Source: Streptomyces flavochromogenes
GTDB taxonomy: Bacteria; Actinomycetota; Actinomycetes; Streptomycetales; Streptomycetaceae
Direction: 5' to 3'
DNA length: 64,000 bases
Assembly (NCBI RefSeq): GCF_000717595.1
Contig: NZ_JNZO01000039.1
Span: 1 to 64,000 of the forward strand
Both the position numbers and the translations under genes were made by a program. The notes under the pieces were generated by a model. That model saw only the letters and a program-made list of their open reading frames with translations. It had not been told where the DNA came from and made no database searches. Positions 1 to 64,000 of the stretch are shown piece after piece (within the stretch, counting starts at the first letter, position 1; every line of letters starts with the position of its first letter).

Positions 1-99
1 CGACCCACGACCGCACCGCACGGCCGCGGGCACCGACCCGCTGAGCGCCCCCGACCCGCTGAGCGCCCCCGACCCGCACCGCCCGGCCAACGCCACCGA
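1..99. repeat. 99-bp direct repeat, copy 1
   Basis: Positions 1-99 are repeated base for base at 298-396, an offset of 297 bp (99 codons, so in frame). The unit itself contains a short tandem duplication built on GACCCGCTGAGCGCCCCC. The copy runs to the window edge, so the repeat may extend further upstream. Immediately after this copy the sequence has an extra A (position 100) that copy 2 lacks. Confidence 0.95.
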
Positions 100-130
100 A
101 CCCCTCGCCACCGCCGAACCCGGCACAGCC

Positions 131-190
131 CTCGGCAGCGGGGACCTCCGCACCTCGAACCTCGGCAGCGGGGACCTCCGCACCTCGGAC
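131..190. repeat. 30-bp tandem repeat, two copies
   Basis: 131-160 and 161-190 are the same 30-mer with a single difference (GAAC versus GGAC near the end). The unit length is a multiple of three, so copy number changes keep the reading frame. It lies between the two copies of the 99-bp repeat, inside the low-complexity coding segment. Confidence 0.9.
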
Positions 191-297
191 CTCGCCGCCA
201 CGGCCCTCGGTGCCACGGAGCCCGATGGCGTGGAGCGCGGCCCCGTCGCTTCCCGCCCCGCCGACGCCACGGTCCCGCGCCAGCACATCGGCCCGTA

Positions 298-396
298 CGA
301 CCCACGACCGCACCGCACGGCCGCGGGCACCGACCCGCTGAGCGCCCCCGACCCGCTGAGCGCCCCCGACCCGCACCGCCCGGCCAACGCCACCGA
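298..396. repeat. 99-bp direct repeat, copy 2
   Basis: Identical to positions 1-99. Copy 1 is followed by A then CCCCT; copy 2 is followed directly by CCCCT. This single-base difference sits exactly where the coding frame switches. Confidence 0.95.
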
Positions 397-432
397 CCCC
401 TGGACGACCCGGATCCGCAGCGCGCCGCCGAC

Positions 433-2109
433 GTGGCCGCCGTCGAGAACCTGCTCCGCTGCTGGGTCCGCGAGAAGAACCTGCCGACCCCCGGCTCCAC
501 CACCCTGCGCATCCCCCTCGACGCCAGCGGCACCGCCCTGCTCGTCCCGGTCCGCTACTGGTCGCCCACCGGCTGGCACCGTTTCGGCGCCCCCGCCCTC
601 GAAGGCCTCCCCGCCACGGCCCCCACCGTCGACGCCGTGACCGTGGCCGCCCTGCTCAGCCGGGAGACCGGCCGCCCCGAGGGCACCGAACTCGTCGGCA
701 GGGTCGCCGACTCGGCCCGTCGCACCGCCGAATTCCTCACCGAGCGCCGCCGCTCGCCTCAACCGCACCCGGACGCCGACCTCTTCCTCGCCGCCGAACA
801 GTCCCTGCTGCTCGGCCACCCCCTCCACCCCACGCCCAAGAGCCGCGAAGGCCTCTCCGACGCAGAGGCCCGGCTCTACTCACCCGAACTGCACGGCTCC
901 TTCCCCCTCCACTGGCTCGCCGTCGACGCCTCCCTCCTGGCCTCCGACTCCGGCTGGACCGAACAGGGCCGTCCCGTCAGCGCCGAGCAACTCGCCGTCG
1001 CCCTCGCCGAAGGGATCGCGCTCCCCACCGGAACCGCGCCCCTGCCCGTACACCCCTGGCAGGCCCGAGAGCTGCTGCACCGCCCCGACATCCGCGCACT
1101 CATCGACGCCGGCCTTCTCCACGACCTCGGTCTCCACGGCAGCCCGTGGCATCCCACCTCCTCCGTTCGCACCGTGCACCGCCCCGGCGCGCGGGCCATG
1201 CTCAAGCTCTCCCTCGGCCTGCGCATCACCAACTCGCGCCGCGAGAACCTCCGTAAGGAACTCCACCGCGGCGTCGAGGTCCACCGGCTGCTCCGAACCG
1301 GACTCGTCGACGAATGGCAGGCCGCCCACCCCGGCTTCGACATCGTCCGCGACCCCGCGTGGCTCGCCGTCGACACCCCGGACGGCGCCCCCGTCCCAGG
1401 CCTCGACCTGATGATTCGCCACAACCCCTTCGGGCCCGGCGACGACGCCGTCTGCATCGCCTCCCTCACCGCCCCCCGGCCCTGGCCGGGGACCAGCGCC
1501 ATGCGCTCCCGCCTCGCCGACGTGATCGGCCGCCTCGCCCTCCGCACCGGCCGTCCCACCACGGCCGTCGCCGCCGAGTGGTTCCTCCGCTATCTCGACC
1601 AGGTCGTCCGCCCCGTCCTCTGGCTCGACGGACACGCCGGCATCGCCCTGGAGGCCCACCAGCAGAACACCCTGGTGCTCCTCGACCCCGACGGCTGGCC
1701 CGTCGGCGGGCGCTACCGGGACAACCAGGGCTACTACTTCCGCGAGTCCCACCGGAGTGAGCTGGAGAGCCGCCTCCCCGGCATCGGCGCCGCGAGCGAC
1801 ACCTTCGTCTCCGACCAGGTCACCGACGAGCGTTTCGCCTACTACCTCGGCATCAACAACGTCCTGGGCCTGATCGGTGCCTTCGGCGCCCAGCACCTCG
1901 CCGACGAGCGCGTCCTGCTCGCGGCCTTCCGCAGCTTCCTCACCTCTGCCACCAGCCTCGGCTCACCCCTGCCGCACCGCCTCCTGGAAGCCGCGACCCT
2001 CCGCAGCAAGGCCAACCTCCTCACCCGCCTCCACGGCATGGACGAACTCGTCGGACCCGTCGACACCCAGTCCGTCTACGTCACCGTCACCAACCCCCTC
2101 CGCGCCTGA
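433..2109 (+). CDS. NIS siderophore synthetase, IucA/IucC family (5' part frame-shifted)
   Basis: ATP-dependent synthetases of this cytoplasmic family condense a carboxylate such as citrate with amines or N-hydroxylated, acylated diamines to build siderophores without an NRPS. Family signatures are in order: GHPLHPTPKS near residue 127, PVHPWQARELL near 207, KLSLGLRITNSRREN near 258, and LEAHQQNTLVLLD near 406, which corresponds to the GE.H.QN region. The 558 aa from the GTG at 433 are slightly short for the family (about 580-620), and that GTG has no Shine-Dalgarno sequence, so the true start is probably upstream, beyond the frame break at 396/397. Next comes the acyltransferase, 56 bp downstream, then a second synthetase, the order iucA-iucB-iucC of aerobactin operons. 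The exact product cannot be named without the upstream genes. Confidence 0.85.
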   Translation: MAAVENLLRCWVREKNLPTPGSTTLRIPLDASGTALLVPVRYWSPTGWHRFGAPALEGLPATAPTVDAVTVAALLSRETGRPEGTELVGRVADSARRTAEFLTERRRSPQPHPDADLFLAAEQSLLLGHPLHPTPKSREGLSDAEARLYSPELHGSFPLHWLAVDASLLASDSGWTEQGRPVSAEQLAVALAEGIALPTGTAPLPVHPWQARELLHRPDIRALIDAGLLHDLGLHGSPWHPTSSVRTVHRPGARAMLKLSLGLRITNSRRENLRKELHRGVEVHRLLRTGLVDEWQAAHPGFDIVRDPAWLAVDTPDGAPVPGLDLMIRHNPFGPGDDAVCIASLTAPRPWPGTSAMRSRLADVIGRLALRTGRPTTAVAAEWFLRYLDQVVRPVLWLDGHAGIALEAHQQNTLVLLDPDGWPVGGRYRDNQGYYFRESHRSELESRLPGIGAASDTFVSDQVTDERFAYYLGINNVLGLIGAFGAQHLADERVLLAAFRSFLTSATSLGSPLPHRLLEAATLRSKANLLTRLHGMDELVGPVDTQSVYVTVTNPLRA

Positions 2110-2164
2110 ACACGCCTTCGGAGAAACCACACACCGACCGCACCGCCGAGAGGAGAGCGACACC

Positions 2165-2851
2165 GTGTCACCCATCCGCCCACCGGCCGACCCGCCCGGT
2201 GACGACACCCTCGACCTGAGGCTCGACGAACTCGTCACCCTCCTCGAAGGCGGCCACGTCGACGCCGAACTCCTCGACGGCGACCTGCTGGACTCCGTCG
2301 CCACCTGGAACGCCGCCCACACGTCCGCCGGGATCTTCCAGCTCGTCCCCGTGCGGCTCGAACGAGACCTGCGGCTCATCGCCCGATGGATGAACGACCC
2401 CGCCGTCGCCGCCTTCTGGGAACTGGCCGGACCCGAGACCGTGACCGCCGAGCACATCCGGACCCAAGTCGAGGGCGACGGCCGCAGCGTCCCCTGCCTC
2501 GGGGTGCTCGACGCCACGCCCATGAGCTACTTCGAGATCTACCGCGCCGACCTCGACCCGCTCGCCCGCCACTACCCGGCGCGCCCCCACGACACCGGTA
2601 TCCATCTGCTGATCGGAGGCGTCACCGACCGCGGCCGCGGCGTGGGCAGCACACTGCTGCGTGCCGTCGCCGATCTCGTCCTCGACCACCGTCCCCGCTG
2701 TACCCGCGTCGTCGCCGAACCCGACATCCGTAACACCCCCTCCGTCTCGGCCTTCCTCAGCGGCGGCTTCCGCTATGCGGCGGAAGTCGACCTCCCTGAC
2801 AAGCGAGCGGCGCTCATGATGCGTGACCGCGCCCTTCGTCACGTTCTGTGA
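2165..2851 (+). CDS. GNAT acyltransferase, IucB-like (siderophore N-hydroxylamine acylation)
   Basis: 228 aa. The second half matches the acetyltransferase group (Pfam Acetyltransf_8) that acylates N-hydroxylysine or related hydroxylamines to hydroxamates, as IucB does for aerobactin. Visible elements are the LVPVRLERDLRLIARWMNDP entry strand and helix (residues about 57-76), SYFEIYRADLDPL (about 119-131) and the acyl-CoA-binding loop around DRGRGVGSTLLRAV (about 157-170). The GTG at 2165 is preceded by GAGAGGAGAG at good spacing; the longer open frame upstream is only the antiparallel-phase continuation over the synthetase gene. The N-terminal 55 residues are not part of the fold. Placed between two NIS synthetases, it very probably supplies the hydroxamate arm for the same product. 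Confidence 0.85.
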   Translation: MSPIRPPADPPGDDTLDLRLDELVTLLEGGHVDAELLDGDLLDSVATWNAAHTSAGIFQLVPVRLERDLRLIARWMNDPAVAAFWELAGPETVTAEHIRTQVEGDGRSVPCLGVLDATPMSYFEIYRADLDPLARHYPARPHDTGIHLLIGGVTDRGRGVGSTLLRAVADLVLDHRPRCTRVVAEPDIRNTPSVSAFLSGGFRYAAEVDLPDKRAALMMRDRALRHVL

Positions 2852-2912
2852 GCAACCCTCTGTCTTCTATACACCGCTCGATCCACAGCGGTTCCCACTC
2901 CGAGGAGTCCTC

Positions 2913-4784
2913 GTGTCGACGTCCCCTGCACCCCACGACTCCGCACAGCCCACCCGGTCCGCCACGGCTCCCACCGGTTCCTCCAGGCCCGAACCGGCGC
3001 CGGAGTCCGCACTCCCAGCGTCCCCTGAGCTGCTCGCGCCCCCCGAGCTGAACGCCGCCGCCTGGACGAGGGCCTCCTCCCGGCTCCTCGCCAAGGCCCT
3101 CGCCGAGTTCGCCTACGAGGAGATCGTCGAACCCGCACCGGTGGCGGACGAACCGGACCTCCACGCCCTGCGGCTCGACGACGGCACGACCCTCACCTTC
3201 CGTGCCCGCCGAGGCGCCTACGGCAGCTGGTACATCGCCGCCGACTCGATCACCCACGAGGGCCGGCCCATGACCGACGCCCTCGACTTCCTGGTCCGCG
3301 CCCGCCGCCTCCTCCAGCTCGACGGCGCCACCCTCGGCCACCTCATCCGCGAGCTCTCCGCCACCCTCGCCGCCGACGCCCGCCTCGACCAGACCGCCCT
3401 CTCCGCCGCCCGGCTCGCCGACCTCTCCTACGCCGACCTCGAAGGGCACCAGACCGGCCACCCCTGGCTCGTCCTCAACAAGGGCCGCATCGGTTTCTCC
3501 GCCACCGACGCCGCCCGGTGGGCACCCGAGGCCCGCCGCCCCACCCGGCTGCCGTGGATCGCGGTCAGCAACCGCATCGCCGCCTACCGGGGCGTGTCCG
3601 GGCTCGGCACCCCCGACCGTCTCTACGCCCAGGAGCTCGACCCCGAGGTCCACGACGCGTTCCGCGCCGCACTGACCGCCCGCGGCCACGAACCCGACGG
3701 CTATCTCCTGCTGCCCGTCCACCCCTGGCAGTGGGACGAGGTCCTGCTTCCGCTCTACGCCCCGGCCATCGCCGCGGGGACCGTCGTCCCGCTCTCCGCG
3801 GACGGGGACCTCCGGCTGCCGCAGCAGTCGGTCCGCACCTTCCTCAACACCAGCCGCCCCGACCGGCACACCGTCAAACTCCCGCTGTCCGTGCTCAACA
3901 CCCTTGTCTGGCGCGGCCTGCCCACCGAACGCACCCTCGCCGCCCCGGCCGTCACCGCCTGGGTCCACGGCCTCCGCGATGCCGACCCCTTCCTGCGGGA
4001 CGAGTGCGGGGTGATCCTCCTCGGCGAGGTGGCCTCCGTCACCGTCGAGCACCCCCTGTACGACGGGTTGCCCGAAGTCCCGTACCAGTACAAGGAACTC
4101 CTCGGCGCGATCTGGCGCGAACCGCTGCGGCTGCCCCCGGGCGAGAGGGCCCGCACCCTCGCCTCCCTGCTCCACACGGACCCCGACGGGCGGGCCTTCG
4201 TCGCCGAACTCGTCGAGCGCTCCGGACTCGCTCCGGCCGTCTGGCTCCAGCGCCTCTTCGCCGCGCTGCTGCCCCCGCTGCTGCACTTCCTCTACCGCTA
4301 CGGCACGGTCTTCTCCCCGCACGGTGAGAACGCCATCGTCGTCTACGACGGAGAGGACGTGCCCGTACGCCTGGCGATCAAGGACTTCGTCGACGACGTG
4401 AACATCAGCGCCCGGTCGCTTCCCGAGCACGACACCCTGCCGGACGATGTGCGCGCCGTCCTCCTGACCGAGGAACCCGATTTCCTCGTCCAGTTCATCC
4501 ATTCGGGGCTCTTCGTCGGTGTCTTCCGCTACCTGGCACCGCTCTGCGAGAACCAACTCGGCGTGCCGGAGGAGGACTTCTGGTCCCTCGTCCGTGCCGA
4601 GATCCTGCGTCACCAGGCGCGATTCCCCGAGCTGAAGGAACGGTTCGAGCTCTTCGACCTTCTCACCCCCCGGATCGAGCGGCTCTGCCTCAACCGCAAC
4701 CGTCTGCACCTGGACGGCTACCGGGACCGCCCCGAGCGACCCCACGCGGCCGTCCACGGGACCGTGCCCAACCCGCTCGCGTGA
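2913..4784 (+). CDS. NIS siderophore synthetase, IucA/IucC family (second in cluster)
   Basis: 623 aa, complete. The family motifs are all present: GHPWLVLNKGRIGFS near residue 182, LLPVHPWQWDE near 268, RTFLNTSRPDRHTVKLPLSVLNT near 306-328 and the nucleotide-binding HGENAIVVYDG near 470, followed by IKDFVDDVNIS. The GTG at 2913 has GAGGAG five bases upstream and begins shortly after the acyltransferase stop; a longer frame opens at 2823 inside that gene but has no ribosome site. The first ~45 residues are Pro/Ser/Ala-rich and probably disordered. It follows the acyltransferase directly and would catalyse the second condensation of the pathway, as IucC does after IucA. The pathway's hydroxylase or decarboxylase must lie left of the window. 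Confidence 0.92.
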   Translation: MSTSPAPHDSAQPTRSATAPTGSSRPEPAPESALPASPELLAPPELNAAAWTRASSRLLAKALAEFAYEEIVEPAPVADEPDLHALRLDDGTTLTFRARRGAYGSWYIAADSITHEGRPMTDALDFLVRARRLLQLDGATLGHLIRELSATLAADARLDQTALSAARLADLSYADLEGHQTGHPWLVLNKGRIGFSATDAARWAPEARRPTRLPWIAVSNRIAAYRGVSGLGTPDRLYAQELDPEVHDAFRAALTARGHEPDGYLLLPVHPWQWDEVLLPLYAPAIAAGTVVPLSADGDLRLPQQSVRTFLNTSRPDRHTVKLPLSVLNTLVWRGLPTERTLAAPAVTAWVHGLRDADPFLRDECGVILLGEVASVTVEHPLYDGLPEVPYQYKELLGAIWREPLRLPPGERARTLASLLHTDPDGRAFVAELVERSGLAPAVWLQRLFAALLPPLLHFLYRYGTVFSPHGENAIVVYDGEDVPVRLAIKDFVDDVNISARSLPEHDTLPDDVRAVLLTEEPDFLVQFIHSGLFVGVFRYLAPLCENQLGVPEEDFWSLVRAEILRHQARFPELKERFELFDLLTPRIERLCLNRNRLHLDGYRDRPERPHAAVHGTVPNPLA

Positions 4785-4834
4785 CGCGCGCGCGTGCCGT
4801 GGCTGTCAGTGGCGCCCCGTAGGGTGGAAGGGCT

Positions 4835-6808
4835 ATGACGAAGCCATCCCTCCCCGACCTCCTTCACGCCGCCGTCACCGCCGTCGGCGGCACGGAGCGG
4901 CCCGGCCAGGTCACCATGGCCGAGGCCGTGGCCGAGGCCATCGACGACAACTCCCACCTCCTGGTCCAGGCCGGCACCGGCACGGGCAAGTCGCTCGGCT
5001 ACCTGGTGCCGGCGCTGGCCCAGGGCGAGCGGGTGGTGGTGGCCACGGCCACCCTGGCGCTCCAGCGCCAGCTCGTCGAGCGTGACCTCCCGCGCACGGT
5101 CGACGCGCTGCATCCGCAGCTGCGCCGCCGCCCCCAGTTCGCCATGCTCAAGGGCCGGTCGAACTACCTCTGTCTGCACCGGCTCCACGAAGGGGTCCCG
5201 CAGGACGAGGAGGACGGCCTCTTCGACCCCTTCGAGGCGGCCGCGCCCACCAGCAAGCTGGGCCAGGACCTGATGCGGCTCCGGGACTGGTCGGACGAGA
5301 CGGAGACCGGCGACCGGGACGATCTGACGCCCGGTGTCTCCGACAAGGCCTGGGCCCAGGTCTCGGTCTCCTCCCGGGAGTGCCTCGGCGCGAGCAAGTG
5401 CGCGTACGGGCCGGAGTGCTTCGCCGAGTCGGCCCGCGAGCGGGCCAAGCTCGCCGATGTCGTCGTCACCAACCACGCCCTCCTCGCGATCGACGCCATC
5501 GAGGGTGCCCCGGTGCTCCCGCAGCACGAGGTGCTGATCGTCGACGAGGCCCACGAGCTGGTCTCCCGGGTCACCGGGGTCGCCACCGGCGAGCTCACTC
5601 CCGGACAGGTCAACCGCGCCGTGCGCCGGTCCTCGAAGCTGGTCGACGAGAAGGTCGCGGACCAGCTGCAGACCGCCGCCGAGGGCTTCGAGCGGGTCAT
5701 GGAGCTGGCTCTTCCGGGGCGCCTGGAGGAGATCCCCGAGGACCTCGCGTACGCCCTGATGGCCCTGCGTGACGCCGCCCGCGCGGTGATCACGGCCCTG
5801 GGTTCGACCCGGGACCGGTCGGTGCAGGACGAGGACGCGGTGCGCAAGCAGGCCATGGCCTCGGTGGAGACCGTCCACGGTGTGGCGGAGCGGATCACGC
5901 ACGGTTCGGAGTACGACGTCGTCTGGTACGAGCGTCACGACCGTTTCGGCGCGTCGGTGCGGGTCGCGCCGCTCTCCGTCTCGGGCCTGCTGCGCGAGAA
6001 GCTGTTCACGGAGCGGTCCGTGGTCCTGGCCTCGGCGACGCTCAAGCTGGGCGGCGACTTCAACGGCGTCGGTGCCTCGCTGGGGCTCGCTCCGGAGGGC
6101 ACCACGGGTGACGACCTGCCCGTCTGGAAGGGGATCGACGTCGGCTCCCCGTTCGACTATCCCAAGCAGGGCATTCTCTACGTCGCCAAGCATCTCTCCC
6201 GCCCCGCGCGTGACGGGGACCGGGGCGACATGCTCGACGAGCTGACCGAGCTGATGCAGGCGGCCGGCGGGCGGACCCTCGGCCTGTTCTCCTCGATGCG
6301 CGCGGCGCAGCAGGCGGCGGAGGAGCTGCGGGTCCGGGTCCCGGAGCTGCCGATCCTGCTCCAGGGCGAGGACACGCTGGGCGAACTGATCAAGAACTTC
6401 GCGGCCGACCCGAAGACCTGTCTCTTCGGCACGCTGTCGCTCTGGCAGGGCGTGGACGTCCCGGGGACCAGCTGCCAGCTGGTCGTCATGGACAAGATCC
6501 CGTTCCCGCGCCCGGACGACCCGCTGATGAGCGCCCGGCAGAAGGCCGTCGAGGAGGCCGGGGGCAATGGCTTCATGGCGGTCGCGGCGACCCATGCGGC
6601 CCTGCTCATGGCGCAGGGCGCCGGCCGGCTCGTGCGGGCCACGGGCGATCGGGGTGTCGTGGCGGTTCTCGACCCCCGGCTGGCGACGGCCCGGTACGGC
6701 AGCTATCTGAAGGCCTCGCTGCCCGACTTCTGGTACACGACCGACCGCAACCAGGTACGGAAGTCGCTGGCGGCCATCGACGCCGCGTCGAAGGCGGCGG
6801 AGGCCTGA
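4835..6808 (+). CDS. dinG: DinG/XPD-like ATP-dependent DNA helicase
   Basis: 657-aa superfamily 2 helicase. Walker A is AGTGTGKSLGY near residues 45-55, the Walker B/DEAH box is VDEAHELV near 235, and the helicase C-terminal motifs include QGVDVPG and the VRATGDRG arginine-finger region. Four cysteines between motifs Ia and II (SNYLCLHRL near 110; ECLGASKC and PECF near 183-195, spaced C-x5-C-x5-C) match the iron-sulfur cluster that DinG and XPD helicases use for strand separation. ATG 4835 follows GGGTGGAAGGG. The gene begins 50 bp after the siderophore operon and is convergent with lexA across two hairpins. No SOS box was seen upstream of it, so damage control, if any, is indirect. Confidence 0.92.
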   Translation: MTKPSLPDLLHAAVTAVGGTERPGQVTMAEAVAEAIDDNSHLLVQAGTGTGKSLGYLVPALAQGERVVVATATLALQRQLVERDLPRTVDALHPQLRRRPQFAMLKGRSNYLCLHRLHEGVPQDEEDGLFDPFEAAAPTSKLGQDLMRLRDWSDETETGDRDDLTPGVSDKAWAQVSVSSRECLGASKCAYGPECFAESARERAKLADVVVTNHALLAIDAIEGAPVLPQHEVLIVDEAHELVSRVTGVATGELTPGQVNRAVRRSSKLVDEKVADQLQTAAEGFERVMELALPGRLEEIPEDLAYALMALRDAARAVITALGSTRDRSVQDEDAVRKQAMASVETVHGVAERITHGSEYDVVWYERHDRFGASVRVAPLSVSGLLREKLFTERSVVLASATLKLGGDFNGVGASLGLAPEGTTGDDLPVWKGIDVGSPFDYPKQGILYVAKHLSRPARDGDRGDMLDELTELMQAAGGRTLGLFSSMRAAQQAAEELRVRVPELPILLQGEDTLGELIKNFAADPKTCLFGTLSLWQGVDVPGTSCQLVVMDKIPFPRPDDPLMSARQKAVEEAGGNGFMAVAATHAALLMAQGAGRLVRATGDRGVVAVLDPRLATARYGSYLKASLPDFWYTTDRNQVRKSLAAIDAASKAAEA

Positions 6809-6817
6809 GGTTCCACC

Positions 6818-6893
6818 CTGCCGGGCCCCGGCTCACCGGGGCTCGGCAGGACACGGCAGGGCCCCGGGACCGGCGCAGTGGGTCCCGGGGCCC
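6818..6893. terminator. Tandem hairpins between dinG and lexA (convergent genes)
   Basis: Two GC-rich stem-loops lie back to back. The first pairs 6818-6831 with 6836-6849 (14 bp with one G-U pair, 4-nt loop). The second pairs 6859-6871 with 6881-6893 (13 bp, perfect, 9-nt loop). There is no U-tract, as is usual in Streptomyces. The position between convergent stops suggests bidirectional termination. Confidence 0.8.
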
Positions 6894-6914
6894 GGTCAGA
6901 GCCGGCGAGGTGAG

Positions 6915-7703
6915 TCAGACCCGCCGCAGCACCGCCACGACCTTTCCGAGGATGGTCGCCTCGTCGCCGGGGATCGGCTGGTACGCCGCGTTGTGCGGGA
7001 GCAGCCAGACGTGGCCGTCCTCGCGCTTGAAGCGCTTGACCGTGGCCTCGCCGTCCAGCATGGCCGCGACGATGTCGCCGTTCTCCGCGACGGGCTGGCG
7101 GCGGACGGTGACCCAGTCGCCGTCACAGATGGCGGCCTCGATCATCGAGTCGCCGACGACCTTGAGGACGAACAGCTCGCCGTCACCGACAAGCTGCCGG
7201 GGGAGAGGGAAGACGTCCTCGACGGACTCCTCGGCGAGGATCGGGCCACCGGCCGCGATCCGGCCGACCAGGGGCACGTACGAAGCGGCGGGCTTGCCCG
7301 TGGTGTCCGTCGGCTGGGTGCTCGGCTGGTCCGAGCCGCGCACCTCGTACGCCCGGGGGCGGTGCGGGTCCCGGCGGAGGAAGCCCTTGCGCTCCAGCGC
7401 CATGAGCTGGTGCGCCACCGAGGACGTGCTGGACAGGCCGACGGCCTGCCCGATCTCGCGCATCGACGGCGGGTAGCCGCGCCGCTGGACCGAGTCGCGG
7501 ATGACTTCGATGACCCTGCGCTGCCGGTCGGTGAGACCGGAGCTGTCGGCTCGGATGCCTGGAGGTCGCCCGGGGAGGGCGCGGGCGGGTCGCCCGGGGT
7601 CCTCACCGTTCATGCTTGTGTCGTTCATGGCGTGTACCGGCTCGAGTCGGCCCTGGGAGCGGTCCTGGGCGGTGATGGTGGCACTGTCTGCGGTGGTGGT
7701 CAC
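6915..7703 (-). CDS. lexA: LexA repressor, SOS regulator
   Basis: 262 aa from the GTG at 7703, which has GAGAGGGG eight bases upstream; an internal ATG at 7628 would give 237 aa, close to the usual length, so the first 25 residues are uncertain. The N-terminal winged helix is [18 protein letters not shown] through [17 protein letters not shown]. The self-cleavage bond lies in RIAAGGPI (Ala-Gly), the catalytic serine in GDSMIEAAI and the lysine in ATVKRFK, so RecA-stimulated autoproteolysis is intact. It represses DNA-damage genes and its own promoter; an SOS box overlaps its -35 element. It is divergent from nrdR, which puts damage response and dNTP synthesis side by side. Confidence 0.97.
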
Positions 7704-7742
7704 GTCGTCGGCCCCTCTCGAATGGTCTCCCTGGCTGGCACA

Positions 7743-7772
7743 ACGGTAGTGGCTTTCGAAAGGTTGCGCCAA
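7743..7772 (-). promoter_or_regulatory. lexA promoter (-35 and -10)
   Basis: On the minus strand TTGGCG (7772-7767) and TACCGT (7748-7743) are separated by 18 bp, an acceptable HrdB-type promoter. The transcript would start near 7736, about 33 bases ahead of the GTG at 7703. The SOS box overlaps the -35 hexamer. Confidence 0.6.
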
Positions 7773-7785
7773 ACACACGTTCGAG
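7770..7785. promoter_or_regulatory. SOS box (LexA operator) of lexA
   Basis: The minus strand reads CTCGAACGTGTGTTTG, which fits the Gram-positive/actinobacterial SOS box CGAAC-N4-GTTYG with one mismatch in the second arm. It overlaps the -35 element of lexA, as expected for autoregulation. Confidence 0.85.
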
Positions 7786-7982
7786 TGAAAATTCGCAGAT
7801 TGCCTTACGCGTGTACGCATGCGGGTGTATGAGCACTCTTGCGCCGCCGTCCCCATGCGGTCGTCACGGTAGCCTTCGCCGCTGGGTCGCGCGCGGTGCA
7901 CCCTCCCAGTGTCGCACCCGGAGGGGCTGAATCGCGGGAGCGGACGCGTCGCGACACGCGGAACGCCCGGAATCGCCCCCAA

Positions 7983-7998
7983 CCCAAGATCTAGTGGT
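7983..7998. promoter_or_regulatory. NrdR box 1
   Basis: CCCAAGATCTAGTGGT is a degenerate palindrome of the NrdR-box type, with the strong half CTAGTGG. The matching half in box 2 lies 31 bp downstream, three helical turns, which is the usual spacing of paired NrdR boxes. It lies 140 bp ahead of nrdR, so NrdR should repress the nrdR-nrdJ operon when dATP is plentiful. Confidence 0.75.
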
Positions 7999-8011
7999 TG
8001 GATGGCACCGG

Positions 8012-8029
8012 CCACCCAGGGGTAGTGGT
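8012..8029. promoter_or_regulatory. NrdR box 2
   Basis: CCACCCAGGGGTAGTGGT repeats the half-site TAGTGG of box 1 exactly 31 bp further on. A possible -10 element, TATGCT (8060-8065), lies just downstream, so bound NrdR would cover the promoter upstream of it. Confidence 0.7.
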
Positions 8030-8137
8030 CCCCGGTCTGCCGGGGGTGCCCACATCGCCTATGCTGGTGGTCGCTTCGCAGGGCCTTGACGGTCGGGCGA
8101 GGTTCACCAGTCGTGCCGTGAGGGAGGGTCGGAACCA

Positions 8138-8647
8138 ATGCACTGCCCCTTCTGCAGGCACCCCGACAGCCGTGTCGTCGACAGTCGCACCACCGACGAC
8201 GGGACGTCGATCCGGCGTCGTCGCCAGTGCCCCGACTGCTCCCGTCGTTTCACGACGGTGGAGACGTGCTCGCTCATGGTGGTGAAGCGGTCCGGTGTCA
8301 CCGAGCCCTTCAGTCGTACCAAGGTCATCTCCGGCGTACGCAAGGCGTGCCAGGGGCGACCGGTCACCGAGGACGCCCTCGCCAAGCTCGGCCAGCGAGT
8401 CGAGGAGGCGGTGCGCGCCACCGGCAGCGCCGAGCTGACCACCCACGACGTGGGTCTGGCCATCCTCGGCCCGTTGCAGGAGCTCGACCTCGTCGCGTAC
8501 CTGCGCTTCGCGTCCGTGTACAAGGCTTTCGACAGCCTCGAAGACTTCGAGGCCGCCATCGCGGAACTCCGCGTGCGGCCTCCCGCCGAGAACCGCGGGA
8601 CCGGTGCGACCCCTGAGGTCCCCGTTCCCGCCACCGCCGCCGACTGA
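8138..8647 (+). CDS. nrdR: NrdR, ribonucleotide reductase repressor
   Basis: 169 aa. The N-terminal zinc ribbon has the pattern MHCPFC...QCPDC (C3, C6, C31, C34), followed by the ATP-cone domain (residues about 49-139; [19 protein letters not shown] and the helix [13 protein letters not shown]). NrdR senses ATP/dATP and binds paired NrdR boxes; two such boxes precede this gene. nrdJ follows on the same strand after 169 bp, so the repressor and its main target form an autoregulated operon. GAGGGTCGG precedes the ATG. The last 25 residues are a variable Pro/Ala tail. Confidence 0.97.
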
Positions 8648-8816
8648 CCGGCGGTCCGGGCCCCGCGCCCGGCGACCGGCCGCCGGGCGGCCTGGCAGAC
8701 GTGCCCCGAGCGACCCCCGTGGCGCTCGTGGCAGCAGTACAGAACGACGTACAGAAGACGGTGCCCTGGGACTTTCTGGGCGCCAAAGTGTGTTTTGCCC
8801 GTATATGGGAGGCGGC
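8648..8816 (+). other. nrdR-nrdJ intergenic region
   Basis: 169 bp without a gene. It holds a direct repeat GTACAGAA-CGAC-GTACAGAA near 8737-8756, a small hairpin GCCC-loop-GGGC near 8762-8781 and the ribosome site GGGAGG at 8807. The spacing is long for a simple operon, so an internal promoter or leader structure for nrdJ is possible but not demonstrated. Confidence 0.4.
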
Positions 8817-11711
8817 ATGACAGAGACGGCGAGCGGTCCGGCACGTGGTTCTCGTTCCAAGGGAGCGAAGGCCACGAGCAAGGGCCTGCGTATCGAGCGC
8901 ATCCACACCACCCCCGGCGTGCATCCGTACGACGAGGTGGCGTGGGAGCGCCGTGACGTCGTCATGACCAACTGGCGCGACGGCTCGATCAACTTCGAGC
9001 AGCGTGGCGTCGAGTTCCCCGACTTCTGGTCGGTGAACGCGGTCAACATCGTCACCAGCAAGTACTTCCGCGGGGCCGTCGGCACCCCGCAGCGCGAGAC
9101 CGGTCTCAAGCAGCTCATCGACCGGATCGTGAAGACGTACACGAAGGCCGGCGAGGAGTACGGCTACTTCGCCTCGCCCGCCGACGCCGAGATCTTCGAG
9201 CACGAGCTGGCCTACGCCCTCCTGCACCAGATCTTCAGCTTCAACTCGCCGGTCTGGTTCAACGTCGGCACGCCCCAGCCCCAGCAGGTCTCCGCCTGCT
9301 TCATCCTTGCCGTCGACGACTCCATGGAGTCCATCCTCGACTGGTACAAGGAAGAGGGCATGATCTTCAAGGGCGGCTCCGGCGCCGGCCTGAACCTCTC
9401 CCGCATCCGCTCCTCCAAGGAGCTGCTCTCCTCCGGCGGCAACGCCTCCGGCCCGGTCTCGTTCATGCGCGGCGCCGACGCGTCCGCCGGAACGATCAAG
9501 TCGGGCGGCGCGACCCGCCGCGCGGCCAAGATGGTCATCCTCGACGTCGACCACCCTGACATCGAGGACTTCATCGAGACCAAGGTCAAGGAGGAGGAGA
9601 AGATCCGCGCCCTCCGTGACGCGGGCTTCGACATGGACCTGGGCGGCGACGACATCACGTCCGTCCAGTACCAGAACGCCAACAACTCCGTCCGCGTGAA
9701 CGACACGTTCATGAAGGCCGTCGAGTCCGGGGGCAAGTTCGGTCTCACCTCCCGCATGACCGGCGAGGTCATCGAGGAGGTCGACGCCAAGTCGCTCTTC
9801 CGCAAGATGGCCGAGGCCGCGTGGGCCTGTGCCGACCCGGGCATCCAGTACGACGACACGATCAACCACTGGCACACCTGCCCCGAGTCCGGCCGTATCA
9901 ACGGCTCGAACCCGTGCAGCGAGTACATGCACCTGGACAACACGTCCTGCAACCTCGCCTCGCTGAACCTGATGAAGTTCCTCAAGGACGACGGCAAGGG
10001 CAACCAGTCCTTCGAGGTCGAGCGCTTCGCCAAGGTCGTCGAGCTCGTCATCACCGCGATGGACATCTCCATCTGCTTCGCCGACTTCCCCACCGAGAAG
10101 ATCGGCGAGAACACCCGCGCCTACCGCCAGCTCGGCATCGGCTACGCCAACCTCGGTGCCCTGCTGATGGCGACCGGCCACGCGTACGACTCCGACGGCG
10201 GCCGCGCCCTCGCCGGTGCCATCACCTCCCTGATGACCGGCACCTCGTACAAGCGCTCCGCCGAGCTCGCCGCGGTCGTCGGCGCGTACGACGGCTACGC
10301 CCGCAACGCCGAGCCGCACCAGCGCGTCATGCAGCAGCACGCCGACGAGAACACCAAGGCCGTCCGCATGGACGACCTGGACTCGCCGATCTGGGCCGCC
10401 GCCACGGAGGCCTGGCAGGACGTGATCCGCCTCGGCGCCAAGAACGGCTTCCGCAACGCCCAGGCCTCGGTCATCGCCCCGACCGGCACCATCGGTCTCG
10501 CGATGTCCTGCGACACCACCGGCCTCGAGCCCGACCTCGCCCTGGTCAAGTTCAAGAAGCTCGTCGGCGGCGGCTCGATGCAGATCGTCAACGGCACCGT
10601 CCCGCAGGCCCTGCGCCGCCTGGGCTACCAGGAGGAGCAGATCGAGGCGATCGTCGCCCACATCGCCGAGAACGGCAACGTGATCGACGCCCCCGGCCTG
10701 AAGACCGAGCACTACGAGGTCTTCGACTGCGCCATGGGCGAGCGCTCCATCTCCGCGATGGGCCACGTCCGCATGATGGCCGCCATCCAGCCGTGGATCT
10801 CGGGCGCCCTCTCCAAGACCGTGAACCTGCCGGAGACGGCCACGGTCGAGGACGTCGAAGAGGTCTACTTCGAGGCCTGGAAGATGGGCGTCAAGGCGCT
10901 CGCGATCTACCGCGACAACTGCAAGGTCGGCCAGCCCCTCTCCGCCAAGAAGAAGGAGGAGGAGAAGGTCGAGGTCACCGCGAAGACCGAGGCGACGATC
11001 CGCGAGGCCGTCGAGAAGGTCGTCGAGTACCGTCCGGTCCGCAAGCGTCTGCCCAAGGGCCGCCCGGGGATCACCACCTCCTTCACCGTCGGTGGCGCCG
11101 AGGGTTACATGACCGCCAACTCCTACCCGGACGACGGTCTCGGCGAGGTCTTCCTCAAGATGTCCAAGCAGGGTTCGACGCTCGCCGGCATGATGGACGC
11201 CTTCTCCATCGCCGTCTCCGTCGGTCTGCAGTACGGTGTCCCGCTCGAGACGTACGTCTCGAAGTTCACCAACATGCGCTTCGAGCCGGCCGGTATGACG
11301 GACGACCCGGACGTGCGGATGGCGCAGTCGATCGTCGACTACATCTTCCGCCGCCTGGCGCTGGACTTCCTGCCCTTCGAGACCCGCTCCGCGCTCGGCA
11401 TCCACTCGGCCGAGGAGCGTCAGCGCCACCTGGACACCGGCTCGTACGAGCAGTCCGACGAGGACGAGGTCGACGTCGAGGGGCTGGCCCAGTCCGCGCC
11501 CCGCGCCCAGGAGCTGAAGGCCGTCGCGGCCCCGGCCCCGAAGATCGAGGTCCCGGCCCCGAAGCAGGCGCACACCTCGGCGGAGCTCGTCGAGATGCAG
11601 CTCGGCATCAGCGCCGACGCCCCGCTCTGCTTCTCCTGCGGGACGAAGATGCAGCGCGCCGGCTCCTGCTACATCTGCGAGGGCTGCGGCTCGACCAGCG
11701 GCTGCAGCTGA
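8817..11711 (+). CDS. nrdJ: Vitamin B12-dependent (class II) ribonucleotide reductase
   Basis: 964 aa. It reduces ribonucleotides to deoxyribonucleotides with adenosylcobalamin as radical source and needs no oxygen. Diagnostic motifs are FNSPVWFNVG (residues about 142-151), the substrate-site loop GSNPCSEYMHLDNTSCN with the radical cysteine (about 363-379), and PTGTIGLAMSCDTTG (about 556-570). The C-terminal extension carries a zinc-ribbon tail, CFSCGTKM...CYICEGCG, found in actinobacterial NrdJ proteins and probably involved in re-reducing the active-site cysteines. ATG 8817 follows GGGAGGCGGC; the open frame extends to 8604 inside nrdR without a ribosome site. It is the second gene of the nrdR-nrdJ unit and ends at a strong hairpin. 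Confidence 0.97.
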   Translation: MTETASGPARGSRSKGAKATSKGLRIERIHTTPGVHPYDEVAWERRDVVMTNWRDGSINFEQRGVEFPDFWSVNAVNIVTSKYFRGAVGTPQRETGLKQLIDRIVKTYTKAGEEYGYFASPADAEIFEHELAYALLHQIFSFNSPVWFNVGTPQPQQVSACFILAVDDSMESILDWYKEEGMIFKGGSGAGLNLSRIRSSKELLSSGGNASGPVSFMRGADASAGTIKSGGATRRAAKMVILDVDHPDIEDFIETKVKEEEKIRALRDAGFDMDLGGDDITSVQYQNANNSVRVNDTFMKAVESGGKFGLTSRMTGEVIEEVDAKSLFRKMAEAAWACADPGIQYDDTINHWHTCPESGRINGSNPCSEYMHLDNTSCNLASLNLMKFLKDDGKGNQSFEVERFAKVVELVITAMDISICFADFPTEKIGENTRAYRQLGIGYANLGALLMATGHAYDSDGGRALAGAITSLMTGTSYKRSAELAAVVGAYDGYARNAEPHQRVMQQHADENTKAVRMDDLDSPIWAAATEAWQDVIRLGAKNGFRNAQASVIAPTGTIGLAMSCDTTGLEPDLALVKFKKLVGGGSMQIVNGTVPQALRRLGYQEEQIEAIVAHIAENGNVIDAPGLKTEHYEVFDCAMGERSISAMGHVRMMAAIQPWISGALSKTVNLPETATVEDVEEVYFEAWKMGVKALAIYRDNCKVGQPLSAKKKEEEKVEVTAKTEATIREAVEKVVEYRPVRKRLPKGRPGITTSFTVGGAEGYMTANSYPDDGLGEVFLKMSKQGSTLAGMMDAFSIAVSVGLQYGVPLETYVSKFTNMRFEPAGMTDDPDVRMAQSIVDYIFRRLALDFLPFETRSALGIHSAEERQRHLDTGSYEQSDEDEVDVEGLAQSAPRAQELKAVAAPAPKIEVPAPKQAHTSAELVEMQLGISADAPLCFSCGTKMQRAGSCYICEGCGSTSGCS

Positions 11712-11731
11712 CAACGAGTAGGTGCTTCATG

Positions 11732-11760
11732 AAGGGGACCGGCCTTGCGCCGGTCCCCTT
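11732..11760 (+). terminator. Terminator after nrdJ
   Basis: AAGGGGACCGG (11732-11742) pairs perfectly with CCGGTCCCCTT (11750-11760) around a 7-nt loop, followed by TTGCC. It lies 20 bp after the nrdJ stop and also faces the convergent terD-like gene. Confidence 0.9.
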
Positions 11761-11829
11761 TGCCGTGGCCAGGGCTCGTGCCGCGTCCGGGCGCGTGCGC
11801 TGCCGTGTCCGGGCGCGTGCGTCAGGGCT

Positions 11830-12360
11830 TCAGGCCCGTATGGAACCCAGCACGGTGCCGAACACCTGGGGGTCGGCGTCGAAGCCGTGGCTGATCGGGC
11901 GGTACGTCCACCCGTCGGCGCCGTCCCGCGTGAACTCCACGACCGTCGCCGCGAGGGCGTCCGGCACGTCGGCGAAGTCGTGGACCAGCAGGTCCGTGTA
12001 GCCCTCGCGGACCCGTACGCCCGTGTTCGCCACGTCGCCGAAGGACCGCCGCCCTCCGCCCTGCTGTATGGCGACGCCCACCACCACGCGCGCGTAGCGC
12101 GGTGCCAGGCGGTCGAGCTCCAGAGTCATGGCCTCGTCGTAGCCGAATCCCTGGCCCGTGCGGCTGTCCCGGTGCAGCGTGATCGTGCCGTCGGGGGACC
12201 GACTGCCGAAGTGCACCAGCTGAACCGGGGCCCCATGGGGATCGTCCGCGTCGAAGACACCTGCGACGATGTCCAGGTCGTGGGCCGGCGCGCCGATCGG
12301 GGCAGGGTCCCACCTGAGCGTGACCTCGACCCGGCCCACCCCCTTGTTGAGTCCGCTCAT
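11830..12360 (-). CDS. TerD-family protein
   Basis: 176 aa. It matches the TerD/TerE/CABP1 beta-sandwich family of calcium-binding tellurium-resistance or stress proteins: an N-terminal MSGLNKGVGRVEVTLRWDP, the LDIVAGVFDADDPHG strand with acidic residues, and the GFGYDEAMTLELDRL segment. Streptomyces carries many copies with roles in stress and development; the function of this one is not shown by the sequence. The ATG at 12360 is preceded by GGAGAGGGGAAG; an in-frame extension to 12423 has no ribosome site. It is a single gene, divergent from the arylamine acetyltransferase. Confidence 0.85.
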   Translation of the reverse strand: MSGLNKGVGRVEVTLRWDPAPIGAPAHDLDIVAGVFDADDPHGAPVQLVHFGSRSPDGTITLHRDSRTGQGFGYDEAMTLELDRLAPRYARVVVGVAIQQGGGRRSFGDVANTGVRVREGYTDLLVHDFADVPDALAATVVEFTRDGADGWTYRPISHGFDADPQVFGTVLGSIRA

Positions 12361-12502
12361 GGTGCTTCCCCTCTCCGCGTACGCCCCCGCGCACGCCTCG
12401 CGTCGAACCGTCCATCCGCTCAAAAGCCCTTGGTCGCGGGCCGATTGCTCATGGTGTCATGGGGCTACGACAGTGGACCCGGGGGTTGAGGGGGAGAACG
12501 GT

Positions 12503-13333
12503 TTGTGGAGTGGTGAGGAGCTGGATCTCGATGCATATCTGGCTCGAATCGGATACGAGGTCGAACGGGATGGAGAACTCGCCCCTGATCTCAGGACATT
12601 GACGGCCCTTCATCGGGCGCACGTTCGCGCGGTGCCCTTCGAGAACCTCGACGTCGCCCTCGGGCGGCCTGTTCCGCTGGATCTCAAGAGCCTTCAGGCC
12701 AAGCTCGTCGAGCGACGCCGTGGAGGCTACTGCTACGAGCAGAACTCCCTGTTCGCCGCGGTGCTCGAACGGATCGGCTTCACGGTGACCGCGCGCGGGG
12801 CCCGAAACCGTTCGCGAGGCGCGGCGTTGCCGCCCGTCACGCACGCGCTTCTCGTCGTCACGATCGAGGGTGAACAGTGGCTCGCCGACGTGGGGTTCGG
12901 CTGGCAGGGACCACTGGAGCCGGTGCCCCTGCGTGACGGGGTGCGCGTCGAGCAGAGCGGCTGGACGTTCGGGATGGTCGTGGAGGACGAGGGCATCCGT
13001 GTGCTGCGGTCCCTGCGCCCGCAGGGGTGGACCGATCTGTACGCCTTCTCCCCGCAGACCCTGTACCCGGGTGACTTCACCGTCATGAACCACTACAGCT
13101 CCAGCCATCCGCAGTCGCGCTTCCTCGGCCAGGTCGTGGCCCAGTGGCCGGGTGCGGACGAGCGCAGGGCGCTGGTGCGCGACACGCTGACGACAGTACG
13201 GACGGACGGTGTCGTCGAGGAACGTGTCGTACCCGTGGACGAGTTGATCGCGACGCTGGAGAGCCGGTTCGGGATCGAACTGGACGACGAGGAGCGCACG
13301 GGACTCGAGCGCATGCACCCGGCGGGACACTGA
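12503..13333 (+). CDS. nat: Arylamine N-acetyltransferase
   Basis: 276 aa, the usual NAT length. It transfers acetyl (or related acyl) groups from CoA to arylamines, hydrazines or aromatic biosynthetic intermediates through a cysteine-histidine-aspartate triad: RRGGYCYEQN (Cys near 74), PVTHALLVV (His near 113) and LADVGFG (Asp near 128). The entry segment ELDLDAYLARIGYE is typical. No ATG fits the N-terminus; the TTG at 12503, five bases after GGGGGAGAACGG, places the domain start correctly. The open frame upstream to 12269 runs over the divergent gene's promoter and is rejected. The gene stands alone, with the YdbC-like gene 42 bp downstream, possibly co-transcribed. Confidence 0.9.
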   Translation: MWSGEELDLDAYLARIGYEVERDGELAPDLRTLTALHRAHVRAVPFENLDVALGRPVPLDLKSLQAKLVERRRGGYCYEQNSLFAAVLERIGFTVTARGARNRSRGAALPPVTHALLVVTIEGEQWLADVGFGWQGPLEPVPLRDGVRVEQSGWTFGMVVEDEGIRVLRSLRPQGWTDLYAFSPQTLYPGDFTVMNHYSSSHPQSRFLGQVVAQWPGADERRALVRDTLTTVRTDGVVEERVVPVDELIATLESRFGIELDDEERTGLERMHPAGH

Positions 13334-13375
13334 CGGGGTCTGCCGGGGCGGTCTCCGGGCCCGTACGATGGCGCG

Positions 13376-13981
13376 GTGCTGGTCAAGTGGATTCGCTGCA
13401 CCGTGATGGACCGTCGAGGGTTCGAGCGGGGACAGCGGAAATGGGCGGGGCTGCTCGGTGAGCCGGGATTCCGGGGGCAGGGCGGCGGGTGGAGCCGGGC
13501 TCGGCCGGATGTCGCCCATGTCTTCGGGTTCTGGGAGAGCCGCGCCTTCTACGACTCGTTCATGGCGCGTTCGCATGATCGACTGGCGGCCGCGCAGGTG
13601 GGCACGTACAAAGACATCCAGGTCAAGCTGTTCGACCACCGCTTCGATGTGAAGACCGGGTTCGAGCCGAAGTTCTCCGACGCCGATGTGGCGAGGGTGG
13701 CGCACTGTCGTGTCCACGAGGACCGTGCCGAGCACTTCGCGCTGATGCAGGAGAAGGTGTGGAACCCGGCGATGGCCGGGTCCCCCGGCATGCTGAGGGG
13801 CCTGTTCGGCGAGGCGCCCGGCAGCGAGTTCCTGGTGCTGTCGATGTGGCAGTCCGCCGCGGAGCACGGGAAGTACCGGGTGGAGCGCATCGAGCGGCTC
13901 GGGCTCCGGGCCAGGACCGCGGCCGATGTGGCGGCGCTGGCCGGGGACGTGGTGCAGCTCGAGTCGGCCTGGACGGTCTGA
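13376..13981 (+). CDS. YdbC-like (DUF4937) protein
   Basis: 201 aa. It resembles the YdbC/DUF4937 group, small cytoplasmic proteins with two dimeric alpha/beta-barrel repeats like antibiotic-biosynthesis monooxygenases. Repeat one covers about residues 1-85 (LVKWIRCTVMDRRGFERGQ ... VFGFWESRAFYDSFM), repeat two about 100-200 (VAHCRVHEDRAEHFALMQ ... FLVLSMWQSAAEHGKY). No catalytic residue can be assigned. It starts at the GTG at 13376 and follows the NAT gene closely. The assignment rests on remembered family sequences; the biochemical role is unknown. Confidence 0.75.
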   Translation: MLVKWIRCTVMDRRGFERGQRKWAGLLGEPGFRGQGGGWSRARPDVAHVFGFWESRAFYDSFMARSHDRLAAAQVGTYKDIQVKLFDHRFDVKTGFEPKFSDADVARVAHCRVHEDRAEHFALMQEKVWNPAMAGSPGMLRGLFGEAPGSEFLVLSMWQSAAEHGKYRVERIERLGLRARTAADVAALAGDVVQLESAWTV

Positions 13982-14062
13982 GCGGATTCGGGCGGGCCGC
14001 TCGGCGTGTGGACCCGGGGCGGCCGATCGATCTGAGCGGACCCGGGCCGGCCGATCGGCCCG
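13978..14062. repeat. Imperfect 53-bp duplication after the YdbC-like gene
   Basis: TCTGAGCGGA followed by CGGGC-GGCC-like sequence occurs at 13978 (spanning the stop codon) and again at 14031, so the stretch between the YdbC-like gene and tetR appears to be a diverged tandem duplication. No gene or clear terminator is seen in 13982-14119. Confidence 0.5.
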
Positions 14063-14119
14063 AGTGGCTTCGGCCGCCCGCAGGGCCTGAGAGGCCCGGC
14101 GCGTCGAGGCCGAGGAGGG

Positions 14120-14749
14120 CTACGCCGGGACGTACGCGCCCGCTTCGACCCCCGCCAGAACGGCGCGTGCCGCCTGGTCCGCGAGCGCGCCGTCGATCGG
14201 TTCGCGGGTGATGAAGAGCCGCAGGAACAGGGGTGCGGAGACTCCCTGGACGACCGCGTTCGCGTCGGTGCCCCACGGTGCCTCGCCGCGGGCGACGGCC
14301 CGGGTGACGACGACCTCGCAGCGCCGGAAGCGCTCGGTGTAGAAGGCGTGCAGGGCCTCCGCTGCCCGCGGGGACTGGAACGCCGCGCCGATGAACGCGG
14401 TGGGGGCTGCGCCTGCGGCCGGATCGCCGAAGGCGCCGACGACCTCGTGCGCGAGTGCGCGCAGATCTCCGGAGAGGCTCCCGGTGTCCGGTGGCGTCCA
14501 GGCGTCCTCGCTCGCCAGGTCGAGCGCGTCGGCGAGGAGGCCTTCGACGCTGCCCCAGCGGCGGTAGAGCGTCGTCTTGTGGACGCCCGAGTGCTCCGCG
14601 ACGTATTCCACGGTCAGGGCCGGGTACCCGTGCTCGGACAGACCGGTCAGGACGGCGTCGCGGACGGCAGCCCGGGTGCGGGCGGTGCGGCCGCCGGGGC
14701 GCGTGTTGCCGGGCGCCGGGGTCGGGCGCTCCTCGATCGAGTCATTCAA
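14120..14749 (-). CDS. TetR-family regulator (probable regulator of the divergent ABC-F gene)
   Basis: 209 aa. The N-terminal TetR helix-turn-helix is RTRAAVRDAVLTGLSEHGYPALTVEYVAEHSGVHKTTLYRRWGS (residues about 23-66). The C-terminal ligand-binding domain resembles TetR_C_11-type regulators. The gene is divergent from an ABC-F gene; the 93 bp between the two starts contains two nested dyads, the obvious operator candidates. By analogy with other TetR/target pairs it would repress itself and the ABC-F gene until an unidentified ligand is bound. Confidence 0.88.
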   Translation of the reverse strand: MNDSIEERPTPAPGNTRPGGRTARTRAAVRDAVLTGLSEHGYPALTVEYVAEHSGVHKTTLYRRWGSVEGLLADALDLASEDAWTPPDTGSLSGDLRALAHEVVGAFGDPAAGAAPTAFIGAAFQSPRAAEALHAFYTERFRRCEVVVTRAVARGEAPWGTDANAVVQGVSAPLFLRLFITREPIDGALADQAARAVLAGVEAGAYVPA

Positions 14750-14761
14750 CTGCTACTCCCG

Positions 14762-14803
14762 TTGCATTAGTGGGTCGAGTCTGCCACACTCGGCTTAATG
14801 CAA
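14762..14803. promoter_or_regulatory. Nested dyads, candidate TetR operator
   Basis: Perfect 8-bp arms TTGCATTA (14762-14769) and TAATGCAA (14796-14803) enclose a second inverted repeat CGAGT-N7-ACTCG (14776-14792), with slightly different centres. They lie between the divergent tetR and ABC-F genes and cover an upstream ATG (14798), which supports the downstream TTG as the ABC-F start. Confidence 0.6.
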
Positions 14804-14842
14804 TTGAAGTTGTGTTTGGCCGATATGCTCCTGGAGGCGCCC

Positions 14843-16453
14843 TTGCCCACTCAGATCTCGCTGCACGACGTCGTCGTATCCCGTGGTGAACGACTGCTCC
14901 TCGACCAGGTCTCGCTCTCCGTGCGCCCCGGGGAGCGGATCGGGATCGTGGGGGAGAACGGCGCGGGGAAGTCGACTCTGCTGCGTCTCCTCGCCGGGGT
15001 GGAGCAGCCCGACGAGGGCAGTGTCGTCACCGTCGCCGACGGTGGTCTGCGGATGCTCGCCCAGACACCCGACCTGCCTCCCGGCGCCACCGTCGGCGAC
15101 GCGATCGACGCCGCGCTCGCCGAGCTCCGCGCCATGGAACGGCGGCTGCGCGCACTCGAAGCCGGGCTCGACACGGCGGACGGGGCGGAGCTCGACGCGT
15201 ACGGCGAACTCCTCACCGCCTACGAACTGCGGGGCGGATACGAGGCGGACGCCCGGGTCGACAAGGCTCTTCACGGACTGGGGCTCGCGGGCACCGGTCG
15301 TGAGCGGATACTCGGCAGCCTCTCCGGCGGCGAGCTGGCCCGGCTCGGCATCGCCTGCGCGGTCGCGGCCGGCCCCGAGGTGCTCCTGCTCGACGAACCC
15401 ACCAACCACCTCGACGCGCAGGCGCTGGACTGGCTGGAGGGCGCCCTCCGCGCGCACCGCGGGACCGTCGTGGCCGTCTCCCACGACCGGACCTTCCTGG
15501 AGCGCGTCGCCACCACGATCGTCGAGGTGGACGCCGACCGTCGGGCGCTCGTGCGGTACGGCGACGGATACGCCGGCTACCGCGCGGCACGAGCGGCCGC
15601 TCGGCGGCGCTGGGAGGAGGCCTACGAGGAGTGGTGCGAGGAGACGGCCCGGCTGGAGGTGTACGCCGCGACCACGGCGCACGGAGTCGCACCCGGAAGG
15701 GAGATGAAGGACAACAACAAAATGGCCTTCGACCGGGCGGCGGGCCGCGTCCAGGCCTCTGTCTCGGGGCGCGTCCGCAATGCCCGGGAGCGACTGAGAC
15801 GACTCCGCGACGAGCCCGTGCCTCCGCCGCCTCCGCCCCTCTCCTTCTCCGCCCGCCCCCTGGCGGGCGGAGCCGAGGGAGAGCTCGTCACTCTGACCGG
15901 GGTGCGGGTCGCGGACCGTCTCTCCGTGGACACGCTCACCGTGCGGGCGGGGGAGCGGCTGCTCGTCCACGGCGGCAACGGCGCGGGGAAGTCCACCTTG
16001 CTGAGGGTCATGGCAGGGACGGTCGGCCCCGACGCCGGGGACGTCCGGCGCGCCGGACGGGTCGGGTACCTGGCCCAGGACGTCACCGTCCGGCGGCCGG
16101 AGGAGCGACTGCTGGCCTGTTTCGGCCGCGGGCTCGCCCTCGCCGACGACGAGCGGGCCGAACTGCTCCTGTCGTACGGACTGTTCCGCCCGGCCGACCT
16201 GAGCGTGCCGGTAGGCGGCCTCTCCGCGGGGCAGCTCCGTCGGCTGGCGCTCGCGCGGCTGCTGGCCCGGCCCGCCGACCTCCTCCTGCTCGACGAGCCC
16301 GGCAACCACCTGGCCCCGGGGCTCGTGGAGGAGCTGGAAGCCGCGCTGGAGCAGTGGACCGGAGCCCTAGTGGTGGTCTCGCACGACCGTGCGCTGCGCC
16401 GTCGCTTCACCGGGCACATACGCCGGATGGACTCCGGACGCCTCCTCGGCTGA
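14843..16453 (+). CDS. ABC-F family ATPase (possible ribosome-protection/antibiotic resistance)
   Basis: 536 aa with two ABC cassettes in one chain and no membrane segment, the ABC-F layout; such proteins act on the ribosome and some free it from antibiotics. Cassette 1 has GENGAGKST, LSGGELARL and LLLDEPTNHLD; cassette 2 has GGNGAGKST, LSAGQLRRL and LLLLDEPGNHL. An Arg/Glu-rich interdomain linker (about residues 245-335) carries EMKDNNKMAFDRAAGRV. The TTG at 14843 follows CTGGAGG at ideal spacing; in-frame ATGs at 14798 and 14825 lie in or next to the operator. Control by the divergent TetR gene suggests an inducible function; the substrate antibiotic cannot be read from the sequence. Confidence 0.88.
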   Translation: MPTQISLHDVVVSRGERLLLDQVSLSVRPGERIGIVGENGAGKSTLLRLLAGVEQPDEGSVVTVADGGLRMLAQTPDLPPGATVGDAIDAALAELRAMERRLRALEAGLDTADGAELDAYGELLTAYELRGGYEADARVDKALHGLGLAGTGRERILGSLSGGELARLGIACAVAAGPEVLLLDEPTNHLDAQALDWLEGALRAHRGTVVAVSHDRTFLERVATTIVEVDADRRALVRYGDGYAGYRAARAAARRRWEEAYEEWCEETARLEVYAATTAHGVAPGREMKDNNKMAFDRAAGRVQASVSGRVRNARERLRRLRDEPVPPPPPPLSFSARPLAGGAEGELVTLTGVRVADRLSVDTLTVRAGERLLVHGGNGAGKSTLLRVMAGTVGPDAGDVRRAGRVGYLAQDVTVRRPEERLLACFGRGLALADDERAELLLSYGLFRPADLSVPVGGLSAGQLRRLALARLLARPADLLLLDEPGNHLAPGLVEELEAALEQWTGALVVVSHDRALRRRFTGHIRRMDSGRLLG

Positions 16454-16486
16454 GCCCGCCCAGGACCGGCGATCTAGGGTCGAGGT

Positions 16487-17146
16487 ATGGCACGACCGCG
16501 GCGCATCGTTCTCGTACGGCACGGAGAGTCCGAGGGCAATGTCGATGACACGGTGTACGAACGGGAGCCCGACCACGCCCTGCGGCTCACGGAGACCGGG
16601 TGGCGACAGGCGGAGGAGACGGGGGAGCGGCTGCGGGAACTCTTCGGCGACGAGGCGGTGAGCGTCTACGTCTCGCCGTACCGACGCACCCACGAGACCC
16701 TTCGCGCCTTCCGGCTGCCTCCGGAGCAGGTCAGGGTGCGGGAGGAGCCCCGGCTGCGGGAGCAGGACTGGGGCAACTGGCAGGAGCGGGAGGACGTACG
16801 ACTGCAGAAGGCCTACCGAGACGCGTACGGGCACTTCTTCTACCGCTTCGCCCAGGGCGAGTCGGGGGCCGACGTGTACGACAGGGTCGGAGCGTTCCTG
16901 GAGAGCCTCTACCGCAGCTTCGAGGCACCCGACCATCCGGACAACGTCCTGATCGTCACCCACGGGCTGACCATGCGGCTGTTCTGCATGCGCTGGTTCC
17001 ACTGGACGGTCGCGGACTTCGAATCGCTGTCGAACCCCGGCAACGCCGAGACCCGCATGCTCCTGCTCCACGCGGACGGGCGATACCGACTGGACAGGCC
17101 GTTCGAACGCTGGCGTACTCCGGAACCGTACGGCCCTACCGGATAG
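16487..17146 (+). CDS. Histidine phosphatase superfamily protein (phosphoglycerate-mutase-like)
   Basis: 219 aa. The phospho-acceptor motif is VLVRHGESEGN (residues about 7-17), the second core region is YVSPYRRTHETL, and the catalytic histidine is in VTHGLTMRLF (near 163). EQDWGNWQ is typical of the broad-specificity branch. Actual phosphatase substrates in this family range from sugar phosphates to cofactors and cannot be assigned. ATG 16487 follows GGTCGAGGT. The ADP-ribosylglycohydrolase starts 12 bp after its stop, so the two are probably co-transcribed. Confidence 0.9.
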   Translation: MARPRRIVLVRHGESEGNVDDTVYEREPDHALRLTETGWRQAEETGERLRELFGDEAVSVYVSPYRRTHETLRAFRLPPEQVRVREEPRLREQDWGNWQEREDVRLQKAYRDAYGHFFYRFAQGESGADVYDRVGAFLESLYRSFEAPDHPDNVLIVTHGLTMRLFCMRWFHWTVADFESLSNPGNAETRMLLLHADGRYRLDRPFERWRTPEPYGPTG

Positions 17147-17158
17147 AGTGGCGGACCG

Positions 17159-18067
17159 ATGACCGCTGACTCCTCATTCGACCGGCGCTTCGACCGCGCC
17201 CTGGCCAGCCTGCGCGGGCTGTCCGTGGGAGACGCCCTGGGCTCCCAGTTCTTCGTACCCGCCAACTATCCCCTGCTGAAGCGGCGCGAGCTGCCCGACG
17301 GCCCCTGGCAGTGGACCGACGACACCGAGATGGCCTGCTCCGTCCTGGCCGTCCTCGCCCGCCACGAACGGATCGACCAGGACTCCCTGGCCATGTCCTT
17401 CGCTCGGCACCACGACTTCGACCGGGGCTACGGCCCCGCGGTCAACCGCATGCTCCGGCTCATCCGGGAGGGGGGCGACTGGCGGGAACTGGCCGCCGCG
17501 CTCTTCCAGGGGCAGGGCTCCTGGGGCAACGGCGCCGCGATGCGGATCGCACCGCTCGGAGCCTGGTACGCGGACGACCCGGAGCAGGCGACGCACCAGG
17601 CCGAGATCTCCGCCTACACGACCCACCAGCACCGTGAGGCCGTGGTGGGTGCCATGGCGGTGGCCGCCGCGGCCGCCCTGGTCGCCGACCCTGCCGGGCC
17701 GCCCACTCCGGAGGCACTGCTCGACGGAGTCGTCGCCCTGGTGCCACGCAGTGCGGTCGGGGCGGGACTGCGCCGCGCGCGCGACATGCTCGACTACGGC
17801 GACGCGGGCACGGTCGCCGCGGTCCTCGGCAGCGGCCGGCGGACGAGCGCACACGACACGGTTCCGTTCGCGCTCTGGTCGGCGGCCCGCGGCCTCGGGG
17901 ACTTCGAGCGGGTGTTCTGGACGACTGCCCAGGTCGGTGGCGATGTCGACACGACCTGTGCCATCGCCGGAGGCGTGGTGGCCGCGGCGGCGACCGGTGC
18001 GCCGCCGGCTGACTGGCTGCGGCAGACCGAGGACCTCCCGGAGTGGGTTCCGGTCGAGACGGCCTGA
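17159..18067 (+). CDS. ADP-ribosylglycohydrolase (DraG-like)
   Basis: 302 aa. It hydrolyses ADP-ribose from modified proteins or nucleic acids, or related glycosides, with two magnesium or manganese ions. Metal-ligand motifs of the family are GLSVGDALGSQF (about 18-29), WTDDTEMA (about 54-61) and the C-terminal VGGDVDTTCAIAGGVVAA (about 259-276). The protein has no transit sequence and is expected in the cytoplasm. It starts at the ATG at 17159 and ends at a bidirectional hairpin before the MFS gene. No partner ADP-ribosyltransferase is present in the window. Confidence 0.92.
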   Translation: MTADSSFDRRFDRALASLRGLSVGDALGSQFFVPANYPLLKRRELPDGPWQWTDDTEMACSVLAVLARHERIDQDSLAMSFARHHDFDRGYGPAVNRMLRLIREGGDWRELAAALFQGQGSWGNGAAMRIAPLGAWYADDPEQATHQAEISAYTTHQHREAVVGAMAVAAAAALVADPAGPPTPEALLDGVVALVPRSAVGAGLRRARDMLDYGDAGTVAAVLGSGRRTSAHDTVPFALWSAARGLGDFERVFWTTAQVGGDVDTTCAIAGGVVAAAATGAPPADWLRQTEDLPEWVPVETA

Positions 18068-18075
18068 AACGGCAC

Positions 18076-18112
18076 GATGGCCCCTGAACCCGGAAGGGAT
18101 TCAGGGGCCATC
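18076..18112. terminator. Bidirectional terminator
   Basis: GATGGCCCCTGAA (18076-18088) pairs perfectly with TTCAGGGGCCATC (18100-18112), an 11-nt loop between. It lies between the convergent glycohydrolase and MFS genes. Confidence 0.9.
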
Positions 18113-18121
18113 GGCGCGTTC

Positions 18122-19675
18122 TCAGGCCACCGGCCCCGCGGCCTCCGCCCGGCCGCTGAGCGCTTCCAGGTCGCTCTTGCGGACCCGGATCACCAGGACG
18201 GCCGTCACCAGCGCGATCAGCACCATCGCGACGGCGGCCGTGAAGGCCGAGGAGATACCCGAGGTCAGCACCTCGTGGCCCCATGGTGGGGGCAGCTCCT
18301 GCGTCTTCATCGCCGCGGCCTGCTGCTCGGGCGTCGAGTTCGCGAGGAATCCGGGCAGCTGCTTCTCGCCCTCCTCGCGGCTCGCCGTGCCGAAGATCGT
18401 GACCAGGATGGAAAGGCCCAGCGAACCGCCGACCTGCTGCGTGGCGTTGAGCAGGCCCGACGCGGCTCCCGCCTCGTGCTGAGCCACTCCGGAGACGGCC
18501 GTGAGCGTGAGCGTCACGAAGTTGAGGCCCATGCCGAAGCCGAAGAGGATCATCGGTCCGAGCACACCGCTCACGTAGCTGCTGTCCGAGCTGATGAACG
18601 TCAGCCAGAACAGACCCGTGCCGGTGATCGCCGCACCGCTCACCATGAACGGCTTGGGGCCGAGCACCGGCAGCAGCCGCTGGGCGAGCCCCGCGCCGGC
18701 GCCGATCGCGAAGGTCACGGGAAGGAAGGCGAGGCCGGACTGGATCGGGGTGTAGCCCAGGACGTTCTGGACCCAGAGCACGATGAAGAAGAACATGCCG
18801 AACATGGCGGCCGCCAGGCTGAGCATGATGACGTAGGTGCCCGAGCGGTTGCGGTCCGCGAACATCCGGAGCGGGGTGATCGGTTCCTTCGCGCGGGACT
18901 CCACGACCGCGAAGGCGACGAGCAGGATGACGGCGGAGACGAAGGAACCGATGGTCAGCGCGTCCTTCCAGCCCTTCTCGGACGCGCGGATGAATCCGTA
19001 GACCAGCGCCGCCATACCGAGTGTCGAGGTCGCGGCCCCGGCGATGTCGAACCGGCCGGGGTGACGCTCGGACTCCGCGATGTAGCGCGGGGTCAGGAAG
19101 GCGATCAGCAGACCGATCGGGACGTTCACGAAGAGGACCCAGCGCCAGTCCAGCCATTCCGTGAGGACGCCGCCGGCGAGCAGACCGATCGCGCCGCCAC
19201 CGGCGGAGACGGCGGCGAACACGCCGAACGCCCGGTTGCGCTCCGGCCCTTCGGGGAACGTCGTGGTGATCAGCGCGAGCGAGGTGGGCGAGGCGATGGC
19301 GCCGCCGACGCCCTGCAGGGCCCGCGCGGCGAGGAGGTGCCAGGGCTCCTGGGCGAAGCCGCCGAGCAGTGAGGCGAAGGTGAAGAGCAGGATGCCTGCC
19401 ATGAACACCCGGCGGCGGCCCAGGATGTCCCCGGCCCGCCCGCCGAGGAGCAGCAGACCGCCGAAGGTGAGCGTGTAGGCGCTGAGCACCCACGACAGGT
19501 CGGTGGTCGAGAAGGAGAGCGCGTCCTGGATGTGCGGCAGGGCGATGTTCACGATGGTGGCGTCGAGGACGACCATCAGCTGGCAGGCGGCGATGACCGT
19601 CAAGGCGATACCCGGCCGTCCTCCGGCGCGGGCTGGTCCGTCCTTGGTCTGTGTGTCGACCGGAGAAGTTGTCAC
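18122..19675 (-). CDS. MFS drug exporter, DHA2 (EmrB/QacA) family, 14 TM
   Basis: 517 aa. Proton-driven exporter with hydrophobic segments along the whole chain; TM1 carries LTVIAACQLMVVLDATIVNIALPHIQ, a DHA2 hallmark (motif D1, residues about 25-50), and the loop 2/3 motif A appears as GGRAGDILGRRRVFM (about 78-92). Motif C is seen in the fifth helix region (AVSAGGGAIGLLAGGVLTEWLDWRW). It starts at the GTG at 19675. The divergent tetR gene and two near-identical palindromes in the shared promoter region show that expression is repressed until a ligand arrives. Substrates of such pumps are usually hydrophobic drugs or antibiotics; this one is unknown. Confidence 0.93.
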   Translation of the reverse strand: MTTSPVDTQTKDGPARAGGRPGIALTVIAACQLMVVLDATIVNIALPHIQDALSFSTTDLSWVLSAYTLTFGGLLLLGGRAGDILGRRRVFMAGILLFTFASLLGGFAQEPWHLLAARALQGVGGAIASPTSLALITTTFPEGPERNRAFGVFAAVSAGGGAIGLLAGGVLTEWLDWRWVLFVNVPIGLLIAFLTPRYIAESERHPGRFDIAGAATSTLGMAALVYGFIRASEKGWKDALTIGSFVSAVILLVAFAVVESRAKEPITPLRMFADRNRSGTYVIMLSLAAAMFGMFFFIVLWVQNVLGYTPIQSGLAFLPVTFAIGAGAGLAQRLLPVLGPKPFMVSGAAITGTGLFWLTFISSDSSYVSGVLGPMILFGFGMGLNFVTLTLTAVSGVAQHEAGAASGLLNATQQVGGSLGLSILVTIFGTASREEGEKQLPGFLANSTPEQQAAAMKTQELPPPWGHEVLTSGISSAFTAAVAMVLIALVTAVLVIRVRKSDLEALSGRAEAAGPVA

Positions 19676-19698
19676 TATGGATCCCCCACGGAAGAATT

Positions 19699-19718
19699 AG
19701 TGAACGCACCCGTTCACT
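19699..19718. promoter_or_regulatory. TetR operator 1 (MFS-proximal)
   Basis: Perfect palindrome AGTGAACG-N4-CGTTCACT. It differs from operator 2 only in the central four bases. It lies 24 bp from the exporter start, so a bound repressor would block the exporter promoter or early transcription. Confidence 0.9.
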
Positions 19719-19744
19719 GTTCATCACGGTAGTGAGTCCCCCTC

Positions 19745-19764
19745 AGTGAACGCAACCGTTCACT
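19745..19764. promoter_or_regulatory. TetR operator 2 (tetR-proximal)
   Basis: Perfect palindrome AGTGAACG-N4-CGTTCACT, 46 bp centre to centre from operator 1 and 45 bp ahead of the tetR start. The pair suggests coordinated control of both divergent genes. Confidence 0.9.
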
Positions 19765-19808
19765 GGGCACTGCCGACGACGTGACACTGCCTCAACGGAG
19801 AGATCCTG

Positions 19809-20426
19809 ATGGTTACTTCGCGCTCCACGGCCGCCGCCCGGCCGGCAGGGGTGGCACTGCGACGCCGTGGCCCCGTACTCGAACGGGCCATCCTGGAGGC
19901 CACGCTCGAGCAGCTGGGCAGCGTCGGATGGAACGGTCTGACGATGGAAGGTGTCGCAGTCGGCGCGCAGACGGGTAAAGCCGCGGTGTACCGGCGATGG
20001 CCCTCGAAGGAAGACCTCGTCGCCGACGCGCTCCAGGCCGGACTTCCGGCCCTCGACGAGGCCCCGGATCTGGGAAGTGTGCGCGAGGAGCTGTACGAGC
20101 TGTGCCGTCGCGTCCGGGACGTCATGTACTCCAAGCCCGGGTTCGCCCTGCGTGCCGTCCTTCACGAATGCGATGCCGACGCCGCCGAGCGGTTCCACGG
20201 CCTGATCGTCACCGGGGTGGTCGAGCCCTCGGCCCGGCTCTTCCGGGATGTGCTGCGCCGTGGAATCGCAAGGGGTGAGGTGCGCGCGGACGCGAACAAC
20301 GACCTGGTAGTCGACGTCGTACCCGCGATGATGATGTATCGCTCGAAAGTGTGCGCGAGCGAATGGCCGGACCGTGAGATCGCCGATCTGATCGACCGGA
20401 TCATGGTGCCGCTGCTGCGTGCCTGA
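19809..20426 (+). CDS. TetR-family repressor of the divergent MFS exporter
   Basis: 205 aa. The helix-turn-helix region is RAILEATLEQLGSVGWNGLTMEGVAVGAQTGKAAVYRRWPSK (residues about 24-65), followed by an all-helical ligand domain of the TetR_C type (ELYELCRRVRDVMYSK onward). The ATG at 19809 follows GGAGAGATCC. The two palindromic operators between this gene and the exporter are its expected binding sites, giving autoregulation and repression of the pump. The inducer is unknown but is probably a pump substrate. Confidence 0.92.
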   Translation: MVTSRSTAAARPAGVALRRRGPVLERAILEATLEQLGSVGWNGLTMEGVAVGAQTGKAAVYRRWPSKEDLVADALQAGLPALDEAPDLGSVREELYELCRRVRDVMYSKPGFALRAVLHECDADAAERFHGLIVTGVVEPSARLFRDVLRRGIARGEVRADANNDLVVDVVPAMMMYRSKVCASEWPDREIADLIDRIMVPLLRA

Positions 20427-20552
20427 GCGGGCCGGGCGGCCTCCGAGGGGTGATGCGCACCGGCCCGGGGGTGCACTGCGACGGCCCCTCGGGCGCCCGG
20501 CGGGAATCCGGGTATCGCACCCGGCACCTACCGGCGTAACCTGTCAGGCGCC

Positions 20553-21263
20553 ATGCCGTACGAACCACCCACCCACACCGTCGAGCGATCGCTCCGAGCC
20601 ACCACCGGCGCCAAGATCGTTGCCGGAGTCGACGAGGTCGGACGCGGGGCGTGGGCCGGCCCCGTCACCGTGTGCGCCGCCGTCACCGGACTGCGCCGGG
20701 CGCCCGAAGGGCTCACCGACTCCAAACTGCTCACCCCCAAGCGCCGTACCGCGCTCGCCGCGGAACTGGAGCACTGGGTCACGGCGTACGCCCTGGGCGA
20801 CGCCTCTCCGCAGGAGATAGACGAGCTCGGCATGACCGCCGCGCTGCGACTCGCGGCCGTCCGGGCCCTGGAAGGCCTCCCCGTGCGGCCCGACGCGGTG
20901 ATCCTCGACGGCAAGCACGACTACCTCGGCAGCCCCTGGCAGGTCCGTACGGTGATCAAGGGCGACCAGTCCTGCATCGCCGTGGCCGCCGCCTCCGTGA
21001 TCGCCAAGGTCCGGCGGGATGCCGCCATGGCGGAGCTGGGCGTCGACGGCGAGGACTATGGGGCGTACGCCTTCGCTGCCAACGCGGGCTACCCTTCGCC
21101 GGTCCACAAAGCGGCGCTCGAAGAGCTGGGGCCCACCCCGCACCACCGTCTCTCCTGGTCGTACCTGGACGCGATGCCCAGGTGGTGCCACCTCAAAAAG
21201 GTCCGCCTCTCCGCCGAGGCGGTCGCGCTGGAAAGCGGGGGCCAACTCGGCTTCGACTTCTGA
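20553..21263 (+). CDS. rnhB: Ribonuclease HII
   Basis: 236 aa. It cleaves the RNA strand of RNA/DNA hybrids and single ribonucleotides embedded in DNA. The acidic catalytic residues are visible in [16 protein letters not shown] (Asp and Glu near 28-29) and [10 protein letters not shown] (Asp near 116), with a further acid in the helix after [22 protein letters not shown]. The C-terminal HRLSWSY matches the family end. It starts at the ATG at 20553. A Pro-rich unrecognised gene follows 117 bp downstream. Its nearness to recQ and other nucleic-acid genes is shared with other streptomycetes. Confidence 0.96.
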
Positions 21264-21380
21264 ACTTCCGGTCGCGGGATCCCGGCCCTGTCCAAGGAGC
21301 GGGTCTTCCGCGCGACCGGGGTGCACATGTGTGCCCACCCGCCGGTGCCTCGCGCAGCGGCGTTTGATAGACATCCACTC

Positions 21381-22013
21381 ATGCCTCTCATCCCCGAGGA
21401 GCCTCAGATTCACGAGAGCGCCCAGGGTCCCCGCGCCACCGCGGCCGCCGGCCGCCCCGCGTCGACCCCCCGTCCCGTACCCGGCCCGCGTACCGCGGCC
21501 TCACCGCGCCCCGGACGCCCCGTTCCCGGGCCTGCCAGGCCCGCGGCGCCGCGCCCGCACCCCGGTCCCGCGCCGTCTTCGGCGAACACCCCGGAGAATC
21601 GTTCCGAGCAGCGATCCGCGCCGCAGCTCCAGCTGATCCCGGCCTCCGTCGACGGCGCGCTCGACGCCGCCGAAGAGGCCCTGGACCTGCTCCTGGAGAG
21701 CGGACGGGCGCCGGGCGAGGTCCTGGTGCTCACCACCGGCGACCCGCACCCGTGGGCCACGCACGAGCTGTCCTTCGGCGAGCCCGCCTACTGGGCCCAG
21801 CAGGACACCGGTGACGACGTGTTCTTCGCGCACGCCGCCGCCGTGGAGCGGGCGACCGCCCGCCCCGTGGTGATCGTCGCCGTCAACGGCGGAGACGACG
21901 AGACGGCCGCCAAGGCCCTGCCGTCGGCCATGGCCCGCGCCGGAGCCCTGCTCGTCGTCTGCGGTGACCCGCAGCGCGTCACGGCGCTCCTCGGAACGGG
22001 CGCCGGAGTCTGA
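21381..22013 (+). CDS. Unrecognised protein with Pro-rich N-terminus
   Basis: 210 aa. The first ~85 residues are a Pro/Ala/Arg-rich, probably disordered segment. The rest (from APQLQLIPASVDGALDAAEEALDLLLESG) forms a compact alpha/beta region with ARPVVIVAVNGGDD and GALLVVCGDPQRV. This resembles, from memory, the extreme C-terminal domain of some actinobacterial UvrD-like helicases, here without the helicase core, but this is only a similarity of pattern. The start at the ATG 21381 is chosen because the extension to 21321 adds no domain. It lies between rnhB and a convergent unknown gene. Confidence 0.65.
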   Translation: MPLIPEEPQIHESAQGPRATAAAGRPASTPRPVPGPRTAASPRPGRPVPGPARPAAPRPHPGPAPSSANTPENRSEQRSAPQLQLIPASVDGALDAAEEALDLLLESGRAPGEVLVLTTGDPHPWATHELSFGEPAYWAQQDTGDDVFFAHAAAVERATARPVVIVAVNGGDDETAAKALPSAMARAGALLVVCGDPQRVTALLGTGAGV

Positions 22014-22021
22014 CGAACGCC

Positions 22022-22053
22022 CCTCCGCCGGACCGCACCGGGTCCGGCGGGGG
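22022..22053. terminator. Hairpin between convergent unknown genes
   Basis: CCGCCGGACC (22025-22034) pairs with GGTCCGGCGG (22041-22050), extended by three more pairs including a G-U, around a 6-nt loop. It separates the genes ending at 22013 and 22072. Confidence 0.75.
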
Positions 22054-22071
22054 CCGACGTCGTCCGCGCGA

Positions 22072-22701
22072 TCAGCGCGCGGCGGCCCGACGCAGGGGCT
22101 CGGTCGCGCCGCTCGCGGTTCGCGGCGTCAGTCGGCCGAGCTCGGCCGGACCCTCGCCGAGCGGCAGGGGAAGCGAATCGGAACTCGGACGACGGCCACC
22201 GCGGCCTTCACCGAGCACCTGCCAACCGGCTCGGGTCAGCGAGATGTACGCGCCGCAGCGGAGACCGTGCAGGGTGCAGGCGTCGCGGAGCCCCCACATC
22301 CAGGCTCCGTCCTCCTCGGTCCAGCGCTCGTCGCCCTCACGGCAGTACATCAGCACCGCGGTCCGTACGGGTGTGCGCCTGCGGAGGTCGTGCGGAATGA
22401 CCCGCCGCAGATGGGCGAGCAGTGCGTTGCGGAACTCCCAGCCGTCCGCCGGCGTGGGACGGCGGACGAACGAGGCGCTGGCGGCGATCCGTTCCTCGTG
22501 GTCCAGGATCGCGAGGACCGCCATCGAGGGCGTGGGCGTGTGGCGTGAGTGCAGTCCGCCGACGATCTCGCGCGGATTGCTCAACAGGGGGATCCCCGCC
22601 GCGGCCCACTCGGCCGGTTCGAGTATCCGAGCGAGGCGGTTGGCGGACTCGGACGACGATCTGAGCGAGGCGGCTGTGGGCGGAGCGAATCCGAGGGTCA
22701 C
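22072..22701 (-). CDS. Conserved protein of unknown function
   Basis: 209 aa, not recognised. It starts at the GTG at 22701, which has AAGGGAGGACC just upstream. Visible elements are a helical N-terminus (ANRLARILEPAEWAAAG), a strand-rich core (MAVLAILDHEERIAASASFVRR; TAVLMYCREGDERWTEEDGAWMWGLRDACTLHGLRCGAYISLTRAGW) with two cysteines and several tryptophans, and a basic, low-complexity tail. There is no signal peptide or membrane segment. It lies downstream of recQ on the same strand, 228 bp away, a gap with no other gene; a functional link to recQ is possible but unproven. Confidence 0.65.
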   Translation of the reverse strand: MTLGFAPPTAASLRSSSESANRLARILEPAEWAAAGIPLLSNPREIVGGLHSRHTPTPSMAVLAILDHEERIAASASFVRRPTPADGWEFRNALLAHLRRVIPHDLRRRTPVRTAVLMYCREGDERWTEEDGAWMWGLRDACTLHGLRCGAYISLTRAGWQVLGEGRGGRRPSSDSLPLPLGEGPAELGRLTPRTASGATEPLRRAAAR

Positions 22702-22929
22702 GGTCCTCCCTTCGGATACGCGCCCGCAAGGCGGGCAAGGTCGGGTGAGGGCGCACCACAGCACAGCCCGTCCGGACCGCTGGCGGGGCGTGCGAGGCGG
22801 TTTCCCAATTCTTGCGGGCCCGTGGGCGAGCGGCAACGAGCAATTGAGGCCGCTGACGGGATTGCGGCGGTATGCCTTTCATATCCCTGCCCAGTTGCCC
22901 ATTGTTCACTCCCCGTTCCCCCTCCCGTT

Positions 22930-25113
22930 TCACCCCTGGACGGCAAGTACCAGCGGATACACCCCTTCCGCTCCGGCCCGTCGCAGCAGCCGCGCCGCCA
23001 CCGCCAAGGTCCAACCGCTGTCGGACAGATCGTCGACGAGCAGTACCGGCCCGCCCGCCGCGGCCAGCCGCTCGCCCAGTTCGGCGGAGACCGTCAGGGT
23101 TCGCTGCAGCCCCACCACCCGCTGGGCGCTGTTGGTCCGGGACAGTCGGACATCCTCCGCCTCGGGCACGTACTCCACCGCACCGAGCAGGGGCATTCTG
23201 CCGATCTCGGCGATCCGCTGTCCGAGTGAACCCACCAGTCGAGGCCTCCGATGGGAGGCGACCGTGACCACCCCTGCCGGCCGGGCAGGTGCGTCCGGCG
23301 CTCCGGAGGCCCAACCGCCGGGCCCCTTCGCCCAGTCGGCGAGCACGTGCACCACCGCCTGCACGACATCGTCCGGAACCGGACCATCGGCGGCGGTGTC
23401 GGCCAGCAGAGGACGCAGCCGGTTGCCCCAGCCGATGTCCGAGAGCCGTCCCAGAGCGCGCCCGCCGAAAGCCTGCTCGCCGGCCGGGATACGACCCTTC
23501 AGATCGACCCCGACCGCTGCGAGTCCGGTCGGCCACATCTTCCGCGGCTCGACCTCCACACCCGGCCGGCCCAGCTCGCCCTTCGCCGCGTCCAGTGCCG
23601 CGTCGGAGACCTTCGGATCGAAGCGACTCCCCGCGCAGTTGTCGCAGCGACCGCACGGCGCGGCCTCCTCGTCGTCCAACTGACGGCGCAGGAACTCCAT
23701 CCGGCACCCCGACGACGCCGCGTAGTCGCGCATCGCCTGCTGCTCGGCCTCCCGCTGCCGCGCCACCCAGGCGTACCGCTCGGTGTCGTACACCCAGGGG
23801 CGGCCGGTACTTTCCCAGCCGCCCTTCACCCGTCGCACCGCGCCGTCCACGTCGAGGACCTTGAGCATCGTCTCCAGACGGGTCCTGCGCAGCTCCACCA
23901 GAGGCTCCAGTGCGGGCAGGGACAAGGGCCTGCCCGCCTGTGCGAGCACGTCGATCGTGCGACGCACCTGCTCCTCCGGCGGGAAGGCGACCGAGGCGAA
24001 GTAGCGCCAGATCGCCTCGTCCTCCTGCCCCGGCAGCAGCAGCACCTCGGCATGCTCCACACCTCGCCCGGCACGGCCGACCTGCTGGTAGTACGCGATC
24101 GGGGAGGACGGCGACCCGAGGTGCACCACGAACCCCAGGTCGGGCTTGTCGAAGCCCATGCCGAGGGCAGAGGTCGCCACGAGGGCCTTGACCCGGTTGG
24201 CCTGGAGATCGTCCTCCGCCTGCTGACGGTCGGCGTTCTCCGTACGGCCCGTGTACGAGGAGACCGTGTGACCGCACTGGCGCAGATAGGCCGTGACCTC
24301 GTCCGCCGCGGCGACCGTCAGCGTGTAGATGATGCCGGAACCGGGCAGCTCGCCGATGTGGTCGGCCAGCCAGGCCAGCCGGTGGGCCGCGTCCGGCAGC
24401 CGGACCACGCCAAGGCTAAGGCTCTCCCGGTCCAGCGCGCCGCGCAGAACCAGGGCGTCCGTGCCGGCGCCCGTACCGAGCTGCTCGGCCACGTCCGCCG
24501 TCACCCGGGCGTTCGCCGTGGCCGTGGTGGCGAGCACCGGAACCCCGGACGGCAGGTCCGCCAGCATCGTGCGCAGCCGGCGGTAGTCGGGCCGGAAGTC
24601 GTGCCCCCAGTCCGAGATGCAGTGCGCCTCGTCGACCACGAGCAGCCCGGTGGCGGCAGCGAGCCGGGGCAGCACCTGGTCACGAAAATCCGGATTGTTG
24701 AGCCGCTCGGGGCTCACCAGGAGTACATCCACGTCGCCGGCGGCCACCTCCTCCTGGACGGTGTCCCACTCCTCCGTGTTCGACGAGTTGATCGTGCGGG
24801 CGCGGATGCCTGCCCGAGCGGCCGCCTGCACCTGGTTGCGCATCAGTGCGAGCAGCGGGGAGACGATCACGGTCGGGCCGCTGCCGCGCCCACGCAGCAG
24901 CGAGGTCGCCACGAAGTACACGGCCGACTTGCCCCAGCCCGTCCGCTGCACCACCAGGGCCCGGCGCCGGTCCGCGACCAGGGCCTCGATGGCCCGCCAC
25001 TGGTCCTCGCGCAGTCTCGCCGTCCCGGTCGGGTCCGAGACGAGACGGGCGAGCACGGCATCGGCGGCGGTCCGGAGCGCGGCGCGGTCTTCCAGGGGGT
25101 CTGCGTGGGTCAT
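22930..25113 (-). CDS. recQ: RecQ-family DNA helicase with C-terminal phosphoribosyltransferase-like domain
   Basis: 727 aa. Superfamily 2 3'-5' helicase core: motif [13 protein letters not shown] (near 57), DEAH box [22 protein letters not shown] (near 165), motif [11 protein letters not shown] (near 348), then a four-cysteine zinc-binding region (CRMEF ... CGRCDNC, near 470-495). Instead of an HRDC domain the chain ends with about 110 residues ending in [34 protein letters not shown], the PRPP-loop pattern of ComF-like or purine phosphoribosyltransferases. The start at ATG 25113 is supported by the domain boundary; Shine-Dalgarno GGAG is close (2 nt), so expression may be modest. It is divergent from the DUF4192 gene across a region with two DnaA boxes. 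Confidence 0.92.
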
Positions 25114-25163
25114 GACTCCATGCAACCCGATCCCTCGGACATCGCGCGAATGAGCGCCGAACC

Positions 25164-25172
25164 TGTGGACAA
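25164..25172 (-). promoter_or_regulatory. DnaA box
   Basis: TGTGGACAA here reads TTGTCCACA on the minus strand, the preferred Streptomyces DnaA box. It lies 50 bp upstream of the recQ start. Confidence 0.6.
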
Positions 25173-25205
25173 CTCGACAGGCCGACGGAAGCCCCGTTCC
25201 GGGAG

Positions 25206-25214
25206 TTATCCACA
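25206..25214 (+). promoter_or_regulatory. DnaA box
   Basis: TTATCCACA on the plus strand equals the classical DnaA-box consensus. With the box at 25164 it forms an inverted pair 42 bp apart in the recQ/DUF4192 divergent promoter region, 41 bp ahead of the DUF4192 start. Confidence 0.6.
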
Positions 25215-25254
25215 GGGGTTTCGGAATTCGGGAGATCACGAGACCGTCCTGACC

Positions 25255-26673
25255 ATGAACGCGAATCACCACGAATCCAGTGACCTCACCCGTACCCGGA
25301 TCACCCTGCGCGGCCCGGCGGAACTGGCCGACGCCCTGCCGTTCGTGCTGGGCTTCCACCCCACCGACTCCGTCGTCCTGGTCGCCCTCCACGGCGAGCA
25401 CGGCCGCTTCGGAGGTCGCGTCAGGCTGGGCATTCCCAGCTCGCCCAGCGAATGGGCGTCCACTGCCGATCACCTGGCCGAATGCCTCGTGGAGGGAAGC
25501 AGCAGGAGCGGCACCCGACCCGACGGCATCGTCGTCTTCCTCTGCCAGGACCCCGCAGCGGGCGAGACGGGCCGCAGGGTCATGGAACGACTGCGCCCGT
25601 TCGCGCAGCGGCTGCGCACGGCGTGCGGCGCTCTCGACATCCCCGTCTACGAGGCACTCTGCATCTCCGACGGTCTCTTCTTCTCCTACTGCTGCCCCGA
25701 CGCCCGCTGTTGCCCGCCCGACGGCACCCCGCTCGCCCTCAGCGGTACGTCGGTGATGGCGGCGACCGCGGCGTACGCCGGAGTCCAGGTGCGGGGGTCC
25801 CTGCGGGACATGGAGAGGCGGTTCCAGCCCGCCGGCGGCCCCCGGGAGGAAGAACAGCGCGCGGCACTCGACGCGAGCGCCGCCGAGATCGTCCCCCGTA
25901 TCCTCGAGGACGCCGAGGGCAAGGGGCGGGATGAGGTGCGCGAGACGACTCTGCGCCTGGCACGGCAGGTCCTCCGCCGCTTCGTCAATCCGCCGGGGGA
26001 GGCCGGGCCGACCGGCCGGACCGCCGGCTCGACCGCCCCGAGGACCGTGCGGGCGGGCATCGCAGGCACCGCCGAGAGCGACGCGGCCGACGACGCGCTG
26101 GTCGAGACCGGCGAAGCGGCCGCGCTGATCCTCGGTCTCCAGGACCGGGCGACCCGGGACCGCGCCGCCGAATGGATGGAGGGCTGGGAGGGCGCTGCCG
26201 CCCTGCGCCTCTGGCGCGTGCTTGCCCGGCGCTGCGTCGCCCCCTACCAGGAGCACGCCGCCGCACCGCTCACCCTCGCGGGCTGGACCGCCTGGTCCGC
26301 CGGCGACGAGCCGACCGCCCGGGTCGCCCTCGGGCTCGCACTCGACATCGACCCCGAGTACGTGTTCGCCCGGCTGCTGCACCAGGCGTGCAACGAGGGG
26401 CTCGACCCCGAGTCTCTCCGCTCCTGTCTGCGGGCCGAGCGGGACAGCCGGATCGCCTCGGACGAGACCGCCTCGGGCACATCACTGCAGGTCCGGACAC
26501 GCGTCGCCCACCCGCGGAGCAGTCGGCAGACCCTGAGGAAGCCCGGTCGCCAGACCCGTGGGGCGGAGCGTCGTTCCGCGGCGGGCGTCCGGCCCGCTGG
26601 GCCCGCCGCGGGCAAGCCGGGGAGCGGAAGTCCGAGGCGCGGCGGCCGGCGCGACACCAGGAGCGGACGATGA
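25255..26673 (+). CDS. DUF4192 family protein
   Basis: 472 aa. The DUF4192 domain covers most of the chain: [33 protein letters not shown] (about 15-47), [11 protein letters not shown], then [26 protein letters not shown] with a cluster of five cysteines (about 140-165). The C-terminal helical part ([23 protein letters not shown] ... [21 protein letters not shown]) resembles the domain's typical end. The family is common in actinobacteria and has no established function. The last ~65 residues are a basic, disordered tail. The ATG at 25255 has no strong ribosome site, so the message could be leaderless. It is divergent from recQ. Confidence 0.85.
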
Positions 26674-26788
26674 CGACCGTGACCCGGCCGCCCGTCGGCG
26701 CGTTCAGCTCTCTGGCGGAGCCGTCCGAACGGTCCCGCCGACACCTCGCCGGCCGCCCGGTCCGCACAGAGAGCACCCCGTACCCGCC

Positions 26789-28885
26789 ATGGCCCTCAGC
26801 CCCGTCCCGGCCCCCGGCCGCCCCACCGGCCCTCCGATCGGCCACGCGCCGGGACGCCCTGCCGGGCGCCAACCCGGGGCCGCTGCCGGTATCGGCGCCG
26901 CGCCACCGCGCGCGGCGCGGCCCGCAGAGCTCCCCTCGGTGCACAACGCGCTTCTCTGCGTGGCCCTGCCCGCTCTCGCCGTCTGCGCCGAGCACGGCCA
27001 GCTCACCGGCGAGGGACCCGAGGGCGTGTACACGGCGGGGCGACGGCTCCTCTCCCGCTGCGTCCTGCGCGTGGCGGGGCGTGAGCCGGTCGCCCTCCAG
27101 GGCCGAATGGCGGCCGCGGACCGGGCGGTGTTCCTCGGAGCCGTCCGCGTCCCCGGGGACATGGGCCCCGATCCCGGGCTCGCCGTCGAACGCACACGGA
27201 GCGCCGACGGCACCGAACGGATCACCCTCCGCAGCGCCGTCGCCCGCCCCCTCCGGCTCCCCCTGGAAATCGCTCTGGGGTCGGATCTCGCGGACCTGGG
27301 CGCGGTGGCGTCCGGCCGGCCCGGACCCGAGCTCACTGCGAGCGTCCACGGCACCGGCCTGCGCTGGACCGGCGGCGGCGGGCGATCCGTCACCGTCACG
27401 GCGGATCCGCCGCCCATGGACGCCCTGGCGGCGGCGGGCGTCCTCCGCTGGGAGGCAGAGCTGGCGCCCGGGGGCACGTTCACGGTCCGGTTGCGGGTAC
27501 ACGACGGCTCGCCCGGGCGGCCCACCGGCGCTCCGGGCGGTGCGGGGCGGCCCGGAGGCCACGTCCTCGCCGAAGCCCTCGCCGAGGGCGACGACACCCG
27601 TCCCGGGGAGCTTCTGCGCGCCTCCGTCGAGGACCTGCGGGCCCTGCTCCAGCGCGACCCGGCGCACCCGGCGGACGTCCACCTCGCCGCAGGCGTCCCC
27701 TGGCGCTGCGGACCCGTCACCGCCGAGGCCCTCTGGGCGGCACGGATGGCCCTGCCCCTCGGCACCCGGCTCGCCGTCACCACCCTGCGCGCCCTCGGGC
27801 GCACCCAACTCTCCGGCGGCGGAGCCGAGTCCGGCCGCATCCTGGGACCTCTCAGGGACGCCGGCCCGCACCTGCCGCCCCGCTGCACCGGCATCGAGGC
27901 CACCCTCGCCTGTCCGGTCGTGCTCGCCGAGGCCCGCCGCTGGGGACTGCCGGCGGCGGACCTCGAAGAGCTGCTGCCCGTGGCGGAGCGCTGCCTCGAC
28001 TGGCTGCGCCGGACGGCCGGCGCGAGCGGGCTGGTGCCGGACCCGGGGCCCGCCGGGCCCTGGCGCGCCGAGACACAGGCACACGCGCATCGCGCGGCGC
28101 TGCTCGGCGCGGACCTGCTCGACGCCTGCGGCAGGCCCGGGGGAGACGCACTGCGCGATGCGGCAGAGACCCTGCGCGAGCGCTTCCGGAGGGAGTTCTG
28201 GCTCGACGACCGGGCCGGCGGCCGGCCTGCCGTCGCCCGTGGACCGGACGGGCGGACCTGGTCCCAGCTCGGTGGCTGGGCCGCGCACCTGCTCGACACC
28301 GGGCTGCTGGGCGGCGGCCGACTCGCCCACGGGCTGCTGGACAGGACGGAGACCGAACAGGTGGCGAGACTGCTCGGGACCCCTGCCCTGGACTCCGGCT
28401 GGGGGCTGCGCAGTCTGGGCGCCAAGGAGCCGGGACACAACCCCTTCGGCCACCGTGCGGGTGCGGTGCGGGTGCACGAGACGGCGGTCGCCGTGGCAGG
28501 ACTCGCCGCCCTCGGCCACGAGAAGGAGGCCGCCTCACTGCTCCGCGGGCTGCTCGACGCGGCGGAGGCCTTCACGTACCGGCTGCCCGAGATGTACGCG
28601 GGGGAGCAGCGCACGGCGGGCGGGCGACCGGTGCCGCACCCCGCCGCGTGCCGGCCGGCGGCGGTCGCGGCAGCCGGAGCCGTCCACGCGCTGCTCGCCC
28701 TCGCCGGAATCCGGCCGGACGCGCCGGGCCGGTCCGTGACGACGCATCCCCTGAGGTCGGCGCCGCTCGGAGCGATCCGGTTCTCGGGGCTCGTGGTCGC
28801 GGGTGAGCCGTTCGCCGTGCGGGTCGGCAGGCTCGGTCTCGGTATGGTCGAGGAGGCCGCAGAGGGCCTTCAACTGGGGGTGTGA
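26789..28885 (+). CDS. Glycogen-debranching-enzyme-like protein (GDE N-terminal domain plus (alpha/alpha)6 barrel)
   Basis: 698 aa. After a Pro-rich leader (to about residue 45) comes a GDE_N_bis-type beta domain (VHNALLCVALPALAVC ... GVYTAGRRLLSRCVLRVAG, about 52-90). The second half looks like the helical glycoside-hydrolase toroid of amylo-alpha-1,6-glucosidases (PWRCGPVTAEALWAARMALPLG; ETQAHAHRAALLGADLLDACG; LDSGWGLRSLGAKEPGHNPFGHRAGAVRVHETAVAVAGL). Proteins of this kind in Streptomyces are annotated as debranching-like and may act on alpha-glucans or trehalose-type polymers, but the substrate is not shown. The ATG at 26789 is taken in preference to the frame opening at 26558, which overlaps the preceding gene. 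Confidence 0.75.
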   Translation: MALSPVPAPGRPTGPPIGHAPGRPAGRQPGAAAGIGAAPPRAARPAELPSVHNALLCVALPALAVCAEHGQLTGEGPEGVYTAGRRLLSRCVLRVAGREPVALQGRMAAADRAVFLGAVRVPGDMGPDPGLAVERTRSADGTERITLRSAVARPLRLPLEIALGSDLADLGAVASGRPGPELTASVHGTGLRWTGGGGRSVTVTADPPPMDALAAAGVLRWEAELAPGGTFTVRLRVHDGSPGRPTGAPGGAGRPGGHVLAEALAEGDDTRPGELLRASVEDLRALLQRDPAHPADVHLAAGVPWRCGPVTAEALWAARMALPLGTRLAVTTLRALGRTQLSGGGAESGRILGPLRDAGPHLPPRCTGIEATLACPVVLAEARRWGLPAADLEELLPVAERCLDWLRRTAGASGLVPDPGPAGPWRAETQAHAHRAALLGADLLDACGRPGGDALRDAAETLRERFRREFWLDDRAGGRPAVARGPDGRTWSQLGGWAAHLLDTGLLGGGRLAHGLLDRTETEQVARLLGTPALDSGWGLRSLGAKEPGHNPFGHRAGAVRVHETAVAVAGLAALGHEKEAASLLRGLLDAAEAFTYRLPEMYAGEQRTAGGRPVPHPAACRPAAVAAAGAVHALLALAGIRPDAPGRSVTTHPLRSAPLGAIRFSGLVVAGEPFAVRVGRLGLGMVEEAAEGLQLGV

Positions 28886-28982
28886 CGGGATGCCGGGCAC
28901 AGACACGACGGAAGCCTCGCGGCCAGGCGTGGAAGTCAGCGTGGATGCCCCCGAGGGGCGTGCTTATCGTCAGGAAGACGAC

Positions 28983-28997
28983 TATGATCGCGGCATG
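28983..28997 (+). promoter_or_regulatory. -10 element for a leaderless nudix-regulator transcript
   Basis: TATGAT at 28983-28988 ends 6 bases before the ATG at 28995, so transcription would start at or beside the initiation codon. A small dyad CGTC-AGGAA-GACG lies just upstream (about 28967-28979) and could be an autoregulatory site. Confidence 0.5.
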
Positions 28998-29834
28998 CCT
29001 CCCTACGACCCGTCGGCCTTTCCGCCCTTCGCCGTGACCGTCGATCTGGTCGTGCTCACCGTGCGCCGCCATGCGCTCTGCACCCTGGTCGTGCGACGGG
29101 GAGAGGCGCCGTACCAGGGGCGTTGGGCGCTGCCCGGCGGCTTCGTGCGTGAGGACGAGGACCTCAGTGGTGCCGCCGCGCGCGAGTTGGTCGAGGAGAC
29201 GGGCCTCTGCGCCCACGACCCGGCCGCCCCGCCGCCCGTGCCGAGCAACGGCGCACACCTGGAGCAGCTGGCGACCTACGGGGCGCCCGACCGTGACCCC
29301 CGCATGCGGGTGGTCAGCGTCGCGCACCTGGCGCTCGCCCCGGACCTTCCCGCGCCGCGGGCCGGGGGCGACGCGAACAGCGCCCGGTGGGCACCCGTCG
29401 AGGAGCTGCTCGGAGAAGACGTGCTCGCCGGGACCGCGGAGGCCATCGGAGTGGCCCATGGCGCCGGCGCTGCCGGGGACTCCGGTGACATGGCGGGTGG
29501 CGAGAAGCAAGGCGGCCCGGTGGCGCTCGCCTTCGACCATGCCCGCATCCTCGCCGACGGGGTGGAGCGGGCCCGCTCCAAGATCGAGTACTCCTCCCTG
29601 GCCACGGCCTTCTGCCCGCCGGAGTTCACGGTCGGAGAGCTGCGGCGCGTCTACGAGGCCGTCTGGGGTGTGGCCCTGGATCCGCGCAACTTCCATCGGA
29701 AGGTGACCGGCACGCCCGGCTTCCTCGTGCCGGCCGGTGGCACCACGACTCGTCAGGGCGGACGCCCGGCCCAGCTCTTCAGGGCAGGTGGGGCCACTCT
29801 CCTCAACCCGCCGATGTTGCGCCCCGAGGTCTGA
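28995..29834 (+). CDS. Nudix-domain regulator, NrtR-like
   Basis: 279 aa from ATG 28995. The N-terminal Nudix domain (about 12-150) has the box GGFVREDEDLSGAAARELVEETGL, which fits GX5EX7REUXEEXGU only loosely. The C-terminal part (about 190-279; KIEYSSLATAFCPPEFTVGELRRVYEAVWGVALDPRNFHRKV) is the winged helix of NrtR-type regulators, which sense ADP-ribose or other nucleotide sugars and control NAD or sugar genes. The insertion rich in Gly/Ala at about 155-180 is unusual. An in-frame ATG at 28890 would add 35 residues without domain value, while TATGAT just before 28995 supports a leaderless start. It follows the debranching-like gene by about 0.1 kb, so targets could include that gene. Confidence 0.82.
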   Translation: MPPYDPSAFPPFAVTVDLVVLTVRRHALCTLVVRRGEAPYQGRWALPGGFVREDEDLSGAAARELVEETGLCAHDPAAPPPVPSNGAHLEQLATYGAPDRDPRMRVVSVAHLALAPDLPAPRAGGDANSARWAPVEELLGEDVLAGTAEAIGVAHGAGAAGDSGDMAGGEKQGGPVALAFDHARILADGVERARSKIEYSSLATAFCPPEFTVGELRRVYEAVWGVALDPRNFHRKVTGTPGFLVPAGGTTTRQGGRPAQLFRAGGATLLNPPMLRPEV

Positions 29835-29956
29835 CAGACCGGTGTTTCCGGCGCTCCTGGGCGCCAACCCTACGCCGAAAGTCCGAAATGTAGCGTTATC
29901 TTGCTGCGGTAGCGCCGCCCTGCCGCGGAGCGGTGTCATCTACCGCGAGAGAAGCG

Positions 29957-31789
29957 ATGCTCCAGGCAATCGGACTGACCAGCACCCCCCGCCGCGATCG
30001 CCCACCCGCCGTGGACGATCTGACGTTCGAGGCCCGGCCGGGTACCGTGACGGCTCTCCTCGGTACCGCGGGCTCCGGCAAGACCACCGCGCTCCGGCTC
30101 ATGCTCGAACTCGAGCCGGGCCGCGGGATCACCTACTTCCGGGGTCGGCCGCTGCACCGCATCGCCCACCCCCCGCGCGAGGTCGGCGTTCTCCTCGGCG
30201 ACATCCCCGGGCACCCCTCCCGCACACTCCGGGGCCAGCTGCGGATGCTCTGCGCCGCCACGGGGGTTCCCGCCTCTCGGGCCGGGGAACTGTCCCGGGT
30301 CGTCGGTCTCGACGGCCTGGAGCGCCGGCGGATCGGCACCCTGCCGATCGGGGCCGATCGCCGACTCGGCCTCGCCTCCGCCCTGTTGGGTGACCCGCAC
30401 ACCCTGCTGCTCGACGAGCCGGGCGCCGGCCTCTCCGTATCCGAGAGCGCCTGGCTGTACGAGCTGCTGCGGGCGCACGCGGACGACGGGGGAACCGTGC
30501 TGTACACCACGGCGGATCCCAAGGACGCGGTGCGCAACGCCGACCGGGTCGTGACGCTCGACGGTGGGCGACTCGTCGCCGACCAGGACGTCACCGAGTT
30601 CGCCCGTACCCGGCTGCGCCCCCGCGTCGCCGTCCGCACCCCGCAGGCCGCACGGCTCGCCGCGGTCGTGACCCAGGAGGCCAGGGCCGCACGTCGGCCG
30701 GTCGAGGTCGTCGCCGAGGACGGCAACCGGCTGTCCGTCTACGGGAGCGACTGCGCGGCCGTCGGCGACACGGCGTTCCGCCATGGCGTACCGATCCACC
30801 TGCTCGCCGCCGAGACCGGCGACATCGACGGCATGGCCGGCAGTTTGCCCGTTCGGCGTACCCCGACGGGAGAGGCCGGCCCGGTATCCGGCTCCGGGCG
30901 TGCGGTCGAAGTCGGCGGCTCCGTGACCGGTGACCCCGTACCCACGGACTCCGTACCCCCTGCTGCCGTGACCGGTGACCCCGCTGCCGGGGAGCGGGGT
31001 GGGGCCCGGAGGCCCGCCCGCTCGCCCCTGCGGCCGTTGCGGTACGAGATCCATCGCCTCCTGGGCGTGCCGTCCACGCCGCTCGTCGCGGCGGCCGTCC
31101 TGCTCGGCTCCGTGACCATCGCCCTCCTCCTCGGACGGGGCGGGAGCGCCGCCGTGCCCGCGGTCGTGGCCGGCTGGCCCGCGCTCTTCCCGCTGCCGCC
31201 CGCGGCGCTCGGGGCCGGACTGCTCGGCGCCTTCTCCTTCGGTGAGGAGTACCGCTATCCCGCGCTCACCACGGGCCGGGGAGCGGTTCCGCGCAGACCC
31301 GGCCTGCTGCTGGCGAAACTGACCGTGGCGGCGGCCGTCGCCCTGGTGCTCGGGGCGGCCGTCGCTGTGGTGGATCTTGAGGCTCTGAGGTTCGTCTACG
31401 GCGGAGAGTTGATCGCCGTACCGAAGAACTGGCCGACTCTCTGCGCGAGTTGGCTGGGGCTGATGGTCGGCTGCGCCTGGGCCGGAGTCCTCGGCGCCGG
31501 GGTGTTCCGGGCGGCCGCGGCCGGTGTGGCGGCGGTCCTCGCGGTTCCGGTCGCCTTCGTCCCGCTGCTCCAGAAGGTGCTGACCGGACCTTCGGTGCGG
31601 TCGGCCGCCGGACTTCCGGCGCGGCTCCGGGAGTTCGCCGGTCCGCAGTGGTCCCCGGCGGTGGATCGCTGGCTGGCGGGCGCGCTGCGGGTGCTCGGGC
31701 AGCCCGCGGGAGTGGCTCTCTCTCTGACGTTGACCGGATTGCTCTGCGCCTATGTGTTCACCGGCCTTCGTCGTAAGGCGCGTTGGTGA
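29957..31789 (+). CDS. ABC transporter, ATPase fused to permease
   Basis: 610 aa. The N-terminal ATPase (about 5-215) has Walker A LLGTAGSGKTTALRL, LPIGADRRLGLASALL in place of a canonical LSGGQ and Walker B TLLLDEPGAGLS. A variable Gly/Thr/Val-rich linker (about 290-365) leads to a membrane domain with about six helices (VAAAVLLGSVTIALLLG ... VALSLTLTGLLCAYVF). The half-transporter design resembles ABC-2 exporters acting on unknown substrates. ATG 29957 follows GAGAGAAG. The degenerate signature motif may lower ATPase activity. It stands alone with an AT-richer promoter region upstream (29835-29956) and a regulator downstream. Confidence 0.82.
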   Translation: MLQAIGLTSTPRRDRPPAVDDLTFEARPGTVTALLGTAGSGKTTALRLMLELEPGRGITYFRGRPLHRIAHPPREVGVLLGDIPGHPSRTLRGQLRMLCAATGVPASRAGELSRVVGLDGLERRRIGTLPIGADRRLGLASALLGDPHTLLLDEPGAGLSVSESAWLYELLRAHADDGGTVLYTTADPKDAVRNADRVVTLDGGRLVADQDVTEFARTRLRPRVAVRTPQAARLAAVVTQEARAARRPVEVVAEDGNRLSVYGSDCAAVGDTAFRHGVPIHLLAAETGDIDGMAGSLPVRRTPTGEAGPVSGSGRAVEVGGSVTGDPVPTDSVPPAAVTGDPAAGERGGARRPARSPLRPLRYEIHRLLGVPSTPLVAAAVLLGSVTIALLLGRGGSAAVPAVVAGWPALFPLPPAALGAGLLGAFSFGEEYRYPALTTGRGAVPRRPGLLLAKLTVAAAVALVLGAAVAVVDLEALRFVYGGELIAVPKNWPTLCASWLGLMVGCAWAGVLGAGVFRAAAAGVAAVLAVPVAFVPLLQKVLTGPSVRSAAGLPARLREFAGPQWSPAVDRWLAGALRVLGQPAGVALSLTLTGLLCAYVFTGLRRKARW

Positions 31790-31830
31790 TCACTTGCGGA
31801 CCTAAAGGTTCCGGTTCGCGGTCAACTCTC

Positions 31831-31859
31831 TTGAAATGTGCCCGTTATGTCCGATAAAT
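31831..31859 (+). promoter_or_regulatory. Possible promoter of the FadR-type regulator
   Basis: TTGAAA (31831-31836) and ATAAAT (31854-31859) are 17 bp apart in a locally AT-rich stretch, about 90 bp ahead of the regulator start. This is a sequence match only. Confidence 0.4.
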
Positions 31860-31949
31860 CGTCAATTGTGTAGGGGGTGCCGATCACCCTTTCGTGTGCT
31901 TTTCACCAAAGACCTCAAGGGTCACGGAGGCAGCGCCGACAAAGGATGC

Positions 31950-32837
31950 GTGAGTACCCTTGCGCACACCATGATGACCGCCGCCCGCTCCGTCGACTCC
32001 GGCCTCGGCGCCCCGGGCGATCTCGACCGCTACCCCTACGCGGAGGCGCCCGCCGCCGGCCGCGTGGGCCCGCCCTCCTGGGAGGGGGTGGACACCGACC
32101 TGGGCCGCGTCGGCCGCCGCAGCGCCGGCAACCGCGGGCGCGGGCTCCACGGCCAGCTCGTCCAGCAGCTCGGCCAGATGATCGTCTCCGGCGATCTCGG
32201 CGCCGACCGCCCGCTCGTCCCCGAGGAGATCGGTCAGCGGTTCGAGGTCTCGCGCACCGTCGTCCGGGAGTCGCTGCGCGTGCTCGAGGCCAAGGGGCTC
32301 GTCAGCGCCCGCCCGAACGTCGGCACCCGCGTCAGGCCCGTCAGCGACTGGAACCTGCTCGACCCCGACATCATCGAGTGGCGCGCCTTCGGCCCGCAGC
32401 GCGACGACCAGCGCCGTGAGCTGAACGAGCTGCGCTGGACGATCGAGCCCCTGGCCGCCCGCCTCGCCGCCGGGCACGGTCGCGAGGACGTGCAGCAGCG
32501 TCTCGCCGACATGGTCGAGATCATGGGCCACGCGTTCGCCCAGGGGGACGGCATCACGTTCTCCCGCGCCGACACCGAGTTCCACTCGCTCCTCATCCAG
32601 CTCGCCGGGAACCGGATGCTGGAGCACCTCTCCGGCATCGTCGGCGCGGCGCTCCAGGTGTCCGGCGGCCCCGTCACGGGCTGTGACCGCCCGAGCGAGG
32701 CCTGTCTCGGGCACCACGCGCGGATCGTGGACGCGCTCGCCGCGGGCGACGCCCTCGGAGCCGAGACGGCGATGCGAGCCCTGCTCACGGTCCACCCCGA
32801 GGTGGAGCGCGTCGTCCCCGCCCCTCGCGAACACTGA
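31950..32837 (+). CDS. FadR-subfamily GntR regulator
   Basis: 295 aa. The winged helix is LHGQLVQQLGQMIVSGDLGADRPLVPEEIGQRFEVSRTVVRESLRVLEAKGLVSARPNVGTRV (residues about 67-130), followed by an FCD ligand domain (about 150-280) with the metal-type residues EPLAARLA, DTEFHSLLIQLAGN and HHARIVDAL. FadR-type regulators usually bind organic acids or sugar acids and repress neighbouring genes; no catabolic genes adjoin here, so the target is open. The GTG at 31950 follows AAAGGA; a second in-frame start (ATG 31971) is possible. The first ~60 residues are not domain. hrdB begins 377 bp downstream. Confidence 0.85.
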   Translation: MSTLAHTMMTAARSVDSGLGAPGDLDRYPYAEAPAAGRVGPPSWEGVDTDLGRVGRRSAGNRGRGLHGQLVQQLGQMIVSGDLGADRPLVPEEIGQRFEVSRTVVRESLRVLEAKGLVSARPNVGTRVRPVSDWNLLDPDIIEWRAFGPQRDDQRRELNELRWTIEPLAARLAAGHGREDVQQRLADMVEIMGHAFAQGDGITFSRADTEFHSLLIQLAGNRMLEHLSGIVGAALQVSGGPVTGCDRPSEACLGHHARIVDALAAGDALGAETAMRALLTVHPEVERVVPAPREH

Positions 32838-33214
32838 CCCGCGGGCCGTGGCCGGGAGCGCGGAGGCGTGGACATCGCGCGCCGCCGGGTCCGAGCGCCG
32901 CCCGGGGAGCCCGGAAGGGTTTCCCCGGCCGGTGCCAGGATTCGGGCGGAGTGAATGTACGCTGATATATCCCTCTGCGTTGATTTGTCGCACATGAGGT
33001 GTGACTCGGGCCACGAAGATTGGGCGTAACACTCCTCCGAGCCGTGCGATGACCTAAGAGGTGACAGCCGAGGAAGGAATACAGCAGCCGATGGAGGCGC
33101 TGTGCAGTTCCCCGGTCCAGCCCGCGCCGTCGGCACATTCCCCGTCGACGGTCGTCGGCTCCAGCCCTCCAGGGCGGGGCCGGAAGCCGTTTCCATCGTT
33201 CCGAGAGGTTGTTC
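32838..33214 (+). other. hrdB upstream region
   Basis: 377 bp without a gene. It contains an AT-richer patch (GCTGATATATCCCTCTGCG, near 32969) and GGAAGG motifs, and should carry the hrdB promoter(s). A clear sigma-R type GGAAT-N18-GTT promoter, known for hrdB in S. coelicolor, was looked for and not found; I cannot fix the transcription start. Confidence 0.4.
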
Positions 33215-34762
33215 GTGTCGGCCAGCACATCCCGTACGCTCCCGCCGGAGATCGCCGAGTCCGAGTCTGTGATGGCGCTCATCGAGCGGGGAAAGGCTGA
33301 TGGGCAGATCGCCGGCGATGACGTGCGTCGGGCCTTCGAGGCTGACCAGATTCCGCCAACCCAGTGGAAGAATGTTCTGCGCAGCCTCAATCAGATCCTC
33401 GAGGAAGAGGGTGTGACGCTGATGGTCAGTGCAGCGGAGTCGCCGAAGCGCGCCCGCAAGAGCGTCGCCGCGAAGAGCCCGGCCAAGCGCACCGCCACCA
33501 AGACCGTCACCGCCAGGACGACCGTGACGAAGACGACCGTCACGGCCGCCACGGCCTCCGCGGCAGAGGGCGACGACCCGGCCGACGAGGCCGGATCCGC
33601 CGCCAAGAAGGCGGCTGCGAAGAAGACCGTCGCCAAGAAGACGGTGGCCAAGAAGACCGTCGCCAAGAAGACGGCGGCCAAGAAGACCGCGTCCAAGAAG
33701 GACGCCGACGAAGCCGTCGAGGGCGAAGAGCTGCTCGAGGACGTCGCGCCCGGCAAGGGCGAGGAAGAAGAGACCGAGGGCGAGAGCAAGGGCTTCGTCC
33801 TGTCCGACGAGGACGAGGACGACGCTCCGGCGCAGCAGGTCGCCGTCGCCGGTGCCACCGCCGACCCGGTCAAGGACTACCTCAAGCAGATCGGCAAGGT
33901 CCCGCTCCTCAATGCCGAGCAGGAGGTCGAGCTCGCCAAGCGCATCGAGGCCGGCCTGTTCGCCGAGGACAAGCTCGCGAACTCGGACAAGCTCGCGCCG
34001 AAGCTCAAGCGCGAGCTGGAGATCATCGCCGAGGACGGCCGCCGGGCCAAGAACCACCTCCTGGAGGCCAACCTCCGTCTGGTGGTCTCGCTGGCCAAGC
34101 GCTACACCGGCCGCGGCATGCTCTTCCTGGACCTGATCCAGGAGGGCAACCTGGGTCTGATCCGCGCGGTCGAGAAGTTCGACTACACCAAGGGCTACAA
34201 GTTCTCCACGTACGCCACCTGGTGGATCCGTCAGGCGATCACCCGCGCCATGGCCGACCAGGCCCGCACCATCCGTATCCCGGTGCACATGGTCGAGGTC
34301 ATCAACAAGCTCGCGCGTGTGCAGCGTCAGATGCTCCAGGACCTGGGCCGTGAGCCCACCCCGGAGGAGCTGGCCAAGGAGCTCGACATGACCCCTGAGA
34401 AGGTCATCGAGGTCCAGAAGTACGGTCGTGAGCCGATCTCCCTCCACACCCCGCTGGGTGAGGACGGCGACAGCGAGTTCGGCGACCTGATCGAGGACTC
34501 CGAGGCGGTCGTTCCGGCCGACGCGGTGAGCTTCACGCTTCTCCAGGAGCAGCTGCACTCCGTGCTCGACACGCTCTCCGAGCGTGAGGCCGGCGTCGTC
34601 TCGATGCGCTTCGGCCTCACCGACGGTCAGCCGAAGACGCTGGACGAGATCGGCAAGGTCTACGGCGTGACCCGCGAGCGGATCCGCCAGATCGAGTCGA
34701 AGACCATGTCGAAGCTGCGCCACCCGTCGCGCTCGCAGGTGCTGCGCGACTACCTCGACTGA
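33215..34762 (+). CDS. hrdB: Principal sigma factor HrdB
   Basis: 515 aa. It is the essential housekeeping sigma factor of RNA polymerase in Streptomyces. Order: conserved N-terminus [16 protein letters not shown], region 1.1, a Lys/Ala/Thr-rich low-complexity segment with AKKTV repeats (about 125-165), an acidic stretch, region 1.2 [16 protein letters not shown], region 2 [18 protein letters not shown] and [18 protein letters not shown], region 3 and region 4 [18 protein letters not shown]. The GTG at 33215 with GAGAGG six bases upstream matches the known S. coelicolor start; TTG 33209 is also in frame. The gene stands alone and ends at a strong terminator. Confidence 0.98.
33601..33699. repeat. 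Short in-frame repeats encoding AKKTV units in hrdB
   Basis: GCCAAGAAGAC(C/G)G-type units of 15 bp are repeated about six times here and encode Ala-Lys-Lys-Thr-Val/Ala. Unit length is a multiple of three, so copy changes keep the frame. The segment corresponds to the variable linker of HrdB proteins. Confidence 0.85.
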
Positions 34763-34818
34763 TCCGTGCCTCGGACGTCCGTGAGAGTGACGGACACGAG
34801 GCAGGAGCGGTATGCGGA

Positions 34819-34851
34819 AGGGCCCGGTTCCCCGAGGGGGAGCCGGGCCCT
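34819..34851 (+). terminator. hrdB terminator
   Basis: A 15-bp stem (34819-34833 with 34837-34851, one G-U pair) closes on a three-base loop; it lies 56 bp after the hrdB stop. Confidence 0.88.
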
Positions 34852-34931
34852 CCGGCTGTGTGCGGGGTGCACCGCGGGGCCGTGTGCTGGACTCTGGGTG
34901 AAGCGACATCACCGGAGAGTCAGGAGGCTCC

Positions 34932-35750
34932 ATGCGTGGTTCCCTCACCCGAGCATTGACGGGTGCTCTGGGCCTGATCGCGGCGGCGGCGGGACAGCTG
35001 GCCACGGCCGCACCCGTGGCCGCCGACAGCGTCGTGGTGGGCGGCCGGCAGGCCCAGATCACGGACGCGCCCTGGGTCGTGGCGCTGTCCAGCCGTGACC
35101 GGTTCGGAGGTACGCGCGCGGGGCAGTTCTGCGGCGGCGTGCTCGTGGCGCCGACCAAGGTGCTCACGGCGGCCCACTGCCTGGGGCGTGAGGTCCTCGG
35201 CGGCGAACCGTGGGAGGTGCGCGATTTCGTCGTCATCGCGGGCCGCGCCGCGCTGCGCGGGCAGGGCGGGCAGGAGGTGCGGATCTCGGACACCTGGGTC
35301 AATCCCGACTACGACCCGACGACGAACTCGGGTGACCTCGCGGTACTGACGCTGGTGAGCGCGCTGCCGCAGTCGTACGTGATCGGCGTCGCCCGCACGG
35401 GAGACGCGGCGTACACGCCCGGCACGGAGGCGGACGTCTACGGCTGGGGCGACACCACCGGCAGCGGGACCTATGCCTCCGCGCTGCGGACGGCGCGGGT
35501 CCAGGTGCTGCCGGACGGCGCGTGCGAGCGAGCGTACCCGGGAGGGTTCGGCGTCCCCTACCGGGGCGACACCATGCTGTGCGCGGGCGACCCGCGCGGC
35601 GGCAAGGACGCGTGCCAGGGCGACAGCGGAGGCCCGCTCGTGGCGAAGGGGCTCCTCGTCGGCCTGGTGTCCTGGGGCAGCGGCTGTGGGCAGGCGGAGA
35701 ACCCGGGGGTCTACACCCGCGTCTCCGCGGTCCTGCCGGAGAGCTTCTGA
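34932..35750 (+). CDS. Secreted trypsin-like serine protease (S1)
   Basis: 272 aa. An N-terminal signal peptide (MRGSLTRALTGALGLIAAAAGQ, cleavage likely after the Ala-rich region near residue 30) directs export. The catalytic triad is TAAHC (His near 81), SGDLAVLTL (Asp near 136) and GDSGGPLV (Ser near 234). The residue six before the serine, in KDACQGDSGG, is aspartate, as in trypsins, so cleavage after Arg or Lys is expected. The propeptide is short: after the signal the chain goes almost directly to VVVGGRQA, so maturation may need only signal removal plus a short trim. ATG 34932 follows AGTCAGGAGG. It is flanked by the hrdB terminator and a perfect 17-bp hairpin. Confidence 0.92.
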   Translation: MRGSLTRALTGALGLIAAAAGQLATAAPVAADSVVVGGRQAQITDAPWVVALSSRDRFGGTRAGQFCGGVLVAPTKVLTAAHCLGREVLGGEPWEVRDFVVIAGRAALRGQGGQEVRISDTWVNPDYDPTTNSGDLAVLTLVSALPQSYVIGVARTGDAAYTPGTEADVYGWGDTTGSGTYASALRTARVQVLPDGACERAYPGGFGVPYRGDTMLCAGDPRGGKDACQGDSGGPLVAKGLLVGLVSWGSGCGQAENPGVYTRVSAVLPESF

Positions 35751-35776
35751 TCCACAGCGGACAGTGGCGGTACGAG

Positions 35777-35820
35777 AACGGGCGGCCACCCCCCTGCGAG
35801 TGCGGGGGTGGCCGCCCGTT
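35777..35820. terminator. Bidirectional terminator
   Basis: A perfect 17-bp stem pairs 35777-35793 with 35804-35820 around a 10-nt loop. It lies between the convergent protease gene and the small zinc-ribbon gene and begins with AA and ends with TT, so it works in both directions. Confidence 0.92.
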
Positions 35821-35864
35821 GTCCGGTCATTGGCCGGATCTGGGCTCGTCGTGGAGGCGAGACG

Positions 35865-36095
35865 TCAGTGGTCGTCGCCCTGCGTGCGGGCCGGCACGTC
35901 CGTCAGGCGGTCCGTCTCATCCTGTATCTCAACGGCGATCTTCTTGAGTTCCGGCTCGAACTTACGTCCGTGGTGGGCGCAGAAGAGCAAGTCACCTCCG
36001 CTGGTCAGGACGACACGCAGGTAAGCCTGGGCGCCGCAGCGGTCGCAACGGTCAGCGGCCGTCAGGGGGCTCGCGGGGGTCAGAACAGTAGTCAC
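35865..36095 (-). CDS. Small zinc-ribbon-like protein (DUF7455)
   Basis: 76 aa. Two metal-binding pairs are visible: CDRCGAQAYLRV (Cys 17 and 20) and LLFCAHHGRKFEPEL (Cys 39, His 41-42), the pattern of the actinobacterial DUF7455 group, whose function is not established. The remainder is acidic and helical. The GTG at 36095 follows AGAAGAGG at good spacing. It is divergent from parE across 432 bp of non-coding DNA and ends at a bidirectional hairpin. Conserved next to hrdB/parE in streptomycetes as far as I recall. Confidence 0.8.
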   Translation of the reverse strand: MTTVLTPASPLTAADRCDRCGAQAYLRVVLTSGGDLLFCAHHGRKFEPELKKIAVEIQDETDRLTDVPARTQGDDH

Positions 36096-36527
36096 GTCGC
36101 CTCTTCTCTAGCTCGACGAGCTGTCGTACCAGGGTCAACATCCAACCAGGCCGAAAACGTTCCCGCTCGCGGCTTTTCCTTCAAACTTCTTCGCAGGTGG
36201 CTGTCTGCTGCCGGTTGGCGGCGAATGAGCCGTATTGCGTCGCTCTACGGATTTCGCGTTGCTTGTGTCGGTCGATCCTCCCGGCGTGGTTGCCGGTTGT
36301 TCATGAGGACGTGCCCGGAGCCTAAATGGTTCATGCGCGGAAGGGAACGTGATGTTCGCGTCACCCCATCGAGGGATCGAACATCCATGCGACTCTGGAC
36401 TAGCATGAGGAATAGGGGAGGGTGGCGTAACAACGGCTCTACCAGGCATCGGTACCCTCTGACGGGTGACCGACGCCGGGCCTTACCCCACTGGGCCAGA
36501 TTTCAAATTCAGCGAGGAGCGAACCGC
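36096..36527. other. Non-coding region upstream of parE
   Basis: 432 bp between divergent genes. It contains an 8-bp inverted repeat, GATGTTCG (36351-36358) and CGAACATC (36378-36385), with a 19-bp spacer, and a TAGCAT-like -10 candidate near 36402. The base composition is lower in GC than the surrounding genes. No gene seen. Confidence 0.5.
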
Positions 36528-38645
36528 GTGACCGCCGAAACGTCCGTGCCGTCCAGTGCGCTGCTGACCGCAGACCGTGACGCTTCCAACTACACCGCGC
36601 GGCACCTGCTCGTACTCGAAGGGCTCGAAGCGGTCCGCAAGCGCCCCGGTATGTACATCGGGTCCACCGACAGCCGCGGCCTGATGCACTGCATCTGGGA
36701 GATCATCGACAACTCCGTCGACGAGGCCCTCGGGGGCTACTGCGACCACATCGAGGTCATCCTCCACGACGACGGCTCCGTCGAGGTCCAGGACAACGGC
36801 CGGGGCATCCCGGTCGACGTGGAGCCGAAGACCGGACTCTCCGGAGTCGAGGTCGTCATGACCAAGCTGCACGCCGGCGGAAAGTTCGGCGGCGGATCGT
36901 ACGCCGCGTCCGGCGGTCTGCACGGCGTCGGCGCCTCCGTGGTCAACGCGCTGTCGGCTCGCCTCGACGTCGAGGTCGACCGGAACAGCGCCACGCACAC
37001 GATCAGCTTCCGCCGGGGTGTGCCGGGCATCTTCACGGAGCAGGGCCCCGACAGCCCCTTCGATCCGGGCAACGGTCTGCGCAAGGGCAAGCGCGTCCCC
37101 AAGACCCGCACCGGCACGCGCGTGCGCTACTGGGCGGACCGGCAGATCTTCCTCAAGGACGCCAAGCTCTCCCTGGAGACGCTGCACCAGCGCGCCCGGC
37201 AGACCGCCTTCCTCGTGCCCGGCCTCACCATCGTCGTCCGCGACGAGCGGGATCTGGCGGGGGTCGGCAAGAGCGAGGAGACCTTCCGCTTCGACGGCGG
37301 CATCAGCGAGTTCTGCGAGTACCTCGCGCAGGACAAGGCCGTCTGCGACATCCAGCGCCTCACCGGCCAGGGCACCTTCAAGGAGACCGTCCCGGTCCTC
37401 GACGAGCGTGGCCACATGACCCCGACCGAGGTCACGCGTGAGCTCGCCGTCGACGTGGCGCTGCGCTGGGGCACCGGCTACGACAGCACGGTCAAGTCCT
37501 TCGTCAACATCATCGCCACGCCCAAGGGCGGCACCCACGTCTCGGGCTTCGAGCAGGCCGTCACCAAGACGGTGAACGAAGTGCTGCGCTCCTCGAAGAT
37601 GCTGCGCGTCGCCGAGGACGACATCGTCAAGGACGACGCCCTCGAGGGCCTCACCGCCGTCGTGACGGTGCGCCTCGCCGAGCCGCAGTTCGAGGGGCAG
37701 ACCAAGGAGGTCCTCGGCACGTCCGCGGCCCGCCGGATCGTGGCGAACGTGGTCGCGAAGGAGCTCAAGGCCTTCCTCACCTCGACCAAGCGGGACGCCA
37801 AGGCGCAGGCCCGTGCCGTCCTGGACAAGGCCGTCGCCGCCGCCCGCACGCGCATCGCCGCCCGCCAGCACAAGGAGGCGCAGCGCAGGAAGACCGCTCT
37901 GGAGTCCTCCTCGCTGCCGGCGAAGCTGGCCGACTGCCGCAGCGACGACGTGGAGCGCAGCGAGCTCTTCATCGTCGAGGGGGACTCGGCCCTCGGTACG
38001 GCCAAGCTCGCTCGCAACAGCGAGTTCCAGGCCCTGCTGCCGATCCGCGGCAAGATTCTCAACGTTCAGAAGTCGTCCGTCTCGGACATGCTGAAGAACG
38101 CCGAGTGCGGGGCGATCATCCAGGTCATAGGAGCGGGGTCGGGCCGCACCTTCGACATCGACGCGGCCCGCTACGGGAAGATCGTCCTCCTGGTCGACGC
38201 CGACGTCGACGGCGCCCACATCCGCTGTCTGCTGCTGACGCTCTTCCAGCGCTACATGCGGCCGATGGTCGAGGCCGGGCGGGTCTTCGCCGCCGTGCCC
38301 CCGCTGCACCGGATCGAGCTCGTCCAGCCCAAGAAGGGCCAGGACAAGTACGTCTACACGTACTCGGACAACGAGCTGCGCCAGACCCTGCTGGAGTACC
38401 AGCGCAAGGGAGTCCGCTACAAGGACTCCATCCAGCGCTACAAGGGTCTGGGCGAGATGGACGCCGACCAGCTCGCGGAGACCACGATGGACCCGCGCCA
38501 CCGCACCCTGCGCCGGATCAACATCGGCGACCTGGACGCGGCGGAGCAGGTCTTCGACCTCCTCATGGGCAACGACGTGGCGCCCCGCAAGGAGTTCATC
38601 ACCGGCTCCGCGGCGACCCTCGACCGTTCGCGCATCGACGCCTGA
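36528..38645 (+). CDS. parE: DNA topoisomerase IV subunit B
   Basis: 705 aa. Type IIA topoisomerase ATPase subunit. GHKL motifs are EIIDNSVDEA, VQDNGRGIPV and GLHGVGASVVNALS; the TOPRIM region has ELFIVEGDSALGTAKLARN and LLVDADVDGAHI. The neighbours and the absence of the gyrB-gyrA tandem near an origin favour topoisomerase IV (chromosome decatenation) over gyrase; in Streptomyces this locus is the second type IIA pair, with parC 8 kb away on the opposite strand. The GTG at 36528 follows GCGAGGAGCGAACC; the longer frame to 35808 covers the intergenic region and the divergent gene. It ends at a hairpin. Confidence 0.93.
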   Translation: MTAETSVPSSALLTADRDASNYTARHLLVLEGLEAVRKRPGMYIGSTDSRGLMHCIWEIIDNSVDEALGGYCDHIEVILHDDGSVEVQDNGRGIPVDVEPKTGLSGVEVVMTKLHAGGKFGGGSYAASGGLHGVGASVVNALSARLDVEVDRNSATHTISFRRGVPGIFTEQGPDSPFDPGNGLRKGKRVPKTRTGTRVRYWADRQIFLKDAKLSLETLHQRARQTAFLVPGLTIVVRDERDLAGVGKSEETFRFDGGISEFCEYLAQDKAVCDIQRLTGQGTFKETVPVLDERGHMTPTEVTRELAVDVALRWGTGYDSTVKSFVNIIATPKGGTHVSGFEQAVTKTVNEVLRSSKMLRVAEDDIVKDDALEGLTAVVTVRLAEPQFEGQTKEVLGTSAARRIVANVVAKELKAFLTSTKRDAKAQARAVLDKAVAAARTRIAARQHKEAQRRKTALESSSLPAKLADCRSDDVERSELFIVEGDSALGTAKLARNSEFQALLPIRGKILNVQKSSVSDMLKNAECGAIIQVIGAGSGRTFDIDAARYGKIVLLVDADVDGAHIRCLLLTLFQRYMRPMVEAGRVFAAVPPLHRIELVQPKKGQDKYVYTYSDNELRQTLLEYQRKGVRYKDSIQRYKGLGEMDADQLAETTMDPRHRTLRRINIGDLDAAEQVFDLLMGNDVAPRKEFITGSAATLDRSRIDA

Positions 38646-38654
38646 GGCGCTCCA

Positions 38655-38687
38655 CCCGTGGGTGGAGCCACACGCTCCACCCACGGG
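38655..38687 (+). terminator. parE terminator
   Basis: CCCGTGGGTGGAGC (38655-38668) pairs with GCTCCACCCACGGG (38674-38687) around CACAC. An alternative shorter hairpin (38649-38668, GCTCCACCC/GGGTGGAGC) overlaps its left arm. Confidence 0.88.
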
Positions 38688-38742
38688 CCGATCACACGCC
38701 CTTCGACTCTCCGTAGCATGGATGTGACGGAGGGGGACAGGC

Positions 38743-39957
38743 ATGAACGAGAAGCGCGAGCGGGCGGACGGGAGGACCGGCACGGCCCAGGAAAGCTCCT
38801 GGAGCTCCTGGCCCTCGCGGGAGGCGCTCACCCGGCTGGGAGTGCCCCGGGGCCGGATCGTCCTGGACTACAGCATGATCACGGCCCTGAGTGTCTGGGT
38901 GCTCGCCGGCTGCTACACCTCGGGCGGGTTCGACGGCTGGTACACGCCGCTGCCTCCCCTCGGCTTCGGGCTCTGTGTGGCGGCGGCGCTCGGCTACCAC
39001 CACACGACCCTCGACCACCGGCTCGCGGCCTCGCTGGGGCTGCTCGGGGTGATAGCCCTGTGCGGCCTCGGGGCCTACGCGGCCGGGGCGCCCACACCCG
39101 CGACCGTCATGTGGATAGTCGTCTCGATCATGGCGATGGAACGGCTGCCGCTGCCCTTCGCCCTGGCCACCGTGGTCGTGCTCGTCCCCGGCTTCGTGGA
39201 GGCGGACGAGACCGGGATCCTGGGAGCCGGCCTCACGACCGGGGCCGTGCTGCTCGCGGGTTACTCGCTCCGGCTGGACGCCCACGCCCGCGGGGCGGGG
39301 TTCCAGCTGCTCGCTCAGGAGCGGCTCGCCCGGGAGGCCGAGGCCGCGTCGGCCGCGCTGGCCGAGAGAGCCAGGATCGCCCGCGAGATACACGACGTGC
39401 TCGCCCACAGCCTCTCCGCCCAGATGGTGCACCTGGAGGTCGCACGGCTCCAGATCGAGGCGGGTGCGGACCGGAGTGAGATCCTCAAGCTCGTCACCTC
39501 GGCCCGCTCCATGGCCAGAGAGGGGCTCGCGGAGACCCGGCACGCGCTGTCGGCACTGCGCGGTGACATGGTGCCCGTCGAGGAGTACCTGCGGGAGCTG
39601 GCGCGGCAGGACCGTGCCGAGGTCGATGTCAGCGGAGAACGTCGGAACCTGCCGGCAGAGGCCTCTCAGGCGGTGCGACGGGTCGCGCAGGAGGCGCTGA
39701 CGAACGTGCGCAAGCACGCCCCCGGCGCCCGGACCCGGATCCGGTTCGCGTACGAGGCCGATGAGATCGCCCTGGAGATATGTGACTCCGGGCCACCTGT
39801 CACGGCCGAGGGTGGGGGAGAGGGGTACGGGCTCGGCTCGTCCGGCTCCGGGTACGGACTCGTCGGGATGAGGGAGCGGGCGGAACTGCTCGGCGGCAGT
39901 CTGGACGCGGGGCCGGACGGGCCGGGATTCGCCGTGCGGCTGCGGGTGCCGGCATGA
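38743..39957 (+). CDS. Sensor histidine kinase, NarL/DesK type
   Basis: 404 aa. Four or five hydrophobic segments (about 42-170) anchor the protein in the membrane with little external domain, so it probably senses the membrane or an intramembrane signal. The HisKA_3 motif is RIAREIHDVLAHSLSAQMVHLE (His near 215) and the HATPase end is GSGYGLVGMRERAELLGGSL. It phosphorylates the LuxR-type response regulator encoded immediately downstream with which it overlaps by four bases (ATGA). The signal is unknown. ATG 38743 follows GGAGGGGGAC. Confidence 0.92.
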   Translation: MNEKRERADGRTGTAQESSWSSWPSREALTRLGVPRGRIVLDYSMITALSVWVLAGCYTSGGFDGWYTPLPPLGFGLCVAAALGYHHTTLDHRLAASLGLLGVIALCGLGAYAAGAPTPATVMWIVVSIMAMERLPLPFALATVVVLVPGFVEADETGILGAGLTTGAVLLAGYSLRLDAHARGAGFQLLAQERLAREAEAASAALAERARIAREIHDVLAHSLSAQMVHLEVARLQIEAGADRSEILKLVTSARSMAREGLAETRHALSALRGDMVPVEEYLRELARQDRAEVDVSGERRNLPAEASQAVRRVAQEALTNVRKHAPGARTRIRFAYEADEIALEICDSGPPVTAEGGGEGYGLGSSGSGYGLVGMRERAELLGGSLDAGPDGPGFAVRLRVPA

Positions 39958-40751
39958 GGGCCGAGGAGAGGGCCGGGGGTCTGTCGCGGCCGGAGGAGAT
40001 CGATTTCCGGGAGGGGGCTCGGGCGGTGCGGGTGGTGGTCGCCGACGATCAGGCCGTGGTGCGTGAGGGGATCGTGATGCTGCTCGGGCTCCTTGCCGGG
40101 GTCGAGGTCGTCGGGTCCGCACGGGACGGGGAGGAGGCGGTCGCGCTGACCGCAGAACTCGCGCCCGACGTGGTCCTGATGGATCTGCGCATGCCGCGTT
40201 GCGACGGTGTCGAGGCCACCCGACGGATCCGTGAGGGGCACCCCGGGACGGAGATCGTGGTGCTCACCACCTACGCCGACGACGACTCGCTGTTCCCGGC
40301 GCTGCGGGCCGGGGCGCGCGGGTACCTGACCAAGGACGCGGACGGGGACGAGATCGTACGGGCCCTGCGGGACGTGACCGACGGGCGGGCGGGGCTTTCC
40401 CCCACGGTGCAGCGGCGGTTGCTGGAGCAGCTGTTGGAACGGAGGGAGGGGCCCGAGCGGGCGGGCCCGTCGGGTGGGGCCGGCCCCGGGTCGGCGGATC
40501 CGGACGCGCCCGCCGCGCCCGTGGCCCCGGAGGCCGACGGGCTCACCGAGCGGGAGACGGAGGTGCTCGTGCTCGTCGCCGACGGGCTCTCCAACCAGGA
40601 GATCGCCGGGCGGCTGCGGATCTCCACGGCCACCGTGAAGACCCATATCAACAACCTCTTCGCCAAGACGGGGGTGCGCGACCGGGCGCAGGCCGTGCGG
40701 TACGCATATCAGCACGGTCTGGTCAGGGCACCTGGGCGGAGAGTCACCTGA
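39954..40751 (+). CDS. Response regulator, NarL/LuxR family
   Basis: 265 aa. The receiver (about 24-145) has the acidic pocket VVADDQ, phospho-acceptor VVLMDLRMP and the conserved lysine in LTKDAD; the C-terminal LuxR helix-turn-helix is LTERETEVLVLVADGLSNQEIAGRLRISTATVKTHINNLFAK. The linker between them is longer than usual and Gly/Pro-rich. Its ATG lies within the kinase stop (ATGA), so the pair is translationally coupled. The ~22 residues before the receiver are non-conserved; the true start could be internal. Confidence 0.92.
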   Translation: MRAEERAGGLSRPEEIDFREGARAVRVVVADDQAVVREGIVMLLGLLAGVEVVGSARDGEEAVALTAELAPDVVLMDLRMPRCDGVEATRRIREGHPGTEIVVLTTYADDDSLFPALRAGARGYLTKDADGDEIVRALRDVTDGRAGLSPTVQRRLLEQLLERREGPERAGPSGGAGPGSADPDAPAAPVAPEADGLTERETEVLVLVADGLSNQEIAGRLRISTATVKTHINNLFAKTGVRDRAQAVRYAYQHGLVRAPGRRVT

Positions 40752-40850
40752 TGGGGTGAACAGCGGGAGGAGAAGAGTCCGGGATCTTCCCGCTCTGTCC
40801 ATCCTTGGGCACGCGGCCGAAACGGTTCGCTTGACAAGGAGAGTTGGCCG

Positions 40851-41336
40851 GTGGAGCAGGTGGACAGGCAGGAGGGGCTCGACGCTTCGGCGGTGCCCTT
40901 CGACGACCCCTGGTACGACGCGACGGCCTCCGGCCGGGACGAGCGCGTCGGGGCCGGGGCTCCCGGTGACGGCCGCCCCGACGCGGTGCCGCGACAGCGG
41001 GTCCACAGCGCGGCGGAGATCTATCTGGAAGTGCAGCGGAGTCCTGCCTTCCAGGAGGTGCGCAGCCGCTACCGCCGGTTCGTCTTCCCGGCCGCCCTGG
41101 CGTTCCTCCTCTGGTACCTCGCCTACGTTGTGGCGGCGACCGCCGCTCCCGGGCTCATGGCGCGGCCGGTCGCCGGGGTGGTCAACGTGGCGATGGTCGC
41201 GGGGCTCGGGCAGTTCCTCACCACCTTCCTGCTGACCTGGGCGTACGCGCGCCACGCGCGGCTGCGACGGGACCGGGCCGCGCTCGACCTGCGCTGGGAC
41301 ACCCAGGAGATGACCCGAGGGGTGACGCAGCCGTGA
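40851..41336 (+). CDS. DUF485 membrane protein, partner of the acetate symporter
   Basis: 161 aa. A ~70-residue hydrophilic N-terminus precedes two membrane segments, FVFPAALAFLLWYLAYVVAAT (about 79-99) and VVNVAMVAGLGQFLTTFLLTWAYA (about 111-134), the DUF485 arrangement. DUF485 genes (yjcH type) precede actP-like symporter genes and may support their assembly or activity. The GTG at 40851 follows AAGGAGAG; its stop overlaps the symporter's GTG (GTGA), so both are translated together. A helical hairpin-like stretch near 40760-40796 upstream may be leader structure. Confidence 0.85.
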   Translation: MEQVDRQEGLDASAVPFDDPWYDATASGRDERVGAGAPGDGRPDAVPRQRVHSAAEIYLEVQRSPAFQEVRSRYRRFVFPAALAFLLWYLAYVVAATAAPGLMARPVAGVVNVAMVAGLGQFLTTFLLTWAYARHARLRRDRAALDLRWDTQEMTRGVTQP

Positions 41337-42925
41337 CCGCGAACCACCAGACACTGGCGCTCGTGCTGTTCAGCGTCTTCATCGCCGTCACCCTGGGGAT
41401 CACCACCTGGGTGAGCCGCAACCGGCGCGGTTCGGCAGAGGAGTTCTACGCCGGGGGCCGGCTCTTCTCGCCCCTGGAGAACGGCTTCGCCATCGCCGGC
41501 GACTACATGTCCGCGGCGTCGTTCCTCGGTATCTCCGGGCTGATCGCCCTCTACGGCTACGACGGCATGCTGTACTCCGTCGGGTTCCTGGTCGCCTGGC
41601 TGGTCGTGCTGCTGCTCGTGGCCGAACTGGTCCGCAACTGCGGGCGGTTCACCCTCGCCGACGTCGTCGCCGCGCGGATGGCCGAGCGCCCGGTGCGGAT
41701 CGCCGCGGGCACGTCCTCGGTGGCCGTCTCCGTGCTGTACCTGGTGGCCCAGATGGTGGGAGCCGGAAGCCTGGTCGCGCTGCTGCTCGGCGGCACCAGT
41801 GAGGCGGCCCGCTCCTGGACCGTGATCGGTGTCGGCGCGCTGATGGTGATCTACGTGTCGCTCGGCGGCATGCGGGCCACCACCTGGATCCAGATCGTCA
41901 AGGCGGTCCTGCTCATGGCGGGCACGATCGCGCTCACCGTGCTGGTCCTGCTGCGGTTCCACGGAGATGTGAACAGCCTGCTCTCCACGGCGGCCGAACG
42001 CAGTGGTCACGGCCTGGACTTCCTCGCTCCCGGGCTCCGTTATGGCGGCGACTGGACGTCCCGCCTCGACTTCATGAGCCTCGGCCTCGCCCTGGTCCTC
42101 GGCACGGCGGGTCTGCCCCACATCCTGTCGCGCTTCTACACCGTGCCGACCGCCCGCGCCGCCAGACGTTCGGTCGTCTGGTCCATCGGGCTCATCGGCA
42201 GCTTCTACCTGATGACCATCGTGCTGGGCTTCGGCGCGGCCGCCCTGATCGGCCCCGACGAGGTCCGCGCGTCCAACGCGTCGGGGAACACCGCCGTACC
42301 GCTGCTCGCCCTCGACCTCGGCGGCGGCGCGGGCTCCACCGGCGGCACCGTGCTCTTCGCGATCGTCGCGGCCGTCGCCTTCGCGACCATCCTCGCCGTC
42401 GTCGCGGGGATCACCCTCGCCTCCTCGGCCTCTGTCGCCCATGACCTGTACGCCTCGCTGCGCCGCCGGCACGCGAAGCAGTACAGCGAGGTGGCCGTGG
42501 CCCGGGTCGCCGCCGCGGGGATCGGCGCGGCCGCGATCGGCCTGGGGCTGCTCGCCCGCGACCTCAACGTGGCCTTCCTCGTCGGACTGGCCTTCGCGGT
42601 CGCGGCCTCCGCCAATCTGCCGGTGCTGCTCTACTCGCTGTTCTGGCGGAGGTTCACCACTCGGGGTGCGGTCTGGTCGGTGTACGGCGGTCTGATCCCG
42701 GCCGTGCTGCTCGTCCTGGTCTCGCCGGTGGTCTCCGGCAGTCCCGAATCACTGTTCCCCGGTGTCGACTTCCACCTCTTCCCGCTGCAGAACCCGGGAG
42801 CGGTCTCCATTCCGCTGGGCTTCCTCGCCGGGTGGATCGGGACCGTGACGTCGACCGAGCCGTCCGACGAGGCGCGGCACGCCGAGACCGAGGTCCGGTC
42901 GCTGACCGGCGCCGGTGCCGCCTGA
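41333..42925 (+). CDS. Sodium:solute symporter, ActP/MctP-like (acetate/monocarboxylate)
   Basis: 530 aa with 12-13 predicted membrane segments. The SSS-family signature is seen in GNTAVPLLAL and in RNRRGSAEEFYAGGRLFSPLENGFAIAGDYMSAASFLGISG (about 22-63). The best match is the acetate permease group (ActP), which imports acetate or other short monocarboxylates with sodium or protons. It follows the DUF485 gene with a 4-bp overlap. Convergent with, and only 63 bp from, a CitA/DctB-like two-component pair, a class that typically senses carboxylates, which suggests that pair controls this transporter. Confidence 0.9.
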   Translation: MTANHQTLALVLFSVFIAVTLGITTWVSRNRRGSAEEFYAGGRLFSPLENGFAIAGDYMSAASFLGISGLIALYGYDGMLYSVGFLVAWLVVLLLVAELVRNCGRFTLADVVAARMAERPVRIAAGTSSVAVSVLYLVAQMVGAGSLVALLLGGTSEAARSWTVIGVGALMVIYVSLGGMRATTWIQIVKAVLLMAGTIALTVLVLLRFHGDVNSLLSTAAERSGHGLDFLAPGLRYGGDWTSRLDFMSLGLALVLGTAGLPHILSRFYTVPTARAARRSVVWSIGLIGSFYLMTIVLGFGAAALIGPDEVRASNASGNTAVPLLALDLGGGAGSTGGTVLFAIVAAVAFATILAVVAGITLASSASVAHDLYASLRRRHAKQYSEVAVARVAAAGIGAAAIGLGLLARDLNVAFLVGLAFAVAASANLPVLLYSLFWRRFTTRGAVWSVYGGLIPAVLLVLVSPVVSGSPESLFPGVDFHLFPLQNPGAVSIPLGFLAGWIGTVTSTEPSDEARHAETEVRSLTGAGAA

Positions 42926-42988
42926 CGAACCTCGGGAACCAGACCTCCACCGGCGGACGGCATCAGCCGGCGGCAGGCGAGGTGGGCC

Positions 42989-43678
42989 TCAGCCGTGGGG
43001 CGGCGAGGTCGCCCAGGCGTAGCGGTGTTCCGGGCGGCCCGTCTCGCCGTACCGGAGCGAGAGGCGGACCCTGCCGGTGCGTTCGAGGAGTTTGAGGTAG
43101 CGCTGGGCGGTCTGGCGGCTGACGCCGGCCCGCTCGGCGATCTCCTGGGCGGACAGCGCCCCACCGGCGGCGAGCAGCACCTGGCGGACCAGCTCGGCCG
43201 TCGTGGGGGAGTGCCCCTTCGGCAGGTCGGGGGCCACGGAGCCCGCCGAGAGGACTCCGAAGATCCTGTCCACCTCGGCCTGCTCCGCCTCGCCCCCGCA
43301 CTCCAGGGTGCGGCGCAGCGTCGCGTACGCCTCCAGCTTGGCGCGCAGCCCGGCGAAGTTGAACGGCTTGACCAGGTACTGGAGGGCGCCGTGCCGCATC
43401 GCCGCCTGCACGGTGGCCACGTCCCGCGCAGCCGTCACCATGATCACGTCGCACTGGTGACCACGCGCGCGGAGCTCCCGTACGGCGGCCAGCCCGTTCT
43501 CGTCGGGCAGGTAGTGGTCCAGGAGGATCAGGTCCACCGGCTGCTGGTCCAGGGCGGCGAGCGCCTCGGCGGTCGAGTGGGCGGTGGCGGCGACGCGGAA
43601 GCCGGGCACCTTGGCGACGTAGGCGGCGTTGATCCGGGCGACCAGCACATCGTCGTCGACGACCAGGACGTCGATCAT
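42989..43678 (-). CDS. Response regulator, CitB/DcuR type
   Basis: 229 aa. Receiver residues 1-120 with VLVVDDDVLVA, LILLDHYLP (phospho-Asp) and LVKPFNFAGL (Lys), then a winged helix-turn-helix (about 155-225; ELVRQVLLAAGGALSAQEIAERAGVSRQTAQRYLKLLERTGRV) typical of CitB/DcuR regulators of carboxylate uptake. Its ATG overlaps the kinase stop by 4 bp (ATGA). The most likely target is the neighbouring ActP-like symporter. Confidence 0.92.
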   Translation of the reverse strand: MIDVLVVDDDVLVARINAAYVAKVPGFRVAATAHSTAEALAALDQQPVDLILLDHYLPDENGLAAVRELRARGHQCDVIMVTAARDVATVQAAMRHGALQYLVKPFNFAGLRAKLEAYATLRRTLECGGEAEQAEVDRIFGVLSAGSVAPDLPKGHSPTTAELVRQVLLAAGGALSAQEIAERAGVSRQTAQRYLKLLERTGRVRLSLRYGETGRPEHRYAWATSPPHG

Positions 43679-45390
43679 CGGGCCTCCTCGACGGACCCCG
43701 CAGCCGGCCCCCGTACAGCCGCGTCCGGTTCGGGCTCCGGTCCCCGGACAGCCAGGTCCGGCTCCGGCTCGGTCAGGGCGTCCGGGAGGACGACCGTGAA
43801 CTCCGCGCCTCCGTCGAGCCCGTCGGTCACCCGCGCGGAGCCGCCACGCCGCTCGGCGAGCCGGCGTACCAGCGCGAGACCGAGGCCGCGCTTTCCGTGC
43901 GACGGAAGAGCCTTCGTCGACCAGCCCTCGGTGAAGATCAGCTCTCGGCGCTCCTCGGGAACCCCCGGACCGCTGTCCGCGACCCGCAGCACGACCGTAC
44001 GCCCCTCGGTGCGGAACGAGACGTCGATGCGGGCGCCCGGGGTGCCGGCGACGGCGTCCAGGGCGTTGTCGACCAGGTTGCCGACGACGGTGACCAGCTC
44101 GCGCGGGTCGACGAGCCGGTCCGGCAGCAGCGAGTCGGGGGTGAGCCGCAGCGAGGCGCCCCGCTCGGCGGCGACGGTCGCCTTGCCGACCAGGAGCGCC
44201 GCGAGGAGCGGGTCGTGGACCTTCTCCGTGACCTGCTCGGCGGTGGCCCGGTGCACGCCGACCACCTCGGTGACGAACTCGACCGCCTCCTCGTGCATCT
44301 CCAGCTCCAGGAGCCCCAGGAGGGTGTGCATCCGGTTGGCGTGCTCGTGGTCCTGGGCACGGAGCGCGTCGATCAGGCCCCGGGTGGAGTCCAGCTCGCG
44401 CCCGAGCCGCTCCAGCTCCGTGCGGTCGCGGAGGGTCGCCACGGCGCCGCCGTCGTCCGTCGGCATCCGGTTGGCGATGAGCACCCGGTGTCCGCGGACG
44501 GTGAGCAGGTCCTCGCCCGTCACCCGGCCCGCCAGGACGTCGGCCGTACGGCCCCGGCCGAGGACCTCGTCGAGCGGTCGGCCCGCCGCCTCGGGGCCGA
44601 GGCCCAGGAGCCGCTGAGCCTCGTCGTTCATCAGCCGGACGGAGCCGTTGCGGTCCAGGGCCACGACCCCCTCGCGGATGCCGTGCAGCATGGCCTCGCG
44701 TTCGGCGAGCAGCGCCGAGATGTCGGAGAACGCCAGGTCGTGGGTCTGCCGCTGAAGGCGCCGGGAGATCAGGTACGCGGCCAGGGCGCCGGCCGCGAGC
44801 GCCCCGCCCGCGTAGGCGAGGAGGCCCGGGATCGCGGCGAGGAGCCGGTCACGGACGCTGTCGTACTCGATGCCGACCGAGACCGCGCCGACGATCCGCC
44901 CGTCCGCGTCCCGCAGCGGCATCTTGCCGCGCGCCGAGCGGCCCAGGGTGCCGCTGTCGATCTCCATGACCTCGTGCCCGGCGAGGACGTCGGACGGATC
45001 GGTGGACACGCGCCTGCCGATCGCGGCGGGATCGGTGTGCGACCAGCGCACCCCGCGCGTGTCCATGACGACGACGTACTCGGCTCCCGTGGAGGTCCGG
45101 ATCCGCTCGGCCTCCGTCTGCACCGGCCCCCGCGCCGACGGCCGTGTGCCGGTGAGGTCCGCGGCCAGCCGGGGTGACGCCGTGGTCCCCGCGATGGCCA
45201 GGGCGCGCCGCATCGCCTGGTCGTCCAGCTGGGCGCTGAGCGGGGCAAGGAAGAGCCCGGTGGCGAGGACGGTGACACCGGTCGCGATGGCCAGCTGCAT
45301 CAGCAGGACCTGCGAGAACACCCGCTGCGGCCAGCCGAACCGCCGACGGCGCGCACGCGGGCGCGGGGGGCTGGTCTGTGCGGGGCTCAT
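43675..45390 (-). CDS. Sensor histidine kinase, CitA/DctB-DcuS type
   Basis: 571 aa. Two transmembrane helices (about 24-46 and 174-196) flank an extracytoplasmic PAS-like sensor (about 55-170; STGAEYVVVMDTRGVRWSHTDP). A cytoplasmic PAS (about 225-300) leads to the SPOB_a dimerisation helix (LIDALRAQDHEHANRMHTLLGLLELEMHEEA, phospho-His in DHEHANRMHT) and an HATPase (NLVDNALDAV, GKRGLGLALVRRLAERRGG). This architecture senses C4-dicarboxylates or citrate in relatives. The start at ATG 45390 removes a long false extension over the cobW gene. The pair probably governs acetate/carboxylate uptake. Confidence 0.92.
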   Translation of the reverse strand: MSPAQTSPPRPRARRRRFGWPQRVFSQVLLMQLAIATGVTVLATGLFLAPLSAQLDDQAMRRALAIAGTTASPRLAADLTGTRPSARGPVQTEAERIRTSTGAEYVVVMDTRGVRWSHTDPAAIGRRVSTDPSDVLAGHEVMEIDSGTLGRSARGKMPLRDADGRIVGAVSVGIEYDSVRDRLLAAIPGLLAYAGGALAAGALAAYLISRRLQRQTHDLAFSDISALLAEREAMLHGIREGVVALDRNGSVRLMNDEAQRLLGLGPEAAGRPLDEVLGRGRTADVLAGRVTGEDLLTVRGHRVLIANRMPTDDGGAVATLRDRTELERLGRELDSTRGLIDALRAQDHEHANRMHTLLGLLELEMHEEAVEFVTEVVGVHRATAEQVTEKVHDPLLAALLVGKATVAAERGASLRLTPDSLLPDRLVDPRELVTVVGNLVDNALDAVAGTPGARIDVSFRTEGRTVVLRVADSGPGVPEERRELIFTEGWSTKALPSHGKRGLGLALVRRLAERRGGSARVTDGLDGGAEFTVVLPDALTEPEPDLAVRGPEPEPDAAVRGPAAGSVEEAR

Positions 45391-45459
45391 GCCGGAAACG
45401 GTAAGCGGCCACGCCCCGGGACCGGAAACGGCGTCGGCGCGGGTGTCCGTGCGGAAACC

Positions 45460-45465
45460 TATTCT
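45460..45465 (+). promoter_or_regulatory. -10 candidate for the CobW-type gene
   Basis: TATTCT lies in an AT-richer patch, 47 bp ahead of the TTG start. No clear -35 or Zur-type box was found in 45391-45511. Confidence 0.35.
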
Positions 45466-45511
45466 GGGGATCCCACAGCCGTGGGACCCGAAGGAACCGG
45501 AGGCACGTCCC

Positions 45512-46585
45512 TTGACCACGCAGCAGATCCCCGTCGTCGTCCTGGCCGGGTTTCTCGGCGCAGGGAAGACCACGCTCCTCAACCATCTGCTGCGCAGTTC
45601 CCGGGGGACCCGTATCGGCGTGATGGTCAACGACTTCGGCGACATCGGCATCGACGCGATGAGAATCGCCGGGCAGGTCGGCTCCACCGTCTCCCTCGGC
45701 AACGGCTGTCTGTGCTGCGCCGTCGACGTGAGCGAGCTCGACGAGTACCTGGAGGTCCTCACCCGCCCCGAGTCGCGGCTCGACGTGATCGTGATCGAGG
45801 CGAGCGGGCTCGCCGAGCCGCAGGAACTGGTCCGGATGGTCCTCGCCAGCGAGAACGACCGGATCGTGTACGGCGGGCTCGTCCAGGTCGTCGACGCGGC
45901 CGAGTTCTCCGCGACCCGGGAGCGCCACCCCGAGACCGACCGGCACCTGCCGATCGCCGACCTCGTGGTCGTGAACAAGACCGACCGGGTTTCCGGGGCC
46001 GAGCTGCTCGCCGTCCACGAGACGGTGGCGGGACTCGCCGGGAAGGCCGTGGTCGTCGACGCCACGCACGGGCGGATCGACCCGGAGCTGCTCTTCGACC
46101 GTGTGGTCCCCGAGGGCGAGATCGAGGGCCAGATGTCGATCGAGGACATCCTGTACGGGGACGGGGACGGGGACGGGGACGGGGACGGGGACCCGCGGGC
46201 CCACACCCACACGTCGTACGAGACCGTCTCCCTGACCGCGGCCACCCCGCTCCACCCGCGCCGGCTGATGGCCTTCCTCGACGCGCGGCCGGAGGGTCTC
46301 TACCGGATCAAGGGCTTCGTCGACTTCGGCGCCGCCGACCCGGACAACCGCTATGCCGTGCACGCGGTCGGCCGTTTCCTGCGCTTCTACCCCGAGCGAT
46401 GGCCCGGGGGCGAGGAGCGGCTCACCCAGCTCGTCCTCATCGGCTCCGGCGTCGACGCGGCCGGCCTGCGCAAGGAGCTCGCGGAGTGCGAGCAGAACGG
46501 ACCGCAGGACGCCCCCGACGAACACAGCATGTGGGGCGTCCTGCGGTACGTACAGCAGACGGAGGAGGAGCCGGAGGCGCCGTAG
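45512..46585 (+). CDS. CobW/ZNG-type GTPase (metal chaperone family)
   Basis: 357 aa. G3E GTPase with Walker A AGFLGAGKTTLLNHLL (about 12-27), the metal-binding GNGCLCCAV (CxCC, about 67-75), Walker B EASGLAEP and the base-recognition VNKTD. The C-terminal CobW_C domain spans about 245-340. Family members load zinc or cobalt onto target enzymes; the target here is unknown. A (Gly-Asp)6 run near 216-227, encoded by six GGGGAC repeats, is followed by HTHT. The TTG at 45512 follows GGAGG (8 nt); no ATG gives a better domain start. It is divergent from the CitA-type kinase. Confidence 0.88.
   Translation: MTTQQIPVVVLAGFLGAGKTTLLNHLLRSSRGTRIGVMVNDFGDIGIDAMRIAGQVGSTVSLGNGCLCCAVDVSELDEYLEVLTRPESRLDVIVIEASGLAEPQELVRMVLASENDRIVYGGLVQVVDAAEFSATRERHPETDRHLPIADLVVVNKTDRVSGAELLAVHETVAGLAGKAVVVDATHGRIDPELLFDRVVPEGEIEGQMSIEDILYGDGDGDGDGDGDPRAHTHTSYETVSLTAATPLHPRRLMAFLDARPEGLYRIKGFVDFGAADPDNRYAVHAVGRFLRFYPERWPGGEERLTQLVLIGSGVDAAGLRKELAECEQNGPQDAPDEHSMWGVLRYVQQTEEEPEAP
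46157..46192. repeat. Six GGGGAC hexanucleotide repeats in the CobW-type gene
   Basis: Six perfect tandem GGGGAC units encode (Gly-Asp)n, just before a His/Thr run. Hexamer changes stay in frame, so copy variation would lengthen a flexible acidic linker without breaking the protein. Confidence 0.95.
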
Positions 46586-46596
46586 GACGCCTCCGG
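46571..46596. terminator. Hairpin spanning the cobW stop codon
   Basis: CCGGAGGCG (46571-46579) pairs with CGCCTCCGG (46588-46596); the TAG stop lies in the loop. It separates the convergent cobW-type and parC genes. Confidence 0.7.
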
Positions 46597-46603
46597 GCCC
46601 CGG

Positions 46604-49063
<2,460 letters not shown>

Positions 49064-49244
49064 CGCGGCTGCGGCTCCTTCACCAACAAGGTTGATCTGA
49101 CGCGGACCATTGTGGACCGTGCCACCGACAACGCCGACCGCGACCCGGAAGAGGGACATCTCCCGGGGGCGGGAACTTCGCCAGGTGTCGGCGCGCTTGC
49201 ATACAGTGGCAGGACTTTTTCACATCGCGATCGAAGGGACGTAC

Positions 49245-50603
49245 ATGCCCATGGGTCACACGGCCACGGCCGAGGCCGGCTCCGGCGGCCTGACAGCGAC
49301 CGAGCACCGGTTGGCGAACGGCCTGCGGGTGGTGCTCTCGGAGGACCACCTGACCCCGGTCGCCGCGGTCTGCCTCTGGTACGACGTCGGCTCGCGGCAC
49401 GAGGTCCCGGGCCGCACGGGCCTCGCCCACCTCTTCGAGCACCTGATGTTCCAGGGTTCGAAGCAGGTCCACGGGAACGGGCACTTCGAGCTCGTGCAGG
49501 GCGCCGGCGGCTCGCTCAACGGCACGACGAGCTTCGAGCGCACCAACTACTTCGAGACCATGCCCACGCACCAGCTGGAGCTCGCGCTCTGGCTGGAGGC
49601 CGACCGCATGGGCTCGCTGCTCGCCGCCCTGGACGACGAGTCCATGGAGAACCAGCGGGACGTCGTCAAGAACGAGCGCCGCCAGCGCTACGACAACGTG
49701 CCGTACGGCACGGCCTTCGAGAAGCTGACCGCCCTGGCCTACCCGGACGGGCACCCGTACCACCACACGCCGATCGGCTCGATGGCCGACCTGGACGCGG
49801 CCACCCTGGAGGACGCGCGGAACTTCTTCCGCACGTACTACGCCCCGAACAACGCCGTGCTGTCGGTCGTCGGCGACATCGACCCGGAGCAGACCCTCGC
49901 CTGGGTCGAGAAGTACTTCGGCTCCATCCCCGGCCACGACGGCAAGCCGGCACCGCGCTCCGGCGACCTGCCCGAGGTCATCGGCGAGCAGCTGCGCGAG
50001 GTCGTCGAGGAGGAGGTCCCGGCCCGTGCGCTGATGGCCGCCTACCGGCTGCCGCACGACGGCACGCGCGCGTGCGACGCCGCCGACCTGGCCCTGACGG
50101 TCCTCGGCGGCGGCGAGTCCTCCCGGCTGCACAACCGCCTGGTACGCCGCGACCGTACGGCCGTGGCCGCCGGCTTCGGCATGCTGCGGCTCGCCGGCGC
50201 GCCCTCGCTCGGCTGGCTGGACGTGAAGACCTCCGGCGGGGTCGAGGTCCCGCAGATCGAGGCGGCCGTCGACGAGGAGCTCGCCCGGTTCGCCGCCGAG
50301 GGCCCCACGCCCGAGGAGATGGAGCGCGCGCAGGCCCAGTTGGAGCGCGAGTGGCTCGACCGGCTCGGCACCGTCGCGGGCCGCGCCGACGAACTGTGCC
50401 GGTACGCCGTGCTGTTCGGCGACCCGCAGCTCGCGCTGACCGCCGTCGACCGGGTCCTGGCGATCACCGCCGACGAGGTGCAGGCGGTGGCCGCCGCCAC
50501 GCTGCGCCCCGACAACCGCGCGGTGCTGGTCTACGAGCCCCTGGCGACCGAACAGAGCGACAACGCCGACGGCGACGACGAGGAAGAGGGAGCGGACCAG
50601 TGA
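49245..50603 (+). CDS. M16 metallopeptidase (active subunit)
   Basis: 452 aa. Inverted zinc motif HLFEHLMF (His-x2-Glu-His, near 65-69) with the distal Glu in ENQRDVVKNER (about 137-147), so the peptidase is catalytically competent. The second half is the inactive M16_C domain (FFRTYYAPNNAVLSVVGDI onward). No signal peptide is visible, so it is cytoplasmic or cell-associated. Processing peptidases of this family handle small peptides or peptide precursors. ATG 49245 follows GAAGGGACG. It overlaps the following M16 gene by four bases (GTGA), and the pair forms the typical two-subunit arrangement. Confidence 0.92.
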   Translation: MPMGHTATAEAGSGGLTATEHRLANGLRVVLSEDHLTPVAAVCLWYDVGSRHEVPGRTGLAHLFEHLMFQGSKQVHGNGHFELVQGAGGSLNGTTSFERTNYFETMPTHQLELALWLEADRMGSLLAALDDESMENQRDVVKNERRQRYDNVPYGTAFEKLTALAYPDGHPYHHTPIGSMADLDAATLEDARNFFRTYYAPNNAVLSVVGDIDPEQTLAWVEKYFGSIPGHDGKPAPRSGDLPEVIGEQLREVVEEEVPARALMAAYRLPHDGTRACDAADLALTVLGGGESSRLHNRLVRRDRTAVAAGFGMLRLAGAPSLGWLDVKTSGGVEVPQIEAAVDEELARFAAEGPTPEEMERAQAQLEREWLDRLGTVAGRADELCRYAVLFGDPQLALTAVDRVLAITADEVQAVAAATLRPDNRAVLVYEPLATEQSDNADGDDEEEGADQ

Positions 50604-51997
50604 CCGACGCCGCCGCGTCTTTGACGAGCATGGACTTCCACCCGCAGCCGACGCCCGGCACCGCCCGGCCCTGGGCCTTCCCGGCCCCGGACCGCGGCGC
50701 CCTGGACAACGGCCTGACGGTGCTCACCAGCCACCGCCCCGGCCAGCAGGTGGTGGCCGTGGAGATCTTCCTGCCGGCCCCGCTGGACGCCGAGCCCGCG
50801 GGTCTCGACGGTGTAGCCACCATCATGGCCCGCGCGCTCTTCGAGGGCACGGACCAGCAGAGCGCCGAGGAGTTCGCGGCCGAGCTGGAGCGCTGCGGCG
50901 CCACGCTCGACGCGCACGCCGACCACCCGGGCGTACGGGTCTCCCTCGAGGTTCCCGTCTCCCGGCTGCCCAAGGCGCTCGGTCTGGTCTCCGAGGCCCT
51001 GATCGCGCCGGCCTTCCTCGAGACCGAGGTCGAGCGCCTGGTGCGCAACCGCCTCGACGAGATCCCGCACGAGACGGCCAACCCGTCCCGCCGCGCCGCC
51101 AAGCAGCTCTCCAAGGAGCTCTTCCCGGCCGAGGCCCGGATGTCCCGGCCGCGCCAGGGCACCGAGGAGACCGTCGAGGCGATCGACGCCGCCGCTGTCC
51201 GCGCCTTCTACGAGGCGCACGTCCGGCCCGCCACGGCCACCGCCGTGGTCGTCGGCGACCTCACCGGTGTCGACCTGGACAAGGTCCTCGCCGAGACCCT
51301 GGGCGCCTGGACCGGCGAGCCGGCCGAGCCGCTCCCGATGCCGCCGATCACCGCCGACGACACCGGACGGGTCGTGATCGTGGACCGTCCCGGCGCCGTC
51401 CAGACCCAGTTGCTGATCGGCCGGGTCGGACCCGACCGCCACGACAGCGTCTGGCCGGCCCAGGTCCTGGGCACGTACTGCCTCGGTGGCACCCTCACCT
51501 CGCGGCTCGACCGGGTCCTGCGCGAGGAGAAGGGCTACACGTACGGCGTGCGCGCCTTCGGGCAGGTGCTCCGCTCGGACGGCCGGGGGAACGGCGCGTC
51601 GATGCTCGCCATCAGCGGCTCCATCGACACGCCCAACACCGGCCCGGCTCTTGACGACCTGTGGAAGGTGCTGCGGACGCTGGCCGCGGAGGGTCTCACC
51701 GACGCCGAGCGGGAGACGGCCGTGCAGAACCTGGTGGGCGTCGCGCCGCTCAAGTACGAGACCGCCGCATCCGTCGCCGGGACGCTCTCCGACCAGGTCG
51801 AGCAGCACCTCCCGGACGACTACCAGGCCCAGTTGTACGCGCGGCTGGCCGAGACCGGCACGGTCGAGGCGACCGCGGCCGTGGTCAGTGCCTTCCCCGT
51901 GGACCGGCTCGTCACGGTGCTCGTCGGTGACGCGGCGCAGATCGCGGAGCCGGTGCGCGCGCTCGGGATCGGTGAAGTGACCGTCGTGACCGGCTGA
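50600..51997 (+). CDS. M16-family protein lacking the zinc site (partner subunit)
   Basis: 465 aa. M16 fold with the C-terminal segment FYEAHVRPATATAVVVGDLTGVDLDKVL and the Arg-Tyr-type element REEKGYTYGVRAFG. The position of the HxxEH zinc motif reads ATIMARALFEG, with neither histidine, so this is the non-catalytic half, as in mitochondrial processing peptidase alpha or the PqqF/insulinase-like pairs of bacteria. The GTG at 50600 overlaps the stop of the active subunit (GTGA), implying translational coupling and a complex of both products. It ends at a terminator. Confidence 0.9.
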   Translation: MTDAAASLTSMDFHPQPTPGTARPWAFPAPDRGALDNGLTVLTSHRPGQQVVAVEIFLPAPLDAEPAGLDGVATIMARALFEGTDQQSAEEFAAELERCGATLDAHADHPGVRVSLEVPVSRLPKALGLVSEALIAPAFLETEVERLVRNRLDEIPHETANPSRRAAKQLSKELFPAEARMSRPRQGTEETVEAIDAAAVRAFYEAHVRPATATAVVVGDLTGVDLDKVLAETLGAWTGEPAEPLPMPPITADDTGRVVIVDRPGAVQTQLLIGRVGPDRHDSVWPAQVLGTYCLGGTLTSRLDRVLREEKGYTYGVRAFGQVLRSDGRGNGASMLAISGSIDTPNTGPALDDLWKVLRTLAAEGLTDAERETAVQNLVGVAPLKYETAASVAGTLSDQVEQHLPDDYQAQLYARLAETGTVEATAAVVSAFPVDRLVTVLVGDAAQIAEPVRALGIGEVTVVTG

Positions 51998-52020
51998 TTC
52001 ACGCCGCCGACACGGCAAGC

Positions 52021-52054
52021 GAGGGCCCCGACGGCATAGTTCGTCGGGGTCCTC
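52021..52054 (+). terminator. Terminator after the M16 pair
   Basis: GAGGGCCCCGACG (52021-52033) pairs with CGTCGGGGTCCTC (52042-52054), one G-U pair, around an 8-nt loop, followed by CCCTTT. Confidence 0.85.
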
Positions 52055-52123
52055 CCCTTTGTCCGTATTGGGATCAAGGGTGGTCGTATGCCCTGTGGCA
52101 TGTCTTACAAAATGCGTGTCCGG

Positions 52124-52153
52124 TTGGTGATTGAAAGACGATCCGCATAGCGT
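52124..52153 (+). promoter_or_regulatory. Putative promoter of the riboswitch-M23 transcript
   Basis: TTGGTG (52124-52129) and TAGCGT (52148-52153) are 18 bp apart and lie about 50 bp upstream of the riboswitch core. This is a plausible HrdB-type promoter; not demonstrated. Confidence 0.4.
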
Positions 52154-52199
52154 CGGTGCGTCTGTTCGTCAGTTGCACGTGCCGCACCCGCGGCATCGG

Positions 52200-52358
52200 A
52201 CAGACATCGCCGAGTCCCCGTCAGGCGCGAGCCTGGGGAGCCGGGGACCCACACGTAGTCCCTGGGGTGAATCGGGTGCCTTCGTCTCGTACGGAGGGGC
52301 CCGTAGGAGACCTTCCTGCTCCGAACCCGTCAGCTAACCCGGTAGGCGAGAGGGAAGG
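52200..52358 (+). ncRNA. c-di-AMP riboswitch (ydaO-yuaA, RF00379 type)
   Basis: The conserved blocks of the ydaO aptamer are visible in order: CGCCGAGTCC (52208-52217), GGGGAGCCGGGGACCCA (52235-52251), GGGGTGAATC (52264-52273), CCGAACCCGTCAGCTAACCC (52321-52340) and GGTAGGCG (52341-52348), with GGAAGGAA further on. This RNA turns off expression when cyclic di-AMP is high. It sits directly in front of the M23 peptidase gene, the usual place in actinomycetes, where such riboswitches govern cell-wall hydrolases of growth and spore germination. Confidence 0.93.
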
Positions 52359-52375
52359 AAAGGATCAGCCCCTAC

Positions 52376-53146
52376 ATGGCGTTCACCCGTGCCACCGGGA
52401 AGCATCGTGCTCCGAGCCGGATGGCGCGCCGCGGCGTGGGCATCGCCGGCGCGGCGACGCTCGCCACCACCGGCGTCATCGGAACCCTGGCTTCCCCGGC
52501 GCTCGCCGCCGACACGGACAACCGCTCGCTCGAGGACACCGGTCTCACCAAGGTGATCACCGAGGACTCCCTCGCCGAGCGCATCGACGCCCAGGCCGCC
52601 GCCCAGGAGCAGGAGGCCTTCGAGGTCGCCGCCAAGGCGAAGGCCAAGGCCGAGGCGAAGCGCAAGGCCGAGGCCCGTGCCAAGGAGATCCGCGAGGCCG
52701 AGCAGCGTGCGGCCCGTGAGGCCGAGCGTCGCCGCCTGGCCTCCTTCCAGCTGCCCGTCGAGGGCTCGTACGTGTCCACCGGCTACCAGACCGGCGGCTC
52801 GCTCTGGTCCTCCGGCAGCCACTCCGGCATCGACTTCCACGCCGCATACGGCAGCAGCGTCGTCTCCGTCGGCTCGGGCACCGTCGTCGAGGCCGGCTGG
52901 GGCGGCGCGTACGGCAACAACATCGTCATCCGGATGAACGACGGCACGTACACCCAGTACGGTCACCTCTCCTCCATCGGGGTCTACGTCGGTCAGAGCG
53001 TCGAGCCGGGAGAGCGGATAGGCATCTCGGGCTCGACCGGGAACTCGACCGGCCCCCACCTCCACTTCGAGGCGCGGACGACGTCGGAGTACGGCTCCGA
53101 CATCAACCCGATCTCGTACCTGCGTGCCCGCGGCGTCAACGTCTGA
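52376..53146 (+). CDS. Secreted M23 peptidase (LytM/lysostaphin type), c-di-AMP controlled
   Basis: 256 aa. N-terminal signal peptide with a twin-arginine-like run (RMARRGVGIAGAATLATTGVIG; cleavage near ALAADT), then a Glu/Lys/Ala coiled coil (about 68-118) and the M23 domain (about 125-250). Zinc ligands are HSGIDFHA (His and Asp) and GPHLHFEA. Such enzymes cut peptide cross-links of peptidoglycan; the coiled coil may tether or regulate it. Translation starts at ATG 52376, 8 bases after the last riboswitch block, with GGAAGGAAAGG as ribosome site. It ends at a strong terminator. Confidence 0.94.
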   Translation: MAFTRATGKHRAPSRMARRGVGIAGAATLATTGVIGTLASPALAADTDNRSLEDTGLTKVITEDSLAERIDAQAAAQEQEAFEVAAKAKAKAEAKRKAEARAKEIREAEQRAAREAERRRLASFQLPVEGSYVSTGYQTGGSLWSSGSHSGIDFHAAYGSSVVSVGSGTVVEAGWGGAYGNNIVIRMNDGTYTQYGHLSSIGVYVGQSVEPGERIGISGSTGNSTGPHLHFEARTTSEYGSDINPISYLRARGVNV

Positions 53147-53195
53147 TCCAGGACGTCCCTCGCACAGGCCGGCGGCTCCGCCGCCCCCGCATCGC

Positions 53196-53228
53196 AAAAG
53201 CCCCGGCTCGGACAGAGCCGGGGCTTTT
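53196..53228 (+). terminator. M23 gene terminator
   Basis: A perfect 14-bp stem AAAAGCCCCGGCTC (53196-53209) / GAGCCGGGGCTTTT (53215-53228) with a 5-nt loop and T-rich end. Confidence 0.93.
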
Positions 53229-53357
53229 CGTCGGTCGTGGGACCTCGATATTCCACCGGGGCATCGGAAATTCCGGCGCGCTGCAATAGAGTCGCAGATC
53301 GGGCGCAGAACAGGCGCCGTCGGAATTGACTCGCGCAGACCAAGGCGGAGGTCGGAC

Positions 53358-54041
53358 ATGCGCATTCCCGCGCACTCGGTATGCACGGCGATCCGGGACG
53401 ACATCGTCTCCGGCGTCTTCGAGCGGGGCAGCCGGCTGACCGAGGATCAGCTGGCCCGCCGGTACGGGGTCTCCCGCGTCCCGGTCCGCGAGGCCCTGCG
53501 CACCCTGGAGTCCGAGGGTTTCGTCGTCTCCCGCCGCCACGCCGGGGCGCATGTCGCCGAGCCCACCGAGCAGGAGGCGGCCGATCTGCTGGACATGCGG
53601 GCGCTGCTCGAACCGCTGGGGGCGGCCCGCGCCGCCCAGCGGCGCACGGAGGCTCATCTCAAGGTGCTGCGCGGCCTGGTCAGGCTGGGGCAGGAGCGGG
53701 CCAGGCGCGGGCAGGGCGAGGATCTGCGCTCCCTCGGAGGCTGGTTCCACGAGACGCTCGCGCAGGCCTCCGGCAGCCCGGCCCTGACGGCGCTGCTGAC
53801 CCAGCTGAGGCACAAGATCGCCTGGATGTACGCGGTCGAGGAGCCCGAGCGGCCGGTGGACGCCTGGGCCGAGCACGGCGCGATCGTGGACGCCGTGGCG
53901 CGCGGGGACGCCGAGCGGGCGCGGACGCTGACCGCGCTGCACGCGGAGCGCTCGCAGTCGCTGCACCGCCTCAAGCGGCAGGACCGCGGTCGTGTGAGGG
54001 TTTCGCAACATGCAGTCAACACGGCGGGTTCCCGGAATTAA
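53358..54041 (+). CDS. GntR-family regulator, FCD (FadR/VanR) type
   Basis: 227 aa. Winged helix AIRDDIVSGVFERGSRLTEDQLARRYGVSRVPVREALRTLESEGFVVSRRHAGAHV (about 10-65), then an FCD domain (ADLLDMRALLEPLGAARAAQ ... FHETLAQASGSPALTALLTQL ... HGAIVDAVARGDAERA), in which FHE and HGAIVDA supply the usual metal/ligand residues. It probably responds to a small acid. The ATG at 53358 follows GCGGAGG. Neighbours (M23 peptidase, HPr) give no clear target; it ends at a convergent terminator shared with ptsH. Confidence 0.88.
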   Translation: MRIPAHSVCTAIRDDIVSGVFERGSRLTEDQLARRYGVSRVPVREALRTLESEGFVVSRRHAGAHVAEPTEQEAADLLDMRALLEPLGAARAAQRRTEAHLKVLRGLVRLGQERARRGQGEDLRSLGGWFHETLAQASGSPALTALLTQLRHKIAWMYAVEEPERPVDAWAEHGAIVDAVARGDAERARTLTALHAERSQSLHRLKRQDRGRVRVSQHAVNTAGSRN

Positions 54042-54118
54042 CGCGCGCATCGTATACATGGAATAGGAATTCGGCGCCGTTGCTTCGTGCTGCCCGAAAG
54101 AGGGGCAGTGGAAAAGCG

Positions 54119-54158
54119 AAAGGCCGTGACCACCGGAATTCCGGCGGTCACGGCCTTT
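54119..54158. terminator. Bidirectional terminator
   Basis: AAAGGCCGTGACC... (54119-54136) pairs with CCGGCGGTCACGGCCTT (54141-54157), one mismatch, around a 4-nt loop (AATT), flanked by A and T runs. It separates the convergent gntR and ptsH genes. Confidence 0.85.
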
Positions 54159-54185
54159 TCGTCGTACAGAGGGGGACGACCCGGA

Positions 54186-54467
54186 TCAGACGGTCTCGGG
54201 AAGCTCGTCCAGACCCTCGGCGACCAGCTTCGCCAGACGGTCCAGCGCGGCCTCGGCGCCGTCGGCCTCCGAGGCGAGGACGATCTCCTCGCCGCCCTGC
54301 GCGCCCAGGCCGAGCACCGCGAGCATGGAGGCGGCGTTCACCGGGGTGCCGTCGGACTTGGCGATCGTCACCGGAACGCCGGAAGCCGTGGCGGCACGGA
54401 CGAAGATGGACGCGGGGCGGGCGTGCAGGCCCTCGGCCCAGCCGACGTTGACGCGGCGCTCAGCCAT
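54186..54467 (-). CDS. ptsH: HPr, phosphocarrier protein of the PTS
   Basis: 93 aa, the usual HPr length. The phosphorylated histidine is in GLHARPAS (His 15) and the regulatory region is SMLAVLGLGA. HPr carries phosphate from enzyme I to sugar-specific EII components and in Streptomyces also affects development. The ATG at 54467 begins MAERRVNV, after GAAGGG at good spacing; an in-frame ATG at 54482 would add five residues. The gene stands alone; enzyme I and EII genes are elsewhere. Confidence 0.96.
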   Translation of the reverse strand: MAERRVNVGWAEGLHARPASIFVRAATASGVPVTIAKSDGTPVNAASMLAVLGLGAQGGEEIVLASEADGAEAALDRLAKLVAEGLDELPETV

Positions 54468-54709
54468 GGTGTTGCCCTTCAAGTCTCAAGCGGGTTGTCT
54501 AGACCAGTCTCTCACGGGATGCTGCGTGCTCGCGCCGACCTTCGGCCCGGATCGGACCGCCGTTCGGCCCTCCCCGCCGTGCGCGGCGTGCTCCCTACCT
54601 TGCACGGCCGACCTCCGCCGCGCGAGCGGTGCCGCCGCCGTGTCGCGGCCGGTGTCATCGCCGTGCCGCGACCCGTGCCACCGCCGTGCAGCGGCCGTAG
54701 GCTGACCCC

Positions 54710-57700
54710 ATGCAGAGCGCGTCGGACCAGCTGCCGGAGCACGACTACCCCGACCACTGGGAAGCGGACGTGGTGCTCCGCGACGGCGGCACCGCACGCA
54801 TCCGGCCCATCACGGCCGACGACGCCGACCGCCTCGTCAGCTTCTACGAGCAGGTCTCGGACGAGTCGAAGTACTACCGCTTCTTCGCCCCCTACCCGCG
54901 GCTGTCCGCCAAGGACGTGCACCGATTCACGCACCACGACTTCGTGGACCGGGTCGGCCTCGCGGCGACCGTGGGCGGCGAGTTCATCGCCACCGTGCGC
55001 TACGACCGCATCGACGACCGGGGCATGCCCGCCTCCGCACCGGCCGACGAGGCCGAGGTCGCCTTCCTCGTCCAGGACGCCCACCAGGGACGCGGCGTCG
55101 CCTCCGCCCTGCTCGAACACATCGCGGCCGTCGCGCGCGAGCGGGACATCCGGCGCTTCGCCGCCGAGGTGCTCCCCGCCAACACCAAGATGATCAAGGT
55201 GTTCACCGACGCGGGCTACACCCAGAAGCGCAGTTTCGAGGACGGGTCCGTACGGCTCCACCTCGACCTCGAACCCACCGACCGCTCCCTCGCCGTCCAG
55301 CGCGCACGGGAGCAGCGTGCCGAGGCCCGCTCCGTGCAGCGCCTCCTCACGCCCCGGTCCGTCGCCGTCGTCGGCGCCGGACGCACACCCGGCGGCGTCG
55401 GCCGGACCGTCCTGCGCAACCTCCTCGGGGCCGGGTTCGCCGGACGCGTGTACGCGGTCAACGCCGCGCTCGCCGGGAACGACGGGCCCGTCGAGTTCGA
55501 CGGCGTCCCCGCCCACCCCTCCGTCGCGGCCATCGGCGAGCCCGTCGACCTCGCGATCGTCGCCGTCCCCGCCGAACGGGTGCCGGAAGTCGTCGCCGAC
55601 TGCGGCGAGCACGGCGTCCAGGGCCTGGTCGTCCTCTCCGCCGGATACGCCGAGAGCGGGGCGGACGGGCGCGAGCGGCAGCGTCAGCTGGTCCGGCAGG
55701 CACGCTCGTACGGCATGCGGATCATCGGGCCGAACGCCTTCGGGATCATCAACACCACCGCCGACGTCCGGCTCAACGCCTCCCTCGCCCCGCAGATGCC
55801 GGCCGCCGGTCGGATCGGGCTCTTCACCCAGTCCGGCGCGATCGGCATCGCCCTCCTCGCAGGACTGCACCGGCGGGGCGCCGGGCTCTCCTCCTTCATC
55901 TCGGCCGGCAACCGCGCCGACGTCTCCGGCAACGACTTCCTCCAGCACTGGTACGACGATCCCGGCACCGACGTCGTCCTGCTCTACCTGGAGTCGATCG
56001 GCAACCCCCGGAAGTTCACCCGGCTCGCGCGCCGCACCGCCGCCGTCAAGCCGGTCGTCGTCGTCAAGGGGGCCCGGCACAGCGGCAGCGCGCCGCCCGG
56101 ACACCGGGTGCCCGTCACCCGCATCCCGCACGCCACGGTCTCCGCGCTGCTCCGCCAGGCCGGCGTCATCCGCGTCGACACCGTCACCGAGCTGGTGGAC
56201 GCCGGACTGCTGCTCGCCGCCCAGCCGCTGCCCGCCGGGCCCCGGGTCGCGATCCTCGGCAACTCCGAGTCCCTCGGCCTTCTCACGTACGACGCCTGCC
56301 TGACGGAGGGGCTGCGCCCGCTGCGACCGCTCGACCTCACCACGGCGGCGGAGCCGGCGGACTTCCGGGACGCCCTCGTGGCGGCGCTCGCGGACGAGAC
56401 GTCCGACGCGGTCGTCGTGAACGCGATCCCCTGGGTCGGCGAGAACGGCGCCACCGAGTTCGGCGACGGAGAGGTCCTCGCGGCCTCCCTCCGCGAGGCC
56501 GTCGCCTCCGCCCCGGCCCCCACGAAGCCGGTCGTCGTCGTCCATGTCGAGATGGGCGGCCTCGCGGAGGCCCTCGCGGTCGCCACGAGCACGCGCCCGA
56601 CGGCACCGGGACGCGCTGCGGCCACCGCCTCGGGACCCCGGCCGACCGGACTCCCGACCGCCCCGGGGTCCGAGCCCGGGGCAGGGCCCGGCGGCCTCCG
56701 GCCCGCCACCCGGACGGCCGGCCCCGGACCGTCCGGCCAGGGAACGGGCGCCGCCGTGTCCGCCCCCGGCGTCCCGGGAGCGACCCCGCCCGCAGCGGCA
56801 CCGGCCCCCGCGTCCGGCACCGCTGCCGTCGGCGCCGAGGGCGACCCGGCCCCCGCGTCCGTCCCCGCCCCGCCCGCCACCATCCCCTCCTACCCCGCCG
56901 CCGAGCGGGCCGTGCGGGCGCTGGCCGAGGCCGTCCGGTACGGGCAGTGGCGGCGTCAGGCCGCCGATCCCGGGCGGGTGCCCGAGTACGACGACATCGA
57001 CGAGGCGGCGGCCGCCGCGCTCATCGAGCGGGTGCTCGGCGGCGACGACGCCGACCCGCGCGGTGTGACCCTCGACACCGCGCAGGCGGGGGAGCTGCTC
57101 GCCCGGTACGGCATCACCGTCCTGCCCACGCTGCCCGCCCCCGCCCCCGACGCCGCCGTCGCGGCCGCCGGCCGGCTCGGTTACCCGGTGGCCCTCAAGA
57201 CGACCGCGCCCCACCTCCGCCACCGCCCCGACCTCGGGGGCGTACGGCTCGATCTGGCGTCCGAGGAACAGCTCCGGACGGCCTACGCCGAGCTGACCGA
57301 GGTTCTCGGCAAGCCCGAGGAGCTCCAGCCGGTCGTCCAGGCGATGGTGCCCCGTGGGGTCGACACCGTCGTCCGCTCCGCCATCGACCCGGCCGTCGGC
57401 GCCGTCCTCTCCTTCGGCCTCGCGGGAGCGGCGTCCGAGCTGCTCGGCGACACGGCCCACCGGCTGGTGCCGGCCACCGACCGGGACGTCGCCGAACTGG
57501 TCCGGTCCCTCCGCACGGCCCCGCTGCTGTTCGGCTGGCGCGGCTCCGCCCCCGTCGACACCCCGGCCCTCGAAGAGGTCCTGCTCCGGGTGTCCCGCCT
57601 GGTCGACGACCACCCCGAGGTGGTCGCCGTCTCCCTGGAGCCGGTGGTCGTGGCGCCGCGCGGGCTGTCCGTCCTCGGCGCCACCGTCCGGCTGGCCCCG

Positions 57701-57748
57701 CCGCCGCCCCGCACCGACCTCGGCCCGCGCAGCCTGCCGAGTTACTGA
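54710..57748 (+). CDS. Bifunctional GNAT / acyl-CoA synthetase-like protein (Pat-type protein acetyltransferase)
   Basis: 1012 aa. N-terminal GNAT domain (about 20-185; acyl-CoA loop VQDAHQGRGVASALLEHIAAVA), then the NDP-forming acyl-CoA synthetase layout: CoA_binding (SVAVVGAGRTPGGVGRTVLRNLL), succinyl-CoA-ligase-like domain (TQSGAIGIALL) and the ATP-grasp part (LARYGITVLPTLPAPAPDAAVAAAGRLGYPVALKTTAPHLRHR). Lysine acetyltransferases of the Pat family have this architecture and silence acyl-CoA synthetases. In the segment before LLRQAGVIRVDT, the position that holds the phospho-histidine in active synthetases is Arg by my alignment, so the synthetase half is probably regulatory. An unusually long Pro/Ala linker lies at about 628-735. 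Confidence 0.85.
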   Translation: MQSASDQLPEHDYPDHWEADVVLRDGGTARIRPITADDADRLVSFYEQVSDESKYYRFFAPYPRLSAKDVHRFTHHDFVDRVGLAATVGGEFIATVRYDRIDDRGMPASAPADEAEVAFLVQDAHQGRGVASALLEHIAAVARERDIRRFAAEVLPANTKMIKVFTDAGYTQKRSFEDGSVRLHLDLEPTDRSLAVQRAREQRAEARSVQRLLTPRSVAVVGAGRTPGGVGRTVLRNLLGAGFAGRVYAVNAALAGNDGPVEFDGVPAHPSVAAIGEPVDLAIVAVPAERVPEVVADCGEHGVQGLVVLSAGYAESGADGRERQRQLVRQARSYGMRIIGPNAFGIINTTADVRLNASLAPQMPAAGRIGLFTQSGAIGIALLAGLHRRGAGLSSFISAGNRADVSGNDFLQHWYDDPGTDVVLLYLESIGNPRKFTRLARRTAAVKPVVVVKGARHSGSAPPGHRVPVTRIPHATVSALLRQAGVIRVDTVTELVDAGLLLAAQPLPAGPRVAILGNSESLGLLTYDACLTEGLRPLRPLDLTTAAEPADFRDALVAALADETSDAVVVNAIPWVGENGATEFGDGEVLAASLREAVASAPAPTKPVVVVHVEMGGLAEALAVATSTRPTAPGRAAATASGPRPTGLPTAPGSEPGAGPGGLRPATRTAGPGPSGQGTGAAVSAPGVPGATPPAAAPAPASGTAAVGAEGDPAPASVPAPPATIPSYPAAERAVRALAEAVRYGQWRRQAADPGRVPEYDDIDEAAAAALIERVLGGDDADPRGVTLDTAQAGELLARYGITVLPTLPAPAPDAAVAAAGRLGYPVALKTTAPHLRHRPDLGGVRLDLASEEQLRTAYAELTEVLGKPEELQPVVQAMVPRGVDTVVRSAIDPAVGAVLSFGLAGAASELLGDTAHRLVPATDRDVAELVRSLRTAPLLFGWRGSAPVDTPALEEVLLRVSRLVDDHPEVVAVSLEPVVVAPRGLSVLGATVRLAPPPPRTDLGPRSLPSY

Positions 57749-57788
57749 AGGGCCTGAGGGGGGCCGACAGCCCCGTAGGATGGAGTCC

Positions 57789-58385
57789 ATGGCGAAGACC
57801 GGTACGACGACCCAGGGGCTGCGCGCGGCGATCGAGCGCAGCGGCTACTACCCGGCCCTCGTGGCCGAGGCGGTGGAGGCCGCTGTCGGCGGCGAGGCCG
57901 TCGCGTCGTACGTCGTGCACCAGGAGACCACGTTCGACGCCAACGAGGTCCGGCGCCATGTCACCGTCCTCGTCCTGACGCCGCACCGCTTCATCGTCAG
58001 CCACACCGACGAGCAGGCCGCGGACACCAGCTCCCCGACGCCGTACGCCACGACGTCCACCGAGTCCGTGAAGCTCGACCGGATCTCGTCGGTCGTCGTG
58101 AGCCGTGTCGTCGCCAACCCGGAGTCGTACACCCCCGGCACGCTGCCCCGCGAGGTGGTCCTCACCATCGGCTGGGGCGCCGTCTCCCGCATCGACCTGG
58201 AGCCCGCCGCCTGCGGCGACGCGAACTGCGACGCCGACCACGGTTACACGGGCAACGCCACCGCCGACGACCTCAGCCTCCGGGTGAGCGAGGCCGGGGA
58301 CGGCCCGGACACCGTCCGGCAGACCCTCGTCTTCGCCCAGGCCCTGTCCGAAGCCATCGCGGCCACCGCCGCCCCCACCCGCTGA
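57789..58385 (+). CDS. DUF5998 protein
   Basis: 198 aa. Matches the actinobacterial DUF5998 group as I remember it: GLRAAIERSGYYPALVAEAVEAAVGGEAVASYVVHQETTFD at the start, a beta-rich core (VRRHVTVLVLTPHRFIVSHTDEQ; LDRISSVVVSRVV) and the dispersed Cys pair CGDANCDADHG. No catalytic motif. The next gene begins at the base where this stop ends (TGATG), so both are coupled; with its neighbour the function may involve phosphate or nucleotide handling, an inference only. Confidence 0.8.
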   Translation: MAKTGTTTQGLRAAIERSGYYPALVAEAVEAAVGGEAVASYVVHQETTFDANEVRRHVTVLVLTPHRFIVSHTDEQAADTSSPTPYATTSTESVKLDRISSVVVSRVVANPESYTPGTLPREVVLTIGWGAVSRIDLEPAACGDANCDADHGYTGNATADDLSLRVSEAGDGPDTVRQTLVFAQALSEAIAATAAPTR

Positions 58386-59590
58386 TGGTGCAGCCGACCG
58401 CCGTGACCCACGGCTGGCCCGACGACCCGGTTCCGCTCGCCCCGGACACCGCTCCGGTCCCCGAGTACACCTTCGGCTCGCTCGGTGACGTGCTGCCGAC
58501 GCTCGTCGCCGGTCAGGACGTGCCCGGGTTCGACGCCCGGATCGCCGAGCTCTCCCCGGCCGACCGCAACTGCGTCTTCCTGATCGACGGGCTGGGCTGG
58601 GAGCAGATCAAGGCCCACCCGGACGAGGCCCCCTTTCTGACCTCGCTCCTCGGCTCCTCGCGCGGGGGCACCGGCCGTCCGATCACCGCCGGCTTCCCCG
58701 CGACCACGGCGACCTCGCTCGCCTCGGTCGGCACCGGCCGCTACCCCGGTACGCACGGGCTGCCCGGCTACACCGTGCGCAACCCCGACACCGGCGAGCT
58801 GATGAACCAGCTCCGCTGGAAGCCGTGGACCGCGCCGCACGTCTGGCAGCCGTACCCCACCGTCTTCCAGCTCGCCCACAAGGCCGGGATCCACACCGCC
58901 CAGGTCTCCTCCCCGATCTTCGAGCAGACCCCGCTCACCAAGGTCGCGCTCAGCGGCGGAACGTTTCACGGGCGGCTCTCCGGCGAGGAGCGCATGGACT
59001 TCGCCGCCGAGCAGCTCGCCGCCGGCGACCGCTCGCTGGTCTACACGTACTACAGCGAACTCGACGGCGCCGGCCACCGCTTCGGCATCGACTCCGACGC
59101 CTGGCGCGGCCAGCTGATGTTCGTCGACCGGCTCGTGCAGCGGCTCGCCGAGCAGCTGCCGCCCCGCTCGGCGCTGTACGTCACGGCCGACCACGGCATG
59201 GTGGACATCCCCTTCGACGAGCAGCACCGCATCGACTTCGACGAGGACTGGGAGCTCCGCGCGGGCGTCGCCCTCCTGGGCGGCGAGGGACGTGCCCGGC
59301 ATGTCTACGCCGTGCCCGGCGCCGAGGCGGACGTCCTCACCTGCTGGCGCGAGGTGATCGGCGAGCAGTTCTGGGTCGCGAGCCGCGATGAGGCGATCTC
59401 GCTCGGCTGGTTCGGGGACGACATCGACGAGCGCGTGTACGGGCGGATCGGCGACGTCGTCGCCGCGGCCCACGACGACGTGGCGATCACCGCCTCCGTG
59501 AACGAGCCTCACGAGTCCGCGATGGCAGGCATGCACGGATCCATGACCTCTGCGGAGCAGCTCGTCCCGCTGCTCGAAGTCCGCTCCTGA
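58385..59590 (+). CDS. Alkaline phosphatase superfamily phosphodiesterase/nucleotide pyrophosphatase
   Basis: 401 aa. The metal-binding pattern of nucleotide pyrophosphatase/phosphodiesterases is complete: VFLIDGLG (Asp), FPATTATSLAS (nucleophile Thr), YYSELDGAGHRFG (Asp and His), VTADHGMVD (Asp and His) and MAGMHGS (His). It hydrolyses phosphodiester or pyrophosphate bonds; substrate unknown. There is no signal peptide, so it acts inside the cell. Its ATG overlaps the stop of the DUF5998 gene by one base. Confidence 0.9.
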   Translation: MVQPTAVTHGWPDDPVPLAPDTAPVPEYTFGSLGDVLPTLVAGQDVPGFDARIAELSPADRNCVFLIDGLGWEQIKAHPDEAPFLTSLLGSSRGGTGRPITAGFPATTATSLASVGTGRYPGTHGLPGYTVRNPDTGELMNQLRWKPWTAPHVWQPYPTVFQLAHKAGIHTAQVSSPIFEQTPLTKVALSGGTFHGRLSGEERMDFAAEQLAAGDRSLVYTYYSELDGAGHRFGIDSDAWRGQLMFVDRLVQRLAEQLPPRSALYVTADHGMVDIPFDEQHRIDFDEDWELRAGVALLGGEGRARHVYAVPGAEADVLTCWREVIGEQFWVASRDEAISLGWFGDDIDERVYGRIGDVVAAAHDDVAITASVNEPHESAMAGMHGSMTSAEQLVPLLEVRS

Positions 59591-59657
59591 ACCCTCCGGA
59601 ACCCCGGCCCCCCGGAAGCCCGTCCCCCTCCACGACCTGAAAGGTCCCCGTCCCGTC

Positions 59658-60305
59658 ATGCCCGAGCTGGTCTTCTTCTCCGGAACCATGGATTGCGGGA
59701 AGAGCACCCTGGCCCTCCAGATCGCCCACAACCGTGACGCGCGAGGGCTCCAGGGCGTGATCTTCACCCGTGACGACCGGGCGGGCGAGGGCAAGCTCTC
59801 CTCCCGGCTCGGTCTGGTGACGGAGGCGGTCGAGGCGCCGCAGGGCATGGACCTGTACGCGTACCTCGTCGCCCAGCTCTCCCAGGGCGGCAAGGCCGAC
59901 TACGTGATCGTCGACGAGGCCCAGTTCCTCGCCCCGGAGCAGATCGACCAGCTCGCCCGGGTCGTCGACGACCTCGGTCTCGACGTCTTCGCCTTCGGCA
60001 TCACCACCGACTTCAGGACCAAGCTCTTCCCCGGCTCGCAGCGGCTCATCGAGCTGGCGGACCGCATCGAGCAGCTCCAGGTCGAGGCGCTGTGCTGGTG
60101 CGGCGCCCGCGCCACCCACAACGCCCGCACGGTGGGCGGCGTGATGGTCGTCGAGGGCGAGCAGGTGGTCGTCGGCGACGTGAACCGCCCGGCCGAGGAG
60201 ATCGGTTACGAGGTGCTGTGCCGGCGCCACCACCGGCGCCGGATGACCTCCGCCTCGGCCCGTGCGGGGGCCCTCTCCCCGGACGTGCTGCCGGTCACCG
60301 GCTGA
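59658..60305 (+). CDS. tdk: Thymidine kinase (type II)
   Basis: 215 aa. P-loop FFSGTMDCGKSTLALQI (about 6-22), the Asp/Arg-type DRAGEGKLSSRLG loop, DEAQFL with the catalytic Glu, and the zinc-binding cysteines in LCWCGARATHNAR (about 151-163) and EVLCRRH (about 191-197). It phosphorylates thymidine for salvage. The ATG at 59658 follows CTGAAAGG. It lies 67 bp after the phosphodiesterase gene and may share its transcript. Confidence 0.95.
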   Translation: MPELVFFSGTMDCGKSTLALQIAHNRDARGLQGVIFTRDDRAGEGKLSSRLGLVTEAVEAPQGMDLYAYLVAQLSQGGKADYVIVDEAQFLAPEQIDQLARVVDDLGLDVFAFGITTDFRTKLFPGSQRLIELADRIEQLQVEALCWCGARATHNARTVGGVMVVEGEQVVVGDVNRPAEEIGYEVLCRRHHRRRMTSASARAGALSPDVLPVTG

Positions 60306-60408
60306 GCACGCGGGGGGCCCGGCCCGTACGGCGGGACCGGAGCGGGAGAGAAACGGTATCGGGGCGCTCGACTCTGGCGGAGTAGTTCTCTGCAGGAGGA
60401 GTCTTTCG

Positions 60409-60843
60409 ATGAAACATCCCCCGGACCGGATCGACGTGGCCGAGGGGCTGCGCCACATCCTTCAGGAGCTGTCCGCCATCGAGCGGTCGGTCGAGGGTGA
60501 ACGCGCGGGCCTGCCGGATGCCCGTACGGACGGAGAGGGGTCCTGGGACGGGCCCGGGTTCACCGTCGAGACCGTCAGCGACAACAGCATGCACACCGTG
60601 GTGGACATCAGGGCGCTGCGCGGTCCCGGCCGGCCCTTGCCCGACCGTGCCGGGCCCGACGAGGAAGAGGCCGCCGCGCTGCGCGCAACCGTGCGCGCGC
60701 TGCTCGACCTGGCGGACATCGGATCCGGGCGCGCGTGTACCACGGTGGTCCTCACCGAGCGGGGGCCACGGGTGGTCAGTTGCCGGCTGGGCGGCGGCGC
60801 GACCGTGTTCGCGCGCGAGCCGGGGCCGGGAGGAGTGGGCTGA
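60409..60843 (+). CDS. Unrecognised protein
   Basis: 144 aa, not recognised. A strong ribosome site (GCAGGAGGAG, 8 nt spacing) supports the ATG at 60409; the extension to 60262 has none. The N-terminus is helical (DVAEGLRHILQELSAIERSVEGE), the middle contains GFTVETVSDNSMHTVVDIRALRG and the C-terminus is a strand-rich CTTVVLTERGPRVVSCRLGGGATVF. No signal peptide or membrane segment. It lies between tdk and the repeat-peptide gene. Confidence 0.65.
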   Translation: MKHPPDRIDVAEGLRHILQELSAIERSVEGERAGLPDARTDGEGSWDGPGFTVETVSDNSMHTVVDIRALRGPGRPLPDRAGPDEEEAAALRATVRALLDLADIGSGRACTTVVLTERGPRVVSCRLGGGATVFAREPGPGGVG

Positions 60844-60845
60844 GC

Positions 60846-60897
60846 GGGGCCGCCGGGGCCGCCGGGGCCGCCGGGGTCGCCGGGGTCGCCGGGGTCG
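60846..60897. repeat. 9-bp tandem repeat after the 60409 gene
   Basis: GGGGCCGCC is repeated at 60846, 60855 and 60864, continued as GGGGTCGCC at 60873 and 60882 and a partial copy at 60891. It follows the stop codon directly and is non-coding by current calls. On the opposite strand it reads as Gly-Pro-Asp-rich codons. Confidence 0.93.
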
Positions 60898-60951
60898 TAC
60901 GGGGCGGGCCGAGCGGGATTCGGTAGGACGGTTGTACCCGGGCTGACCTGG

Positions 60952-61016
60952 CGTTCCCGGGTGCGTTCCCGTGCCCTGCCGGAAGGCGGTATCGGCTCGG
61001 GAACGGTCCGGGAACG
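60952..61016. promoter_or_regulatory. Paired heptamer repeats, candidate SARP binding region
   Basis: Two direct repeats CGTTCCCG (60952, 60964) face two direct repeats CGGGAACG (60998, 61009). The right-hand pair has the heptamer CGGGAAC repeated with a 4-bp spacer, i.e. an 11-bp period, ending about 9 bp before a weak -10-like GAGAGT (61025-61030) and about 65 bp before the 61081 start. This geometry fits SARP (AfsR-type) operators; the convergent AfsR-like gene is the obvious candidate binder. Confidence 0.55.
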
Positions 61017-61080
61017 GGTCGCCGGAGAGTACGTGGTGTCGGGAAGCAGAACCGAAGAAACCACGTAAAGGGGATAGGCC

Positions 61081-61386
61081 ATGGGACGCAAGTCGACTGG
61101 ACTCGCCGGGATCGTCGTCGCCGCCGCTCTCGCCCTCGGGCTCGGGATCACGGTGGAGACGGGTCACGGGCAGAGCCGGCCGGCCGGCGTGCAGGTCCAG
61201 GCCGACGACCAGGGCCCGACGGTGATCGGCAAGGGTGGCGTGGTTCGGGTCGGCGCGACCGATGACCAGGGTCCGACCGTCATCGGGTCCGGGGTCGTCC
61301 AGGCGGGTGCCACCGACGACCAGGGCCCGACGGTGATCGGCAAGGGCGCGCCCGCCGCCGGCGGTCAGAGCGTCTTCGCCGCCTGA
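61081..61386 (+). CDS. Small exported protein with three DDQGPTVIG repeats
   Basis: 101 aa, complete, with a strong ribosome site AAAGGGGATAGG before the ATG. Residues 1-41 form a likely Sec signal peptide (MGRKSTGLAGIVVAAALALGLG...), followed by three copies of DDQGPTVIG at 42-50, 61-69 and 79-87, joined by Gly/Val/Ala-rich linkers, and a short tail. At the DNA level the units are 57 and 54 bp apart. It does not match a family I recognise. The small size, export signal and tandem repeats suggest a secreted or surface-displayed peptide, a structural element or a proprotein cut at the repeats. It is convergent with an AfsR-like regulator. Confidence 0.7.
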   Translation: MGRKSTGLAGIVVAAALALGLGITVETGHGQSRPAGVQVQADDQGPTVIGKGGVVRVGATDDQGPTVIGSGVVQAGATDDQGPTVIGKGAPAAGGQSVFAA

Positions 61387-61445
61387 TTCCCCGCCCGTAC
61401 GTCGGCCACGTCGCCGGCCCGGCCACGTCGGCCACGTCGGTGACG
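61387..61445. other. Region between repeat-peptide gene and SARP gene
   Basis: 59 bp with three GGCCACGTCG-like units (a short tandem repeat) between convergent stops. No clear hairpin terminator with a stem above about 7 bp was found. Confidence 0.5.
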
Positions 61446-64000
61446 TCAGCTGCGACGGCGTTCCGCCGGGACGCCCATCTCGCCGAACAGGTCCTCCGCC
61501 GAGCGCTCGTTGCGCGCCGCCTCCTCCGAGAGGCCGAGGGCGGCCTGGGCGCGGGCCATGCCGGACAGGGCGTAGGCCATCTCGATGCGGAAGTCGAGGG
61601 AGTGCGCCACCTCGTGGGCGCTCTCGTGCAGCCCGAGCGCCGCCACGTACTCCTTGCGCTTGTAGAGATAGCGGCCGACGGTGTTCTCGACCTTGGCCCG
61701 GCGCAGTGGAGAAACGTTTGGCCCGATGGTTTCCATGGCTCGGTCCGCGTACCGGACGGCCTGATCGTCCCTGCCGAGACGCTGGGCGACCTCCGCGAGC
61801 AGCGCGAGGGCCAGGGCCACCTGCCCCGGGTCGCTGTTCTCGGTGCACAGCGCACGCGCCCGCGCGAGGGACAAGTCGGCGGCCTCGTTGTCGCCGAGGC
61901 AGGCGTGGGCGAACGCCAGGTCCGTGAAGGCCACCAACTTGTTCTCGTGCTGGCCCAGTTCGTCGCAGAGCGCGATCGCCCGACGGGCCGCCGACGCCGC
62001 CTCCTCGTGCCGCCCCCACTGCTCGTACAACGTGCTGAGCAGGGTGAGGCTCTCGGCCTCCGCCCGGCTGGCGCCCAGCTCCCGCTGGTGCGCGATCGAC
62101 TTCTCCAGATGGGACAGCGCCTGCGGGAACCGGCCGAGCAGACTGTTCAGCTGGCCGAGGGCGCCCTCGCTGTGGGCCAAGGTCTGGACGTCCCCCAGCC
62201 GTTCGGCGACGTCCCGGCCCTCCGTGGCCACCTCGATGCCCTCGGCGAAACGGCCCAGCTTCCAGCACGCCACACCCAGATTGGACAGGCTCACACCCAG
62301 CAGCGGCAGTTCGCCGAGCCGGCGCGCGGCCGCCACCGCCAGCAGCCCCATCGAGCGGAACTCCTCCAACTGGCCCCGCGCACTGAGCTGGAAGGCCAGA
62401 TTGCGGCTCAGGAACACGGTGTGGCGGTCGTGTCCGAGCCGGTCCGCCAGGCCCACCGTCCCGAGCAGGGACCCCTGCTCCCGCGCGAACCACTGCTCGG
62501 CCTGCTCGCTCTCCGCGAACCGCGGCAGCCGCATGAGCCACGCGTCCGCGTCCTCCACCTCCGCCACCTCGGTGGGGATGCGGCGCCGGCCCGGGAACAT
62601 CACCTGGCAGGCCGACTCCGTCGCCGCCAGGTAGTAGTCGAGCAGCCGGCGCGTCGACGCGGAGTCGTCCTCCTCCGTCGCCGTCGACCTGAGGCTCTGC
62701 GCGAAACTGCGCACCAGGTCGTGGAAGGTGTACAGGCCGATCTCCGGCTGCTGCAACAGATGGACGTCCAGGAGGAGTTCCAGGATGTCCTCGGCGTCGG
62801 CCGGATCGGTCTCCAGGAGAGCGGCCGCCGCGTACACGTCGAGGTCGCCGCCGGGATGCAGTGCCAGGCTGCGGAACGCGGTCCGGCAGTCCTGCTCCAG
62901 GGCCTGGTACGACAGGCGCAGGGTGGCGGCGACGCTGCGCTGCCCCGAACTCAGCTCGTCCAGACGGCGCGTCTCGTCGCGCAGCCGGTCGGCCAGGTAA
63001 CGTAACGTCCAGCGCGGCCTGTTGCGCAGCCGGGCGGTCGCGATCCGCAGCGCCAGCGGAAGATGACCGCACAGCCGCGCCAGTTCGGCCGCCGCCTCCG
63101 GCTCCGCCGCGTACCGCCGTTCGCCCAGGGTCTCCGCCATCAGTGCCGCGCACTCCGCCGGCGACATCACGTCGATCGAGATCCACTGTGCCGAGTCGAG
63201 GTCCACGAGCCGGGCCCGGCTGGTGACGAGGACCAGGCAGCCCGGGGTGGTCGGCAGCAGCGGTCGCACGCCGTCGGCGTCGGCGGCGTTGTCGAGGAGC
63301 AGCAGCAGACGCTTCCCGGTGACGGTCGACCGCCACAGCGCCGTACGACCCGCGAGGTCCTCCGGAATGCGCGAGCCCGGCACACCCAGGGCGCGTAACA
63401 GGCTGTCGAGCGCTCCGCCGGCGGTCACCGGCTGCTCGCCGGGCGTGTAGCCGCGCAGGTCGATGTAGAGCTGGCCGTCGGGGAACTCGGAGGCCAGCGA
63501 GTGCGCCGCGTGCACGGCCAGAGAGGTCTTGCCGCTGCCGCCCATGCCGTCCAGGGACACGATCCGGGAATGCCGCGCGCAGTCCCGGCCCGCCGAGTCG
63601 AGCAGCTCCCGCAGTTCGTCACCGCGGCCGGTGAAGTCCGCCAGGTCGTACGGCAGGGTGCACGGTGCCTCGGTGGGCGCCGCCGCCGTCAAGACCACCG
63701 GGGCCGCGACGGGCGGGGGGACGGGGGCGGCCAGCTCCGGGCTGTCGCGCAGGATCCCCTCGTACACCTTGGTCAGCCGGGGGCCCGGGTCGACGCCCAG
63801 CTCCTCCACCAGGAGCTCGCGGACCCGGCTGTACTCCTCAAGGGCCTCCGCCTGCCGGCCCGAGCGGTACAGGGCGAGCATCAACTGGGCGCGCAGCGAC
63901 TCGTGCAGGGGATGCGCCTGCACCAGATCCCGCAGATCGACGACGAGTTCCGCCGTCTCGCCGAGACCGAGGCGGAGATCGAAGAGCTGCTCCGCGGCGG
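61446..64000 (-). CDS. AfsR-like SARP regulator (BTAD / NB-ARC / TPR), 5' end outside window
   Basis: At least 851 codons in frame; the 5' part with the DNA-binding domain lies beyond 64000. The visible chain begins inside the BTAD segment (LFDLRLGLGETAELVVDLRDLVQAHPLHESLRAQLMLALYRSGRQAEALEEYSRVRELL), then an NB-ARC/STAND ATPase with P-loop DGMGGSGKTSLAVHAAH and Walker B RLLLLLDNAADAD, and a long TPR-type helical C-terminus (for example AVAAARRLGELPLLGVSLSNLGVACWKLGRF). This is the AfsR layout: a SARP activator gated by nucleotide and repeat domains, as in control of antibiotic production. It is convergent with the small repeat-protein gene and separated by 59 bp. Confidence 0.93.
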   Translation of the reverse strand, partial: AAEQLFDLRLGLGETAELVVDLRDLVQAHPLHESLRAQLMLALYRSGRQAEALEEYSRVRELLVEELGVDPGPRLTKVYEGILRDSPELAAPVPPPVAAPVVLTAAAPTEAPCTLPYDLADFTGRGDELRELLDSAGRDCARHSRIVSLDGMGGSGKTSLAVHAAHSLASEFPDGQLYIDLRGYTPGEQPVTAGGALDSLLRALGVPGSRIPEDLAGRTALWRSTVTGKRLLLLLDNAADADGVRPLLPTTPGCLVLVTSRARLVDLDSAQWISIDVMSPAECAALMAETLGERRYAAEPEAAAELARLCGHLPLALRIATARLRNRPRWTLRYLADRLRDETRRLDELSSGQRSVAATLRLSYQALEQDCRTAFRSLALHPGGDLDVYAAAALLETDPADAEDILELLLDVHLLQQPEIGLYTFHDLVRSFAQSLRSTATEEDDSASTRRLLDYYLAATESACQVMFPGRRRIPTEVAEVEDADAWLMRLPRFAESEQAEQWFAREQGSLLGTVGLADRLGHDRHTVFLSRNLAFQLSARGQLEEFRSMGLLAVAAARRLGELPLLGVSLSNLGVACWKLGRFAEGIEVATEGRDVAERLGDVQTLAHSEGALGQLNSLLGRFPQALSHLEKSIAHQRELGASRAEAESLTLLSTLYEQWGRHEEAASAARRAIALCDELGQHENKLVAFTDLAFAHACLGDNEAADLSLARARALCTENSDPGQVALALALLAEVAQRLGRDDQAVRYADRAMETIGPNVSPLRRAKVENTVGRYLYKRKEYVAALGLHESAHEVAHSLDFRIEMAYALSGMARAQAALGLSEEAARNERSAEDLFGEMGVPAERRRS

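Follow-up and report, generated by a model that had tools for sequence, protein, structure and literature searches.

What does a small, exported-looking repeat protein do beside a large SARP regulator? The question is raised by one end of a 64,000-nucleotide stretch of the Streptomyces flavochromogenes genome (the window), where a peptide precursor gene of 101 aa (61081..61386, forward strand; placed by the ORF list and by alignment to 12 homologues) converges with a SARP gene. The sequence-only reading had claimed here an exported protein with three DDQGPTVIG repeats; the ORF is indeed present, and its predicted product looks exported. The N-terminus (MGRKSTGLAGIVVAAALALGLG) opens a Sec-like leader of residues 1 to about 41, which is followed by three DDQGPTVIG units at residues 42, 61, and 79 (61204..61230, 61261..61287, and 61315..61341, all on the forward strand). 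The first unit is directly preceded by V-Q-A, a signal-peptidase-like -3/-1 sequence. Over six core codons, adjacent units differ by six silent changes and by no amino acid change. The repeat family had been called unrecognised, and it remains so: the Pfam scan of the precursor gave no match, and the 12 homologues recovered with the small protein (E<=1), which carry one to five units, are 'hypothetical protein' where named, and named homologues from a separate search bear the labels hypothetical, uncharacterized, or secreted protein. A triple repeat as the defining trait was rejected, because relatives range from a single copy upward.

Upstream of the gene lies a SARP-type box, CGGGAACG-GTC-CGGGAACG (60998..61016, forward strand), whose 8-mers at 60998-61005 and 61009-61016 form an 11-bp direct repeat; a weak -10-like hexamer, GAGAGT (61025..61030, forward strand), follows 8 bp downstream of the second copy. 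SARP target promoters are described as containing 11-bp direct repeats, with the 3' repeat 8 bp from the -10 element (PMC10936776). The same arrangement is read at 60998-61030, and the SARP-site geometry proposed earlier for this promoter is thus borne out at the level of the predicted site. A third, weaker repeat, CGGTATCG (60987..60994, forward strand), lies 11 bp upstream of the box and is present in a number of relatives, and a GTTCCC pair in opposite orientation with a 12-bp period (60953..60970, reverse strand; copies at 60953-60958 and 60965-60970) is found in close relatives. Between the promoter and the accessory gene 5' of it, the window also holds a CGCCGGGGC-type 9-bp tandem repeat (60851-60899).

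Perfect matches to CGGGAACGNNCCGGGAACG number one in this 8.88-Mb draft genome (G000) and one in genome G004, there at the corresponding promoter. When up to two mismatches are allowed and the perfect site is counted, G000 contains 33 sites versus 6 in the reversed control, and G004 contains 25 versus 7; three near-matches have identical bases in both genomes. A box regulon is not claimed from these near-matches, four sites having been inspected. One two-mismatch box (L160, position 3136) lies 5' of a gene that by eye resembles a sensor kinase and has the same bases in G004; it may mark a second target or reflect simple orthology. The looser pattern CGGGAACNNNNCGGGAAC has two matches in G000, the second of which (G000:C34) lies just 3' of a sequence that looks tRNA-like by eye and was taken as chance.

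The convergent gene (61446..64000, reverse strand, continuing to 64493 outside the window) encodes a large SARP of 1015 aa, the proposed receptor and activator; because the gene spans 61446 to 64493, its start lies 493 bp past the window end. Pfam domains above cut-off are Trans_reg_C, BTAD, NB-ARC, and TPR_12. The protein has the layout of the large, AfsR-type SARPs, with OmpR-like DNA-binding and BTAD domains, NB-ARC, C-terminal TPRs, and a length of about 1000 aa, in agreement with the AfsR-like neighbour noted by the sequence-only reading. Its C-terminal TPR region (residues 640-1015; 61449..62576, reverse strand) is the proposed peptide-binding part. In a structure model, Rap, NprR, and AimR can be aligned to residues 615-1008, as can other TPR proteins. 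Among solved structures, the SARP is closest in sequence to AfsR chains. Within this genome, bit scores to AfsR (8k60) are 1362 for the L041 protein, 632 for that of L042, and 460 for the window SARP; judged by sequence, L041 is the AfsR orthologue of the genome and the window SARP is not.

The pairing of small gene and SARP recurs widely. In the first five further genomes, four had the small gene convergent to a SARP (62-94% identity), even where the outer genes differed, and in the fifth the locus ran into a contig end. A SARP scan over named genomes then yielded 77 loci, 54 of them with a SARP of at least 44% identity; two of these (L081, L125) had little or no downstream flank, leaving 52 assessable. 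By inspection, 47 of the 52 carry a small peptide ORF, convergent in 46, and in the other five none was seen. The 47 comprise 44 curated convergent pairs, L054 (truncated at a contig end), L092 (at a distance of 1053 bp), and L095 (upstream, in the same direction). A mechanical rule, for which one false and two missed cases are known, found a peptide ORF at 42 of 50 SARP loci versus 18 of 114 control genes. Among distant SARPs (<44.5% identity) the rule was positive in 5 of 23, without clear enrichment; a reciprocal search did find peptides beside five SARP relatives at 38-43% identity. In that search, a profile of 15 peptides against 150 Streptomyces genomes (E<=1e-3) gave 20 hits, 13 of them converging with a relative of the SARP (38-100% identity across the compared part), a count that scores as misses five hits judged to be other proteins because only part of the profile matched. 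Credible hits with intact flanks lie beside a convergent SARP in 13 of 14 cases. Five of the 13 pairs were already known (G000, G004, G020, G075, G111) and eight were newly fetched. The other two hits are one at a contig end and L184 (tail AEDKGPATIEP), where an XRE-type gene adjoins and the fetched stretch has no SARP match. The distribution is patchy: the window peptide occurs in 7 and the profile in 20 of the 150 genomes. Plasmids carry such pairs as well. Among the best 8 of 63 plasmid-borne SARP records (43-86% identity), five have a convergent peptide, with tails DDQGPT x2, EGKGPTTIGQ, DHQGPAVISH, SGEGPA x2, and TEIGPSFVRP, one has a co-directional peptide (LEDNHGNG), and two have none. 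The earlier proposal to look for the repeat beside SARP genes, and to give it up if homologues had other neighbours, therefore ends in its favour, since homologues share the neighbour.

The promoter box is conserved along with the pairing. In 46 curated peptide genes (the 44 convergent pairs, the window, and L016), the best 11-bp repeat scores at least 13/16 in 42, versus 2.1% of 920 shuffles; these counts are not independent because the 46 promoters are related, and the best matches vary in position among them. Exact 7-mer repeats with an 11-bp period occur in 19 of the 46, where shuffles average 1.7; in three of these promoters the match is to the oppositely oriented GTTCCC element. Enrichment extends to the 12-bp period (14 of 46 versus 1.5). 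Pairs from Kitasatospora and Streptacidiphilus that have different tails (L083, L084, L086) keep the box.

The small proteins consist of a patterned leader and a clade-specific tail. The leader follows MRxKLxGLxGIxAAAxLALGLG, and the curated proteins, part of which were chosen by a leader rule and others by tail motif only, begin with a charged and then a hydrophobic stretch. Mean likeness (normalised score) is 0.30 for leaders versus 0.21 for tails. An acidic start is common in tails and GP frequent; otherwise they differ by clade (DDQGPT, DDRGPT, DDKGPT, EDKGPT, ENQGPT, DDHGPS, DNQKPT, DSKGPT, DNKGPAVVQP, DNQSPASIKL, SDVGPHTPKP, DEASPHTVQP, SDEGPN(TPQP), GDQGPG, DDRPVSNTIGPF, SDNPAGNVIGSH, and others). 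In 26 of the 28 pairs kept after thinning (see below), the first core comes right after an Ala that has a small or aliphatic residue two positions before it, a signal-peptidase-like x-x-Ala. Copy number by motif count ranges from one to seven, with a longer variant-motif array in L096, and many relatives are single-copy. Single-copy tails in the thinned pairs measure 7-14 residues, most often 10, and those of some other relatives reach about 20-24 residues. Across arrays, the core codons of adjacent copies show 112 silent versus 10 amino acid differences (nine in L099 and one in L076), a pN/pS that is biased low because the motif served to find the copies; the spacers between copies show about 62 silent and 61 amino acid differences. 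The third core residue, which varies freely, is uniform inside nearly all arrays and differs between clades. Tails that are uniform within an array and variable between clades are more in keeping with a matched ligand than with a shared effector.

If the tail is a ligand, which part of the SARP meets it? Tail and SARP similarities were compared for 40 curated pairs in alignment A2, reduced to 28 by thinning at 90% SARP identity. The 57 rows of A2 are 53 loci of the 77-locus scan plus L006, L016, L041, and L042; of 67 candidates, nine were left out for short or interrupted matches, and L106, with an N-terminus only, never entered. Over the 28 pairs, tail similarity correlates with TPR similarity when that of the DNA-binding domain is removed (r 0.34, p 0.001), versus no correlation with the DNA-binding domain when the TPR is removed (r -0.03, p 0.6). 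In variability-matched columns, a run that used automatic cores of which some were wrong (L065, L097, L098, L101, L104), the values for the tail were 0.24 (TPR) versus 0.05 (DNA-binding domain), and leaders of the same proteins had no such preference (0.15 versus 0.17). With hand-chosen cores the tail/TPR value was 0.36 (p 0.0015) versus -0.15 for the DNA-binding domain. For NB-ARC the correlation given the DNA-binding domain was weaker (0.19, p 0.036), and given the TPR there was none (-0.11). This covariation is the strongest indirect sign that the TPR domain is what meets the tail.

The repeat makes better sense as a multi-copy signalling peptide, with the TPR domain of the SARP as its partner, and we consider it fairly probable that the pair constitutes an exported peptide pheromone and its sensor, with positive feedback. 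What the sequences show is the pairing of the genes, the conserved box, a patterned leader joined to a clade-specific tail, silent differences between copies, covariation of tail and TPR, and a modelled fold that resembles the receptors; expression, export, processing, import, binding, and regulatory outcome are steps that we infer as follows. The SARP would bind the 11-bp repeats and switch on the small gene, whose product would leave the cell via the Sec route. A cut after V/I/L-x-A probably frees the tail, and in multi-copy forms further cuts would set the same short peptide (about DDQGPTVIG in the window protein) free several times over. Back inside the cell, the peptide would bind the TPR superhelix of its SARP partner and lift the autoinhibition exerted by the NB-ARC and TPR domains; with autoinhibition lifted, the SARP would therefore activate the peptide gene further. 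The freed SARP probably also activates neighbouring biosynthetic genes.

A different role for the small protein is suggested by the accessory gene 5' of it (60409..60843, forward strand), which encodes a 144-aa remnant, the C-terminal part, of an ATP-grasp-like protein. Of 57 fetched stretches, 41 contain a relative of this gene (e.g., L017, L075, L100, and L168), which lies on the same side of the SARP as the peptide in 39 and upstream of the SARP in two (L065, L095). The small protein might accordingly be a RiPP precursor, a substrate of a graspetide- or peptide-ligase-like neighbour with the tails as cores, in a small cluster switched by the SARP. The tails do hold acidic residues together with Thr, Lys, or Ser, and graspetides usually have several core copies. 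However, the leader is Sec-like rather than a cytosolic enzyme-recognition leader, 16 of the 57 stretches, some with little flank, have no match to the ATP-grasp-like gene, and tail/TPR covariation is not predicted for a precursor of this kind. Moreover, the neighbour itself is about 300-400 aa long in some loci, but in others, the window clade among them, it is reduced to a C-terminal part of 118-144 aa, and for the three of these proteins scanned against Pfam the sole match, PF02786 in L017, fell below cut-off (E 0.013), with none for L093 or the 144-aa form. The gene is apparently a decaying or repurposed enzyme, and we regard a RiPP origin of the tails as unlikely.

The sequence-only reading had likened the locus to AfsR and AfsS. 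As far as the source describes it, AfsR directly activates the adjacent afsS, and AfsS acts on pathway regulators (PMC10972967); the window protein could likewise be a SARP-induced downstream regulator of other transcription instead of a SARP ligand. The AfsS of this genome (L041 5340-5800, G000:C5), which follows the AfsR orthologue, also has three short repeats. These are NMHAT-like, however, and AfsS is leaderless, whereas the window protein has a leader and the curated peptide proteins start charged, then hydrophobic; a common effector would also sit poorly with tails that vary by clade yet stay uniform within an array. What stands of the likeness is the regulator/small-protein pair, the SARP-type promoter, and the exported-looking repeat product; homology to AfsS was rejected and the close parallel with it given up, and an AfsS-like effector is in our view quite unlikely. 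We judge it very unlikely that the product is exported to act as a toxin or surface peptide, whether bacteriocin-like or wall-associated, with copy number raising its dose under SARP control. The leader, the multi-copy and fast-changing tail, the patchy distribution, and the plasmid-borne copies would suit such a role, but the tail covaries with the TPR domain of the regulator, no immunity gene was noticed in passing, and, to our knowledge, short acidic, Pro-containing tails without Cys are unlike known bacteriocins. Just as improbable is a signal whose receptor is another protein, such as a membrane kinase or the XRE-NB-ARC neighbour, with the SARP merely driving expression: besides the window, 15 close loci have a divergent XRE-NB-ARC gene next to the SARP, and L184 pairs its peptide with an XRE-type gene, but the neighbour was not found in most other loci (it was rejected as an essential part for this reason), Pfam found no TPR in its product, and the tail covaries with the TPR domain of the SARP.

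Beyond the SARP, the XRE-NB-ARC gene precedes an unusual run of genes (L006 10157-16262, G000:C39) for a carbamoyltransferase, an MbtH protein, a glutamate mutase E-chain, a class II tRNA-synthetase-like protein, and a glutamate-synthase-like protein. The run has the look of a biosynthetic cluster, possibly one that the SARP targets. Elsewhere in the genome, L042 (2709-6104, G000:C2) holds a second large SARP followed by a 63-aa exported-looking ORF that ends in VVADGPIVAEPHEEWDSRG and has, by eye, a TATCCAG 11-bp repeat upstream. This is possibly another pair, and no relatives of the small ORF were found in 100 other genomes. In L126, L127, and L108, distant SARPs (33-35% identity) have convergent small exported-looking ORFs whose ends, GNTQWD or DNTVWE, may represent a further class of tail.

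That streptomycetes and their relatives possess diversifying linear-pheromone systems, in which a peptide on the TPR of an NLR-like STAND receptor switches the NB-ARC, frees a SARP activator, and so provides strain-specific, self-amplifying control of antibiotic clusters, seems to us evenly poised. In the parts consulted, the AfsR literature leaves open the stimulus of the large-SARP TPR sensor (PMC10936776, PMC10972967); if the proposal is true, a dedicated exported peptide beside many SARPs would supply it, and small exported peptides of this kind would be the place to look for ligands of other AfsR-type SARPs. Synthetic short peptides would then be a cheap handle to switch silent clusters, and plant and animal NLRs could be compared with a STAND protein that senses peptides in bacteria. 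Among the matches listed in open PMC papers, a body of text that largely excludes subscription papers and preprints, there was no description of a peptide/SARP pair. Actinobacterial signals are described as typically small molecules (PMC10075063), with Streptomyces quorum sensing mainly via such molecules as gamma-butyrolactones (PMC10075063, PMC4748050) and cyclic or modified peptides also mentioned for actinobacteria (PMC4748050).

How does the pair relate to known systems? With AfsR-afsS it shares a large SARP with NB-ARC and TPR domains and an adjacent small gene apparently driven via 11-bp direct repeats, and the AfsR box reported as CGTT(T/C)ATCG (PMC10972967) resembles the third repeat of the window. 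It differs in that the SARP is no AfsR orthologue, AfsS is leaderless with other repeats, and the window genes are convergent. The nearest precedent met in the sources is NosP, a SARP from the nosiheptide cluster that binds DNA in a manner modulated by compounds derived from a nearby peptide gene; as described there, however, the ligands are nosiheptide and an intermediate rather than a linear peptide exported specifically as a signal (PMC10972967). The RRNPPA systems of Bacillota (Rap-Phr, NprR-NprX, PlcR-PapR, Rgg-SHP, AimR-AimP) likewise have a gene for an exported propeptide, with a leader and a short variable C-terminal peptide, adjoining that of an intracellular TPR receptor, and tandem pheromone copies are reported for Phr propeptides (PMC11343458). 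The window SARP has a predicted C-terminal TPR domain of receptor size, which in the model also aligns to other TPR proteins. In place of the XRE-type helix-turn-helix or the Rap/AimR N-terminal domain before the TPRs, however, it has OmpR-like and BTAD domains and an intervening NB-ARC ATPase, and its host belongs to the Actinomycetota. The STAND activator MalT differs again, as its ligand is maltotriose and it binds DNA through a LuxR-type domain. We take the pair to work like the RRNPPA systems, to which it does not belong.
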